Source of the DNA: Sclerotinia nivalis
Taxonomy: Eukaryota > Ascomycota > Leotiomycetes > Helotiales > Sclerotiniaceae
Length of the DNA: 64,000 nucleotides
Direction of reading: 5' to 3'
Assembly (NCBI GenBank): GCA_029531795.1
Contig: JAPEIS010000010.1
Span: 2,356,001 to 2,420,000, forward strand
The notes below the pieces were generated by a model that ran no database searches, had not been told where the DNA came from, and saw nothing but the letters and a program-made list of their open reading frames with translations. The position numbers and the translations under genes are program-made. Of this stretch, positions 1-64,000 are shown one piece after another. Each line of letters starts with the position of its first letter. Position 1 is the stretch's first letter.

Positions 1-230
1 CCTAAATTCCTAATAAAAACATTGAGATTGTAATGGCCCCTATCTAAAGTATACCATCCGATAGATAAGCTACAATATATTTACCGAAAAACTTATAGAA
101 TATTTGGAGAATATTCAAAAACTGATCCGGAATTATTATTATTGTTATCTGAATAAATCTAATCCCTTTAATCATCTCAATGAAATTCGATTCTAAAGAA
201 AAAAATACTATTATAGAATCCTTATATAGA
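1..230. other. AT-rich flank of element A, no gene seen
   Basis: AT-rich sequence left of the LTR retrotransposon. No open reading frame, RNA gene or terminal repeat is visible. It is probably an older mutated repeat or intergenic DNA into which element A inserted. Confidence 0.5.
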
Positions 231-235
231 ATATA

Positions 236-456
236 TGTGACGATCCTGTATTAATACCCTAGGCCATTCTTTATTTTGTTCTTTGATCCCTTCCGAAGGG
301 ATCATTTATTTCATTCTGTATTCGTTTAGATTTTGGTCCTCTTCGAGGGGATTATAAAAGGCTCAATTTTATTATCTTTTGTATAATAGTTTGTTATTCT
401 TTAGTATAGATTAATTAATTTATTTTATTATATTTTGAATTAAGATTATTGTTATA
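236..456 (+). repeat. 5' LTR of element A
   Basis: This 221-bp repeat pairs with 26989-27209. It begins TGTGACGATCC and ends GTTATA; the partner begins TATAACAATCC and ends GTTACA, so the ancestral ends were probably TGTAAC...GTTACA. Every difference I see between the two copies is a C/T or G/A transition. A TATAAAAGG-like motif near 354-362 could be the LTR promoter. Confidence 0.9.
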
Positions 457-2822
457 TTATAATAAATTCATTAGCCTTTTTGAGAAGGACAGAATATCTT
501 TTGAGAAGGTCAGAATATCTAATTAGTTATATTTATCGAGGTTATTGAATTAGCGAAACTCTTATATTTATTTGATTGATTTTTCCGAATTTCCATTAGT
601 ATTATTATTATGTTTATTTGATTAAGGAAACTTTGTATTTCTCAGTTTATAATTGAGGAGGTTGTTGTAATAGAATTATAAATCTAAATCGATCAAACAA
701 GATGAAAGGAAGATTCTGAATTTGATGTAGAAGTCGATGAAATGGTAGTTATAAATTTGTTTTTGTATTTGTTAATTCAAGGAGAATTAGTTTCTTTTGT
801 AACCGGAATGATAACTTATCAAAATCTATAAAAAGAAAATCAAGAAATCCGAATTCAAAATCTGGTTATACTGAAGCAATTGGATCAGATTTATCTTGTT
901 TTAATTAGTTTTGTATAAGATGGATTATTTGATATAAATAGCAATAGGTTTATTTTCCGTTTTAGAGTATATCAGCGATACTTTCGATGAATTAAGGATT
1001 CCGATATTACTATCTTTAGCAAGAAGGGTTTTAGTTTTGAAAAAAGATTAGTATTTATAATATCTCTTTATAGAAGATTTAGTGCGAGAATAAAAAACCC
1101 TGAATTTTTTAGTGATAAAATCAATTCTTCTTTCGAATTATGGAAACTTCTTATAGAAGGAAAATTTTTGGATAATATAGATCATTATTTGAACGAAGGT
1201 ACGAAAGTTTGTATTATCTTTTGATGGATTATTGGTGATGTACAATAGTATCTGAAATCGAAAATGATCTGAAAGAAGTTTGTTATATATTAAAATGTTT
1301 TAGATTATTTTGACTCTATTTATCTTGTATTTAATCGATAGGAATTGATTATAGACGAATTCCGATTTCTGTAAATGGGAATTATAATTTTCCATTAGTT
1401 TTATATACAGTTTTTGGAACTCGTAATAGAAGTCGATCAATCAGAAGATTCTTTTCGAAAAGAGTTCACTTCGAAGCTTTCCTTTTCGCTGAAAGCTGTA
1501 ATGATAGCTACAATGGACCTTTACTCCGATTTTCAGGGTTACATTAATTATCTAACGAATGTAAATGCAAGGATATATATTATAAATCAGAAATATATTA
1601 TTATAGTTAGGAATCAAATTCGAAAAAACTTTTTGTCTAACAATTGTATTAAAAGCTCCACTTTCTTGTATGAAAATGTCAAGTTTGAGTATATCGGGAA
1701 AAAAAAATCGGTTATTTTTGGATTTATTTTGAATTTTAAATCTCATTTTTCTGTTTCATTTTTTCTTTACTTTAAATACAAAACCTTCAATTGGATTAAG
1801 GATTATATATGCCTTTTTGGTATTTATGAGGTTAATACAATTTCCGAAGATAAAGGAATCATTTCAGAAATTCTCGATTCCGATTTATGTGAGTCGGGAA
1901 AGGATTAGTCTTTGGGAAAATCTCCTTTTAAAATTATCAATATAATCTCAAATATATTGATTTATAAAGCTTTATAAATAACAATAATTTTCTATTCTCT
2001 TATTATTTTTTAGCTTATGATTTCCAAATCCGGTCTTTTGCATTAGTAGATATTAGAGTTTTTGTTTATTTGTTTATTAATATTCGTTTTGTATATCAAT
2101 TCTTTCGATGTATTAATATCTTTATTATTCCTTTGAACAATCCTATCCTTATTCAAGAATATAATAATCGATAAGGTATTGTCGTTATTTATTCTATTCG
2201 TTTAATATTTCGATTAAACGGTAGAATATTTTTTCAAGTTCTTTTTCTATTAATTGAGATGAGAAGGGATATTATTATCGGAGATCTATAATTCAAAGTC
2301 TATAATGTAATACTCTGATCTTTCAATTATCAATTAGTATAGCTAAAAGATTTACTATTAATCCTATACTTTTCAAAGGATATTATTATCTCTAGAAAGT
2401 CTTTTTCAGTTTCTAAATTATTATCCAATCTCGAAATCAAACAAGATATACAATATCGAGATATCTTCTTTGAAATCGATCATCTAGAACCCTTACTTTT
2501 ATTAATTAAATTCATTATTAGGTATAAATAGAATTTATGTATCAATCTTTGATAGATGGAAAAGGAATTCAAAAAAAGCTTATTTACAGAACAATTCTTA
2601 CTCCCCTCTGATAATACCAAAAACGATTTTGTACCTTTCGAAAAGATCAAACCGACTAATCGTTTCATTTTTTTAAATGAGCTATTCTCTGAATATTATC
2701 GATCAAACTATCTATTTTAAGTTTCTATCAATATCATTACAATCTTCGTTGAAGTTTTCAAAATATATAATCATCATTGCGATAATACTATTTTTTCCAT
2801 TAGCATTTACAAAATCAATATA
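457..2822 (+). pseudogene. Element A gag/protease region, degenerate
   Basis: This region lies between the 5' LTR and the reverse transcriptase, where gag and protease belong. It is full of stops in all frames. The longest open piece is about 1414-1908 from a TTG codon, and it has no motif I can name. A short tandem duplication of about 21 nt (TTTGAGAAGG then CAGAATATCT) lies at about 480-522. The assignment rests on position only. Confidence 0.5.
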
Positions 2823-4130
2823 GTGCTAAAAAATCGAATGAGGAATACCAACGATAAGGAACTCCAAGAATTATTCCAAAGAGTTCTCCAAGTATATCAC
2901 GAATATCTCGAAATCTTTTCAAAAAAGGAATCTGATAAATTATTCCAATATACAACATATAATCATAAAATCGAAATTCTATTAGATTCCCAATTCAGAA
3001 TTAGCTCTATTTATAATATATCATTGGAAGAACTTTTAATTATTAAGGAATATTTTATCGATAATTTCAAAAAGAATTTCATTGAAGCTAATTCCTTTTC
3101 ATTCGTTGTATTAGTACTCTTTGTTTCCAAACCGAATAATGGCTTATGTTTCTGTATCGATTTTCGATGATTCAATGCTATTACTAAAAGGGATGAATAC
3201 CCTCTATTATTGATCGATGAGATTTTAGTGTGTATCTCAAAATCTAAGATATTTACGAAGTTGGATATTCGATAAACATTCCATCGAATTTGTACATATT
3301 CCGATTCCGAAGATTTGATTATATTCTGAATATGATACAAAACTTATAAATGTAAAATCTTGTTCTTTGGATTGATCAATGATTCTGTTATTTATCAGTG
3401 TTATATAAATAATGTTTTTTTCGATCTTTTGGATATAATCTATACTATTTACCTAAACGATATCTTGATCTACTTCGAGAATGAAGCAGAATACGAAATA
3501 TATATATTACAAGTTTTTGATTGTTTTTGTAAAACTGGGTTACAAGTCGATATCAATAAATATGAATTTAGTATCAAAAGGATTAAATATCTTGGTTTCA
3601 TTATTTCAATAAAAGGAGTAGAGGTCGATCTCGAAAAGATTGAGGTTGTTAAAGAATAGAAAGCTTCTATAAATGTTCGAAAAATACAATCCTTTTTAGG
3701 GTTTTATAATTTTTATAAATGTTTTATTTAAGATTTCGGATGAATCGTTTATTTGTTAAACAATTTAATAAAAAAAGATTTTCTATATATATGAGACAAC
3801 AATTATATTACTACTTTCGATTGTTTTAAGAAGATAATACTTCAAGCTTTTGTTCTAAAGTATTATCAATCATATCTACAAATTATAATCGAAATTAATA
3901 CTTCAAATAATATTATCGGAGATGTGCTCTCTCAACTATATAATAATAGTTAATGATATTTTGTCGTTTTCTTTACCAAAACAATACTTTCAATCGAAAT
4001 GAATTACATAATATTCGATAAAAAGATATTTGCTATTATCAAAGCTTTCAAAACTTGAAGAGTAGAATTCATTGAATTTCTTTATTATATAAAGATCGTA
4101 ATAAATCATAAAGCCTTAGAATACTTTAAG
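2823..4130 (+). pseudogene. Element A reverse transcriptase and start of RNase H, degenerate
   Basis: Translation of 2823-3170 matches the start of a gypsy reverse transcriptase: an HKIEI motif, a proline-poor LYN-like motif, then VLFVSKPNNGL and CIDFR. The next piece, 3360-3659, contains the active-site box as YLNDILIY, where the family has YLDDILIY; the D-to-N change fits a G-to-A RIP mutation. The thumb motif YLGFIIS and the connection motif FLGFYNFY follow (to about 3720). RNase H ends at HKALEYF (about 4109-4129), where element B is inserted. At least ten in-frame stops are present, so it is inactive. Confidence 0.85.
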
Positions 4131-4259
4131 ATACCGTACCAAAAAGGAGGCAGGTAACGTGACTCCAAAAGGGTCTATATAACCACTCCAACTCAACCTA
4201 GTTTAATAAAAAATGCGCAACTTCAATTTATTATTTTGTATTCGTTTCCGTTGTGTTTA
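4131..4259 (+). repeat. 5' terminal repeat of element B
   Basis: 129-bp direct repeat, partner of 12476-12604. It carries the conserved block GTGACTCCAAAAGGGTCTAT and a TATATAA box at about 4176-4182. Differences from the partner (for example G/A at 4136, GCGC versus ACGC, ATTCG versus ATCCG) are all transitions. Exact termini are uncertain because there is no clean TG...CA and no visible target duplication. Confidence 0.8.
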
Positions 4260-5161
4260 TTAGTGATCTATGTAGGGATCTATAGATATCTAATATATCG
4301 TTAGCATCTCTCCGTTTGCAGATTCATACTTTATTTTTTCTTCGAAAAACTACTTTTTGAACTTTCTTTTTAGGATTGTTGATTGATATTATAAACTTCA
4401 ACAATTCGATCATTTTAAGGAAGCAAAACAAAGTTATCGTGGTATAGACTTGTTGTTTGTGGAATTACCAATTTGTATGTAGAATCCCCGACTTTTGATT
4501 TATCTAAAGTATCGATCCTTCGTTGTATCAAAATGTTTCTTTTCAGAAATCTTAATCTAGTACAGTAGTTGTATTTTTAGGAATAAGTTTAGCGTTGCTT
4601 TTCTATTAAAATCTTTAATCTTTCGATATCGAATTTCCTTTTGACTTCGAATCTTCGAAATATTTATATTTCTTATAGTTGAGAAGTAAAAAATTCAATC
4701 TGGAGATCGGTTCCGAAATTTATTTTAGATATCGATAAGTTGTTATTCGTTTTTATCGATATCTTTCTGATTTTGATTTACAAAAACGAGTATATTATAT
4801 ACCTTTTATTGAAGAACTTTTTTTTTCGATTTACAATCCTTCAGAATCCTTACGAATAAGATTCCTAGGATTTGAAATATATTTTTCATTGAATCATTTG
4901 AAAGAATTCAATTCGTTTTTTATTATACTTTCATCTTTTTCTTTCAATCTTTCTAATTCGAATCTTCAAATTATAAGTATATCGATGTTCGATGATGCTA
5001 AAGCTAAAGAGCTTTGAAATAAAATCAATATCGATTTAGTATCTGAATTTGATTATTGCAATATACCAAGTTTTGTATAGCTAAATATGATTAAAACAAT
5101 TGTTAAACGAGTTACTAGAAATCCAATTTACAAATCATTTGTTTTTTTCATTATAGTTTAA

Positions 5162-6450
5162 TTGAAATTTAAGAGAAAAGTTCAAATCTGGATCAATAAT
5201 CATACCGATTTCAAGATTATCTTTGAAGATACTGAAACAACTATTCAGGAAAATGAATTTGCTTTTATCAAGGCTTTTCTAAATCGTTATTTTTCTTATA
5301 ATGATGAAAATATAGTTCAGAATATAATAGATTCAATGAATTCATTTGTTCAAATTAAAAACGAAACCCTTGAGAAATATTATTTATAAGTAAAGGATAT
5401 TCAATACAATATAAGATTTAAGGATATTCTTGCTTCTGAGAAAAACCTTGATGTTATTAATACAATCGTTTAAGAGAAGCTAGTTTTTAATTTTATCAAA
5501 GGATTAATCGATTCAACTTTTTGTAATCATTTTATTTTCAATAATATTATTTATCGATCTCTTATTGAAAGTTATTATATAATTCAAAATATTAAGAGAA
5601 ATATAGAGCTTCAAGATTTATTTACAAACGATGAGATCGTTAAAGAACTTATAGATAGTATATCCAATATCAAATCTAAAGGTTTTACTAAAGAATAGAA
5701 ACTCGAAGTTCTTTTTCAATAATTGAAATCGGAATCCATTTTCAAAAAGGATAGTTCGAAAGGAAATTACAATTCCAATAACTCTCGAAATCAAAATAAA
5801 GATGGAAATAATAATTGCAATAATAATAATAATCGATAAGAATAGAACAATGATCTTCAGTAGATCTACAATTAAATCCGACAAATTAATTTACTGGATC
5901 CAAAGATTTCGAAATATTCTATTGTGAATGGTATAAAAGAATACAATTCAAGTAAGAAACCTTTTTATTTTGGTTGTAAAGAATATAAGTATTTTAAATC
6001 TGAATGTATTGGAAATCTTTTACCAATATAGCAATAAGTAATTCTTTGTATTATGATTTTACTTAAGAGTATTATTATTAACAATCTTTTTTATATCGTT
6101 ATAAGGGATTGATCTACAGAAAAATCTGATATTAATTAAATCGATACAATTAGTTCAAGAAAATCAAATCAAGTTTGTATCAATTGTTATAGGAAACTAA
6201 AAATTGATAAAGATATTCTTTTTCAGTTAAATAGTATCTATAATTCAGATACTACTTTTCATAGTATTATTCTAGATAACGAATTCGATAGTTCTTCAGA
6301 TTATTCAGATTAAGGATCTTTCAATAGTTCGATTAATTTCATACAAATACTTGAATAAGGTTTTGTTGAAGAAATTAATTCAGATGATATTAATGATGAG
6401 GAAGATTTTGAAAACGAGATTACTTTTTATATAATTGCTTTATAATGAAA
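5162..6450 (+). pseudogene. Element B gag remnant with degenerate zinc knuckle
   Basis: The open piece 5162-5389 (75 codons from a TTG) has the layout of a retrotransposon gag capsid segment: an F-x-K-A-F-L-x-R-Y-F motif followed by a long helical stretch. Around 5950-6010 the frame reads FYFGCKEYKYFKSECIG, a CCHC zinc knuckle in which one Cys and the His appear changed to aromatic residues, as C-to-T or G-to-A mutation would do. Stops interrupt the frame throughout. Confidence 0.65.
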
Positions 6451-8700
6451 GAGATTTTGTTTTATTGTTTCATTAAAATCTGAAGATATTCATTCTCCTT
6501 CTCAATTATAGGAAGAAATTCGCAAATAGAATAAGAACTTTTTTGCATCTTATATTTGTAATTGAAGCAAAAAAACTACCTTTCAGATACCAATAGCATC
6601 TTTATAATTACAAGTTTTTATTCCTTTTCTAGAAGTTTGTCAAGCTGAGTTATTATTGTTGAAAGTTCGATCATTTATTTCTTTTTTAAAGTATATAATA
6701 TCTGTTAGCAATTGTAAAAGATACTTTAGAGATTCTAAATTATTCTTTAATATTGTTGGTAGATAAGGATAAGGGTTAATGGATTATAAGATACTTATAC
6801 AACATTTTATATTAAACTTTGAAGGAATTAATCTCTTAGATTTTTGCTAGATCTTTTCGAACGCTATCAAACACTTTAGATGCTTTACTATTCGAGAAAA
6901 CTCAATTAGAAAGAAAAAATCAATGATTATTTATAAATCAGAAGTTTCCTTAGCTCTTTCAACTTCAATTCAGAATAAAGATCAAGGTAATTCTGGTCAA
7001 TTTGATCAATTCGATCAAAATGATTAATTTAATCAATTTGGTCAATTTGGTCAATTAAATCAGAATTCAATTACGAACTCAGATCTTGAGCTAGTATACC
7101 CAACTCGATGTAGATTTATTCAGAATCATCTGATTCATCTTTTTCCTGATCAAATTCGATAGTATTTCTTTTATAAATAGAAGGATCTTAAATACAATCT
7201 ATCAAATTTTAGTACTTCTTTTAAGAATGATCGATAAGTGATTGGTCTAGATAAGATTAATATTATAGATTATTCAACTATTTCGATCATTATTTGTATT
7301 ACAGATAAAGATTGTTTTTTTCGAATTAAGGGAATATATATTTTGTTAGAATTACTTTCAATAGAAATCATTATAAGTAAATCCAATTATATTATTGATC
7401 AAAGTTTTGATAACAATATTGTTTTTTCTGCTTTCGTTGATCATTTAGATTTATATCGATATAAGATTCAATCAAATAACAATATCTTTATAGAAGTTGT
7501 TAATAGAATTGATATAGATTTGAAAGAATATACTACTATTGATCTTGTAATTGAAGAAATTCAACAAATTATTCATACTTTCATTCATTTTGATAAGGAA
7601 AATAATCCTAATAAGAATCAAAAGATTCTTTTATTAGGTTTATTATAGCTTTATATAATCAAAGATTATATTGATATCTTTAATTCTACTCTTTCTATCG
7701 AAAACGAAGATTTGAACGAGAAAAGAATACTTATTCAGATTCCGAAACTCAAACAATCCTCTTTTCATTAACTCATTCTATATTTAGTCGATCCAAAGTA
7801 TCAAATAGTTATTCTAAATACTGAAATTTCGATGAATTTTGAAATTGCCGATAGAAATATTAATAATTTTGTATTCAAAATCAAACCGATTCCAAAAACA
7901 ATACGATTTGAAGATCAACAAGAATCTAATTCATCAAGAAACTCTTCTGATTCAATAGATTTCGAGAAAGTATTCGAAGAAATATCTGATTCCCTTTCTG
8001 AATCTATTTCAGAATCTCAAGATGATTATTCAGATTCAAATGATTCATAAGACTCTTTAAACTTTTGAGTCTTCAGTATAATTCAAAATTATTTTCTTTT
8101 TTTTCGAAAATCAATATTAAAGAATCTAAAGGAATCCAAAATGAAGACTTTTTATATATTCGATTTCCTCAAAAGTTTATACAATTCAGATTATCTTATT
8201 TAGTAGAGGATATACTCTTTTAATTATTAAATAGCTTCAGAGAAAATGCTTTTTCAGAACTTTTTACTGAAAATCAAGATTATAGTTTCGGTTATCGGAA
8301 ATGTTGTTATTATTCTATATCTTCTTTTTCGAAAGTTCAATTATTATATGTTCTTAGTGTAACTTTTCAAATGGATGGTCTATATATACTATTCGAAATA
8401 TTATATTAATTCGATTTTTCTTTTAAAGCAGATTCTAAATGTCTCAAATTATTTCTTCAAGGAAGAGATCAATATGTTTCGATTAATCAAGCTTTTACTT
8501 TTCAATCGGATTTTTCAAAAATATATGTATATTTTATAGATAAAAGATTGATTCTTCGAGAAATATCTATAGATTTATTAGATGTTATTAATGAATGATT
8601 TCAAAAGAGTGAGATTGATATAGATCTTTTAGTAATAGATGAATTTCGATTAAGAGTTATTCAATTTCTTTATATTTATAGGGATTTAAATATTATAGAA
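6451..8700 (+). pseudogene. Element B gag-pol linker and protease-like remnant
   Basis: A degenerate coding region with two open pieces (7238-7648 and 7832-8050). The second encodes a Ser/Asp/Glu-rich stretch that suggests an acidic linker. An imperfect tandem repeat of GGTCAATTT-type units lies at about 6985-7065 and would encode a Gln/Asn-rich run. I cannot identify a protease active site, so its presence is inferred from position alone. Confidence 0.45.
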
Positions 8701-10235
8701 TTAATTTATATTCCTTTTATTCTTTTTTATATTTATTGAGTATGATTTAAATCAGGTATTCTTTTTTATAAAAATAGGAAAAGATCTAGATATAATCTTC
8801 AATAGATGTTTTGATTTAATAAGATTATATTTGAAGGGTACAAATGCTATATATATGAATATACTATGGTAATCAATGGCAAACTTTTCGATTGATTAGT
8901 AATGCTATTAGTGGTTGATAAACTAGATATTGAATATCCCAAAAATCTTCTTTTTCATGAATCTGGTTCTGAAAGATATATAGTTTTCGATTATTCGAAG
9001 GTTATAGAACAGATATTAGATAGTTATTGTATTTTATTTTAAGATATTCACAAGTTTTTTTTTCATTTTAGTTATAAAGTATATTTACAATTCGATTTGA
9101 AATATGTTTATTGGGGTATATTTTTTCATTCAAAAGATTGTTATTATTTTGCTTTTTCTATAGGAGATTCAGTTCAGATACAATCTATCAAAGTTTTACA
9201 AGATATTCAAATTGCTTGTTTTTCTATATTTGAGTTTCTTTATATAGTTTTCGGTTATATTCCTTTTTTTAAAGATGGTTCAGTAGATAACGAATATTCT
9301 TCTATATTTGAATCTAGTATTGAAAACAATTTAGTATTAATTAAATTCTATATTAACAATATCTTTTCAGATTTTGCAACTTCAGAAGAAGCTTATTTTA
9401 ATTTGATTAATTATATTCTTCTTTGTCTTGATTTTGTTCAATTATGTTTATTTTTCAAAAAATTATATATCTTTGTTAATCAAATAGAGGCTTTAGAAGT
9501 TCTTTATAAAGTTGGCGGTATTATAATTACTAAACCAGTTAGAGTAATCAAAATCAAGAATTTTCCGGTTCTTATTAATCAGATTGGAATTCGAAGTTTT
9601 CTAGTTATAATATAGATGATTTGTAGAGGTATTAAGAATTTCGTTGAGATCTTTTATCCTTTTTTCTGTTTTATAGGAAAAATAGAATAGCAATGGGAAG
9701 TTTGTAAGCAATTAATTTTCGAATTTTTGTGAGAGAAATGTTCAGAAATAATTGATTCCTATAATATCGATTATATTTTTCTAGTTCAGATGTATATAAA
9801 TTCAAGTGTTTTTGTATTAAAATACTTTATTATTCAGAAATATTATTTTCCAGAACAGAATACTAAATATCTAATAGAATATTCTATATTATATGATTCC
9901 TTTTTGTTAACTAAAATATAAAGAAATTATAGTATCTATAAATGCGAATTATTTGTTATCATTAAATTTATTAGAAAATACTATTACTATTTCAGATTTA
10001 CTGAAGATTGTATAATCTTCATTGATCATTTGTTATTTACTAGTTTCCTTTTTTCCAATTTTCAGATTAGAGGTATATATATTTGTTGGATAATAAAGCT
10101 TTCCATTTTTAATATTACTATTATTTATATTTCGGGAGTTTGTAACAAAGTTGTAAATGTTCTTTTTTGTATTATTTTTCTGGATCTTGATTGCAAATTA
10201 GATGATCTTTTAGACTTTTTAGAAGAATTATAATA
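8701..10235 (+). pseudogene. Element B reverse transcriptase and RNase H remnant
   Basis: The frame around 8765-8900 reads KNRKRSRYNLQ and then a MVINGKLFD-like motif. The frame at 9080-9200 gives YLQFDLKYVYWGIFFHSKD followed by YYFAFSI, the RT palm motif in which a D and a G-I-P-L-H-P-x-D box are expected. At about 9890-10210 the RNase H part shows NYSIYKCELFVIIKFI and later HLLFTSFLF. Open pieces 9097-9615 and 10030-10233 both begin at TTG codons and are accidental gaps between stops. It is inactive. Confidence 0.65.
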
Positions 10236-10699
10236 TGATATGAATAATCCCAAATGGATTTGGAAAGATGGTATTAAAGGTTATAAAGAACTTTTTCGTT
10301 TTCGAGAAGTTCAATGTTTATAGAAACAACTAGATCTCAAAGATTAGAATATATTTTCTATTTTATTATTGAAAGAATCAATAATTATTAATCATCTTAT
10401 GATTATCTTCAATAGTATTCAATATAATCTAATTACAAGTAAATATGATGAGGATCTATAGTATTCTTTTATATATATTTATATAATAATTCAAATCCTT
10501 CCTGAAGATCTTTCCAAATTAAAGAAAACAGTTTTTCTTAAACATATCAAGAACTTTTATATATTTGAGAGCGAACTGTATTTTTCCTTTTATAAGATCG
10601 ATAAGCAATATATTCTCAAATTTGAAGTTTCAGAAGTACTAGTTTTCGTTTATGATTTAGAAGGTCATTATATAATAGAACTTATAATTAAGAAGTTTA

Positions 10700-11690
10700 G
10701 GAATTATTGATAGCCAATACTAATTACCGATATCAAACAATATATCTAAGGTTGTATAAAATATATTAAGTATAATATACGATAAAGGATATTCCATCTC
10801 AAATTTTATAAAATTGATTGTCCTTTAATTTTTATTGACTTTGATTTTATAGGACCTTTTTCATCTACCTTAATCAATAAGATTGAGATCCTTAAAATGA
10901 TCTAATCAATAGTTCAGAAACTTAATAAGATACTTAAATTGGATTTTCAATGCTTTTGGAATTCCGATCGGAGGACTTCATGATTCAGGTATTTACTTCG
11001 AAAATAAGGTAGTTAAGCAATTTGCTAAAGAAATCGGAATGCTATTTATTTCTACAGTTGTAGGAGCTAAGAAATCCTTTAATATGGTTGAGAAAGGTAA
11101 CGATTTTTTTCAAAGAATCCTCAAAAAGATTGATTCAGGAATCGAAAATTGATCTATAAAAGTTTAAGCTTTAATCAATTCATTCAATATACAAGAAATC
11201 GATCATTTAGAATATTTTTCTTATGAGATCCTTTTTGGATATCAGCCTTTAAGACATCTGGAGATCAAATACTCCTCAAATCAACGTTTTGAAATCCAAA
11301 ACTTCTTATTTAATATTACAGATCTCGATAAGGACTTTCCAGAAGAGATTTATCAATCAAAAATCTTTGATTTTATATATAATAGAGAGCTAATTCAATA
11401 GGAAGTTTTACGATGATCTGATTGGAAAAAAGTATTAACCAAAGAAAAACACAATATAAATATTCGAAACCATATAGTTTTCGATCTTGATCAAATGGTT
11501 ATGCTTTATAATGAGGTATCTATTAAAAAGAAATTTCATCTAGTTTATCGTGATCCATTTGTAGTAGTTAGTCCTGCAGGAAATCATCAGAAATCTTATC
11601 AATTATGATAAATCAATAGTAAACTTATTCGTTGATTCTTTTATATTGATCATCTAAAACTCTTTAAACCTAGAATAGATCATTTACAAG
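10700..11690 (+). pseudogene. Element B integrase and C-terminal tail, degenerate
   Basis: Frames near 10830-10870 read IDFDFIGPFSST, matching the first catalytic-Asp region of retroviral-type integrases. Near 11480-11680 a different frame gives DLDQMVMLYNEVSIKKKFHL, VYRDPFVVVS and IDHLKLFKPR, the usual GDxVLLY / YRGPFxV / xHLKPF layout of the integrase C-terminal domain. Many stops and at least one frame change separate the parts. Confidence 0.65.
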
Positions 11691-12475
11691 TTTCATTTGA
11701 AGAAAGTATTCCTAAATACCAGAATTTACGAACTAATACTTTCAAAACAATTCTTCCTTCAATTTTACAAAACAGAAAAGGCCTTTGGCAATCCGAAAAG
11801 GAAAATAACTCATAATAACAACAAGAACATTTTCAAATCAAAGCATATATTGCGAAAAGATTATATAAAATGTACTTTCAATTTCAACAGAATCTAAATC
11901 ACATACAAAATCAGAAGAATCTAATCAAATCTGTACAAGATCAAAACTTCAACTAATTGATTAACTGACAAATTATATTCGAACTTTAACAAATCTATTT
12001 TGAGAAAATTGATACAGTTATAATTTTCGAAAAAGTTAAGGATAAAAAGATTATCAATTTAACGATTCTTTTGAACCTAGAAAACCTCAATAAATTCATT
12101 CCTAACTAGATCACTTTCAGCAAACAGTCTTGTGGTTTTCCTTTCAGGCTTTCGACCGTTTTCTTCAACCAAATCTAAGCTTTATTTTCAGTTCAATTCA
12201 TGAAAGGTTTTAAGCATAAAATTGTTTAAAGATCTTTCTATATTTACAGCAAAATAGCATAAACCAAAAGCAGTATTAATTTAATATAATCCATTTTTTC
12301 TTTTTCATAGATTAGGAAAATAAAAATAGTATACAAAACTAGGAACTAGGGAAATATCATTTCATAATAAAGGCTTCTAAATTCATTTAACAAGAAGACA
12401 ACATATATATAGCTTCAGAAAACCTCTGAATAAGAGAGGCATGCAGAAGCGCATGTTGCTTCAGCTCCGATCTAG
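11691..12475 (+). other. 3' non-coding tail of element B
   Basis: Sequence between the integrase tail and the 3' terminal repeat. The open frame at 11697-11897 starts from a TTG codon and shows no motif. The stretch ends with a GC-richer segment, including GCATGCAGAAGCGCATG at about 12440-12456, just before the repeat. Confidence 0.45.
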
Positions 12476-12604
12476 ATACCATACCAAAAAGGAGGCAGAT
12501 AACGTGACTCCAAAAGGGTCTATATAACCACTCCAACTCAATCTAGTTTAATAAAAAATACGCAACTTCAATTTATCATTTTGTATCCGTTTCCGTCGTG
12601 TTTA
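12476..12604 (+). repeat. 3' terminal repeat of element B
   Basis: 129-bp direct repeat matching 4131-4259. It is followed at once by sequence that continues element A's RNase H (reading TLYNEKNIKSITNW), which proves that B lies inside A. Confidence 0.8.
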
Positions 12605-14617
12605 CTCTTTATAACGAAAAAAACATTAAATCAATAACAAATTGGATGGTTTGAAATCCTGGCAAACTTCTAGTTCGAGATATCATATCGAGTAAAAGTA
12701 AATAATACTGTAGTAAACACTTTGAACTACTACAATCAGGAAATGGAAGTTCAAAAGATATTACATTCTAAACAACGCATTCAAACTTTGTTTCTATTAA
12801 AAGTTCTTAACAAAAAGATATTAAATGAGCTTAGTATGAAAAAAAGAGAGATAGTTATTATTCTAGTTATTGAAGTAAAAAAACTTGATTTTATAAATCG
12901 TATTCTATAAGCTAATCGTATATATCTATTTGTACAATCAAAATACAATTTAACAACTAATTTGAAAAAAGGATATTCAATATACAATAATTTATTACTT
13001 TACAAAGATTAATTAATTATACCCGATATAGATAGTTTTCGTATTAATCTTATAAAAGAAACTTATATTTAGATCTTTTCAATTTATCTTAATAAAACCA
13101 AAACGAAGTTGATTATAAAGAAGCGATACTTTTGGAAGGGAATGATTGATTTTATCGATCAATATATCGATAATTGTATCATTTATTACAATTATTATAT
13201 TCCAAAAGATCGAACGTTTGATTTCTTGTATCTTTTGTTTATCTCTATCAAGCCTTGAGCAAATGTATCGATGGGCTTCAAATTATTTCCAAAAGACAAA
13301 TATGGATACAATAATGTTTTTGTAATTATCGATAGATTATCGAAACAATCAATATATATTTCTTATTATCATACTACAATTGCTTAGGAAATGATTTTAA
13401 TATACCTGAATTATATTTACCGTTGGAAAGATGCCCCAATTATTATTACATTCAATAGAGGTTTATAATTCATATCCAGCTTTTGAAACGAATTTATATA
13501 AATCCTAAACATCAAACTAAAGCTATCCATAATCTATCATCCTTAAACAAATAAATAGATCGAAATCATAAATCAATATTTGAATCAACATCTCCGACTT
13601 TATATCAATTATTATCAAAATAATTAATCGAAACTTTTGTATATAATGGATTATATACAATTTACTATACTTTACAAAAGTTTGGAAATGTCCTTCTTCG
13701 AATTGCAAAACAAATATTCCCCAATCACTTCTTTCGATTGGGATAGATCCTTTTCCAATACCCTTTATATAATAACAAAGAAGTTAAATTATACAAATAT
13801 GTAAAACTTCTTCAAATATATATATAAAACTTGAAAAATAACTAAAGATATCTTTTCCAAAATACAACAAAAGAAGATGAAAAATATCAATCGTCATCGA
13901 AGATCGATTGATTTTTAGATAGAAAATGAAGTATACATTACCATTAAGAACTTTATTATAGAACGATTTAATTGCAAGCTTGATCTATAGATGATAGGGT
14001 TATACCGTATTCTTGGAAAAATAAACTATTTATATCAATTGAATTTTCCTGAAAGTATGAATATATATAAAATCTTCTCCCCCGATAAATTACAAAAAAC
14101 TACAGGAAACCCTATTCCCGAATAATACAACAAACCTCCTTCTTCTATTATAGTTATTGTAGATACAGAATTCGAAATATAACAAATTCTAACTTCAAAA
14201 CTCCTTTATAAATAAATTCGATATAAAATAAAATGAATAAGATATAACAATGATTCTATATAATATTACTATTCCAATATCATATACACTCTACACAAAA
14301 TATAAAAATTTCATACTCAAAATCCCGAAACTATAAAGCCCTCTAATCACCTCCCTGAATAAATAAAAACTTGGAAAAATAATAACAACGATTATAATAA
14401 GTTTACAAATAGCAAATTTATAAATAAAATAATTAAATAATATTATTTATCTATTCTCTTTCCCTTCGAAAACAAAATTACAATCAATTCATAATTCATT
14501 CGAAAAAATCATTTGTTGTTTTTGCTCTTTCTATCGATTATTTGTTTACTTTAATTTTTTATTTCGTTTTTCTTCTTCCTTACCTCTATTTTATTCAATA
14601 TACTACAATTGTATATC
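12605..14617 (+). pseudogene. Element A RNase H end, integrase and chromodomain, degenerate
   Basis: Continues element A after insertion B. The frame reads TLYNEKNIKSITNWMV (end of RNase H). Integrase core motifs follow at about 13280-13360 (FPKDKYGYNNVFVIIDRLSK) and a degenerate QxNRGxxF-like box near 13450. At about 13920-14110 comes the GDEVYIT-like C-terminal domain (ENEVYITIKN, GLYRILG, LNFPESMNIY, FSPDKL). A chromodomain-like segment ends near 14300 (KIKWIRY-type). The region breaks off at target duplication ATATC (14613-14617), where element C inserted. Confidence 0.8.
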
Positions 14618-14780
14618 TATCACGGTGAGGGAAAAGGTATGTGTAGGTTTGATCTATTGTTGTACTATGAGGAGGAGAAGAAGGTTAAGGAGGTGATCTG
14701 ACTATATAGAAGTGAGTGTATGCATGTGTGCCTAAGGCATACATGATCACGTGCAGGTGAAGGGAGATGAACTTGTAATA
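14618..14780 (-). repeat. LTR of element C (outer left, 3' LTR)
   Basis: 163-bp repeat shared with 21207-21369 and 26533-26695. It contains the conserved block ATGCATGTGTGCCTAAGG. The terminal GTAACA seen in the other copies is GTAATA here, a C-to-T change. It may be a recombinant between the 3' LTRs of copies 1 and 2, because it borders the ATATC target site that also flanks the 5' LTR of copy 2. Confidence 0.88.
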
Positions 14781-17000
14781 GTATTTCCTCTTCAAGAAAC
14801 CCATTTGACCTCAAATGGGCATTAAAAAATAAAGAAAAATAAAGAAAAAAAAATACAGATCTCTTTTTTCAATTAGGTTTTTGAACAAAAAACATATGAT
14901 ATCCTTTAATAATATTATATCCCTTATTGTTATAATATGTAATATATCTTTAGGCGAAGCAAACAATCTTGGTGCGAATGAATCTTTGTAGAGTAGGTGT
15001 AGCAATTGTGCTGTGTGACTCCGATTGCAAATTCTGTGGTTCCGGTTATAATATAGTAGTGTCGGGGTGCTTTAGGATTCAAGCTGACAGTTTTGGCTTC
15101 TCTGAATGAAGGCGATGATATTCGATAAGAATCTTCTCGTTACCCTTTAAGTCATTAGCTGGTTGCCAAATTGATGTGTAGTATCTCCATTTGACCAAAT
15201 AATGATGGTCATCCTTATCGTGATTATCTAGAACTCCTTCAAATATTCATTTCTGAACAGGCTTATTTTCATTGTCGTCTCGTTTCAAAATTCTGTCCCG
15301 TGTAGTCAGGGATTCTGATTCGTTAATCGTTGTTTGAGCCGGGAAGTGAGGATTAATATGAGTTAGAAGTAAAAGAGAATAATGGAAAACAGGGAAGATT
15401 TTAATGTTCTTAGGTAATTAAACAAAACAAATACAAAAATAAACTTTGATAATCTTGTAAAGATCAATTCATTTATCATCTAGCTTTTTTGTTTTATACG
15501 AAGTTTTTATATTCTTGATATTGATAAAGACTTTCTGGTTAGCCGTATAGCAAAATGAATCAGAGTGGTAGCGGTTAGTATAGTCCTTATAAGTAGCAAT
15601 TGCTTGCTATACAAAAGCACGGAGTTGCTTCAAAATATGTTCTATACGATTTGTGGTTCTATTATCTTTAAAGAATTCCTGTTTTTGTATTAGAGTTGTA
15701 TCCGGTGGGCAAGGTTTACTAGGCTCAATGTTTAGGTATGGATTAAAGCTGTAATTGGCGAAGAAAGGTGAGCAACCAATTGTTTTAGAGATCAAATTAT
15801 TGGATACAAATTCGGTTAAGGGTAGTTAATCCAATCAATTGTTTTGATGATAATTAACAAAAGCTCGTAAATATTGTTTTAGAATCGAATTAATACACTT
15901 AATCTGATTATCTATTTGAGGATGAAAAGCTAAAGAATATTTTAAGGTAACTCCCAACCGCTCCGAGAATTGTAATCAGAATCCTAATACAAACTGTGTT
16001 TCCTGATCAGAAATGATATTATTCGGAAATCCATAAAGTGTATAGATATAGTTAATAAAAGTATCGATTAGCTTTTTTGTTGTTAGTGTATGTATACCGA
16101 TGAAATGTTTCATTTTGGTTAATTTGTAGATTATTATCAAGATATGTTTATAGGTAGAATTATAATGAGTGCAATCCGGGAGCGGTGTAATATAGTTGAT
16201 TGAGATATCAGATTATATGCGAAAAGGGATAGGTAGCAATTTCAAAAATCCGGGAGGCGTCGATTTGGACGATTTGGTATAAATATAAAGTTTGCAGGTT
16301 TTCATATAGGATGTGATTTTTAAATGCATATTAGATTATTAGTATGTATGAGAGACAAGATCGATCGTTTTAATTCGATTAGGATGACCGGCAGGATTAG
16401 AAGAATGAGTTCGATAGATAATTTGGAGTTTGAGTTCATTGTCTAATGGAATCCAAATCTTATTTCGATAGTAAATTCTATTATTTTGGATTGAACAATT
16501 TTGTATAGCGATTCGGAGGGTTTTATAATGCTCTTTTGGCTATTTAGTTATCGATGGGTTGTTAAGAGTAGAGATAAGTTGATTTATGATATTGGATTTA
16601 GTATATATTGTATTGATTAAGGTATCAATTGGTTGGTCGTGGAGTAATACTATTGTTTCCATTAATGCCAAATTGATATATCCAATCAAATCCTTATAAA
16701 GGTCATCATCAAAATGGTTTTAAGAAAGGACAACGCGTTCTCGATTCTTTAAACGTTTATTGTTTGGATTAGAGCGATACAACTGATCTTCGTGTTTTCT
16801 ATTTAGTACGTTTGATCGAATAGTTTTGTTTCCTGGTCGATAGACTATACGGAAATTATATTGAGATAGAAATTCAGATTATTGTATTTACCATTGATTG
16901 AGAACTTTTGTAATCATAAAATATTCGAGGTTTTTATGATCAGTAAGAATCTCGAATTCCTTTTGTGAGCTTTGGAGCTTTAGATGTTATTCTTTTATTG
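14781..17000 (-). pseudogene. Element C1 integrase and RNase H end, degenerate
   Basis: Minus-strand remnants of the pol 3' half. The open piece 15607-15795 (starting from a non-ATG frame position) contains ISKTIGCSPFFANY, the motif that follows the integrase core in gypsy elements. Core-like sequence extends up to about 16450. The stretch 14781-16044 (1264 nt) has no counterpart in copy 2. Stops are frequent on this strand and none of the frames is functional. Confidence 0.65.
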
Positions 17001-18120
17001 TCTTGATAATAGCGAATAGTTTTTTATTGTAGATCTCATAATTGTATTTCGTTGTTGTATACTTAGATGAAAAGTAAGCGATTGAATACAAAACGTTATC
17101 ATTATCGTATTGCGAAAGAACTCCTTTTAAAGTCTAATCGGAAATATCGGTTTCCAAAATAGTTTTCTGTTTGTAATCAAAGTATATCAAAACCGGCGCC
17201 ATTGTGAAAGCTTTTTTTAAAACATCAAAAGTCTTTGTATAATCTACAGTCCAATCCTATATAATATTCTTTTGCAAGAGATCGTTAAGAGAACAACAAA
17301 TCTTTGAAAAATCTTTTATAAAATATCAATAGAAATTGGCGAAACCGAAAAATCGTTATAAATCTTTTATATATAAAAACAATTCCCAAGATATAATAAC
17401 CATAATCTTTTTTTGATCTATTTCGATATCTTCGATTGTAATGATAAGATCCAAATACTTTGTCTTCGTAGTTTCGAATTTGCATTTGTTAATATCAATC
17501 TGTAATCTAGTATTCATTAACTTTTGAATTACTTGGCGGATATACTCTTTATACTTTACAGGATTATCGGAGTAGATTAAAACGTTATCGAAATATACAG
17601 TGCAATACTTATTCAACTTGTCGAAAAATATATGATTGATATAATATTAGAACGATACAAATACATTATAGAAACCGAAAAATATAACCAGAGATTCAAA
17701 AAGACCAAAACGAATAATAAATATAATTTTCCATTCATTCTTTTCAATGATTCGCAATTTGTTAAACGTTATAATGATATCAAGCTTAATATAAATTTTT
17801 GTATTGCAAAAAGCATCCAGCGTTTCGCAAACGATAGGTAATGGATAACGATTCTTTATAGTAACATTATTTAGTCCTCGATAATCTTGACAAATACGGA
17901 CCCCCTCTCCCGGTTTGACAGTTAATAATAAAAGAGAAGCGCACTGCGATCTCGATTCCCGAATAAATCTTTTGGAGAGATTATCATCAAGCTATTTGTA
18001 TATCACTATCAACTCCATTAGCAATAAAAGGCGGTTTTTGAAATAAAATGGCTCTTTATCGGGTATCAACTCAATTTTGTAATCCCAAATTCGACGAAGC
18101 GGCAATTTATCTATATAATA
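17001..18120 (-). pseudogene. Element C1 reverse transcriptase, degenerate
   Basis: Open pieces 17285-17485 and 17356-17616 on the minus strand cover the palm and thumb. The catalytic box reads YFDNVLIYSDN, so the second catalytic Asp is Asn. It is followed by a CKFETTKTKYLDLIIT-like thumb motif. Copy 2 retains an intact YLDDILIYSDN at the same place, so copy 1 lost the catalytic residue through a G/A change. Confidence 0.8.
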
Positions 18121-18399
18121 TAAAAGAAAAACAAAAAGTTTGTCTTATAATTATATAAAAAGCCTTTGTCGTATTTGATCGTCACTAAAAGAAGGTTTGC
18201 CGGTTAAAAATTTATCGATATCAGTTTCAAAGATCTTTCGCAAATGAAGCGGCTTGTAATAATCATATATAAAATTATAAAGTTGTAGTAAAGTTCTAGA
18301 AAGTATCTCATTATATTGTTTTGCTCTTGTAAAATCGATCGAAAATCCTTTTCTGTGAATATCAAGGATAATGTAGCCTATCGTAGATAATCTTGCTTA

Positions 18400-19500
18400 A
18401 CAATTTTTTGTGCAGTATTCAATTCATCCTATATCAATTGGATAGCCCGAATGTTATTTTATTGATAAAACGAAACAAAGTTAGAAGTTTGTAATCAATG
18501 AATATCATTTATATTTGAGTTTGTATCTTTGTAAATAGGTATAGGGAATTCTTTAACAGAAAATAAAGGCAAATAGTTTTTTGGGTTGTGAATAGACCAA
18601 TACCGATTTGCAATCTTTAAGATCGATTTTGGATATAGACAATTAGGAATCATTTGTATTTGATTATTTGATTCTCTGTAGTGTTTTATTCGATAATGAT
18701 TTATATCAAATGTCAAACCTTACTGAAATTCGAGATCAATAGAAGAATCATTAGATTGTGATATATAATTTTCATTTGGTATTTCTTCAATAAAAGGTTT
18801 TTTATAAGAAATTCTTTTAAAAGTAGAAAACATTTGAATAGATAAACAATCGATATCGTTCTTTGGATAATTCTCGATATATAAAAAGTGGTATTTATAA
18901 ATTATACATTTAGCTTTTATATCAGAATCGATAAGGAATTTATTTAAAGATTCGATAGTATCAATGATCTGTTATGGAGTAACTTTTGCTAGATCCTTTT
19001 GTTCCTTGATTGAAGATGGGATTATTGGTGCAATAATTGGCTCTGAATCATGATGTGCTAAACAATTGGAAGTATAGTATTTTAAAGAGAATATTAAACT
19101 TATCTCCATCCAATTGATAATAGGATTGTAGTATTGTAACTATAGTAAGTTAAAGATTAACGGTGTCTCTGATGAAAGCTGGGTGATGTAAAAGGACCAA
19201 TATTCATAATAATCCCCCATAACGATTTCCATTACAAAATATTCTGTAATTCTGTCGGCGATCTTTCCATCGGCAAATCGGAGTTCGCAAGGGTGAAGTA
19301 AGAATTGTATTTCAATATTGTGTTTGGAAGCAAAAGAACAATCAGCAAAGATTTTTTTAGAGTATTCATTATCAATAAGATTTGTAATAGTAAAAGGATT
19401 TTCATATATAAAGAATATAGTAGTTTTAATAAGTAGAGATTTGTTATTCATAGAGTTGAGCTGTAATGATTTATTTCTATTTATTCTTTGATTTACTTTT
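18400..19500 (-). pseudogene. Element C1 protease region, degenerate
   Basis: The minus-strand open piece 19140-19451 reads FTITNLIDNEYSKKIFADCS, then ELRFADGK and SSETPLIF. This is the layout of a retropepsin, with the active-site D-S/T-G triad replaced by DNE. The following piece, 18495-18716, lies between protease and RT. Confidence 0.7.
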
Positions 19501-19559
19501 TTGCCTTTAGTATTCCTCTACAAGCGATTTTTCGTAGAAATTAATCTTTTCCCTGTTCA

Positions 19560-20926
19560 GGATTTTCCTTGATTGAATTGGGTATAAAGACAACCTCCTC
19601 TGATTCGATATAGCTTTGCCATTGTGCTTGATTCAGATGCTGTTGACTTTGTACTCAATTACCAGTATATCCTCCTCGAAATCCATTGCGATTATTATTA
19701 AACCTATTGGTATTTCGAAAAGCCGGAACAGCAGTGTGTTGATCAGGGGCCGGATTAGTTGAAGCAGTAGTATTGCAATTGGAAAAAGTATTAATGAGAA
19801 CTTGTTTGCTAGAAAGAAGATTACTATTGATACCATAAATAACATAATAATCAATCTGAAGGTAGCCGATTCTACTACAATAATTGCAAGAAACCATAGG
19901 ATTAAATTTCTTTTTCTTATTTTGCGGATCCTTTTTCTATTGTTCTTTTTGTTTCATTGTATTGAGATCTATAGGGTTATTATCAGCAACAAATGCTTTA
20001 CCAGAATTTTTGTTATAATACTTAGTGTTATGAAGATTCTGATTCCAAGTAAAGAATTTCTTTTGCCAATTATCAATATCGTCAACTGTGTAGAGGTTCG
20101 AATCATTAATGACCAAAGTTCGAAGGGAGATTGTAACCTTTTGTTTCATCGTGTTAACAATTTCGTAATCAGATTTGTAGTAAGAATTAGCAAGATGAAA
20201 CAACGTAGAAAAGAAAACCGAAAAGGATTCTTTTGGATTTATAGAAAGCTTATCGAATTTGAGCGAGGCTTCCCTTTCGATATCCATAGAGATATATAAT
20301 TTGTTCAATTTGACCAAAAACGAAATAACAGAATCGAAGTAAATAGAATCGTCAATGAATCTAGTAATATCTGTAATACACTTTTGTTATATTTGACTAT
20401 CGAAAAGACTAATAATATAGTTAATCTTCTTTTATTCGAAAACAAAAAGTTGTAAGTCGATTATTTAATAGAATTGCAAATCCAATTTTCAAGACTGATA
20501 ATCCTTTTGTTAGACGAGAATATTAGATCTTTCGCTTTTAAAAACGGATGGGTTTTTCTGAGTTTGATAGGGAGTAATCGATTTCTGGTTAGTGGTAGTA
20601 TCACTGGTATCCAGTTGAACTTGTTTGCTGATTAGAATGCAAAGAAGTTCGATGTTTTTCGTTTTGAATTCTTCGATTTTATTTGTTTGAATAACGATAT
20701 AGGTAGTTTGAATAATAAAGCGATCTTCGATGATAGAGAAAATATGATTCAGGTAAGTAGTTTGTTTATTAAGACCGATAATGAGGTTTGGTATTACTGG
20801 AGTATCCAATTCTGTTAGGATTTGTATAATAGTAGATTATTAACCAAAAACTCGTTGGATTTTAGTACGAATTCCTTCGATAAAAGTAGGAGTTGTATTA
20901 TTAGTAGATATAGAACTGGAAGCCAT
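19560..20926 (-). pseudogene. Element C1 gag with degenerate zinc knuckle
   Basis: Read on the minus strand, gag can begin at ATG 20926 (MASSSISTNN...). The capsid segment, 19937-20317, includes LYISMDIEREASLKFDKL and a central W-x-K-K-F-F motif. The zinc knuckle at about 19835-19890 reads CNYCSRIGYLQIDYYVIYG: the His and the last Cys of the CCHC box both appear as Tyr, which C-to-T mutation of CAC or G-to-A of TGC would give. In-frame stops are present. Copy 2's equivalent start codon has become ATA. Confidence 0.78.
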
Positions 20927-21206
20927 TATAAAAAGAATTAAAATTGTATAAAATAATCGATAAGGAATTTGCGATTGTACAAAAGCAATCAAAAACAGAT
21001 ACAGAAGTCTACGAATAAATACGATCGTATAAAAGTAATCAGGGATCAGAAGCTACATAAAAGCAAATAAGAAATGCGATTGCACAAAAGTAGATGAGTT
21101 ACGATGGTGCGAAAGCAATCGAAAACAGATATAGAAGTCTACAAATGATTTAGCAAGGCTAGATCACTTCGTAAAGTGACGGAGCCTTTGAAAGGGTAGT
21201 ACAAAC

Positions 21207-21369
21207 TATCATAGTAAAGGAAAAGGTATGTATAGATTTGATCTATTATTGTACTACGAAAAGGAGAAGAAGGTCAAGAAGGTGACCTGACTATATAGAA
21301 GTGAGTGTATGCATGTGTGCCTAAGGTATATATGATCACGTGCAGGTGAAGGGAGATGAACCTGTAACA
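21207..21369 (-). repeat. LTR of element C (middle; 5' LTR of copy 1)
   Basis: 163-bp LTR identical in extent to the two outer copies. Its right flank (from 21370, GATATAGC) is internal element C sequence that aligns with copy 1 at 16045, so the LTR joins directly to a truncated second copy. Confidence 0.88.
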
Positions 21370-22549
21370 GATATAGCTAATAAAAGCATCGATTAATTCC
21401 TCTATTGTTAGTATATGTATATCAATGAAATGTCTTATTTTGGTTAACCTGCAGATTACCATCAAGATATATTTATAGATAGAATTATAACGAGTGCAAT
21501 CCGGGAATGGTGTAATATAATCGATTGAGATATCAGATTATATGCGAAAAAGGATAGGCAACGGTTTCAAAAATCCGGGAGGCGTCGATTTGGATGATTT
21601 GATGTAAGTACAAAGTTCGCAGGCCTTTACGTAGGATACAATCTCCAAATGCATGTTAGGCCATTAATATGTACAAAAGATAAGATCGATCGTTTTAATT
21701 CGATCAGGATAGTCGGCAGAATCAGAAGAATGAGTTCGATAGATAATTTGGAGTTTGAGCTCATCGTCTAATGGAACTCAAATCTTATCCCGGTAGTAAA
21801 TTCTATTATTTTGAACCGAACAATCTTGTATAGCGATTCGGAGAGTTTTACGATACTCTTTTGATCATTTAGTCATCAATGGATTGTTAAAAGTAAAGAT
21901 AAATTGATCTATAATATCGGATTTAGTATATGCTGTATCGATTAAGGTATCAATTAGTTGGTTATAGAATGGTACTATTGTTTCCATTGGTATCAAATTG
22001 ATATATTTAATCAAATCTTTATAAAGATCATCGTTAAAATGATTCTAAAGAAGGATAATGTATTTTCGATTCTTTAGACGTTTATTGTTTGGATCAAAGT
22101 GATACAGTCGATCTTTATGTTTTCTATTTAATACGTTTAATCGAATAGTTTTGTTTTCTGATCGATAGATTATACGGAAATTATATTGAAATAGAAATTC
22201 AGATTATCATATTTGCTATTGATTGAAAGTTTTTGTAATTATAAAATATTCGAGGTTTTTGTGATCAATAAGAATCTCGAATTCCTTTTGTGAGTTTTGA
22301 AGCTCTAAGCGTTATTTTTTTATTATCTTGATAATAGCGAGTAATTCTTTGTTGTAGATTTCATAATTGTATTCCGTTATTATATGTTTAGATGAAAAGT
22401 AAGTGATTGGATACAAAACGTTATCATTATTGTATTGCAAAAGAACTCCTTCTGAAACCCAATCGGAAGTATCGGTTTCCAAAACAATTTTCTATTTGTA
22501 ATCAAAGTATATTAAAACTGATACTATTGTGAAAGTTCTTTTTAAAGTA

Positions 22550-23420
22550 TCAAAAGCCTTTGTATAATCTATAATCCAATTCTATGTAATATTCTTTTGC
22601 AAGAGATCGTTGAGAGAGTGATAAATCTTTAAAAAATCTTTTATAAAACGTTGATAGAAATTGGTGAAACCAAGAAATCGTTGTAAATCCTTTATATATA
22701 AAAACAATTTCTAAGATATAATAACCGTGATCTTTTTTTGATTTATTTCGATATCTTTGGTTGTAATGATAAGATCCAAATATTTTGTTTTTGTGGCTTC
22801 GAATTTGCATTTGTTAATATTAATCTATAATTTAGTATCTATTAATTTTTGAATTATTTGACAGATATGCTTTTTATGCTTTACAGAATTATCGGAGTAG
22901 ATTAGGATGTCATCGAGATATGTAGTGTAATATTTATCCAACTTGTCGAAAAATGTATGATTGATATAATGTTGGAACGATGTAGGTGTATTGCAGAGAT
23001 TGAAAGGTATAATCAGAAATTCAAAAAAACTAAAACGAGTAATAAATGTAATTTTCCATTTATCCCTTTTGGCGATTTGCAATTTATTAAACGTTGTAAT
23101 GATATCAAACTTGATATAAATTTTTGCATTGTAAAAAGTATCCAATGTTTTGCAAACGATAAATAATGGATAACGATTCTTTATAGTAACATTATTTAGT
23201 CCTTGATAATCTTGACAAATGTGGACCCCCTTTCCTGACTTGGCAGTCAATAGTAAAGGAGAGGTGTATTGCAATCTCGATTCCCGAATGAATTCCTTGG
23301 AAAGATTATTATCAAGCTATTTGTGTATCATTATCAACTTTATTGACAATAAAAAACGGTTTTTGAAATAAAGTAATTCTTTATTGGGTATCAATTCAAT
23401 TTTGTAATCCCAAATTCGAT
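22550..23420 (-). pseudogene. Element C2 reverse transcriptase, partly preserved
   Basis: The minus-strand frame 22825-23274 keeps a recognisable stretch: SGKGVHICQDYQGLNNVTIK, then FDIITTFNKLQI, the palm motif PTSFQHYIN and the catalytic box YLDDILIYSDN with both Asp residues. The 22550-22810 piece is the thumb and connection region. It is the best-preserved pol fragment in the island, but stops on both sides show it is dead. Confidence 0.82.
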
Positions 23421-23879
23421 GAGGCAGCAACTTATCTATATAATATAGAAGGAAGACAGAAAGTTTGTTTTATAATTATATAAAAAGCCTTTATCGTATT
23501 TGATCATTATTAAGAAAAGGTTTACTAATTAAAAATTTGTCGATATCAGTTTTAGAGATTTTTTACAAATGAAGCGGTTTGTAATAATCGTATATAAAAT
23601 TATAAAGTTGTGGTGAAATTCTAAAAAGCATCTCTGTTATATTGCTTTGCTCTTATAAAATCAATCGAAAATCCCTTTTTGTAAGTATCGAAGATAATAT
23701 AACCTGTTGTAGATAATTTTGTTCAATAGTTTTCTGTACAGTATTTAATTCATTTTATATCAATCGGATAATTCGAATGTTATCTTGTTGACAAAACGAA
23801 ACAAAACTAAAAGCTTACAATTAACGAATATCATCTATATTTGGACTTGTATTTTTGTAAATAGGTATAAGGAATTCTT

Positions 23880-24900
23880 CAACAGAAAACAAAAGCAAAC
23901 AGTTTTTTGAATTGTAAATAAACCAACACCGACCTGCAATCTTTAAGATCAATTTTGGATGCGGACAATTGAGAATCATCTATATTTGATTATTTGATTC
24001 TTTGCAACACTTTATTCGATAATGATTCATACCAAACATCAAACCCTATTGAAATTCGAGGTCAATAGAAGAATTGTCAGATTATAATATATAATTTTCA
24101 TTTGATATTTCTTCAATAGAAAGTTTTTCATAAGAAGTTCTTTTAAAAATAGAAAGTGTTTAAATAGATAAACAATTGATATTATTCTTTAGATAATCCT
24201 CGATATATAGAAAGTAATATTTATAAATTATATATTTAGCTTTTATATCAGAATTGGTAAGGAATTTATTTAAAAGTTCGATAGTATCAACGATTTGTTG
24301 TGAAATAACTTTTGCTAGATCCTTTTGTTTTTTGATCGAAGATAGGATCGTTGATATAGTAACTGATTCTGAATCATAATATACCAAGCAATTGGAAGTA
24401 TAATAATTTGAAGAGAATATTAAACTCATCTCTATCCAATTGATAGTAGGATTATGGTATTGTAATTATAGTAAACCAAAGATTAATAATGTCTTTGATG
24501 AAAACTAAGTAATATAAAAGGATCAATACTTATAATGATTTTTTATAACAATTTCTATTACAAAATATTCTATCATTCTATCGGTAACCTTTTCATTGGT
24601 AAATCGGAGTTTGCAAGGGTGAAGTAAAAGTTATATTTCAATATTATATTTGGAAGTAAAAAAACAATTAACAAAAGCTTCTTCAGAACATCCATTATCA
24701 ATGAGATTTATAATAATAAAGAAATTTTCATATACAAGGAATATAATGGTTTTAACGAGTAGAGATTTGCTATTTATAAAATTAAACTACAATGGTTTAT
24801 TTTTATTTATTCTTCGATTTACCTTCTTACCTTTAATATTTCTTTACAAACGATTTTTCATAGAAGTTAATTTTTTCTCTGTTCGGGACTTTCCTTGACT
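23880..24900 (-). pseudogene. Element C2 protease region, degenerate
   Basis: Colinear with the copy 1 protease region at 18400-19500. The open piece 24160-24429 corresponds to the segment between RT and protease. The rest is riddled with stops. Confidence 0.6.
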
Positions 24901-24909
24901 GAATTGGGT

Positions 24910-26250
24910 ATAAAAACAACCTTCTTTGATTTGATATAGTTTTACTATTATACCTGATTTAGATATTGTTAGTTTTGTATCCAATTATTAGTATATCCTT
25001 TTCGAAATCTATTACGATTATTATTAAATCTATTGATGTTTCGAAAAGCCGGAATGGTAATGTATTGATCAGGAATCGGATTAATTGAAGCAACGATATT
25101 GCAATTGGAAAAGGTATTAACGGGAACTTGTTTACCAAAAAGAAGATTACTATTGATATTATAAATAATATAACAATCAATTTGAAGATAATTGATTCTA
25201 TTACAACAATTGTAAAAAACTGCAAAATTAAATTTTTTATTTTTATTTTGCAGATCCTTTTTCTGTTATTCTTTTTGTTTCATTGTATCGAAGTCTATAG
25301 GGTCATTATCAGCAATAAATGTTTTATCAGAATTTCTGTTATAATATTCAGCGTCACGAAGATTCTGATTCCAAATAAAGAATTTCTTTTGCCAATCATC
25401 AATATCGTTAGTTGCGTAGGGGTTCGAGTCACCAATGACCAAAGTTCGAAGGGGGATTGTAACCTTTTTCTTTATCGCATTAACAATTTCGCGATCAAAT
25501 TTGTAATAAAAATTAGCAAGATAAAACAATATAGAGAAGAAAACCGAAAAGGATTTCTTTGGATTTATAGAAAACTTATCGAATTTGAATAAAGCTTTTC
25601 TTTCGATATCTACAGAGATATATAATTTATCCAATTTGGTTAAAAACGAAACAGCAGAATCGAAGCAAATAGGATTGTTAACGAATCTGATGATATCTGT
25701 AATACACTTTTGTTACACTTGATTATCGAAAAGATTAATAGTATAGTTAATCTTCTTTTATTCGGAGACAAAAAGTTGTAAATCGATTATCCAATAGAGT
25801 TGCAAATCTAATTTCCAGGATTGATAATTCTTTTATTAAACAAAAATATTAGATTTTTCGTTTTTAAAAACGAATAGGTTCTTTTGAGTTTGATGAGGAG
25901 TGGTCGGTTTTTGGTTAGTGACAATATCATTGACGTTTAGCTGAGTTTGCTTGTCGATTAGAATATAAAGAAGCTTGATATTTTCCGTTTTGAATTCCTC
26001 AATCTTATTTGTTTGAATAACGATATAGATAGTTTAAATAGTAAAACGATCTTCGATAACGGAGAAAATATAATTCAGGTAAGCAATTTGTTTATTAGAA
26101 CTGGTAATGAAGTTTGGTATTATTAAAGTATCCAATTCTGTTAGGATTTGTGTAATAGTAGGCTATTAGTTAAAGATTCGTTAGATTTCGGTACGAATTC
26201 TTTCAATAAAAATAGAAGTCGTACTACCAGCGGATATAGAACTGGAAGCT
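24910..26250 (-). pseudogene. Element C2 gag, degenerate
   Basis: The minus-strand piece 25266-25634 is the homologue of the copy 1 capsid segment (LYISVDIERKALFKFDKF against LYISMDIEREASLKFDKL). At the position of the copy 1 start codon, copy 2 has ATA. The antisense open frames in both copies are shadows of this conserved segment. Confidence 0.75.
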
Positions 26251-26532
26251 ATTGTAAAAAGAATTACAATTGTACAAAGTAATCGATAGGGAATTTGCGA
26301 TTGCATAAAAGCAATCAAAAACAGATACAGAAGTCTACGAATAAATACAATTGTATAAAAACAATCAAGGATTAAAAGCTATACAAAAACAGATAAGAAA
26401 CGCAATTGCACAAAAGTAAACGAATTACGACAATACGAAAGCAATCGAAAACAGGTACAGAAGTCTACAGATGATTTGGTAAAGCCAAATCACTTCGTAA
26501 AGTGATGGAGCTTTTGAAAAGGTAGTACAAAC

Positions 26533-26695
26533 TATCATGGTAAGGGAAAAGGTATGTGTAGGTTTGATCTATTGTTGTACTACAAAGAGGAGAAGAAGGT
26601 CAAGGAGATGACCTGACTATATAGAAGTGAGTGTATGCATGTGTGCCTAAGGCATACATGATCACGTGTAGGTGAAGGGAGATGAACCCGTAACA
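26533..26695 (-). repeat. LTR of element C (outer right; 5' LTR of copy 2)
   Basis: 163-bp LTR ending GTAACA on the + strand (its TGTTAC start on the minus strand), followed directly by target duplication ATATC at 26696-26700. The same 5 bp precede the outer left LTR at 14613-14617. Confidence 0.9.
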
Positions 26696-26700
26696 ATATC

Positions 26701-26988
26701 CAAAGCAAATTCAATTTATCAAAAAATATTTATTTTATTATGAATTTCCTGAGTAATTTATTCAGTTTGTCCCGAAGAACTATTACGATTTCGTTTTTAG
26801 GCAACCCTACCAACAATCGTTCCTTTTCTTCCACCTCTCCCCCTTTAATATCTAATATACCAATAACCTCAAAGCAAAAGGAAAACATTATCCACCACTC
26901 TCTCTATGGAAAGAACTTTTAGATATCCAATACGAAAAGTTAGAAGAAAGATTTAAGGACAAATCAATTTTCTTTAAAAGGGGGATAA
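26701..26988 (+). other. Element A 3' tail and polypurine tract
   Basis: Resumes element A after the element C cluster. The + strand shows the end of a charged coding region (an open piece from about 26740 to 26922, no recognised motif), then TTAAAAGGGGGAT, which is the likely polypurine primer immediately 5' of the 3' LTR. Confidence 0.65.
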
Positions 26989-27209
26989 TATAACAATCCT
27001 GTATTAATACTCTAAACCATTCTTTATTTTGTTCTTTGATCCCTTCCGAAGAAATCATTTATTTCATTCTATATTCGCTTAAATTTTGGTCCTTTTCAAG
27101 GGGATTATAAAAGGCTCAACTTTATTATCTTTTATACAACAATTTGTTATTCTCTAGTATAGATTAATTAATTCATTCTATTATACCTTGAATTAAGATC
27201 ATCGTTACA
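26989..27209 (+). repeat. 3' LTR of element A
   Basis: 221 bp, partner of 236-456, followed by target duplication ATATA (27210-27214). Both copies keep the block ATTCTTTATTTTGTTCTTTG and a TATAAAAGGC promoter-like motif. Confidence 0.9.
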
Positions 27210-27214
27210 ATATA

Positions 27215-28335
27215 CAGAGATCGCTCGGATTCCGATCTATAAGAATCGGCCCTCGAATAAATATAGACTAATCCTAATCGAAATTAACATTATATATAAA
27301 TATATTTAAGGAATTGTTCCTTCTATAGAATCGTAGCTCTTCGAGCTATATCTTATTAATAAAAGTTATACCTGCTATTCTATCTACTACCTCCGTAATA
27401 ATATTCTAACTTTTAGTAATTAGAACTCGAATTATAATTATTAATTCTTTATTTCTTTTTGTTTTAAATCAAATTCTACAATAATAAAACTTTTAAATAA
27501 ATTCATTAAATTCTTTGTTCTATATTTCGAATAATAATTTGAATAATAATTCCAAGCCGGTATTCTATTTGTGTTCTAATATCATACTAAAATTAAATTT
27601 AAAATAAACTTTTTAAATATAAAATTTAAATAAACTTTCTCGAAAAGCCAGGGGGTCCGGGGAGCGCAGATCTCTGATATTCAAGGTTTCAGAAATATAG
27701 TTACGGTTATTTCTTAGTTAAATGTACGATTAGAAGATTTCAGAAGTTTTATAAATTGAAAATCAAAATTCAATATTTGATATTTCAATAAAAAAAAGAA
27801 GTTTAAAATTGTAAAATTCTTAGAATCGATCAATATTTATATAAAGAATCTATATTCAAATTTTAATTAATTATATTGATTTGTTATAAGATTATTAATA
27901 GGTGAAAATCATAGCTTTTGATGTAAAAGGGTGGCCCAAAAGGGGGGTGGCCCAAAAGTAGAGTAGTTGACTTAAAGAATACTTTAGTCATGCTAGATGG
28001 TTTGTAGATGAGAGCGCAATTAATAATGAAATGACTTCCAAAAATAAGCATGACTAATCAAAGCATGACCGAATTCTCCTCGCTCATGATTTTTCCTCAT
28101 GCAATGTGGTTGTATTCTACAGATTCGGCATCCCACGCGATCTCTCGAATACAAGAAAATCCCCGTGCCCGAATCAGCTGAAAATCACCACCGAACTTAC
28201 TCTCATAGCTAGCGAGCATTTATCATTGCCTCTAGGAAAGAGACAACAATCAGTGCTCACGTGATAATATCCAAGTCTCTCGAGCGCCAAGGAGTCCACA
28301 CGAGCCTCACCGTGTATCTAAAGATCTAAAGGGCG
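27215..28335. other. Island edge and rhodanese promoter region
   Basis: The first roughly 700 bp are still very AT-rich and look like an older decayed repeat (no terminal repeats seen; a GC-rich block CCAGGGGGTCCGGGGAGCGC lies at 27649-27668). Two direct copies of GGGTGGCCCAAAAG sit at 27929-27942 and 27945-27958, exactly where base composition becomes balanced. From about 28060 the sequence looks like a normal promoter and 5' UTR of the + strand gene at 28336. Confidence 0.5.
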
Positions 28336-29601
28336 ATGCCTTCCGACCCTCTCACGTACGTTTGTACCTGCAAGCAGCCTGGTCTCGTGCTTCTCTTCTA
28401 TCGCTACTTTACCTCTCCGCCCCAACTCCCCTCACAGCACTACCCACCCACAACTTCTTCCCTCCAAGGCTTGCATGATTTCCAAAAGTCAACATGTGAA
28501 ACTTTAGGTCTTACCGGTAAAATCCGGGTTGCGAAAGAGGGCTTCAATATCACTGTTGCGGGTACGACATTGAACGTCCATTCGTATATCGAGTCTTGTA
28601 TATCTCACTGGTCCTTTGCCGGGCTAGACCTATCTTTGGCCAATGAGAAGGGAATTAACGAATTTTTTAAACCTACAAAAGGCTGTGCGTGTATTTTCAC
28701 GAATTTAAGTACCCGTATCGCGGATGAGATCACCCCGTTGGGGATCACGAATTATGAGCCCAAAGATTGGAACACGGTGACTTATCTGAGTCCTGAGGAC
28801 TTCCACAATATGGTTACTACTACGACAAATGGGGAAGGAGAGAAAATGTTACTCGATATACGCAATCATTACGAATCACGGATTGGATATTTTGCGGCAC
28901 CAGAGGGGTCTGATATCCGAACTGTGAAGCCACAGGTTAGGAGATTTTCGCAGTTTCCTGCATTTGTGAAGAGACATATAAATACCACTTCTCGTTCTTC
29001 ATCCGAACACAGGAAAGATGAAAGTAGTCCTGGTAAAACGATTTTCTCGTATTGTACAGGCGGCATTCGCTGTGAGAAAGCTACAAGGTGGATTGCAGAA
29101 AATGTGGAGCAAACTCCGCAAGACAAAATCTACACATTGAAGGGAGGTATATCGGCATACGTGGCTTGGTTTGAGGAAGAGATGATGGCTGGCAGGAAGA
29201 AAGAAGATGAATGTTTATGGAAGGGGAGGGAATATGTTTTCGATGGTAGAGGATCATTGGGGTTGGGTAATGTAAACAAAAGGAAGAAGGTGGCGAAGTG
29301 CCATGGATGTGGGAGGGAGGAGGATAGAATGGGAAAATGTGACATGGAAGGATGTGAGTTGGTATTGGTAGTTTGCGAAGGCTGCGACGGGGTCAAGTGC
29401 TGTAGTAGTTGTGGGGATGTAGATGGAAAGGGGAGGAGAATGGTTTGTGGTTGCGAAAGCCAAAGGGAATTTGGGCTATGGGGGAGCGAGGGTATGAGAG
29501 GCGTCAAAGGTGTTTCAGCGAAGCAAAATAAATTAGACGAACGAGGAAAGAGACAGGCTGTAACCGATAACATAGATATTAGAGTCAAGATAATAAAATA
29601 A
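28336..29601 (+). CDS. Rhodanese-domain protein, TrhO/TSTD2 (UPF0176) family
   Basis: A single-exon, 421-residue protein. The N-terminal 120 residues have the LLFYRYF and GKIRVAKEGFN motifs of the acylphosphatase-like domain found in TrhO/YceA and human TSTD2. The rhodanese domain follows (about 150-285), with LLDIRNHYES and the active-site loop YCTGGIRCEKA; the catalytic Cys is residue 240. The C-terminal part (about 315-365) is Cys-rich (CHGCG, CDMEGC, CEGCDGVKCCSSC) and probably binds zinc. Bacterial TrhO makes 5-hydroxyuridine at wobble position U34 of tRNA; for the fungal and animal homologues this role is not something I can confirm. It is the first gene right of the transposon island. 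The last 50 residues are low-complexity. Confidence 0.88.
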   Translation: MPSDPLTYVCTCKQPGLVLLFYRYFTSPPQLPSQHYPPTTSSLQGLHDFQKSTCETLGLTGKIRVAKEGFNITVAGTTLNVHSYIESCISHWSFAGLDLSLANEKGINEFFKPTKGCACIFTNLSTRIADEITPLGITNYEPKDWNTVTYLSPEDFHNMVTTTTNGEGEKMLLDIRNHYESRIGYFAAPEGSDIRTVKPQVRRFSQFPAFVKRHINTTSRSSSEHRKDESSPGKTIFSYCTGGIRCEKATRWIAENVEQTPQDKIYTLKGGISAYVAWFEEEMMAGRKKEDECLWKGREYVFDGRGSLGLGNVNKRKKVAKCHGCGREEDRMGKCDMEGCELVLVVCEGCDGVKCCSSCGDVDGKGRRMVCGCESQREFGLWGSEGMRGVKGVSAKQNKLDERGKRQAVTDNIDIRVKIIK

Positions 29602-29653
29602 GATAATTCGTGATTCATCAATCCATACATCAAACAAGGTACTCTGCACCCGT

Positions 29654-30716
29654 TCAATAAAGCTCAAGTGGGCATCCCTGGTCGACACTCTTCTTGGGCA
29701 TCTTCTCAACAATAATCTCCTTCGTCAGCTTCATCAATTGCTCGCCTAAATCTTCGTCTTGGGACAACGAGCTTCCCGGCTCCGGGATTGCTGGTGGACA
29801 GATATACAATCCACTTTCTTCCACCGCAGTACTGGCGTACAAGGTACTGACACAGCCATCCCATTGATCTTTCTTCAAGGGCTTCATGAGGACAGACATG
29901 CCATACCCGAGTGTTGGATATGGTTCATGAATATCAGCTTGCGACATCTTTGTCTCGACAAATCCAGGATGCACAGCGTTGACCAAGATTTTGGGATATT
30001 TGGAAGTGAGATGACGAGCCAAGTAACGTGAATAAAGGATAGAGGCTAACTTCGATCGTCCATATTGTCCATTTGGTCCTAAATCTGTATTCAACTCATC
30101 CACACTTGAAAATTTGCAATCGCTTGGAGTGGCTTGATGAGCATTCGAAGACATGTTGATGATTCTGACAGTATGGCCAGCCTCTGCTGTTTTCTTGAGA
30201 ATTGGTAACAAGTGACTGGTGAGGACAACGTGGCCAAAATGATTGACTGCCATATGTCTATCAAGACCATAGTCGGTAAGTTGATATGTCATGATCCCTC
30301 GTGCAGCGAGATTGCACAAGATATCAATTCTATCTGTGTGAGCGACCTTGCATACGGCCGGCCAATCGAACAAATCACACTTGAGGAATGTGCATTTTTG
30401 AGCTGCCTCGGGTGAGATAGTCTTGGAGACATCTTCTACAGCACCATCGTAAACTTCCTGGGATACAGCAACGATGAATAGCTTGGCGAGGTTGTTTTTG
30501 AGAAGGGTGTGTGCACAACCATAGCCGATACCTTCACTACCGCCAGTTATGACTGCCACCTTTCCGCTCTGGTCAGGGCAATCCTCGAGAGTGAATTGGT
30601 GCTCTGGTTTTGCAAGAGAGTGCCTACAAAGCATCAGCATATCAAAATACACGGAGAACAACGGAAACATACGTGCCACCGACGTTCTCGGAAATGGTGT
30701 TCTTAACTGTCTGCAT
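29654..30716 (-). CDS. Short-chain dehydrogenase/reductase (SDR)
   Basis: Two exons: 30716-30673 and 30623-29654, with a 49-nt intron (GTATGT...TTTGTAG) at 30672-30624, giving 337 residues. The start MQTVKNTISEN was chosen because splicing joins it in frame (GGT|HSLAK) to the Rossmann domain; the longer frame reading through the intron needs an implausible N-terminus. The NAD(P) motif TGGSEGIG is at residues 41-48. The catalytic Ser (INMSSNAH) and YGRSK are present. The usual NNAG is CNLAARG. It resembles the WWOX/retinol-dehydrogenase-like SDRs of fungi; the substrate is unknown. The stop lies only 53 bp from the stop of the convergent rhodanese gene. Confidence 0.88.
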
Positions 30717-31205
30717 GATATTGGAATTGGATTTTGAAATTGGAAATGGTGGGATCCATAATGAAGTCCAAGGAGCAATTCTTTCATCTATTATACTCAG
30801 CGGAATCCCCCTTACGTCAACGTTGTATACAACTTCCAAATATATAAGGTCAATTGTCATAATGTCACTACATCCTGGTGTAGGGGCGAACATGCCGTGG
30901 GGTAACAATCGTCTGAGTTTACCGAAACCATCAATCTGCGCCTTGTTAATATTATTATCCATACCACGGGCAGCTTAGTTCGTCTATTAATCTTGACACT
31001 TGTTTATTTAGGCAATGTTTAGATGCGCGACAAGACTCCCATTGGTGCTATATCACATAATGAGAAAAAAACTTTGAAAGTTAATTGCGGATTGCCCCGA
31101 ATACAACGACAACCAAGATTCTGCAATTGGTAATTGTTTATTAGCTAGAATTACCTCTTCGTGTCTTGCGCCTTATATGTTGAATCCGACTCTATCATCT
31201 CAATT
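30717..31205. other. Intergenic: SDR promoter and Bna3 3' region
   Basis: 489 bp between the SDR start and the Bna3 stop, both on the minus strand. Reading frames here are shadows. No RNA gene or repeat seen. Confidence 0.6.
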
Positions 31206-32891
31206 CTATGCCTCGATATACTTCTTCAGGTCTCTCAACCTCTCTTTTGCTGATTCAAGAACCTTGTCCTCTTTGCATACCGCAAATCGTAACCAGTCCT
31301 CGCCTATATGAGCATTTTCATCTGTGTAAAATTCGGTTGGAGGAATAGCAGCTACGCCAACCTCCTGTATTAAAAACCAACTCAACTTAAAGTCTCTTGG
31401 ACGATCTTTAACGTGATCTGGAAATGGATAGTCCGAAGGTATCTTGACCTTCTTCATGTTCACCAAAACGAAATAACCTCCTTCGGGATCGGAAAAGGGA
31501 AGATCTAGCTCTTTCCAAATTTCGTTGAAAAGATCCATTTTACCTTTCATCTCAGTCACGGCTGACTCCCAAAAATTGTTGGCATCAGCTTCTTCAAACC
31601 CGACAGCAGCAGCTTCTTGTAGTGGAGACACAGAAGAATAGCAAATTCTTGTATGTGCTGCTGCAACATATTGAATCAGATGTGGTGGTCCGATCAACCA
31701 TCCGACACGCCATCCAGTAGCGTAAAAGTTCTTTCCCGCAGACCCAACCGTAAGTGTGAGTCTTTCAATTTCTGGAGATAATGTTGCGATTCTTGTAAAT
31801 GGTGTATAGTAGAGTCGGTCATACACTTCATCGGAAAGAATGATAATTTCGTTCTTGACGCAAAGCTCCCCGATCTTAAGCAATTCCTCTTTTGAGAAAA
31901 CCTTTCCAACTGGATTGTGAGGCGTGTTTAGAACGATCATCTTTGTCTTGGGTGTAACGGCCGCCTCGAGCTCCGCAAAGTCTATCGTCCATTCGCCAGC
32001 AGAAGTGTTGTGAGTTGCACCCTTTTCAGGTGGGTGAAGGGGTACATAACGAATCTTTCCACCTGGCATTTCTATGTTGCTGATGTATCTGTGATAGGCT
32101 CAGTATCGCATCTGTCAAGTCCACTCCAGCGTACCAGCTTACTGGTCAAAGAATGGCTCAAATATTATGACCTCGTCTCCTTCCTCGATGAAACCCATGA
32201 AGGCACTAAGCATGCCTGCAACTGGTAAGCGTATATCCCCATTGCTTCGCGTCTCCCCTAACCTTCATTTGCACCGGTTGTAATAGTAATTTCCGTCTCT
32301 GGGTTCAGCTGTCTCCCCCATAGAGGAGAATATGAATCTGCAATTGCTTGCTTAAGACGTGGACGACCCTTCGTTGGCGAATATTGGTTGCATTCGACCT
32401 TATCAAGAGCTGCCTTGGCGGCATCGAGGATAAACTTAGGAGGATTGTATCCGAAGAAACCTTGGCCCATATTCACAATAGGTTGTTTGGGAGAGGCGGC
32501 AGCACCCTCATTGACAATGGACCTGCAAATGCCTCATGTTAGAGATGCGATAAAATGTCGGAAAGTAATCAGCCTTATGCTTATTGATATCGGTATGAAA
32601 GTATGAATAACTTTCAAGATAGATTGAAGTAACCGTTTAGGAATCTCCTGTGCCTTGCACTTGCAGAGTTTCAATTAAAGCTGACCGTACGACTCCCATG
32701 AGTCCAGACCCCAGGGTAAGTTGTACATACCAAACATCTTGCTTTCTTGCAGCAACGCGAGCAGCAGGTTGAAGCTTAGATTTGTTACTCATGGTGGGGT
32801 GAAAGAAGCGGGGAGATGCGATAGTAGAGGTCTTGATATAATGTCCAGTCAAAGATTGTGCCAAAAAAAGAGAGGATTTTCGAGATATCAT
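31206..32891 (-). CDS. bna3: Kynurenine aminotransferase (class I/II PLP aminotransferase, Bna3 type)
   Basis: Four exons: 32891-32731, 32522-32263, 32215-32143 and 32088-31206, giving 458 residues in one frame across all junctions (introns 208, 47 and 54 nt, GT-AG). The fold-type I motifs are intact: MGQGFFGYNPP, TTGANEG, NTPHNPVG, SDEVYDRLYY and the PLP lysine in SAGKNF (about K284), then the C-terminal RFAVCKEDK. The family converts kynurenine to kynurenate or 3-hydroxykynurenine to xanthurenate, using 2-oxo acids. The first ATG adds 33 residues rich in Ser, Arg and Lys with no acidic residues, probably a mitochondrial presequence. The second in-frame ATG (32792) would give a cytosolic form of 425 residues. 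Confidence 0.92.
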
Positions 32892-33672
32892 TGATATTTC
32901 AAATATTTTAAAGAAAGAGAAAAGAGGAAATAGTAAAGTAAAGAGAAGAAAAGAAAAGTAAAGTAAAGTGGGATAGATGAGATGAGATGAGATGATTTGA
33001 TAAGATTTGATATTATTCACAACTTATCGTACTTTTTTACTACCCAAGTTCCCATTAGTGCCGGTGTCGCAATGTCGCAATTGTCGCAATATTTCAATTC
33101 GGGATAAGAAGGTGGTAAAAGGAAGAAAAGCTCCCGCAATTTCTAGTGGGGGATGTGACATTAGCGGGGCGGCCCTCTCAAAATATGGGGATTCGTTTCT
33201 GAACGAAGGAGTTAATACCATTTACTTATTACTTACTTATACTTACTACCTATTATTTATTATTTACTACTTACTATCTACTACTTACTATTTACTACTT
33301 ACTATTTACTACTTACTATTTACTACTTACTACTTATTATTTACTACTTACTATCTACTACTTACTATTTACTACCTAGTAAGTATTTATCGATTGATTG
33401 ATTCGATTTATTTGTACTCAGTACAGAATAAATAACACAAATAACCTTCAAGTTCATCATCTCAAGAAAACCATCTCGAAAATTCACCCGAAATCACTGC
33501 AAGAACTTCTAGTCCTACAATATATCCTACTAGGTAATTTCAATACAATGATGCTAGACTGACAACAACAAGACTTTGGCAAAAGATTCGGTGTTTCTAC
33601 CATTGATTGACCTTAGCTTTGAGCTTGACCTTCAACCCCGCCCGCCTGTTTTTCTCGCGTCCGCAATCAATA
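32892..33672. other. Divergent promoter with minisatellite
   Basis: 781 bp between the divergent bna3 and dsc3 genes. It holds a purine-rich tract with GTAAA and GATGA repeats (about 32925-32995) and the tandem repeat at 33216-33385. The open frame 33007-33435 is an artefact of that repeat. Confidence 0.65.
33216..33385. repeat. Minisatellite, TTACTACTTACTAT-type units
   Basis: About 170 bp made of 7- and 14-nt variants (TTACTAC, TTACTAT, TTATTAT) in tandem, almost without G on the + strand. It lies about 290 bp upstream of the dsc3 start. Length polymorphism between strains is likely. Confidence 0.85.
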
Positions 33673-34542
33673 ATGGCTTCAAAAGCAAGCTCTACAGCTT
33701 TAACGCCATCGAGACCATTACACATCACCATTCGATTCGCGGATTCGATCCCAGATCTACTTTTGGACATTCCCACTCAAAACAATATCACTGGTGTGGG
33801 ATTGAAACATTTAATTCGTTCAAAGCTCAAACCTCCTGCATCACAGCGTCGATTTCGATTCATTTACGGTGGGAAATTCATACGAGATGATGATTTCCTA
33901 ACAGCTATTCTTAAGGTTCCAGCACCGCCACCACGAGCTATAGATGTGAAGGGGAAGGGGAAGGACGTAGAACCACCTCCAGCTAGGGTATACATCAATT
34001 GCTCAATTGGCGATGATGTTCTTAGTCCTTCCGAGATTGAAGCAGAAACGATAGCAGCCACAGCTGCGCTCAATAAGCCAAAGAAGGCAAAATTACCAGA
34101 TGGAGCTTCCTCGAGTCTCGGCACACCAGCTTCCAGCACAACAGTCGCACCGCGTGGCTTCAACCGATTTCTCTCGGCAGGCTTTTCTCCAGCTGAAGTG
34201 AATCAACTACGACTTCAATTTCAATCAATTCAAGCGAGTATACATACACCAGATACTATGCCGTCTCCTGATACCTTGTTACGGATGGAAGACTCGTGGA
34301 TAGATAATAATGCAGGGAATGGCGCAAGTGGAACCGAGGGTGGTTTTGACTTTGGAGATGATGGTATGGGCAGTGGATTCGATGATTTGTTATGGGGTAA
34401 CATTATGGGATTTTTATGGCCACTTGGGTGTGTGGTATGGGTATTGAGAGAACCTGGGATATTGTCATCAAGAAGACAAATTGCTGTCTTTACAGGCTTT
34501 CTCCTAAGTATCACATTTGGGTTTTTAAGAGTTCTTTCGTGA
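33673..34542 (+). CDS. dsc3: Dsc E3 ubiquitin ligase complex subunit 3
   Basis: Single exon, 289 residues from ATG 33673 (A at -3); an upstream TTG in the same frame is not a start. The N-terminal ubiquitin-like domain (about 15-105) includes ITIRFADSIPDLLLD and RFRFIYGGKFIRD. A conserved middle segment reads RGFNRFLSAGFSPAEV and HTPDTMPSPDTLLRMEDSW. Two hydrophobic segments near the C-terminus (FLWPLGCVVWVL and AVFTGFLLSITFGFLRVL) would be membrane helices. In fission yeast and Aspergillus the Golgi Dsc complex ubiquitinates the membrane precursor of the SREBP transcription factor so that it can be cleaved under low oxygen. The domain order and motifs fit Dsc3 well. Confidence 0.9.
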   Translation: MASKASSTALTPSRPLHITIRFADSIPDLLLDIPTQNNITGVGLKHLIRSKLKPPASQRRFRFIYGGKFIRDDDFLTAILKVPAPPPRAIDVKGKGKDVEPPPARVYINCSIGDDVLSPSEIEAETIAATAALNKPKKAKLPDGASSSLGTPASSTTVAPRGFNRFLSAGFSPAEVNQLRLQFQSIQASIHTPDTMPSPDTLLRMEDSWIDNNAGNGASGTEGGFDFGDDGMGSGFDDLLWGNIMGFLWPLGCVVWVLREPGILSSRRQIAVFTGFLLSITFGFLRVLS

Positions 34543-35742
34543 AAATCGAAGATTGTGAAGGTAGCTTTTAAGCTACTGGGGGGAGCTTGTATCTTACATA
34601 TCCACATGTGGTGATATGAGAGAATGAGTGAGTTTTCAACGGAGTTATTGGGACGTTTCGAAAGAGATGGCGATTAAAAGTTTCACAAGACTATAAGAGC
34701 GGAAGCCTGTATTTTATACATCTTCATCTGGTGATATAGGAGATTGAGGGAGCTTTCAATGGAGTTATTGGGGATGCAGAAGAGATGGCGACGGAAGTTT
34801 TACATGATACCCAGTCAGTTGAGTAATATTGATATAGCATTCGAGATTATTGTGCTTGTCATTTTTCGACGTCGGATTTTGATTTATTCAACGGGTGAGA
34901 ACTGTCAAGTTGGCATATCTGACGATACATCAATGCATTCAAATGACGCCAAATTTGTGGTCACAACAGGCCACCCTTCAAGGCCGGGGATGTCTCTAGT
35001 CAATATTCACGAATATTTAGGTAATTTTGCCAGCCATTCACGCCATTCACCTTGAATCAAATGCACAGAAAGTTCTTCGGGGACTTTGCATAAGCAGCCT
35101 GTTTCTTTTATCCAGCTGATTGTTGTCACACCACTTCTTTACCCGCTGTATTAGGTAGATAATATCACGTTCCTGCGTTGAGCGACCGTTAATTTTCTCG
35201 ATTCTCTTGTTTCACAATCGAAATATTCTATTTTCTTTCAACCTTTTCATTTACTTTCGTTGTCATTTATATTCATCACTGTTTAATGAAATGTATAGTA
35301 TTATGGCAACACTATAACGCCAATCTTTGATCGCCGACCATACAGTATGGTTTGTTACCTTTCGCCTGCCTCCGGTTACTTGCATATTTTGTAGCACCTT
35401 GGCGGAATCTTGTTCATCCGTCCAAGCAAAACGGGCCCGGTACTTTGGAACGAGTCATAGAAAGCCAGGAATCATCACTGTCGTCAAACCAAACTGTTGG
35501 AGATTTCTTTGGGCATCGGAATAAGCTGCAATATGTACTGCTATGCAAGACAAAAAAGATGTGGTATTACAACGTTTTGCGTTGGGAAGATGACCAGTTG
35601 AGCGAGGGTATATTGCATTTATAATATATAAACGTTACTTTTGCCAGACTTTTGTTTGAAGTTTCTTTCTACTTGTATACATATCTTTCTTTCCTTCCAT
35701 ACTTTCGTGATTCATTAATGTGATTTTACTTCAAACATCAAC
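34543..35742. other. Intergenic with imperfect duplication
   Basis: 1.2 kb between dsc3 and the methyltransferase gene. The segment at about 34580-34692 is repeated imperfectly at about 34697-34808 (shared blocks include GTGATAT, TTCAAYGGAGTTATTGGG and AGAGATGGCGA), partly in the dsc3 3' UTR. Short open frames at 34744-35055 and 35327-35624 show no motif or splice logic and are not called as genes. Confidence 0.55.
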
Positions 35743-38126
35743 ATGGCAACATCGCAAGAAGCCATCGATGCTTTCAATGCGGCTGGAACAGCCCTTCCAG
35801 ATATACAAGATGATACTACCTCAAATCCGATTGAAGTCGATGTAATGACCCTGAGCTATCATCCAAAAACCAAAGCTTACCAGTGAAGGACAATGATGCA
35901 CTTGAGAATGATTCCGCGTTTGGCGGACCTGCGGCGTAGGTAATCACTACTTGCTATGGATATGGACTAATGTCAGAAAAGTAGCAATACGAGTAAGACT
36001 TCGTTGACATCTGGAATTACACGATATAGGTAAGTGCTTCTTTTATTTCTACTAGAAGTTCTCAAGCTGATTTGGGTCGTTTTAGAGAAGAAGTATGGTT
36101 GTGTTTAGTATACCCGAAGCCAACAAATGTACTCACGCCTTCTAGAATGGTCGGAGATACCATGCTTACAGAGATGGAAAATATTTAATGGTAGGACAAT
36201 CCTCGGTACTCTCATCAAAAAATACTAAATAGTCAAGCCCAACGACGACGACGAACAAGACCGTATGGACCTGGTATGTATACGGATCTTGAATATTAGA
36301 AGAGAATAGTCTAATCAATTTACAAAGCTTCATCACGTTTTCAACCTCGTTTTAGATGGCAAATTATACTTGGCCCCGATTGAGGATCCTCAACGAGTAC
36401 TCGATGTTGGAACCGGTACTGGAATTTGGGCAATTGATTTTGCTGAGTATGACCTTGTAACTTCAATGGAAGGTATATATCTAACTCCGGTTTTTAGCCA
36501 ATATCCATCATCACATGTGGTGGGTTGTGATTTATCTCCAATTCAGCCTGGCTGGTATGTCTTCTCCTTCCTTTACAGATGTTTGCTAAGCATATTGCAG
36601 GATACCGCCAAATCTTGAATTCGAAGTAAGGGTCGCCGATATAAGCTTACTAGATGAGACTACTTACCAAAATTAGATCGATGACGTCGAAGATACATGG
36701 CGTTATAGTCAGAAATTTGATTTCATACATATTCGCTCTTTGGGTGGTTCCATCGCTTCTTGGTCTGTTGCACGATCTTACTCAAGATGGAATGATCGAT
36801 GATTACAACATTATACTAACTATTGATTCACAGGCCTCATCTTCTCCAACAAGCTTTTGATAATTTAAACGAAGGAGGTTATATCGAGCTTGTAGATTTC
36901 GAATAGTCTGTCTCTACTTCCTTTCATGTTCTTCCACATCCCTGTCCACAAAACCCCATAACTTGAACAGACCTAACTCGAATCTGGACTACAGCCATGG
37001 ATACTCGGATGATGGGACAGGAGATGTACGTATTTTCCAAACTTGATTACAACAAAACGTTCATCTGATCAATAAACAGTTAGCTCCATCCTTCCAAAAG
37101 TGGCAGGCGGGCCTTGATGAAGCATCGAAACTATTTGGAAGAGAATTAAATGTCGCGATGAAATTTAAAGATTGGTTAAACGAAGCTGGATTTGAAGCGG
37201 TTGTCGAGAAACATTGGAAAGTAGGTGGCCATTTTCTATTCTGTGTGACAGCAATGGATTCGAATGTTAGATCTATTTTCAGGGGTCATCAGACGACTAC
37301 TGAATGATTTATGACTCCTAGACCGGTGTTCCGGTCCTGGGTGAACAAGACCAATATCCTCTTGTTCTTCTCATCTACATATACCCTATTCTTTTACTCT
37401 CTCTCAATCGATCTACATCCTACTAACCACCATCCATCTAGCTCCCCATGGCGCCCTGGGCCCGCGACCGCCGCAACAAAGAAATTGGCCTGTATATGCA
37501 GCAGAATATGTTAGACGCAACTGTCGCATATGGAATGGCGCATTTCACACGGATATTGGGATGGACACCCGAAGAGTTAGTGATTTCTTACTTCCACCCC
37601 CTTCATTCCCTCTTTCATTCTCAAACCATACCCCTCTATTTCCATACCGCGAGTAATCAGGTTGATGGCAAGATGGCGTTCTCAATACAGACACTAGACT
37701 AACAACCTCAGATACCAAGTTCTCGCCGCTGGCGTTCGCAATGAATTCAAAGATAGCAGAGTCCATAATTGGTGTAACATGTACATAGTATATGGATGCA
37801 AACCGATGGGAAGTGGAGCGGAAAGAAATGCGCCTGCCACGGGAGCTCCTGTGCTGTCTGGAGTTGGCGCGTCTCCTGATACTGCGGAGAAGTTGAGTGG
37901 AACTGAGCTGGATACTAGCGAGAGTGTTACGGAGAAGAAAATTGGAGATGGGAAGAATATTGAGGGGCGGAAGAAAGTAGGTGATGGAAATGTTGGAGAG
38001 AGTGACATAGCAGCTGCGGTTAAAGAGGCCGGGGAGAATATTATGGCGCAAGGGAAGGGAAAAAGCAAGGTTTTGGAGGTTGTTGGGGAGGGTGTGGGGA
38101 AGGAGAAAGGAAAAAGTGGGAAGTAG
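35743..38126 (+). CDS. LaeA-like SAM-dependent methyltransferase, 15 exons
   Basis: Hand-spliced exons: 35743-35841, 35889-35935, 35985-36029, 36086-36092, 36146-36190, 36238-36273, 36328-36446, 36498-36554, 36601-36625, 36677-36762, 36834-36905, 36995-37025, 37080-37220, 37442-37575 and 37712-38126. The sum is 1359 nt, 452 residues, with no stop. Family motifs appear in order: [20 protein letters not shown], the SAM motif [11 protein letters not shown] (117-127), [45 protein letters not shown]. The family includes the LaeA regulator of secondary metabolism and many enzymes of unknown substrate. The last roughly 75 residues, rich in Gly, Lys and Glu, are not typical of it. Exon 4 is only 7 nt; the gene is convergent with a P450. 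Confidence 0.82.
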
Positions 38127-38488
38127 TTAGATGGGGATTTGAAGAGATGAAGAGATGAGACGGAGTAGAGGGAAAATGGATGGTAGCAGCGACCTTACAG
38201 CTTGAATGAAGCGAGTCAACATGGTAATGCAATAGAACAAGAAGAACCACTGGTCGGGATATAGGGGAAAGTAAAGTAAATCACAAATCAATTTCATCAT
38301 CTCATCTAGAGTAATCAGGCAGACAGCAATATGAAAATGCCACTGCATGCTTTTCTTTTCCCCAGTAACTTTTTCCTTGACCAATTTCAAGGAAGCTAGG
38401 AACGTTTTCCGTCTCCCATTTGGGTCAGACTCAAATTCCCCTTCCTCCAAAAATCCCAGTCTACTTATCCGATAAGACGATTCGATAA

Positions 38489-40650
38489 TCAACTCAACAA
38501 AACCCTCACACCTCTACTATCACTCCCGGGCTGCGGCAGAAAATAATCTTGTTTAATCTTGACATCTCTATCAAACTCTGTATCATAGAGCTGAATATTG
38601 AATCTGGAGATGATGACCGCCAGGGCTAGGTGAATCTCTACTTTTGCTAGACTGAACGATTGTATCAGTAGTGGCACTAGTGTTAAAGCTTACGCTCACG
38701 AAAATATGAATAGAACAACGGTTTTTTGAGCTGCTGTGGAAATATACATACAGTTGACCAATACAAATCCTCGTACCTCTGGAGAAAGCAGTGAGATAGC
38801 GTTCCAGAGCATAGTTAATAGTACCATCGGGTAGAACCCAGCGTTCCGGGATAAATTGGTGGGAGGAGGGGAAGATTTTTTCGTTGTGGTGTTGAAGCAT
38901 GGTGCTCATTCCGACGGGTATCTGTTTTTGAAAAATCATGTTAGTATAGCTGGAGGATTGGATTATGAGGAGGAACTTGCGCCGGCTGGGATTTCCCACT
39001 TTCCATATCTGAGATTCTCGTTGGGTGCAATGCGAACTAGTCTGCTTGAGACGCCGTATGAAAGTCTTTGGTTTTGTTTAGCTATTCATCTCTGTTTGAT
39101 TCATGGTAGAGTAATTTACCGCAGTCCTTCAAGAGTGCAAGCATTCTGAATATCCAAGTTAGTCTTACATATTCCCCACCTAACCCCGCCGAAAAAGAAC
39201 TAGTACACTCACCAAATAAACCAATCTCTCCACCATTTCCAATTCAACTCTCTTATTACCCCCTTTACCTCCCTCTCCTCTACCCAATCCTGCACCTTTC
39301 AATTCCTCCCTCAATTTCTCACATCTCGCCCTATCACCGGCAAGATAATACACCAAAATCATCAGCGTATTAGCGACCGTATCCGTGCCCGCCCCTATAA
39401 CATTAATAGCCTCTTGACTCATATTTCCGAATGTCTTTTCACTTTCTGGTAAAGAAGAGGAGAGGAAATTATGGAATATGGTACGTGGAAAACCGTCGAT
39501 TGTGACATCGACTGGGAGGATAGAGCCTGAGAGGATCTCTTTGATTTGGGCGCGGATTTTCTGTGCAGGGGATGCATGTTAGCGTGTAGGAATGGAGGAA
39601 AGGGAAGGAGAAGGGTAGAAGGAAAGATAGGGTACATCATGGTGATCGAGCGTGAGAATGACACCTGGAGCATATCTTTTTAGAACCCAGCGAGGTGTAT
39701 ATTCCATCAGTGTATACACTTTGGGGAAGAATTTGCACCATTTTGCTGCAACGGCTAAAGCGACAAATGTCTCCGCCCAAGAAGGGCTAAAATCCGGCAC
39801 CTGTAGGATTGGATTAGAGATAGTGTCAAAGGGAAAGGGAGAGCGGATTACATCGAGATGATTCCAACACCGGTTAGTTGCGTAAAGTGTCACAATATCA
39901 GCGGTGTAACATTGAAAGGGAAGGCGAATTTTAAGTGGCTTGTTCGTGTTACGGAACTCTTCGAGGCGTGAAGAGAGTTTCTCGACCTGTAGAGAGATAT
40001 GAATGTCCAGCCCGGTTCACAGTACTTTGCTTGGATTTTATGGAAAGGAAGGAACCAATAGAACGGTCATCGGAAAGAGGTGGAAGCTCCAATGGCAACG
40101 ACGTAATGAATAATAAGCTTACCATAGCGATTAACATGGGAGAAAGGCGATTGATCGAAGCTTTGGAGAAGAATGGGTTAAGTGCAGACCTTCTCATTCG
40201 ATGAACATAGTGATCCACGGAGCCAAATCCAGTATCTGGCGTATTGAACTGTGCTGTGTAGAAAGGATCTTTGTTCCTCACACCACTATACGAGAATAGA
40301 GTATTGTAGTACTCGGGATCATCAATATGAAGCTCATTTGGTCCGATTCTAATAATTGGACCTTGAGCAAAGCAATCAGCATGACTATTTATGACACTTT
40401 GAAGCATTAGTTGGGCAATTGACATACCATACTGTTCGTGCCATTGTGCAATCTTGACGAAATATCGACCTGATTGGATACATTCATAATAAAATTCCGA
40501 CCATTGGGTGGCTGCAGGCAATTTAGGGCCCGGGAATCTGGATAACGGGTGGAAGTAGAGACGATAAACAACGCCCAAGATGCAGTAAACAAGAATTGAA
40601 GTTCCAAGAATAGCTACCACGTTAATCTGGCTGATACCAGGAGACAACAT
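38489..40650 (-). CDS. Cytochrome P450 monooxygenase, 9 exons
   Basis: Exons on the minus strand: 40650-40428, 40361-40123, 39986-39852, 39800-39636, 39560-39213, 39145-39120, 39065-38981, 38921-38752 and 38651-38489. They total 1554 nt, 517 residues. The start ATG 40650 gives an N-terminal membrane anchor (INVVAILGTSILVYCILGVV) followed by the proline hinge FPGPKLPA. The I-helix motif AGTDT, the K-helix EGLR (376-379) and the heme loop FSRGTRICIG (Cys460) are intact, so the protein should be active. It resembles the trichodiene-oxygenase-like P450s of secondary metabolism; the substrate is unknown. The intron at 38980-38922 has a GC donor. The stop lies 362 bp from that of the convergent methyltransferase. 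Confidence 0.88.
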
Positions 40651-41768
40651 GTTGAAGAAGGCTTGATTCAATGAAAATGATCAGAATCGAAATTTGAACA
40701 CGCAAAAGAATTGGGGAAGTGCGGATTGATGAGAATGGAGGAAATATAAAGACATGGCTGCACATCATACTGCACACCATCGTCACCGACAGAGGGAGGA
40801 CAGCAGCCCCAACAAACTGGAATATCAGAAAGTCCCCTGTCAAAAAGCGAGCAGCCTTTTTTGAAAGCTTGGCTCTCATGTGACAATGCTGATCTCCACG
40901 TTTTACACACGAGCGACCCAATCGAAATTCGAGTATCTTTTATAGCTTACATGGTATGTTTGTATTCCGACGTCAATCGAGCATCATGGAAATTTTGACT
41001 GTCTAGGGTACGCATACGAGAGTAGGTCATTGGCTGATAGATTTGTAGTACAGAAAAATTGCATATATGGTCACATGAAATCCTATCGGTATTGCTTTAG
41101 GACCTATTTGTGCAACACTCCACCAGTAGCGAGAAAACTATGACGGATAAAGACATTTTGGCAATACCAATTAGTAGGAAAGACCAAATGAAGCAAGGAT
41201 AGATATGTAGCTGTGGTGCCATGATTTCTCATCTCAGATATTTGGTACCCATCAAGAACAGTTGGGATGGATGCCCGCACATGTTCAACTGCACGGTATT
41301 CGTTAGATCGTATGTTTGTGATTCGTAATATGCTGAGGAGATTTGCATCGGTATTCACCTCACCCGAGAACGATAGGTAAAGGTTCAACACAACAAGTAG
41401 AAAGCATGTGCACAGTTCCGCGCCGAAGAGGAGATCGCTGACTGCAGCAACATATGCACATGAGCTGGCAAAAATGCATTGGGGAATGATCGAGGAGAGT
41501 GTCATTATATCGTATCAATGCTAGGTTCACTACATACCATGCATTTGCCCGAACCATGCAACAGATGTATTTCGGACCGCTGTCCAGTGTACTCGGGATT
41601 CATCGAAAACTCGACTATAACCAATCACACTTGCCTTACACAAATGGCCATTCTGAAACCTTTTTAATGTAAACCAATGGTACAAAGTTGTATTAGAAAT
41701 CAGCCTATGGCAAAGTGTATCTGAGAACCGAATTACCGAAGAACGCCCCGCGCAAAAGCAAGAAATCT
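40651..41768. other. Intergenic, P450 promoter and Vti1 3' region; orphan ORF
   Basis: About 1.1 kb without a gene I can support. The minus-strand frame 41104-41505 (133 codons) holds one hydrophobic segment (CTCFLLVVLNLYLSF), but it resembles nothing I know and has no splice partner. It could be a decayed gene or noise. Confidence 0.4.
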
Positions 41769-42554
41769 TTATCTGAACTTGCTAACAATAACGGCAATAA
41801 TAAGAAGAACCAAGACTGTGATAATGGCCACGGTAATTATCCGGTTGGTAGCCATCCTAAAATAGGGTGGTCAGCGTTACATCCCCGGCAGTTGTGAGTG
41901 GAGCTAGGGACGATTTACCTACGAGACATCCCCCTCAACGTCTTAACACTCCTATCAACGAATCCCTCGCTCTGTAGCAAGGTATCATGCGTATGTTGGA
42001 TGGTCTCTCTCTGTCTATGTAAATCTGCGAGTGTACTAGCACCAATAGCCTCTGTCTCATTTGCCAATGCCTGACTAGCCTTCAATCTCTGTGAGCTTCG
42101 GTCCAATCTGTCCGACCCCGATAGAAGTTGTTGTCTTTGTTCGAGTTGAACGTCGTTTGGATTGTCGGAATAGCGTGAACCAAATAGAGCAGATCGATCG
42201 TTCTCTAAAGTTTTTAATTTCCTCTTCGATACATCCACATCTGATTCATGATTTCGAAATCGTTGGTTGACTTTGGTGCGGGTTGCTGAAGGGATATTTT
42301 GTTTCTCAAGTCGCATTTGATCAAGCTAGGTAAGTGTAAGTACCAGGTAGCAGCCATTTCATTCTTAAACCTACCAACTCATTTGCCTCTTCCAACGCTC
42401 TTTCCGCTTGACTAATGGCAGCTTTACGAGATTCTCCAGTGAGATCAGGGATCTGATCCAACTTTTGGTTTAAATCGGCTTGAACCAGTTTGAGTTCTGC
42501 TTCATAACTGCTAAAGAGCTCCGAACCTGCATCGGTGTCGAGAGGGTTGGACAT
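41769..42554 (-). CDS. vti1: Vesicle SNARE Vti1
   Basis: Three exons: 42554-42375, 42325-41919 and 41856-41769 (introns 49 and 62 nt), 224 residues. The N-terminal Habc domain begins MSNPLDTDAGSELFSSYE and reaches LLDQMRLEKQNIP across the first junction. The Qb-SNARE helix covers about residues 130-195 (LANETEAIGASTLADLHRQR, then VDRSVKTLRGMSRR), with the zero-layer Gln expected in the RQRETIQ region. The last exon encodes the C-terminal anchor (IITVAIITVLVLLIIAVIV) ending SKFR. Vti1 works in Golgi-to-endosome and vacuole fusion. Length and exon layout are normal. Confidence 0.95.
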
Positions 42555-43736
42555 GTTGATAACGGCAGGCGATGGAATGTATGGGGCGATGTGATGGTTT
42601 TCCAGAGGAGTGAGTGTTGGCTATTTTAAGATAATGATTGTTGATGATCGATGCCTTCTGAAGGTGTCGCAAAGCGGTAATGTATTAATGCAGTGATGTA
42701 ACGCAGAGCAAGGCAATCAATGCCTTTCCTTCCTCGGTTCAGGGTTGGTGGGTTATCTCACAGAAGCATGCATGGATGAATAATGAAGGTTTATGATATA
42801 TGACAAACAGACAGACGATGGCTTTTCTTTGAAATAATGTTACAATGAAGAAGGAATCTCAGTTGAATTAACCAAAATATTCAAGAGAAATGTGAATATT
42901 TTTGAGTGGGTAGGTAGGTAAGTCAATTTGAGAGTTTTGGTGTTTTGATGTTTTGATTATTGTTATGGTTAAATGGAAACGGAAAGTTGAGTTGTGGCTC
43001 GTGGCTGGTGACTGGCAGCGGGAATCGTGATTAGTAATGAATTTATCTATCGGTATATCGGTATCAATAAAAGCCGATTGCCCGATGCTCAGCCCGTGAA
43101 TCCAACAAGGATATCTCAACCTTAATTACTATACATTTTCTTTTTTTGATCTTCACATCCGTCCCACCACGTTTCGGGCATCGTGAATGAAGCTTGAGCA
43201 CAGATGAAATGGGGCTCGAGAGAGCTTGAAAAAGGTAAAGAGGGTGAGAAAAGAATATCTAACTACATACTAAGGACTAAAGAAAGCCAGAAACGACAAG
43301 GGACTTGGACACCTTGACTTTTCTTTTCTTTTCTTCTCTTTTCATTTCATTTCTCTTTCCAACAGACCTTATTTCTATCAATATACTAGTACACTCACTC
43401 GAGTAGTATTGCTTTCTCTCTGTTACTCCCCATTCCCTTTCAATTCATTTCATTCAAAATACCAAATTTTAAAAAGACACCAAAAACTTCAATTGTCCAG
43501 AACTCTGAAAGGTTTCATCTATTTATCTTATCACATTTGATTGTCTCTTGTTACCTCAAACAATGTCATCATCAATCAATTCTTCAAGCTACACTATGCC
43601 CAATACTACTGCAGCTTCCCCCGCCACTCGAGAAACACCGCTTAGTACTGACATGTGAATATTCCATTCTCTATCTCCCAACTGTACATTTACTTATTCC
43701 ATTTCTTCCATTACGCACTTCTTTTTTTCATAAATC
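42555..43736. other. Divergent promoter, vti1 and amine oxidase-like gene
   Basis: Almost 1.2 kb with a long pyrimidine-rich run (43316-43376) and CT-rich tracts typical of fungal promoters. A 31-codon upstream ORF starts at 43563 and stops at 43656-43658, 78 bp before the called start of the next gene. No RNA gene seen. Confidence 0.55.
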
Positions 43737-45431
43737 ATGTCCGCCAACCTAACAGAACGATTTCCTAGAAAGAAAGTCGCTATTATCGGAAGTGGATGTG
43801 CTGGCATAGGTGCTCTTTGGGCTTTGAATCGCACACATCACGATGTTTATATTTATGAAGCTGCGGATCGACTGGGAGGACATACAAATACTGTCAAATA
43901 TCATCATAATGGCAAAACCACTCCAGTTGATACAGGATTTATAGTCTTGAATACTGCTACCTATCGTAAGTTATTGCTTTGCCCGACTTTTTCCGCCATG
44001 CAGCTTTCAAGAAACGTATGGGCTAAATCAAAATACATATAGCAAACTTCATAGCTTTCCTCAATGCTCTCAATGTTCCTACCGTACCTACTGAAATGAC
44101 TTTTGGAGTCTCTCGAGACAAGGGATTATTCGAATGGTCCGGAACATCACTCTCAGCAGTGTTCGCACAGCGAAAGAACCTCTTCTCATTACGGATGTGG
44201 AGAATGATATTCGATATCATACGTTTCAACCAGTTTGCTTTGGACCTACTCAAAGATGAAGAGAATAGTGAGGAATATGTGAATGGGAGTGGAAGTTCAA
44301 AGAGCACACATCATGCGGAAAAGCAAGAAACTATAGGCCAATACCTGGAGAGGGAAGGATATTCCGATGCATTCAGAGATGATTACCTTATACCAATGAC
44401 GGCAGCGGTATGGAGTACAAGTCCGGATAAATGTTCTCTAGAATTTCCTGCCGTTACTTTGGTCCGATTCATGTGAGTCTAAATATCGGAGCCCAAGCTC
44501 TTTCGTTGCTAACACGTTCAGGTGGAATCATCATCTATTAAGTACCGTTGCTGCACGCCCTGAATGGCTGACGGTCAAAAACGGAGCCAAAACTTACCTC
44601 GATGCCGTAATGAAAGGCTTTCCCCCTAATCATATATTCCTCTCAACTCCCGTCGAGTCAATACGTAATGACGACGACAATCGTGTTCGCTTATGTCTCG
44701 AGAATGGCAAGGAAGAGGTATTTGATCACGTTATAATAGCTACTCATGGAGATACTGCATATAACCTAGTTCGATCAACTTCCACGGCCGCCGAACGTCG
44801 TATCCTTACTGGATTTCAGACCTCGAAAAATACGGCTGTCCTTCACTCCGATCTTGCTCTCATGCCCCAAAACAGAGAAGCATGGTCCGCTTGGAACTAC
44901 ATCACTGCCTCTTCTACTTCTTCGACCTCAAAATCTCGAAATGTTGACCAAGTTTGCTTAACATATAACATGAATATTCTCCAGCATATTCCGACCTCCA
45001 AATTTGGCGATGTTCTCGTCACACTTAATCCCCTATTTCCGCCGAAACCAGAATTCACCCACAGGACGTACACATATCGCCATCCGCTTTACAACGCCCG
45101 TGCTATTACCTCTCAATCTCAACTCCCGGAGATTCAAAACACGAGAGGTATATCATATTGTGGAGCATGGACCAAATATGGATTTCATGAAGATGGCTTC
45201 AGTAGTGGGATAAAGGTAGCAATGGATCATCTAGGTGCTAATCTTCCGTTTAAGTTCAAAGATAGTACATTTAGTCGAGGCAAGCGTCCTGTACTTGGAC
45301 TGAGCGATTTGATCTTAAGGATTTGGATCTTGGGTGTGCAATGGTTTGTGGTTAATATAATGGAGAGAATCCTGCGTATTGAAAGAGGAACTAAATCTCA
45401 AGTGGAGATTGAGAGGAAGAAGTTTGTTTGA
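43737..45431 (+). CDS. FAD/NAD(P)-binding amine oxidase-like protein
   Basis: Three exons: 43737-43965, 44043-44472 and 44522-45431 (introns 77 and 49 nt), 522 residues. The N-terminus has the dinucleotide motif VAIIGSGCAGIGAL and the following Glu in YIYEAADRLGGHTNTV, then PVDTGFIVLN. The C-terminal part carries GISYCGAWTKYGFHEDGFSSG, the second FAD contact seen in flavin amine oxidases. It matches the family of predicted NAD/FAD-binding proteins often encoded next to cyclopropane-fatty-acid synthase genes in bacteria; the reaction is not known to me. An alternative start at 43563, with a weak GTACTG donor at 43645 and acceptor at 43755, would stay in frame. I prefer the ATG at 43737. Confidence 0.85.
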
Positions 45432-46042
45432 TTTAGTCTGGTTTTTGGTTTTGGAAGTCCGCAAAGCATATGACGACCTAGGATCATGGAAGGGAGACTG
45501 TACATGTTTGATATTGACGGAGCGTTTGGAGTATTAGGAAAAGTACCATTGTTTGGGTTCATGGCGAAGACTTTGCGGTCTAGGTATGTGTTGTATTGTG
45601 TACTATATTTATATTGTTCGAGTACAGAGCAGGTCTCGAAACAGCATGTTTATGTCAACATAGCAGCATAGCAGCATGTCAGTGTAGCGTGACATTTATA
45701 ATGAAGAGCGATATTCTTAAGTTACATATGTAAAAGAGGTTCTTGATGTCAGTGACTTTTATTGCATCGTTGAAATATCACAAACACAAATATTGGGTTC
45801 CTCCTGTTTGAAATGCTGCTTTTTGTTACGAGTGATGTCATCTCAAGCAGCACCACCCGCAAACCTAATCTCTTCTCTTTTAACACCCATTGAAAATTCC
45901 GATCAAACCAAAAATAACACCCAAGAATGCCGCTATGAGCTTCCTCAATATTACTCCCCACCTCGCAATGAATCAGAAGCACATGTGAAACAACTTCTAA
46001 GGTAAATACTATACACTAAACTTCCACATGCAGCATCGACCT
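45432..46042. other. Intergenic between convergent genes; small ORF 45838
   Basis: 3' regions of the amine oxidase-like gene (+) and the membrane protein gene (-). A plus-strand ATG at 45838 opens a 56-codon hydrophilic frame that ends at a plausible donor (AG|GTAAAT at 46002); continuing it would run antisense to the minus-strand gene. The frame at 45486-45671 has no recognisable motif. Neither is called. Confidence 0.4.
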
Positions 46043-47656
46043 TCAAACATCCTTCAAACTACCAATTATTCCCAACAGCGCAACTATTGCCGCAGCAGCT
46101 GTCACAATGTACAATGCCAAGGTCCAAGCTGTAATTACATCACCATTCGATTCCATATACCAAACTCCTACTATCAAACTTAGAAGCAATGGGGTTATTA
46201 CGACGGCGCTCAGTCGATATGGACACCTATCGCACATTAGCAAGTCTGTACGAAGCCGAAGAGAGAATAAAACTCACCAATCATAAACCAACTCCAAACT
46301 CCATCTTCCCTCCAGAGGACCTCCCGCTTCCTCTCCAGTCTCCTCCTTCCCCCCATTAAGATTACTTCCCACCCACTTCATCCAAGCCTCTCCGACATCC
46401 TCATCCCACTCCTCTCTCGCAAACCCAGGTAGCCCTCTAACCATCTTCCCCTTATACGCCGCATAAAATCTCCTCAGCACCATTTTCTCCTCTTCCCTTA
46501 AGATTACCTTGACATGTGCTCCCTTTTCAATATCACATTTATACAATCCGAACCCGGCGAGAGATTTAAGAGAGAGAAACCTTCGATATCCCCGTAGAGA
46601 ATGTTCGGCACGATGGAGTGAGGAGAAGAGTGTTGTTGGGGTGGGTAAGGGTATATAGGTTTCGTGTGGATCGAGGGAGGTGGTGGGGAAGTAACCGAGG
46701 ATTAGGTAGGGAGTTTGTGGGGGGAGGAGGAGCGAGGTGAGGGTTTGGATTGATGAGGAGGTTGCGGAGTAGGGATGTGCAAAGACGGGACAGGTGTGTG
46801 AGTGTGAGTGTGAATGATGGGAGTGTTTGCTTGCTGGGCGAGAAATGGGATGAGAAGTTATGTTTGAAGAGGGTTCAGATTCTGACGGAGTTAAATCCCC
46901 GGTTTGTGTGCCCTCTGATCTCATTGGACATGATTTCATCGGCTTGATTTCATTTTCCCGTGACGTTTGCGAACCCCTCGAAACCATCGAGCAAGCAATC
47001 GTCGGAGCCTGGGAATTCCTCTGCAATTTCCGCCCCTCTTCCTCCCCCATCTCCATTCCCATTCCCATTGCCTGTCCCTTCAACCTCGCATCCCTCTTCT
47101 CCCTCAACCTCCCCAAAACCTTCCTACAAGCCACCAACAAAATCCTCCTCCTCCTCGCCATCAAATACAACAACCAAAGTCTCGGCTCCTCCAACCTTCC
47201 CAACCACTCTACCCTCTTCTCCCAAACTTTCTTCCTCTCCACTCTCCACCATTGTAACTCCCTGAGTCTTTCTTCCAAATGCTTCTTTTCTTCTCCAAAA
47301 CTATGAAACATTTCCACATACTCCCGGTAATTATAATTTCCGTTTTGTAACTGTAGAAATAGACGTGCCTCGTGTAATGTGAGACCGACGCGACGAACGC
47401 AGGCTTCGTCTGCCCAGAAGAGGTTTCCGTTGCGGGATTTTATGACGGGAGGAATGGGGCCGAGAGATGGTTTGTCGGGGAATAGGGAGGTGGAGGTGGA
47501 GAGGAGAAGGGTGTTGGGGTTGTAGGTGCTTGTTGAGAAGTGCGCTGTTAGGCGAGAGGTGGGGGTCGGGAGGAGGAGGTGATCGGGGTTGGTGGTGTGG
47601 TTTATGGGGGAGAGGTGCAGGATGATGGGAGCTTGGGATTCGAGGTCGTAGGGCAT
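46043..47656 (-). CDS. Conserved fungal membrane protein, unknown function
   Basis: Two exons: 47656-46278 and 46226-46043, with a 51-nt intron, 520 residues. The N-terminal half is cytosolic-looking, with a conserved segment (NGNLFWADEACVRRVGLTLH, then REYVEMFHSF) and a basic, probably coiled-coil stretch (about 125-205). A low-complexity middle contains a His/Ser run (HSHHSHSHSHT). After splicing, the C-terminus reads WSLELVYDWCPYRLSAVVIT and continues into two hydrophobic segments (PLLLSLIVGVWYM; ALYIVTAAAAIVALLGIIGS). I recognise this C-terminal arrangement only as one shared by uncharacterised Pezizomycotina proteins. No catalytic motif is visible. An integral membrane location is inference. 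Confidence 0.8.
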
Positions 47657-48802
47657 GGTGATGGTGGTGTTACAGTAAGAAGTCGATAAAGTGTAACGAT
47701 GCGTAGAACGTATATCGATAGAAAAACGCAGGAAAACTCAAACCCAAACTCAAACGCAAAAGAACTTGGAGTCTATAAACCCAGAAAAGTCTAAAGGCAG
47801 TATTCAAATCTACATAACGATAAATCAAAACCGCCATCCGTCCCTCCATCCCTAATATACCTTCCCTCACCTCGCAAGCGTAGCAACAAACCACCTCTCC
47901 AGTGACTCTCTTCATCCCCTCCACCACACCCTCAACTCCCAACGTGATCTCAACCCATCTTCTCTGAAACAGAAATTACTCACATCTATACCGCACAATT
48001 AGCACACTGACTGCACCGGTCAAGATTTCTAAGACTTTTATGAATTTTCTGCTGGTGTGTATACGCATCGATTTCTATTGGTTGGGAACAGTCAAGAGTA
48101 TTTGATCTCGTGAGCACTTGCTTTGCCCTATGATCTAAAGATATATGGGTTGCAACTTGCGGGGTATGAGAGAACAGGCTGCTAATGGGGATTTGGTGGA
48201 TTTGTGTCTCGTAAATCAATATTTAGAAATGATATCATATGTATATGTATATATTTATATATATTTATTTATTTGTGTTGAATTGAGTAGAATGGAAACA
48301 GGTATAGATCGATACTGCCTAGCGTCGCTAGATTAGGTATGGATGGATGAAGACGATACTGTTGCATAAGAGAAGAGTCCATAATAGAATATTTTATGAT
48401 TATGTAAAATATTGTATTGAATAGGTGTGGTAAGAAACGCATTCAAATCTATAAATGCGCGGAGAAGTTTTCTAAGAATCAACTGTTTGTAATTTTGGTG
48501 TGGAAATATTTGATTTGTGTGGTAAGATAAATAAATACAAATCATACAAATCATAATCTAAATAAAGATGCAGTAAATCGATAAACCGATAAATCAATAA
48601 CATGCACGAATGAATAATAGATATAATTAGAAATTAGACCCACAGCCCTATTCGATTCCAACTATACGATGATGAGTCCACACAGTCGAGTCATCTAGTC
48701 ATATAGTATGCCCCTCTTTGCTATACGAGTGCCGGTATGTCAAGGCAGATGAGATGAGACTGAGCCTCATGAAATAACCCTTGTAGTGGCAACCATCTTA
48801 AA
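47657..48802. other. Intergenic, AT-rich
   Basis: 1.1 kb upstream of the membrane protein gene. It holds a TA-rich microsatellite-like stretch (48239-48275). The minus-strand frame 47670-47942 is probably 5' UTR. No gene is supported. Confidence 0.5.
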
Positions 48803-50098
48803 CTAAAGAGAATGTGATGTGCCAGGTCTTTCACTACCCTCTTCTGACATTTCCGAATCGGTAAAAAGATCCACGGATTGTCCTCGCCTATCACGATCAT
48901 CTATTTCCCTCTCTCCCTCCTCATAATTTCCTAAACAAATTCTCTCACTATTGATCGCTTCATCCGATGGAACATTACTTCCATCTCCTGAAATAGTTTC
49001 CATCCCATTTCCATTCCCAGTCACTATTGAATCCGTGTTGATAGTTTCTGTACCCCTCCAAATCGATGTGATTGGTGTTCTTTCCATAGCAGTCGTGGGC
49101 GTTTGCGCATCACTATCTTCTCCATCTCCTATAGTCCATCTCCACTTCCTCTTCTTATCCTTGCGCTTGCGCTTTCGAGAACCGGGTGTTTCTAAACCAC
49201 TTTCTGCCATCCTTCGTCGCATTTCTTCAAATGGACCTGGTGTTTGACCACCGTCTCGCGTTTCATCACCAGTGTACTTCATGGTTGTGTCGAGAGTGTC
49301 TAGAACGGCAAATTCTGGATCAGTTGCGGAATGAGGGGAGTCTTCGGAAAGGAGATCGATGTGAGATTTTACGTATTTATTGGTTGTGATCGTTTGGGTT
49401 AAAGGATCATCGTATTCTACCCTTTTCGTGCCCTTGTTTGCTAATTTCATTGCTAATCGACTTGCGGTATTTGGTGTCGCAGGTGCTACTGAGCTAGGAG
49501 GTGGCAGTGGCGAGTTTCGTAGAATACTATGGAGAGATTTGGGATGTGTATATGGTGTAAGTCGCCTCATACTTCGCGGTGATGCGCTGTTTGGAACTTG
49601 CGATGAAAAGGTGAACATCTTATCAGAGGTTCCAGCCGAATGTGGAGGGGTGAATGTAAAAGTAGGACTATCTTTCGGATGGGCTGAACTTGGTGTATCC
49701 GGATATGATATCGCAAATGGTCCAGGTGTTGCAGTGCGCTCCGAAGGATGTATGTACCCATCTTCTGCACTTATATTCGTCTGAAGTGGTGTTGTTTGAA
49801 GTCGTGAAGGCATGGGTTGAATTCTTAAGGAAGGTTTGGCTGCAAAGGTTGTCGGCTTTAAAATTTGAGGGGAAGAATTATCAATTGCTGTTGCGTATGC
49901 ATTTGAAAGTGTATTAAATGCTGTTGGTGACGACGGATTGATATCCGATTTTAATGCTGTCGAGGACTTTCCAATGGTTTGTGGAGCAGATGGGGTCTTG
50001 ATCTGTAAAGACAACTTCGGTCTCTTTGGTGGTGATGAATGTCGAGGAGGGAAAGACATAACTATCGAGGAGCACTCTTGAACAGGTGCCAGCATCAT
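48803..50098 (-). CDS. Low-complexity basic protein, probably nuclear
   Basis: Single exon, 431 residues from the first ATG (50098). A second ATG (50059) gives MSFPPRHSSPPKRPKLSLQI, which looks like the more natural N-terminus. The protein is Ser/Pro/Thr-rich and mostly disordered. Short motifs that look constrained are SPPKRPKLSLQIKT, the many TPGPF-type repeats (ATPGPFAISYPDTP; QTPGPFEEMRRRMAESGLETP) and a strong nuclear localisation signal, RKRKRKDKKRKWRW. Proteins starting this way occur widely in Pezizomycotina, sometimes with an enzyme name that the sequence does not justify. I see no catalytic domain. The C-terminus is acidic. Confidence 0.72.
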   Translation of the reverse strand: MMLAPVQECSSIVMSFPPRHSSPPKRPKLSLQIKTPSAPQTIGKSSTALKSDINPSSPTAFNTLSNAYATAIDNSSPQILKPTTFAAKPSLRIQPMPSRLQTTPLQTNISAEDGYIHPSERTATPGPFAISYPDTPSSAHPKDSPTFTFTPPHSAGTSDKMFTFSSQVPNSASPRSMRRLTPYTHPKSLHSILRNSPLPPPSSVAPATPNTASRLAMKLANKGTKRVEYDDPLTQTITTNKYVKSHIDLLSEDSPHSATDPEFAVLDTLDTTMKYTGDETRDGGQTPGPFEEMRRRMAESGLETPGSRKRKRKDKKRKWRWTIGDGEDSDAQTPTTAMERTPITSIWRGTETINTDSIVTGNGNGMETISGDGSNVPSDEAINSERICLGNYEEGEREIDDRDRRGQSVDLFTDSEMSEEGSERPGTSHSL

Positions 50099-52410
50099 AA
50101 TCGGAAAAATTGATAGGATTCTTAGTAAACTCTTGCTTGATTGTGTTCTGGTCTGTGGTACACGAGTATATATGAATGTTGAGTGTCTTTTGAATCGAGA
50201 CTTTGACTTGGGTCACAAAAAGGTCCCAGGTGGCCTAGATATCTTAGATATAATGTATCTAAATCTACCGATACAAGGCGTAGTCGTAAAATTCGTCAAA
50301 AGATTTCGTAATCTCGTAAGGCGTAAAAAAGTGAGTGAAAAAAAAGATATGAATAACTACTGGGTACCCCTCAGATAGAACCAACAGAGACCGTGCCGCG
50401 ACTTATATGTACGGAGTAGTATATATCCATAGACCTTTTCCCAGGCCAAGAAAATAGATAGATAAATGGTGGGAGAGTTTAGAGTTTAAGCACAGTCTTG
50501 TCATCTGTCATGCATTGTGCTTCTGAGAATAGGCGCGATGTTTATAGAAACGATGTGACGAGGACCTTGCAGTGCAGGAGGAAAAATTGAACTAAGCAAA
50601 TAGAAGATTCAAGATTTCATCGATTTCCACGTACGACAGGATGACAGGTCAACAAGCATCCGGGATGGGTTATCAAACCTAAGACTAGGCTCATAGACCC
50701 ATATAAGGATTCAATGGTTCTTGTGCCCCCTTGAAGCGCTGCGTAAGGATTATCCGAGGTGAATTGGAAAAGAACGAGGACTTACCGGCCGTACGGAGTA
50801 GGGTCAGCATAATTTGAGTAGGACCTTTTTTGATAGTCAAAATAGTGTGGTGAACTAGCAAATTGGAGTAGTAAACGGAGATACTCGTAACAAATTTGGG
50901 CTGAATCTGGGATCTCGGGACTATCGGAGTGAAAAGGGTCAGCTCAAGATGTGAGCGTGGTTAAGGCGCCTATGCAAGGGTTCTTGATGAATATCACACC
51001 GCTTGAGCGAATAGATTTGACCAGAAAAGTCAAGACTACTCAAAACTATTCAACACGATTGGTTGTTTCAAGGGGATGGGATGAGTAAGTCTATGGTGGC
51101 TTATTCTTATTATAGGAATTATTGCAACTTTATTGTAACTTTATTGTTACTTTTAATAATATATTTTCCCCCTTAGTCCTTCTTAGTGACCCATCCCATA
51201 CAGCATCCATCCTATACTATACTATCTATCTATTTCAATAAATTCTCCGTGAAGATCAATTTGCTAGTATCGATAAACCCCATAATAGCCTTATAGCCAG
51301 CCCTTTGAAGAATGGAAATAGTCCGTCCTGGGACCTAGAAGATTTCAATAGCTGAGACGCTATTGGCGTCAATATCGCTTGTGTAGGAGAATTTGGTGAT
51401 GATTGACGATGGAAACAATACGATTGGGAACAAACAATGGAATTTATGGGGTAAATCTTGGCCATGATCTGGACCTATTCCGGAGTTTCAATATATTACA
51501 ATTGTTGGGTTGCATAAGGATAATATTGATGACTTAATTTGTCTGGTTGAGAAGTAACTGAAAGTTGTTGAATCAAGAACCGCTTTTTGGTGGCGATGAA
51601 GGGGGTACGAAAGCAAAGGGGGCGATGGTGACACAACTTACGGAGTAACATGATTTATGGTTTACCTCGTACTGTATCCACTGAGAGCAAAGAGTACGCC
51701 TTCAAGTGTTTTTTCTTGCTACTCTCCGCATATAAACATGATTTACATTTACATTACACCCACAACGAACCCCATCCTCTCCAGATCGCAGAAAATACAT
51801 TTACATTCTCAAAATAGATTTCCAGGAGAAAAGAGAGGATCTCCGAACTCCACTCCACCATTGTTTAAAATAGAAAGAGGAATAGAAATAGAAAAGTCGA
51901 TAATCCGGCATTCAAACGGTCAAGCCCGGATTACTTACGTATTGTCTGATATGTTTTAGAAACATTTTCGCAGCGAACTCTAATAAGAACGGGTTCATTC
52001 TCTTCGGCTATAATGTAGGTACTGTAGGTATTCTATCGCTTATCGATAAGCTTCCTGTACTCTCACTCGGTACAATTTTAGATTCCAGTATCCGACAATA
52101 ATTCTGTGCATACCTACCTACAAACAACACAAGGGCAAGTAAGTGTTTGACTTCCTACATCCTAAATGATCTAAATGGATGGATCTAGAGTATTCAACCA
52201 TCATTGATAAACAATCCTTTGTTTTACTGTCAAACTTGATATCTTCTATTCCTGCCCATATTCTTCGTCAAGATGAGACCTCTATTCACTCGAAGGAGCC
52301 TACCTAATGTTTGATATCGCGACAAGTACAAAAATGGAACCAAATCTTTGCTTACTTTTGCTCATCTTCTCATCGCCAACAAACTCAAACCACTGCTAAT
52401 AATAATCATA
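50099..52410. other. Long intergenic region with repeated 9-mer
   Basis: 2.3 kb without a supported gene. The nonamer TACGGAGTA occurs exactly at 50410-50418, 50792-50800 and 51639-51647. Short frames at 51256-51465 (-) and 51657-51959 (+) show no motif. The right part serves as the pol iota promoter. Confidence 0.55.
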
Positions 52411-54433
52411 ATGGCAAGAAAGGATCATAGGATAATCATACATTTTGTTAGTCAGCTCCATTAGGATCTCTATATCCATGATATTTTCGTAAAGAAACAC
52501 GTCACTCAAAAAGTATCTATTCTAACCGTTGTTTAAGGATTATGACTGCTTTTACGCGTCTGTCTTCGAAAACGAGAATCCTGCGTTAAAATCAGTACCC
52601 TTGGTAAACTCTGAATTCCTCTCTCTGATGTGCGAAACATAGCTGACGCAATGAAAGGCTGTGCAGCAGGTAAGACGCATTTACCAAAGTCAACTCAAAA
52701 TAGTATATCGCAAGTTCTAAGAATGACTTCAGAAACAAATCATCGTCACTTGCAATTATGAAGCTCGGCGCCGTGGTCTTAGTAAATTGCAATTAATCAG
52801 TGAAGCCAAGAAAACCTGTCCAGATGTTGTGATTGTCTTGGGAGAAGAATTGGGCCGATTCCGAGATGCATCAAAAATGCTATACAAACATTTGGAAAAG
52901 TTTAGTTGGTCGGGAAAAGTTGAACGACTAGGATTCGATGAAGTGTTCATGGACGTCACAGATATTGTCGACTACAACCAGAAACTACTGAATCCAAACG
53001 ATTTGACCCACTCGTTCCTCCAACTGGACCGTAATGATCCTACTGCGGGGTTTACCTTTAATGCGACGAGAATTGCTGGTCACGGTTCCCCCGACTTGCA
53101 GCCAGGCGGCGAATTAACCCCTCAATATCTATTGAATTCGGCGACCTCGAATAGTGATGTCGAATTACTTACCCGGTTGATTTTGGGCTCACACCTTGCC
53201 CAGTATTTAAGATTGAGTCTAGAAGAGGAAAAGGGCTACACTTCGACTGTTGGCATATCCACGAACAAACTTTTAAGCAAATTGGTAGGCAACCTTCACA
53301 AACCAAAAGGACAAACAACTCTTCTTCCGCCCTATGAAGTTTTGCCCAATGATGATGGACTACAAAGCAATGTCACAACATTCATTGATAGTCATGATAT
53401 AGGTAAAATACCAGGTATTGGGTTCAAAATGTCTCAACGTATTCGGAACCATGTTCTATCACGTCCGGCCGACTTTGAAAGTGGGCTAATTTATGGTGGC
53501 ACGAAAGAATCTGTTACTGTCCGTGACGTGCGTCTCTTTGCTGGCATTGGTCCTGATGCATTGGAAAACATTCTGGGAGGATCTGGGGCAGAAAGGGGTA
53601 TTGGAGGTAAGGCTTGGGGACTGATGAATGGTCGCGACGATACAGATGTAAAGGATGCTCGAAAGGTACCATCCCAAATATCAATCGAGGATTCATATAT
53701 CAAGCTCGATAATATGTCTCAATTAATGGAAGAGCTTCGAATGCTTGCGACCAGTCTACTCAATAGAATGTATCAAGACCTACTTGAGGACGATGAAGAA
53801 TCTGACGTACCATCAAAAAGATGGATTGCTTACCCCAAAACAATACGACTGTCTACCAGGCCTCGTCTGCCATTGAATGCAGATGGCACAAGAACACGAA
53901 GCTTTAACAGGATATCGAGATCTAAACCTCTCCCGAATTTTGTCTTCAACTTGAAAGATGGCATAGATAGTATTGTCGAGCGACTGATCCAAGATACATT
54001 GGTTCCCATGTTCCGAAAATTGCATCCACAGAGATCGGATTGGAATTTAAGTTTGGTCAACATCGGAGTAACCAATATGGTTGAAGCCGCGAGTGAAGAT
54101 GGATCTAGAGGTGGTAGAAACATTGGTCTTATGTTCAAGCGACAAGAAGCCACTCTCAAAGAATGGAAAGTCGAGGACCGTGATATTCCACCTGACTTCG
54201 TTACAAATAGGTATGAAAAATCTATAAGTGAGCCTATTGAGACAGAGCACATCTCTAATCCCAATCCGGGCTCCGAAGATGTAGTCTACATCTCGCAAGA
54301 TACAGTAGATGAGCAAGATCTTTGGGAGGATGAAGATGAGTTAGGCAGTCGTGAGATCTGTCACGTATGTGGTGCGATGATGCCCGCATTTGCCATGCCA
54401 GCTCATGAACGATTCCACAACCTGGAGGAATGA
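52411..54433 (+). CDS. poli: DNA polymerase iota (Y-family translesion polymerase)
   Basis: Four exons: 52411-52446, 52538-52603, 52658-52669 (12 nt) and 52733-54433, 604 residues. The spliced N-terminus reads IIIHFDYDCFYASV, giving the first catalytic Asp (D13). The joined VPLAVQQKQIIVTCNYEARR contains the fingers motif, and RLGFDEVFMDVT supplies D107 and E108. A helix-hairpin-helix (IGKIPGIGFKMSQRI, then FAGIG) and a little-finger domain follow. The C-terminus is a ubiquitin-binding zinc finger (CHVCG from C581, then HERFH). The YEARRxGL motif and overall order match Pol iota/eta-type enzymes, with Pol iota closest. It copies past DNA lesions when bound to PCNA and ubiquitin. The large open frame alone lacks the first 56 residues, so the small exons are required for function. 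Confidence 0.92.
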
Positions 54434-56232
54434 AATCCTGGTCATAAATTGATGACTTGTCGATCCTCCGGGTGATCTTCGAACTAGGACCCACCAGAAA
54501 CTGTTTAGACAAAGGCTATTTTGAGGCTCCAATAAATTATTGTCTGTGCTCGGTAAGACAGCACTAGAAATTAATAGAATGCGGGAGGTTCTGGAAAATC
54601 CATCCCATCCGCACCCTGGCAGGATACAGGATACAGAAGAAGAAAGAATGGGTCGGGAGCAGCAGACTTGATCTTTCTCAACCCAGGTAGTTATTTGTGC
54701 GGTGGAAAGATTTCATGCATGATTGAATAACTGGACCGCCAGCGTCATCAACAAATGGGCATTTCGCGCAAGAGGATTCGTTGCCGAATAATGCACGCAC
54801 GTCCAAAAATAGTCTCACTCAAACAATCAGAAGACAATAGTGTTGGACGGACGGACCACCCTTACTTATTGCTTACTGTAATGGGACTACGATCCAAATA
54901 TATCAATTTTGTTTTATGGTTTTTCTAATGATTGGTTCGGTCGTTTTCCTCTTGTATTGTGTGTCTATCATATGAGAGGTTTGAAGCGGTCACTCAAATT
55001 GGACCACGAGATGCTTCTACCTCTTTTGTCCATGAACAAGCGCCGTTGTGCATCGTCATCGCAGGAGAGTAACCGCTTTCCATGAAATACGTATGTTATA
55101 TTTTCCTACTTTGGTCCAACTTGTTAGAATGTGTTTTACCGTAGATGAGCAAGTATCCTGTTTCTTCTTTCCCTAGCTTTCCTTCCCTGGCAGAATGCAC
55201 TCACTGCTCTTCACTCAATATCGAAGCCAGACTATCTACCGTCACTCTCCATTATTTCGAGCAAGGCTACCCAACCCTGCCCTGACATATAATCTCGGCC
55301 ATTTCGGGGACATCTTGATCCGAGAAGTCCGCATACTGTATCAACTGACCAAGCTAACTTCTGCAAGACGAACTATGAGTCTCGACCTCAAGATCTCACT
55401 TGCGCGAAATTGCCCGTCAGATAGATTATTACTGATGGAAAGCATCACGTGAACCTGATCTAACCAGGAAGTGATATTCAACATTTCCATATACTGAGAG
55501 AACGATGTCTTCAAAGAAGAACTTTTAAATCCTAAGAGGTATGGAGTCCCCATCGTTCGCCTCCCTATACTTCACTTGAGAGATGGAATGAGAGTGACGT
55601 TTCAGTTAGAATTATAAAGTTGCGGCTGGAGCAGAAGTGATATCTATGTTGATGGCACCTTTCCGCAAGAAATAGAATTCAAGCCCGTTAGCTTCCCGTC
55701 CTAAATTTTGGTGTTGGTTTCTAGGACCTCGCTGCCATCACCCGCACCGTAGTCTTTGAATCATTCCCTCTCCGCCATTACGTGCACTTCAAGCTGCGGT
55801 TAATCTCATCTACTCATCTTCGATACCATTGCCTTCGAAGTGATGAAGTAGATGAAGTACATTTGCCACATATGAAAGTGTGGGTGAAAACTACCCGAGC
55901 TCGATGGGGCTCATATATGTATTTCCCTTGATCATTCTAACAACAACATCTACGAAAGTACTCAGGACGAACAGAACATACAACCTCCCCCTTTTCTATC
56001 TGATAATTAATCAATATCCTTCATACTCCAGTACACTCCAACTCCATTCACTCTCTATCTTAAAAATTTTAGAAAATTACGTAACAATAAATCTCAATTT
56101 CCTTGCCATCTCATCATCACCGTATCCCCATCCCCTCCAAAAATCACAACTTCCTCTCTACCCTCCTAAAACTTTTTCTTTCTCCCCCAGTCTCCACCCA
56201 AAGCCTATATATAGTTTAGACTCCAAAAAACT
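54434..56232. other. Intergenic, no gene supported
   Basis: 1.8 kb between pol iota and the tRNA gene. Open frames at 55195-55452 and 55880-56272 (+) are rich in hydrophobic and rare codons, lack motifs and have no splice partners. Nothing else recognised. Confidence 0.5.
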
Positions 56233-56239
56233 AAAAAAA
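56233..56239 (-). terminator. RNA polymerase III terminator of the tRNA gene
   Basis: A run of seven A on the + strand (seven T on the minus strand) starts 14 nt beyond the 3' end of the tRNA, the normal position and length for a Pol III terminator. Confidence 0.8.
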
Positions 56240-56252
56240 GAATGTACATACA

Positions 56253-56382
56253 TAGCAAGTCCCAGTTTCTAGTCCGAATGTTAGTGTGTATGCTCTTTTG
56301 TCATGTTTGGTGAAGTGAATGCTTACCGATCTGGGGACCTCCGGGTTATGAGCCCGGCGCGCTTCCACTGCGCCAACTTGCT
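56253..56382 (-). tRNA. tRNA-iMet(CAT): Initiator tRNA-Met (CAT) with a 58-nt insertion in the T loop
   Basis: Exon 1 is 56382-56327 (56 nt) and exon 2 is 56268-56253 (16 nt); joined they make a 72-nt tRNA. Acceptor stem AGCAAGT/ACTTGCT, D stem GCGC/GCGC, anticodon stem CCGGG/CCCGG around CTCATAA, and T stem CCCAG/CTGGG all pair without mismatch. Eukaryotic initiator hallmarks are present: the A1:U72 pair, three G:C pairs in the anticodon stem and T loop AUCGAAA (A54, A60). The intervening 56326-56269 begins GTAAGC, has CTAAC with the branch A 12 nt from the end, and finishes ACTAG. This is a fungal spliceosomal intron pattern, not the canonical tRNA intron after position 37. A T-run terminator follows. 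Confidence 0.9.
56269..56326 (-). other. Spliceosomal-type intron inside the tRNA
   Basis: 58 nt between T-loop positions 57 and 58 of the tRNA. On the minus strand the 5' site is ATCG|GTAAGC, the branch-site candidate CTAAC is at 56284-56280, and the 3' site is ACTAG|AAAC. The junction could shift by one base (a G is shared), but only GT-AG fits one of the two options. Length and branch distance are like those of the protein-gene introns in this window. Confidence 0.8.
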
Positions 56383-56827
56383 TTTTCTTATTGATTGCGA
56401 GTTTTGATGCGGTGCGGCTGAGAATTTGGTTAATATTGGAGGAGTGGGGTGGGTGGGTTGGATGAATGGATGGATGGATGTGGGTCACAGCTTGGTTGGG
56501 GGGAGGGGCACTTTTAGACGCAAATTACTCCATGCCTCTGCCAGAGTTGGTTTTGAGTTTAAGACTATTACTATATTAGAGGAGTCTTGGTAATGTTACC
56601 TATGAAATTAAAAGTTTATGGAATTAAAAAATTATTTTCCCAAATATGGGTTCACCAGTTTTGGTCCTGACCTTATTCCTAATGCAGCCATCGTTAGGAA
56701 ATGAGTAATCGATCGCATACCCCTTAATCACCATCCACTATTTTTGCACAATCGACACATCTCTCTTCCTCTACCATTAATCATATTTCCCACACATCAT
56801 TATTGAACCCTCCACCTATTCCCCATC
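56383..56827. other. Intergenic, tRNA upstream and cupin 3' region
   Basis: 445 bp. The first 100 bp, upstream of the tRNA on the minus strand, includes a GGATGGAT-type short repeat (about 56458-56480). No further feature recognised. Confidence 0.5.
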
Positions 56828-57550
56828 CTAATCATACTTTCCACTCAACTTCACCAATCCGGCCTTCTCATTCTCCTCCTTACTCTTCCTCGACCAAACC
56901 GGTGCCTCATCTCTTCCTTCCTCCTCCTCCCTATCACCTTCTTCCTTCGTATGATGCACCGTAGTCGGTGCATGTTCTGCTGGCGAATATATCGTGTATA
57001 GAACTAGTGGTTCTTTTCCTGTATTGACAAATTGGTGTTGAGTGCCTGCTGGTACTACCATCAAGTCACCTTTTTTGACGACTTGGTCTTTGCCGTTGAT
57101 GGTGGCGAGACCAGTGCCGGAGGTAAAGGTTAGTGCTTGGTCGACTGTGTGGACTTCGTCGCCGATGTCGCCGCCGACGGGGATGCTCATTAGGACGACT
57201 TGGGAGTAGAGGCCTGTGTACTGTGGGTGCTGGGTTAGTGACTGTGGTATATGATAGGGAAGGGAGTAGAATGTGGTGGAGAAGCGGGCATGTAGTATAC
57301 ATACGAGAACTCTGCGAAATTCATGGGATGAAGCAGGAAGATCTGAGGTCATTTGAGGGAAATAGACCATATCGTGGGCAGGAGGTGATGAATTGGGTTC
57401 CTTAAATGCCATATTGCGACTTTGGACACTTAATGGGACGGAGATTCTCAATTGCGTTGTTTTCCTACACGTAGAGAGTAGGTTTGAAGTGTATCTTGCG
57501 TTGTGGCTACTTCTGACAAGTATATGGCGAAGTGTTAATGGAAGCATCAT
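56828..57550 (-). CDS. Cupin-domain protein, probably mitochondrial
   Basis: Two exons: 57550-57305 and 57220-56828, with an 84-nt intron, 212 residues. The cupin barrel after the junction reads YTGLYSQVVLMSIPVGGDIG, then EVHTVDQALTFTSGTGLATI and GDLMVVPAGTQHQFVNTG. The metal-binding first motif G(X)5HXH is altered (GDEVHTVDQ has one His and one Glu), while the second keeps H in AGTQHQF. The first 46 residues are Arg/Ser/Leu-rich without acidic residues and look like a mitochondrial presequence; a second ATG (MAFKEPNSSPP) follows it. The C-terminal 50 residues are charged and low-complexity. Similar to small mannose-6-phosphate-isomerase-like cupins; activity unknown. The intron is a multiple of three and stop-free. 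Confidence 0.82.
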   Translation of the reverse strand: MMLPLTLRHILVRSSHNARYTSNLLSTCRKTTQLRISVPLSVQSRNMAFKEPNSSPPAHDMVYFPQMTSDLPASSHEFRRVLVCILHARFSTTFYSLPYHIPQSLTQHPQYTGLYSQVVLMSIPVGGDIGDEVHTVDQALTFTSGTGLATINGKDQVVKKGDLMVVPAGTQHQFVNTGKEPLVLYTIYSPAEHAPTTVHHTKEEGDREEEEGRDEAPVWSRKSKEENEKAGLVKLSGKYD

Positions 57551-58022
57551 TAGTTATTCTGAGGGGTTGAGATGAGGGGTTCTATAGAGATCGTTTGGGA
57601 ATACTCAGATGATTTCTTTATGCTGTGAACCATTTGGAATGTCTGAATTCATGTCAATGATGGGTTGTTCTTGATGTCATTGAAAAATATTAATAGGTTA
57701 ATTGTTGGATTACCCTTCCTTCCCTTTGTAATCAACTTGCAGAAGGAAACCTATGATTCGACAATTTACAATATAATTCTATTGTATCTTCAATTTTCAT
57801 CCCCTCGTGTAATGCCAGTTATTGATCTGAACTGTATGATTTTTTTCAACATGATATAACATTTTGAAAGGTTAATTGCTGTATTGTTGTAATGGATAAC
57901 CCTATTTCCCCGGATTTCGGGCCCGGATTATCTCAAACATCCAGACACCGATAATGATCTGAATCAATGATCTTTGTCAATCATTCAATTTTTTGTCAAC
58001 AGAACAATTCGCAAACCTCATA
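57551..58022. other. Divergent promoter, cupin and cox11
   Basis: 472 bp between divergent genes. The plus-strand frame 57665-57859 has no motif. An AT-rich centre and a short GC-rich block (TTTCGGGCCCGG, 57924-57935) are the only distinctive sequences. Confidence 0.5.
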
Positions 58023-58930
58023 ATGAATTCTATACCACGAATATCAAGGGCTCTAGGTAGTAAAAATGCCAATTGGATATGTACAGGATGCGCGAAGTCA
58101 AAACGAATCAATACGCCATTTTTCAAACCCTCCATTAACAGAAATGTTTCCAATAATTCAAACCCTCCAGGAAATGTAGCGCCAACGATGGAACAATTGA
58201 GAGCCCCATTTTCGCAGAAGAATAGTTCAACCATGTACTATACACTCAGTATCATTCTAGGAACTGTGGCTTTCTCATATGGTTCTGTGCCAATGTATAA
58301 AATGGTATATTTCCTTCCACGCCACTTTACTACTTCCATAGCTAACATATATCTCTACAGATCTGCCAAACTACAGGATGGGGTGGGCAGCCGATCAAAG
58401 CGCCCGGACACGGCGGTAGTGGTGTAGAAGGAGAAGATCCCTCCGAACGTCTCAGACCCGTCACTTCCGCAAAACGCATACGAGTGACCTTCAATGGATC
58501 CGTTTCCGACGTCCTACCATGGAAATTCACACCACAACAGAGAGAGGTTCGAGTTTTACCAGGAGAAACCGCATTGGCATTTTATACCGCTACGAATAAA
58601 TCTGATGAGGATATAATTGGGGTGGCTACGTATAGTGTGACGCCTGGACAAGTGGCTCCGTATTTTAGCAAGATTCAATGTTTTTGTTTTGAGGAGCAAA
58701 GGTTGAATGCCGGGGAAACGGTGGATATGCCTGTGTTTTTTTATATTGATCCGGATTTTGTTAATGATCCGAATATGAGGGGAATTGAGCAAGTTACTTT
58801 GAGTTATACGTTCTTCAGTAAGTTCTTCTTTCAGTTAAGGTGCAATATGTGAGGAGGATTACTAACCTGTTCAACAGAGGCTAGGTATGATAAAAATGGA
58901 CATCTAAAGGCTATGCCCGTTGGTATGTAA
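58023..58930 (+). CDS. cox11: Cytochrome c oxidase assembly protein Cox11
   Basis: Three exons: 58023-58304, 58361-58817 and 58878-58930 (introns 56 and 60 nt), 263 residues. The first about 55 residues are basic and Ser/Asn-rich (mitochondrial presequence). One membrane helix follows (YTLSIILGTVAFSYG). The intermembrane-space domain shows ICQTTGWGG at the first splice junction, VTFNGSVSDVLPWKF, and the copper-binding CFCFEEQRL with Cys201 and Cys203. The last exon supplies KARYDKNGHLKAMPVGM. Cox11 delivers copper to the CuB site of Cox1. Start ATG 58023 is preferred over upstream TTG codons in the same frame. It is intact. Confidence 0.95.
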
Positions 58931-59842
58931 AGAATGATGAGATGCATATTATATTTGATGTATATTACATTTCTTTGCATTGGGCGGCGTTTGGAGATTC
59001 AGATGATATAGATTCTGGCTGTCTGTTACATTACTACGGTACGAGTATTTGCTGTAGTCTAACTATCCACTCACATGCAACACTTTCTGGGTTAGATATT
59101 GGCTTTTATATTGCTACGGTACAAGTATCTTCTGTAGTCATACATATTATTATTATTATTATTCACGTTATACTCTTCTTTCCTACTTTTATATATTCTA
59201 CTTGACCCTTTCTGCCCTTCTATTTTGATGTTCTAGGCCCCCAGATATATATCTTACTTTCTGTCATGTCATGTACACGTGAGAGGCATTGGTAAGACAT
59301 GTCAGCCAATTAAAGAGGACCGGGGCCAGCAAGTTGAACAGCCAAGTAATACATCTCACCCATTTTATTTCAAAATTTGGACATTCAAAAATTGATGAGA
59401 TTCCAAATTCAATATTCATTATATGGGAGAACTTGAGAGAACTTGAGTCGTTTATATGACTAGTGAACCTTAATTGAACCTCCCTATATTAGTTGGTTCG
59501 GACTTGCCCTTAATTCCTCTCGAGGTTTTACAAAGTACAAAGCCTTATATCATTCATTCTATTATTCCCCGACACAATCTTATAGTTCAAACAAAGCACA
59601 AAGCACAATCAACAATCAAACAATCAAAACTTCTCTTTTGCTCATTATTAATAAATCAAAAATATCATCATTCTATTCTTGTTTTAATATCGAGATCAGC
59701 TTCGATTTGACTATACTTCAAGTGAGTCTGACTAGTCGGTAATTCCAACATCGCATGGTTGATTGGAGATTTACTCACTATCCGCAGTAACATACCATTT
59801 CCATACCGGTGAACTCATAACTTTCAGTCAATTGTCATCACA
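58931..59842. other. Intergenic, cox11 3' region and F-box promoter
   Basis: 912 bp. Holds a TAT/ATT microsatellite (59145-59162) and twin copies of TTGCTACGGTACRAGTAT-like sequence near 59035 and 59110. The frame 58942-59205 is not supported as a gene. Confidence 0.5.
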
Positions 59843-60799
59843 ATGATGGCCACGAAAAAGGCTGGTGCAGATATCCGTCATGATGATATTCGGAAAACAG
59901 ATTCACCTTCACCTTCACCTTTCAGACCTTCTTTACCTTCCTCACGCTCCTCTTCCTTTTCTGAATCATCTAATGCCATGATCCACGCTCCAATTAGTGT
60001 GATTCACGAGAATGCTTCAAGTTTATTTGAACATCGAGGTCAAATGGGATATTTAAAAACTTACGAGGAAGAGATTCTCAAATTGGCCTTGTCATCGATA
60101 TCATCAAACCCTTCAGTATCACCGGTACTCTCTGCCTCTGTTGAAGAATCAACAAATAATATGGACAAACTCGAGATGTTCGACAAGAAGCACACACCAT
60201 TCGTTACCACAATTCCTGAAATTATGCTTGGGATCTTTAAATATCTTAATCCTATTGATGCAGTCTGCTTCAGCCTCATAAAGTTTGTCCTTCTCTAACA
60301 TACGTCATATGATGATGACATTCATTAACTTTTTATCAGTAAATACAGTCGCAGCATATATATTTCTCATGGGGCTCATCAACTTCTTGACTTCCAACCA
60401 TCTCTTCAAATTGGTCGGCCTGAAAGCAAATTTCCAGTCATCCCTGGTCCGGAACATTCATGTCATCATTGTTGCCCTGTCGCATTCTTCCCAGCACATT
60501 GCGAATTGCATTTTCATCTAAGGAGTTTCATCCCCTCAGATCTTACCTTTTGTGCTGGACAATGTCAAATGTTTACGGAATGTGAACCATTTGACTCACA
60601 ATCATGTGGAGCTTGTGGAAGGAGTTATAGGAAACAGTTTGAGAGAGGAAGGAGAATGATTGATGTGATGAGACCAGAAGGACGCACATACAAATGGTTT
60701 GAACAGCCGAGACTTGATAGAGAAAACCGCCAACGAGAGAATCGTCGACGATTACGAAGACTATTGCAGCAGGTAACATCTAGTACCAGCTCCGCGTAA
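59843..60799 (+). CDS. F-box protein, unknown partner
   Basis: Two exons: 59843-60282 and 60340-60799 (intron 57 nt, donor GTTTGT), 299 residues. The N-terminal 100 residues are Ser/Pro-rich and disordered. The F-box (about residues 120-155) reads TTIPEIMLGIFKYLNPIDAV, continued across the junction by CFSLINKYSRSIY. The rest has a Cys/His-rich cluster (HSCHHCCPVAFFPAHCELH; CAGQC; CGACGRSY) that may bind zinc, and a basic Arg-rich end (RENRQRENRRRLRRLL). F-box proteins link substrates to SCF ubiquitin ligases through Skp1. The substrate is unknown. Confidence 0.82.
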
Positions 60800-61024
60800 A
60801 ATCAAACGGCCACTTCGCAATCATGTTGTTTTTACGAACCAAAGTAAGCCTAAATGCAACACTCCACACCTTTTGAGCACAATGATCACGACCCCAACAC
60901 TCTACATGTTCGTTCGAAGGCGACTCACTCCGAAAGGTCGTCAATGTGCGAAATTTTGAAGGCATTTATGATTGATTTGGGAGTTTTGTTGAGGAACGAA
61001 TAGAATGTTTGACAATGGACAGAT

Positions 61025-61340
61025 TTCTTTGGTACGATTCAGGCTTACGACAACTCACATGGATTTTGATTGGATAGAATTTTGAGACGGCAAATGGGTT
61101 ACGATACGGTTCAGTTTGTTTTATGAAATGCATTAGGATTTCCACGGGTTGGAGTTCTGGCAGGCAAATGAATTACGATACAATTCAGAATAACGATACT
61201 CAGATGCATTTTTGCTAGCCGGAGTTTTGAAAAAAAAAAACCCCCCCCCAAAGAAAACAAATTGGGCTATGATACAGTTCATTCTCAATATACACACTTG
61301 GATTTTACGGAACGGAGTTCTGAGAGGCAAAATGATGGTT
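61025..61340. repeat. Degenerate minisatellite, about 75-bp units
   Basis: About four imperfect head-to-tail units. Each has a TACGATACRGTTCAG-like block followed about 40 nt later by GGAGTTYTGAGRGGCAAATG. Unit starts are near 61030, 61098, 61172 and 61267. The units differ by many substitutions and one contains the A/C homopolymer run, so the array is old. Confidence 0.7.
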
Positions 61341-61734
61341 ACTGGGCACATTCAATGTGTTGGCGATCTTTCATTTGTAATAGAATAGTTGCGGGTGGAT
61401 TATGGGTTCTCTCATGAATGGATGGAGTTGAACTGAGATATTTGGAAAGGTATGAACAAGTGATACGATCCGATGAGCGGAGCGTTTGCGTACGGCCCAT
61501 CCTATGAATAGAAACTTATGGATAAAGAAAGGGCTTCAGCATAGAAAATAGATTAACATTAACGTTTTTTTTTTTATAAATTGGATTATGATATTTTACT
61601 CCCCCAGAAGATCCTACTCTATCTGTATTTAGAGTTCCTTGTTTTAAATTCCAAGACCCTGAAGCTGTTGAAAATGTACATGTACTTGGTATTAGTATAC
61701 CTATATAAATGATCCTCCTTGATTCATAAAGTTA

Positions 61735-61759
61735 GATAGATAGATAGATAGATAGATAG
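61735..61759. repeat. AGAT tetranucleotide microsatellite
   Basis: About six perfect copies of AGAT/GATA in tandem. Confidence 0.9.
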
Positions 61760-62268
61760 GTATATATGTAAGAACAGATCCTAAAACTCCCCGATAAATC
61801 TTTTTCTTTTTAAATTTCATATTTTACTAGGGTATAAATCTCTATAATATTTATTCTATTCCAATTCCTAATTTTTTTTATTACGGATTAATAAATAGAT
61901 TACTTGCTACTTGTTTGGATTCAAAGTTGATAATCGAGGCGAATAAACCGATAGATTTATACAACGCAAGGATTTTCTTCTCATTTCCTGCTTGAATTTG
62001 ATTTGATTTTATTCTGGAGCTAATTATACAAGCGAATGAATGTTTCAAGGCACCAAGAGCATTACTGTTGCTGTTGTCCGAATCATTAAGAATCACAGCA
62101 GTTTCAAGTGCGAAAAAGGAGTCCAAACCAAAAGCCAACATTTATATTCTGACATCTTAACAATGCAACAAAAAGTCCCGATGTATTATTTCTGTTAAAT
62201 AATCCCACATCCAAAAAATCCTGATGAAACAATCCATCACCAAGTTCCCACAGCCTCAATCCATCATC

Positions 62269-64000
62269 CTAAATACTTATGAAGAAACTCTTCTCACCCT
62301 CCTTTGGCTTGACTTCCGCTCTCTTCAAAATTGGATCCGCACAACTAATCCTGATCCTCTCCGGCGTTGCTGGACTTTCCAATCTCAACAATCCTCCATC
62401 CTTAATATCTTCACCTATTTCCGCTGTCACACCATACTCCTTCCTAGCAGCCTTCAACGCATCTCTAATAGCGAAGAACACAGCACTACCCATAAATAAT
62501 GGCGGTTCACCTACTCCCCTACTTCTCTGAATAGTTTTCAGCTCCTCCCATTCCACGCCCTTGAGTAGAGAAACATTAAACTCTTGAGGAATATCTCTAA
62601 ATCCCGGAATTTTATATGCACCAGGTCCTCGAGTTGCTAGTTGTCCTGCCATTGGTCCAGCGCGGAACCAAAGTGATTCTTCAGTGGTAAATAATCCCAT
62701 ACCTTGCACAAAAGCACCTTCAATTTGTCCATAATCAATGGAAGGATTGATGGAGCGACCAACATCCATTTTGATATCAGAACGTAGACATGTCCAATCA
62801 CCAGTTAAAGTATCGATTTCGACTTCTGAGGCTGTAACACCTTGTGTAAAGTAGAAGAACATTTGACCGGTGTTTGGACCCCAAGTATAACCAATATCTG
62901 GAGTTTTGTAGAATCCGTTTGCGGAAAGGTTGACACGATCAAAGTATGCGGCATGAGCTAGCTGTTTCATTGTCGCATCTGGACCAAATTTCTCTCGATA
63001 CGGAGCGAGTCGTTCATTGATTTGAGCACAGGCATTGAATATAGCATATCCGTTCAAATCAGATGAGGCCGACGCAGCAGTAGATGACGTATTGGCTACT
63101 GTATTGGTGGCCGTTTCCGAGATGAACACATTGGTCAATGGAACTCCAAGTGCTTCAGCTGCCACCATCATCATTTTCGTATGTAGACCTTGCCCCATCT
63201 CAGTACCACCATGAGCTACAAGAACAGATCCATCGTGATAGATATGAACCAATGCTCCTGCTTGATTGAGAAAAAGGGCTGTAAAGGAAATACCGAATTT
63301 TGTAGGTATAATTGCAAGTCCTCTCTTTTTCCACTTGTGTTCTGCGTTGAATTTTGTGATAGCCTCACGCCTGGCGGCATAATTCGATTCTTCCTGAACT
63401 TGCTTATACATTAGTGGTACATGCCAGTCTTTTAAAGCTTGGTTGAAATGTGTTTTCTCGTTCGCCTTGTAGAAGTTTATTTCTCGGAGTTTTTCTGCTG
63501 GCATACCGAGACGGTCCGCAACTTCCTCAATGTATGATTCTGCCATAAATAAACCTTGTGGTCCACCAAATCCTCGGAATGCAGTATTTGACATCGTATT
63601 CGTCTTGCAAACACGACCTCGGACGTGAATATTAGGAATCATGTAACAATTATCGGAATGTGATAATGATCGATCCAGTACAGCACCAGAAAGATCTTGA
63701 GTCCACCCTCCATTGCAGAACATATCTAAATCGAGTGCTTGGATCTTACCATCCTTATTAATGGCAACTTTCCATCGAGACAAGAAAGGATGCCTTTGAC
63801 CAGAGGTAATCATATCTTCATCACGATTGAGCATACAACGAACTAGCCTACCAGTCTTTTTAGCGGCAAGAGACACGATACCACATAGTTGTATGGAACG
63901 AGTCTCTTTTCCACCAAATCCACCTCCAAGTCTCTTGACTTTACTCACAACCTTGTTTGCAGCAACGCCACAAACTTGCGCAACATAAGTTTGGCTGACA
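62269..64000 (-). CDS. xdh: Xanthine dehydrogenase, C-terminal part (runs off the window)
   Basis: The minus-strand frame continues without a break past the right edge (QTYVAQVCGVAANKVV before the first in-window Met), so only the last about 576 residues of a roughly 1400-residue protein are present. It covers the molybdenum-cofactor domain: VKRLGGGFGGKETR, TAFRGFGGPQG with the substrate-binding Arg, the GTEMGQGLHTK motif, and the active-site loop RGVGEPPLFMGSAV with its catalytic Glu. The family oxidises hypoxanthine to xanthine and urate for purine breakdown. The absent N-terminus should hold two 2Fe-2S clusters and FAD. No intron is visible in this part. It ends RAEVKPKEGEKSFFISI. Confidence 0.94.
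   Translation of the reverse strand, partial: VSQTYVAQVCGVAANKVVSKVKRLGGGFGGKETRSIQLCGIVSLAAKKTGRLVRCMLNRDEDMITSGQRHPFLSRWKVAINKDGKIQALDLDMFCNGGWTQDLSGAVLDRSLSHSDNCYMIPNIHVRGRVCKTNTMSNTAFRGFGGPQGLFMAESYIEEVADRLGMPAEKLREINFYKANEKTHFNQALKDWHVPLMYKQVQEESNYAARREAITKFNAEHKWKKRGLAIIPTKFGISFTALFLNQAGALVHIYHDGSVLVAHGGTEMGQGLHTKMMMVAAEALGVPLTNVFISETATNTVANTSSTAASASSDLNGYAIFNACAQINERLAPYREKFGPDATMKQLAHAAYFDRVNLSANGFYKTPDIGYTWGPNTGQMFFYFTQGVTASEVEIDTLTGDWTCLRSDIKMDVGRSINPSIDYGQIEGAFVQGMGLFTTEESLWFRAGPMAGQLATRGPGAYKIPGFRDIPQEFNVSLLKGVEWEELKTIQRSRGVGEPPLFMGSAVFFAIRDALKAARKEYGVTAEIGEDIKDGGLLRLESPATPERIRISCADPILKRAEVKPKEGEKSFFISI

Follow-up and report, generated by a model that had tools for sequence, protein, structure and literature searches.

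Of the four initiator tRNA-Met genes found in the host genome, three are best read from their sequence, with a probability of roughly 0.85, as working genes that display a short mRNA-type intron at G57/A58 of the T loop and that would be matured by the spliceosome; since three of the four carry such an intron, some of the initiator tRNA supply probably relies on the mRNA-splicing machinery. Introns of tRNAs are the textbook domain of a protein endonuclease, and in the present case the removal of the intron from an essential tRNA seems to have passed to the spliceosome. If true, the arrangement implies (i) a nuclear tRNA whose maturation uses the spliceosome in place of the Sen endonuclease, (ii) a tRNA gene transcribed although its B-box sequence is made complete only by splicing of the RNA, and (iii) an obligatory order, with splicing ahead of T-loop modification and end processing.

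The window, i.e., the whole 64-kb stretch of DNA that was analysed (contig C10), contains on its minus strand, at 56382-56253, an initiator tRNA-Met gene in two exons separated by a 58-nt insert. Excision of the insert (56326-56269) yields a 72-nt tRNA with the discriminator A73 and with 21/21 stem pairs Watson-Crick, as the preliminary description had claimed in calling the product a perfect initiator tRNA; in addition, the minimum-energy RNA fold predicted for bases 1-71 of the spliced tRNA is the cloverleaf. The excision is ambiguous by one base in this gene, GG..TA or GT..AG, both leading to the same product. The insert starts with GTAAGC, comprises a CTAAC whose branch-like A is followed by 12 nt, and ends in CTAG, so that the splice-like start, CTAAC and closing AG named in the same description are all seen in the window sequence. 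The features of the locus are the following:

56383..56417, minus strand: CAA-rich leader, probable Pol III start region; 3 CAA, a count that alone is reached by 4% of background.
56327..56382, minus strand: 5' exon, tRNA positions 1-57, 56 nt, identical (56/56) at four genomic loci; it contains the acceptor 5' strand, D arm, CAU anticodon arm, variable loop, T stem 5' strand and T-loop ATCG.
56322..56332, minus strand: natural B-box position, AGATCG/GTAAG, broken by the intron; -6.6 bits versus 6.4 in the intact copy.
56269..56326, minus strand: spliceosomal-type intron, 58 nt, at G57/A58 in the T loop, with a GTAAGC donor, CTAAC and AG; two paralogous 53-nt inserts occupy the same site elsewhere.
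56321..56326, minus strand: donor site GTAAGC, identical in 3/3 introns.
56280..56284, minus strand: branch-point-like CTAAC; counterparts CTAAT (C16) and CTAAC (C7).
56269..56270, minus strand: AG acceptor.
56253..56268, minus strand: 3' exon, 16 nt, comprising A58-A60, T stem 3' strand, acceptor 3' strand and A73; identical at 4/4 loci.
56233..56239, minus strand: T7 run just 3' of the tRNA, probable Pol III terminator.

Eukaryotic initiator tRNA-Met is marked by a CAU anticodon, an A1-U72 pair, three G-C pairs in the anticodon stem, and A54 and A60 in the T loop. Besides its CAU anticodon, the spliced product displays A1/T72, GGG/CCC at 29-31/39-41 and the T loop ATCGAAA, the A54-U55-C56 stretch being given as a T-loop feature of initiator tRNA in an excerpt of PMC3978253. 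The two tools applied pass over the split genes: ARAGORN returned no tRNA over the window, Rfam returned no match over the window at the gathering score, and both, as run here, report one of the four initiator genes of the genome. The gene is flanked on one side by a DNA polymerase iota-like gene, with a long exon at 52787-54433, and on the other the next larger open reading frame encodes 240 amino acids (56828-57550).

Querying the host genome with the spliced 71-nt sequence disclosed four loci, and a second pattern search returned the same four. One of them, C12:1310678-1310748, aligns along the full 71 bases without interruption; the other three, on C16, C10 (the window gene) and C7, match at bases 1-56 only, and are followed by inserts of 53, 58 and 53 nt, respectively, and then by the common 3' exon. 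The two further split loci are located at C16:422435 and C7:2457389. The split site is identical at the three loci, T-loop G57/A58, and all inserts read GTAAGC...AG, with CTAAT in C16 and CTAAC in C10 and C7, the branch-like A being followed by 10, 12 and 12 nt. The discriminator A73 is common to all four loci. The spliceosomal-type intron proposed from the window gene is thus borne out at two more loci, which combine the same site and the GTAAGC/CTAAY/AG signals with largely unrelated bodies. Likewise, the pseudogene verdict that the preliminary description had attached to several intact initiator genes loses its ground, one of the four copies being intact. The window arrangement did not arise by chance, because two further loci show this tRNA split at the identical position, each by an insert of its own that carries the same splice signals; and since three separate loci carry different inserts, an assembly error as their source is, on the sequences at hand, very unlikely.

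These copy numbers refer to one assembly of 50.3 Mb in 31 contigs. Host proteins match those of Stromatinia cepivora at 96% and 94%, of Sclerotinia sclerotiorum at 93% and of Botrytis or Botryotinia at 77-82%, which places the host in or near the Sclerotiniaceae (Leotiomycetes). No 5.8S rRNA was found above the Rfam cut-off in the whole assembly (best weak match, C2:2566195), so the rDNA may be absent from it. Some contigs have a character of their own: C24 (57,692 bases) and C25 comprise tandem repeats of about 4.48 kb with many GC-rich clusters (C24:1-9500 read), and each repeat carries an organelle-like tRNA, labelled Ala-TGC by ARAGORN (13 matches in C24, 9 in C25), together with a second, weaker tRNA match. 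No Rfam match to rRNA was obtained in C24:1-9500, and both contigs may be of organellar origin or belong to a second organism in the sample. Contig C31 (170,583 bases) displays 28-31% G+C in the pieces read and many tRNAs, and is probably a large mitochondrial genome.

Introns of the U2 type are marked by a GT donor with its consensus extension, a CTRAY-like branch site, an AG acceptor and a length typical of the host, and all four marks are found in the tRNA inserts. When segments of 53 or 58 nt starting with GTAAG, with CTAAY near the end and closing in AG, were sought across the window and four other loci of 9.5-9.9 kb, each on both strands, three of 408,510 segments fitted, exactly the three tRNA introns; in a smaller scan, the introns of C16 and C7 were the two matches among 153,378 segments. 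Furthermore, GT..AG stretches following a T-loop-like NTCR were cut out and the remainder put to ARAGORN: the 269 candidates from 18 sources gave a tRNA in five rows, all from the three split genes.

Spliced alignment of two homologs predicts six mRNA introns in two window genes, of 208, 41 (doubtful), 54, 91, 54 and 63 nt, with the donors GTATGT, GTTAGG, GTAAGC, GTTAGT, GTAAAC and GTAAGA, in the same order. The 53-58 nt length and the GTAAGC donor of the tRNA inserts fit these predictions, one of the six showing the very same donor in an intron of 54 nt. The comparison is a weak yardstick, since the donors vary, two of the six introns lack a YTRAY match, and the sole match in the GTAAGC intron lies 30 nt before its end. 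The textbook signals are clearer in the tRNA inserts than in the predicted mRNA introns of the window.

The transcription of the split genes poses a difficulty for the preferred reading. Type 2 Pol III genes have both A and B boxes intact; here the A-box region lies in the identical exon 1 and the B box is broken, its score in the split genes being a level reached by 5.5% of background positions under a matrix built from 27 tRNAs of the host genome, the intact initiator included. The search for a replacement in C16, C10 and C7 gave best alternatives at the 0.39, 0.22 and 0.20% background level, which over 450 positions per locus is the level of chance. With the B box broken and no convincing substitute found, efficient Pol III transcription of the split genes is not assured. 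The five B-box bases GATCG stay in place, and they may be enough for TFIIIC recruitment.

The surroundings of the genes speak for the same polymerase. The 35-nt leaders contain 4 (C16), 3 (C10) and 4 (C7) CAA, against a background mean of 0.74 (three-locus p about 6e-5) and a mean of 2.5 in 30 other tRNA leaders of the genome. No TATA box near -30 was seen by eye in the split-gene leaders. Downstream, runs of T5, T7 and T4 begin at a distance of 15, 14 and 12 nt from base 72 (C16, C10 and C7, respectively); in the intact C12 gene, a T4 follows at 22 nt. None of the three introns contains a T run above 3, and therefore a Pol III transcript should not terminate inside; the close downstream run with none internal is what a Pol III terminator calls for. 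Taken together, leaders and T runs point to RNA polymerase III on sequence grounds. As a more general observation, a CAA-rich leader, e.g., TCAACAATAACAA, is present in many nuclear tRNA genes of the host fungus.

The broken B box would also suit transcription of the split copies by RNA polymerase II, the usual source of spliceosome substrates, with splicing inside that transcript; this alternative differs from the preferred reading in the polymerase, the splicing being the same. It is unlikely in view of the CAA-rich leaders and nearby T runs, which resemble those of host tRNA genes, and of introns free of T runs above 3.

The comparison of the four loci bears on whether the split copies are alive. 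The four loci agree in every one of the 72 tRNA bases, while 11 of the 12 comparisons of the 150-nt flanks show shuffle-level similarity (p of at least 0.066); only a CAA-rich stretch directly upstream of C12 and C7 stands out (p=0.014, the lowest of the 12). The insert bodies, compared pairwise without the first six and last three bases but with the branch site, gave p=0.002, 0.05 and 0.11, and the whole inserts p=0.04, 0.09 and 0.53; by these values the similarity of the bodies is weak or absent, near background. Because the tRNA bases are identical while flanks and insert bodies diverged, the exons look to be under selection. The pattern fits a single old intron, copied and then diverged, with which it is compatible and of which it is not proof.

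That the three split copies were killed by the insertions, the initiator tRNA coming from C12 only, is distinctly unlikely. The existence of that one intact gene and the broken B box of the others agree with such a loss, but the three copies have kept 72/72 tRNA bases next to diverged flanks and inserts, showing none of the tRNA-base decay against a functional copy by which a pseudogene is recognized. Decay is not expected to spare common splice signals, CAA leaders and terminators, and a rescue by gene conversion would need the copying of a 16-nt exon beside a non-matching intron and flank.

Host tRNA genes for Leu-CAA, Gly-GCC and elongator Met display introns in the anticodon loop, ARAGORN names being unreliable for some of the intron-bearing genes; because these introns are of the ordinary kind, the Sen pathway is likely present. 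Two Gly-GCC genes (L007:1895-2644), which lie about 0.5 kb apart and have a Lys-CTT gene nearby, carry introns of 37 and 36 nt in the anticodon loop. The list of genomic tRNAs is incomplete, because 63 of 2986 Rfam candidates were scored. That the T-loop inserts are ectopic introns cut by Sen, as in Cyanidioschyzon and archaea, is very improbable: excerpts of PMC3978253 do describe noncanonical tRNA introns from some algae and archaea, among them T-arm introns of Crenarchaeota, and many ectopic introns without a defined BHB motif in the Guillardia nucleomorph, but they also present the eukaryotic enzyme as set for position 37/38, and the inserts here sit at 57/58, form 0/4 central-helix pairs of a BHB (2/4 with a one-base left shift) at all three loci, and keep donor, branch and AG in 3/3 cases though Sen does not need such signals.

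Further split tRNAs were sought in other ways. An exact-pattern scan for split initiator tRNA returned none in genome_contigs and none in viral_contigs, collections without fungi as such and hence silent on conservation. A looser pattern without the GT gave five loci in genome_contigs, all bacterial by title, and four in viral_contigs; the latter were rejected as split initiators, as they show no GT continuation and look like bacterial tRNAs. Within the host genome, elongator B boxes cut by GT..CTRAY..AG occurred in 11 rows (seven distinct places) versus 11 in the reversed control, with a pattern that took in GGTTCR boxes only and so leaves room for split tRNAs of other kinds. Excision at these loci yielded no tRNA, and they were rejected.

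Returning to spliceosomal maturation, the most likely history is that an ancestral initiator gene acquired one intron and afterwards gave rise to copies at separate loci, whose introns and flanks diverged by drift. RNA polymerase III would produce a precursor comprising leader, exon 1, intron, exon 2 and U-tail; U1 would bind at GUAAGC, the branch-site protein and U2 at CUAAY, and the spliceosome would join G57 to A58. A normal seven-base T loop would form only after splicing, which should accordingly precede or accompany m1A58 methylation, docking of the D and T loops, end trimming and export. The m1A58 modification is important for the stability of initiator tRNA in yeast. For C10 and C7, folding predicts an unspliced precursor that keeps the cloverleaf, with a T stem able to pair and the intron as a large T-loop bulge; the C16 precursor is predicted to misfold with the T stem unpaired, and the precursor folds did not separate the explanations.

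The uninterrupted C12 copy alone could be sufficient for all initiator tRNA. The chances are even that, with three of the four genes found depending on the spliceosome, the start of all protein synthesis is tied to splicing capacity. The split genes raise the questions of how Pol III would transcribe a tRNA gene whose B box is broken, how the spliceosome would cope with a precursor with such a short 3' exon, and whether the initiator tRNA supply is a possible link between splicing and translation.

Among known systems, the U6 introns of Schizosaccharomyces reportedly, by Frendewey's account of 1990, contain a B-box match; unlike them, the tRNA intron described here breaks the B box, and U6 is itself a part of the spliceosome. 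The likeness lies in a short spliceosomal-type intron within a small Pol III RNA, transcription by Pol III being the probable case here. Excerpts of PMC10484740 describe the mRNA-type intron of fission yeast U6, a Pol III RNA, as thought to stem from reverse splicing near catalytic nucleotides. Unlike the fission yeast gene, the one U6 snRNA gene found in the host (C1:7073134-7073240; 47 of 4675 candidates scored) is uninterrupted.

With the canonical Sen-cut introns, the inserts share their location in a nuclear tRNA gene, and they differ in lying in the T loop instead of the anticodon loop, in their GT-AG and branch signals and in the lack of a BHB. Cyanidioschyzon and the Guillardia nucleomorph likewise carry eukaryotic tRNA genes interrupted outside 37/38, ectopic or permuted, which excerpts of PMC3978253 present as substrates of a BHB-type endonuclease or as having an undefined motif; unlike the genes reported here, they are not described there with donor, branch and acceptor signals. 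An excerpt of a 2026 review (PMC13149111) describes tRNA splicing as spliceosome-independent, and no report of a spliceosomal intron in any tRNA gene was found among the matches listed from the open-access PMC literature.

The rRNA introns of lichen fungi are similar in being ectopic, spliceosomal, fungal and located in a non-coding RNA: according to an excerpt of PMC8527467, such introns occur in nuclear rRNA genes, and one of them (57 bp) was spliced by yeast from a Pol I rRNA transcript. They differ in the RNA, a Pol I rRNA there and a tRNA here, and in the host lineage. Ectopic spliceosomal introns are therefore already known from other non-mRNA genes, and what would be new here is their presence in a tRNA.
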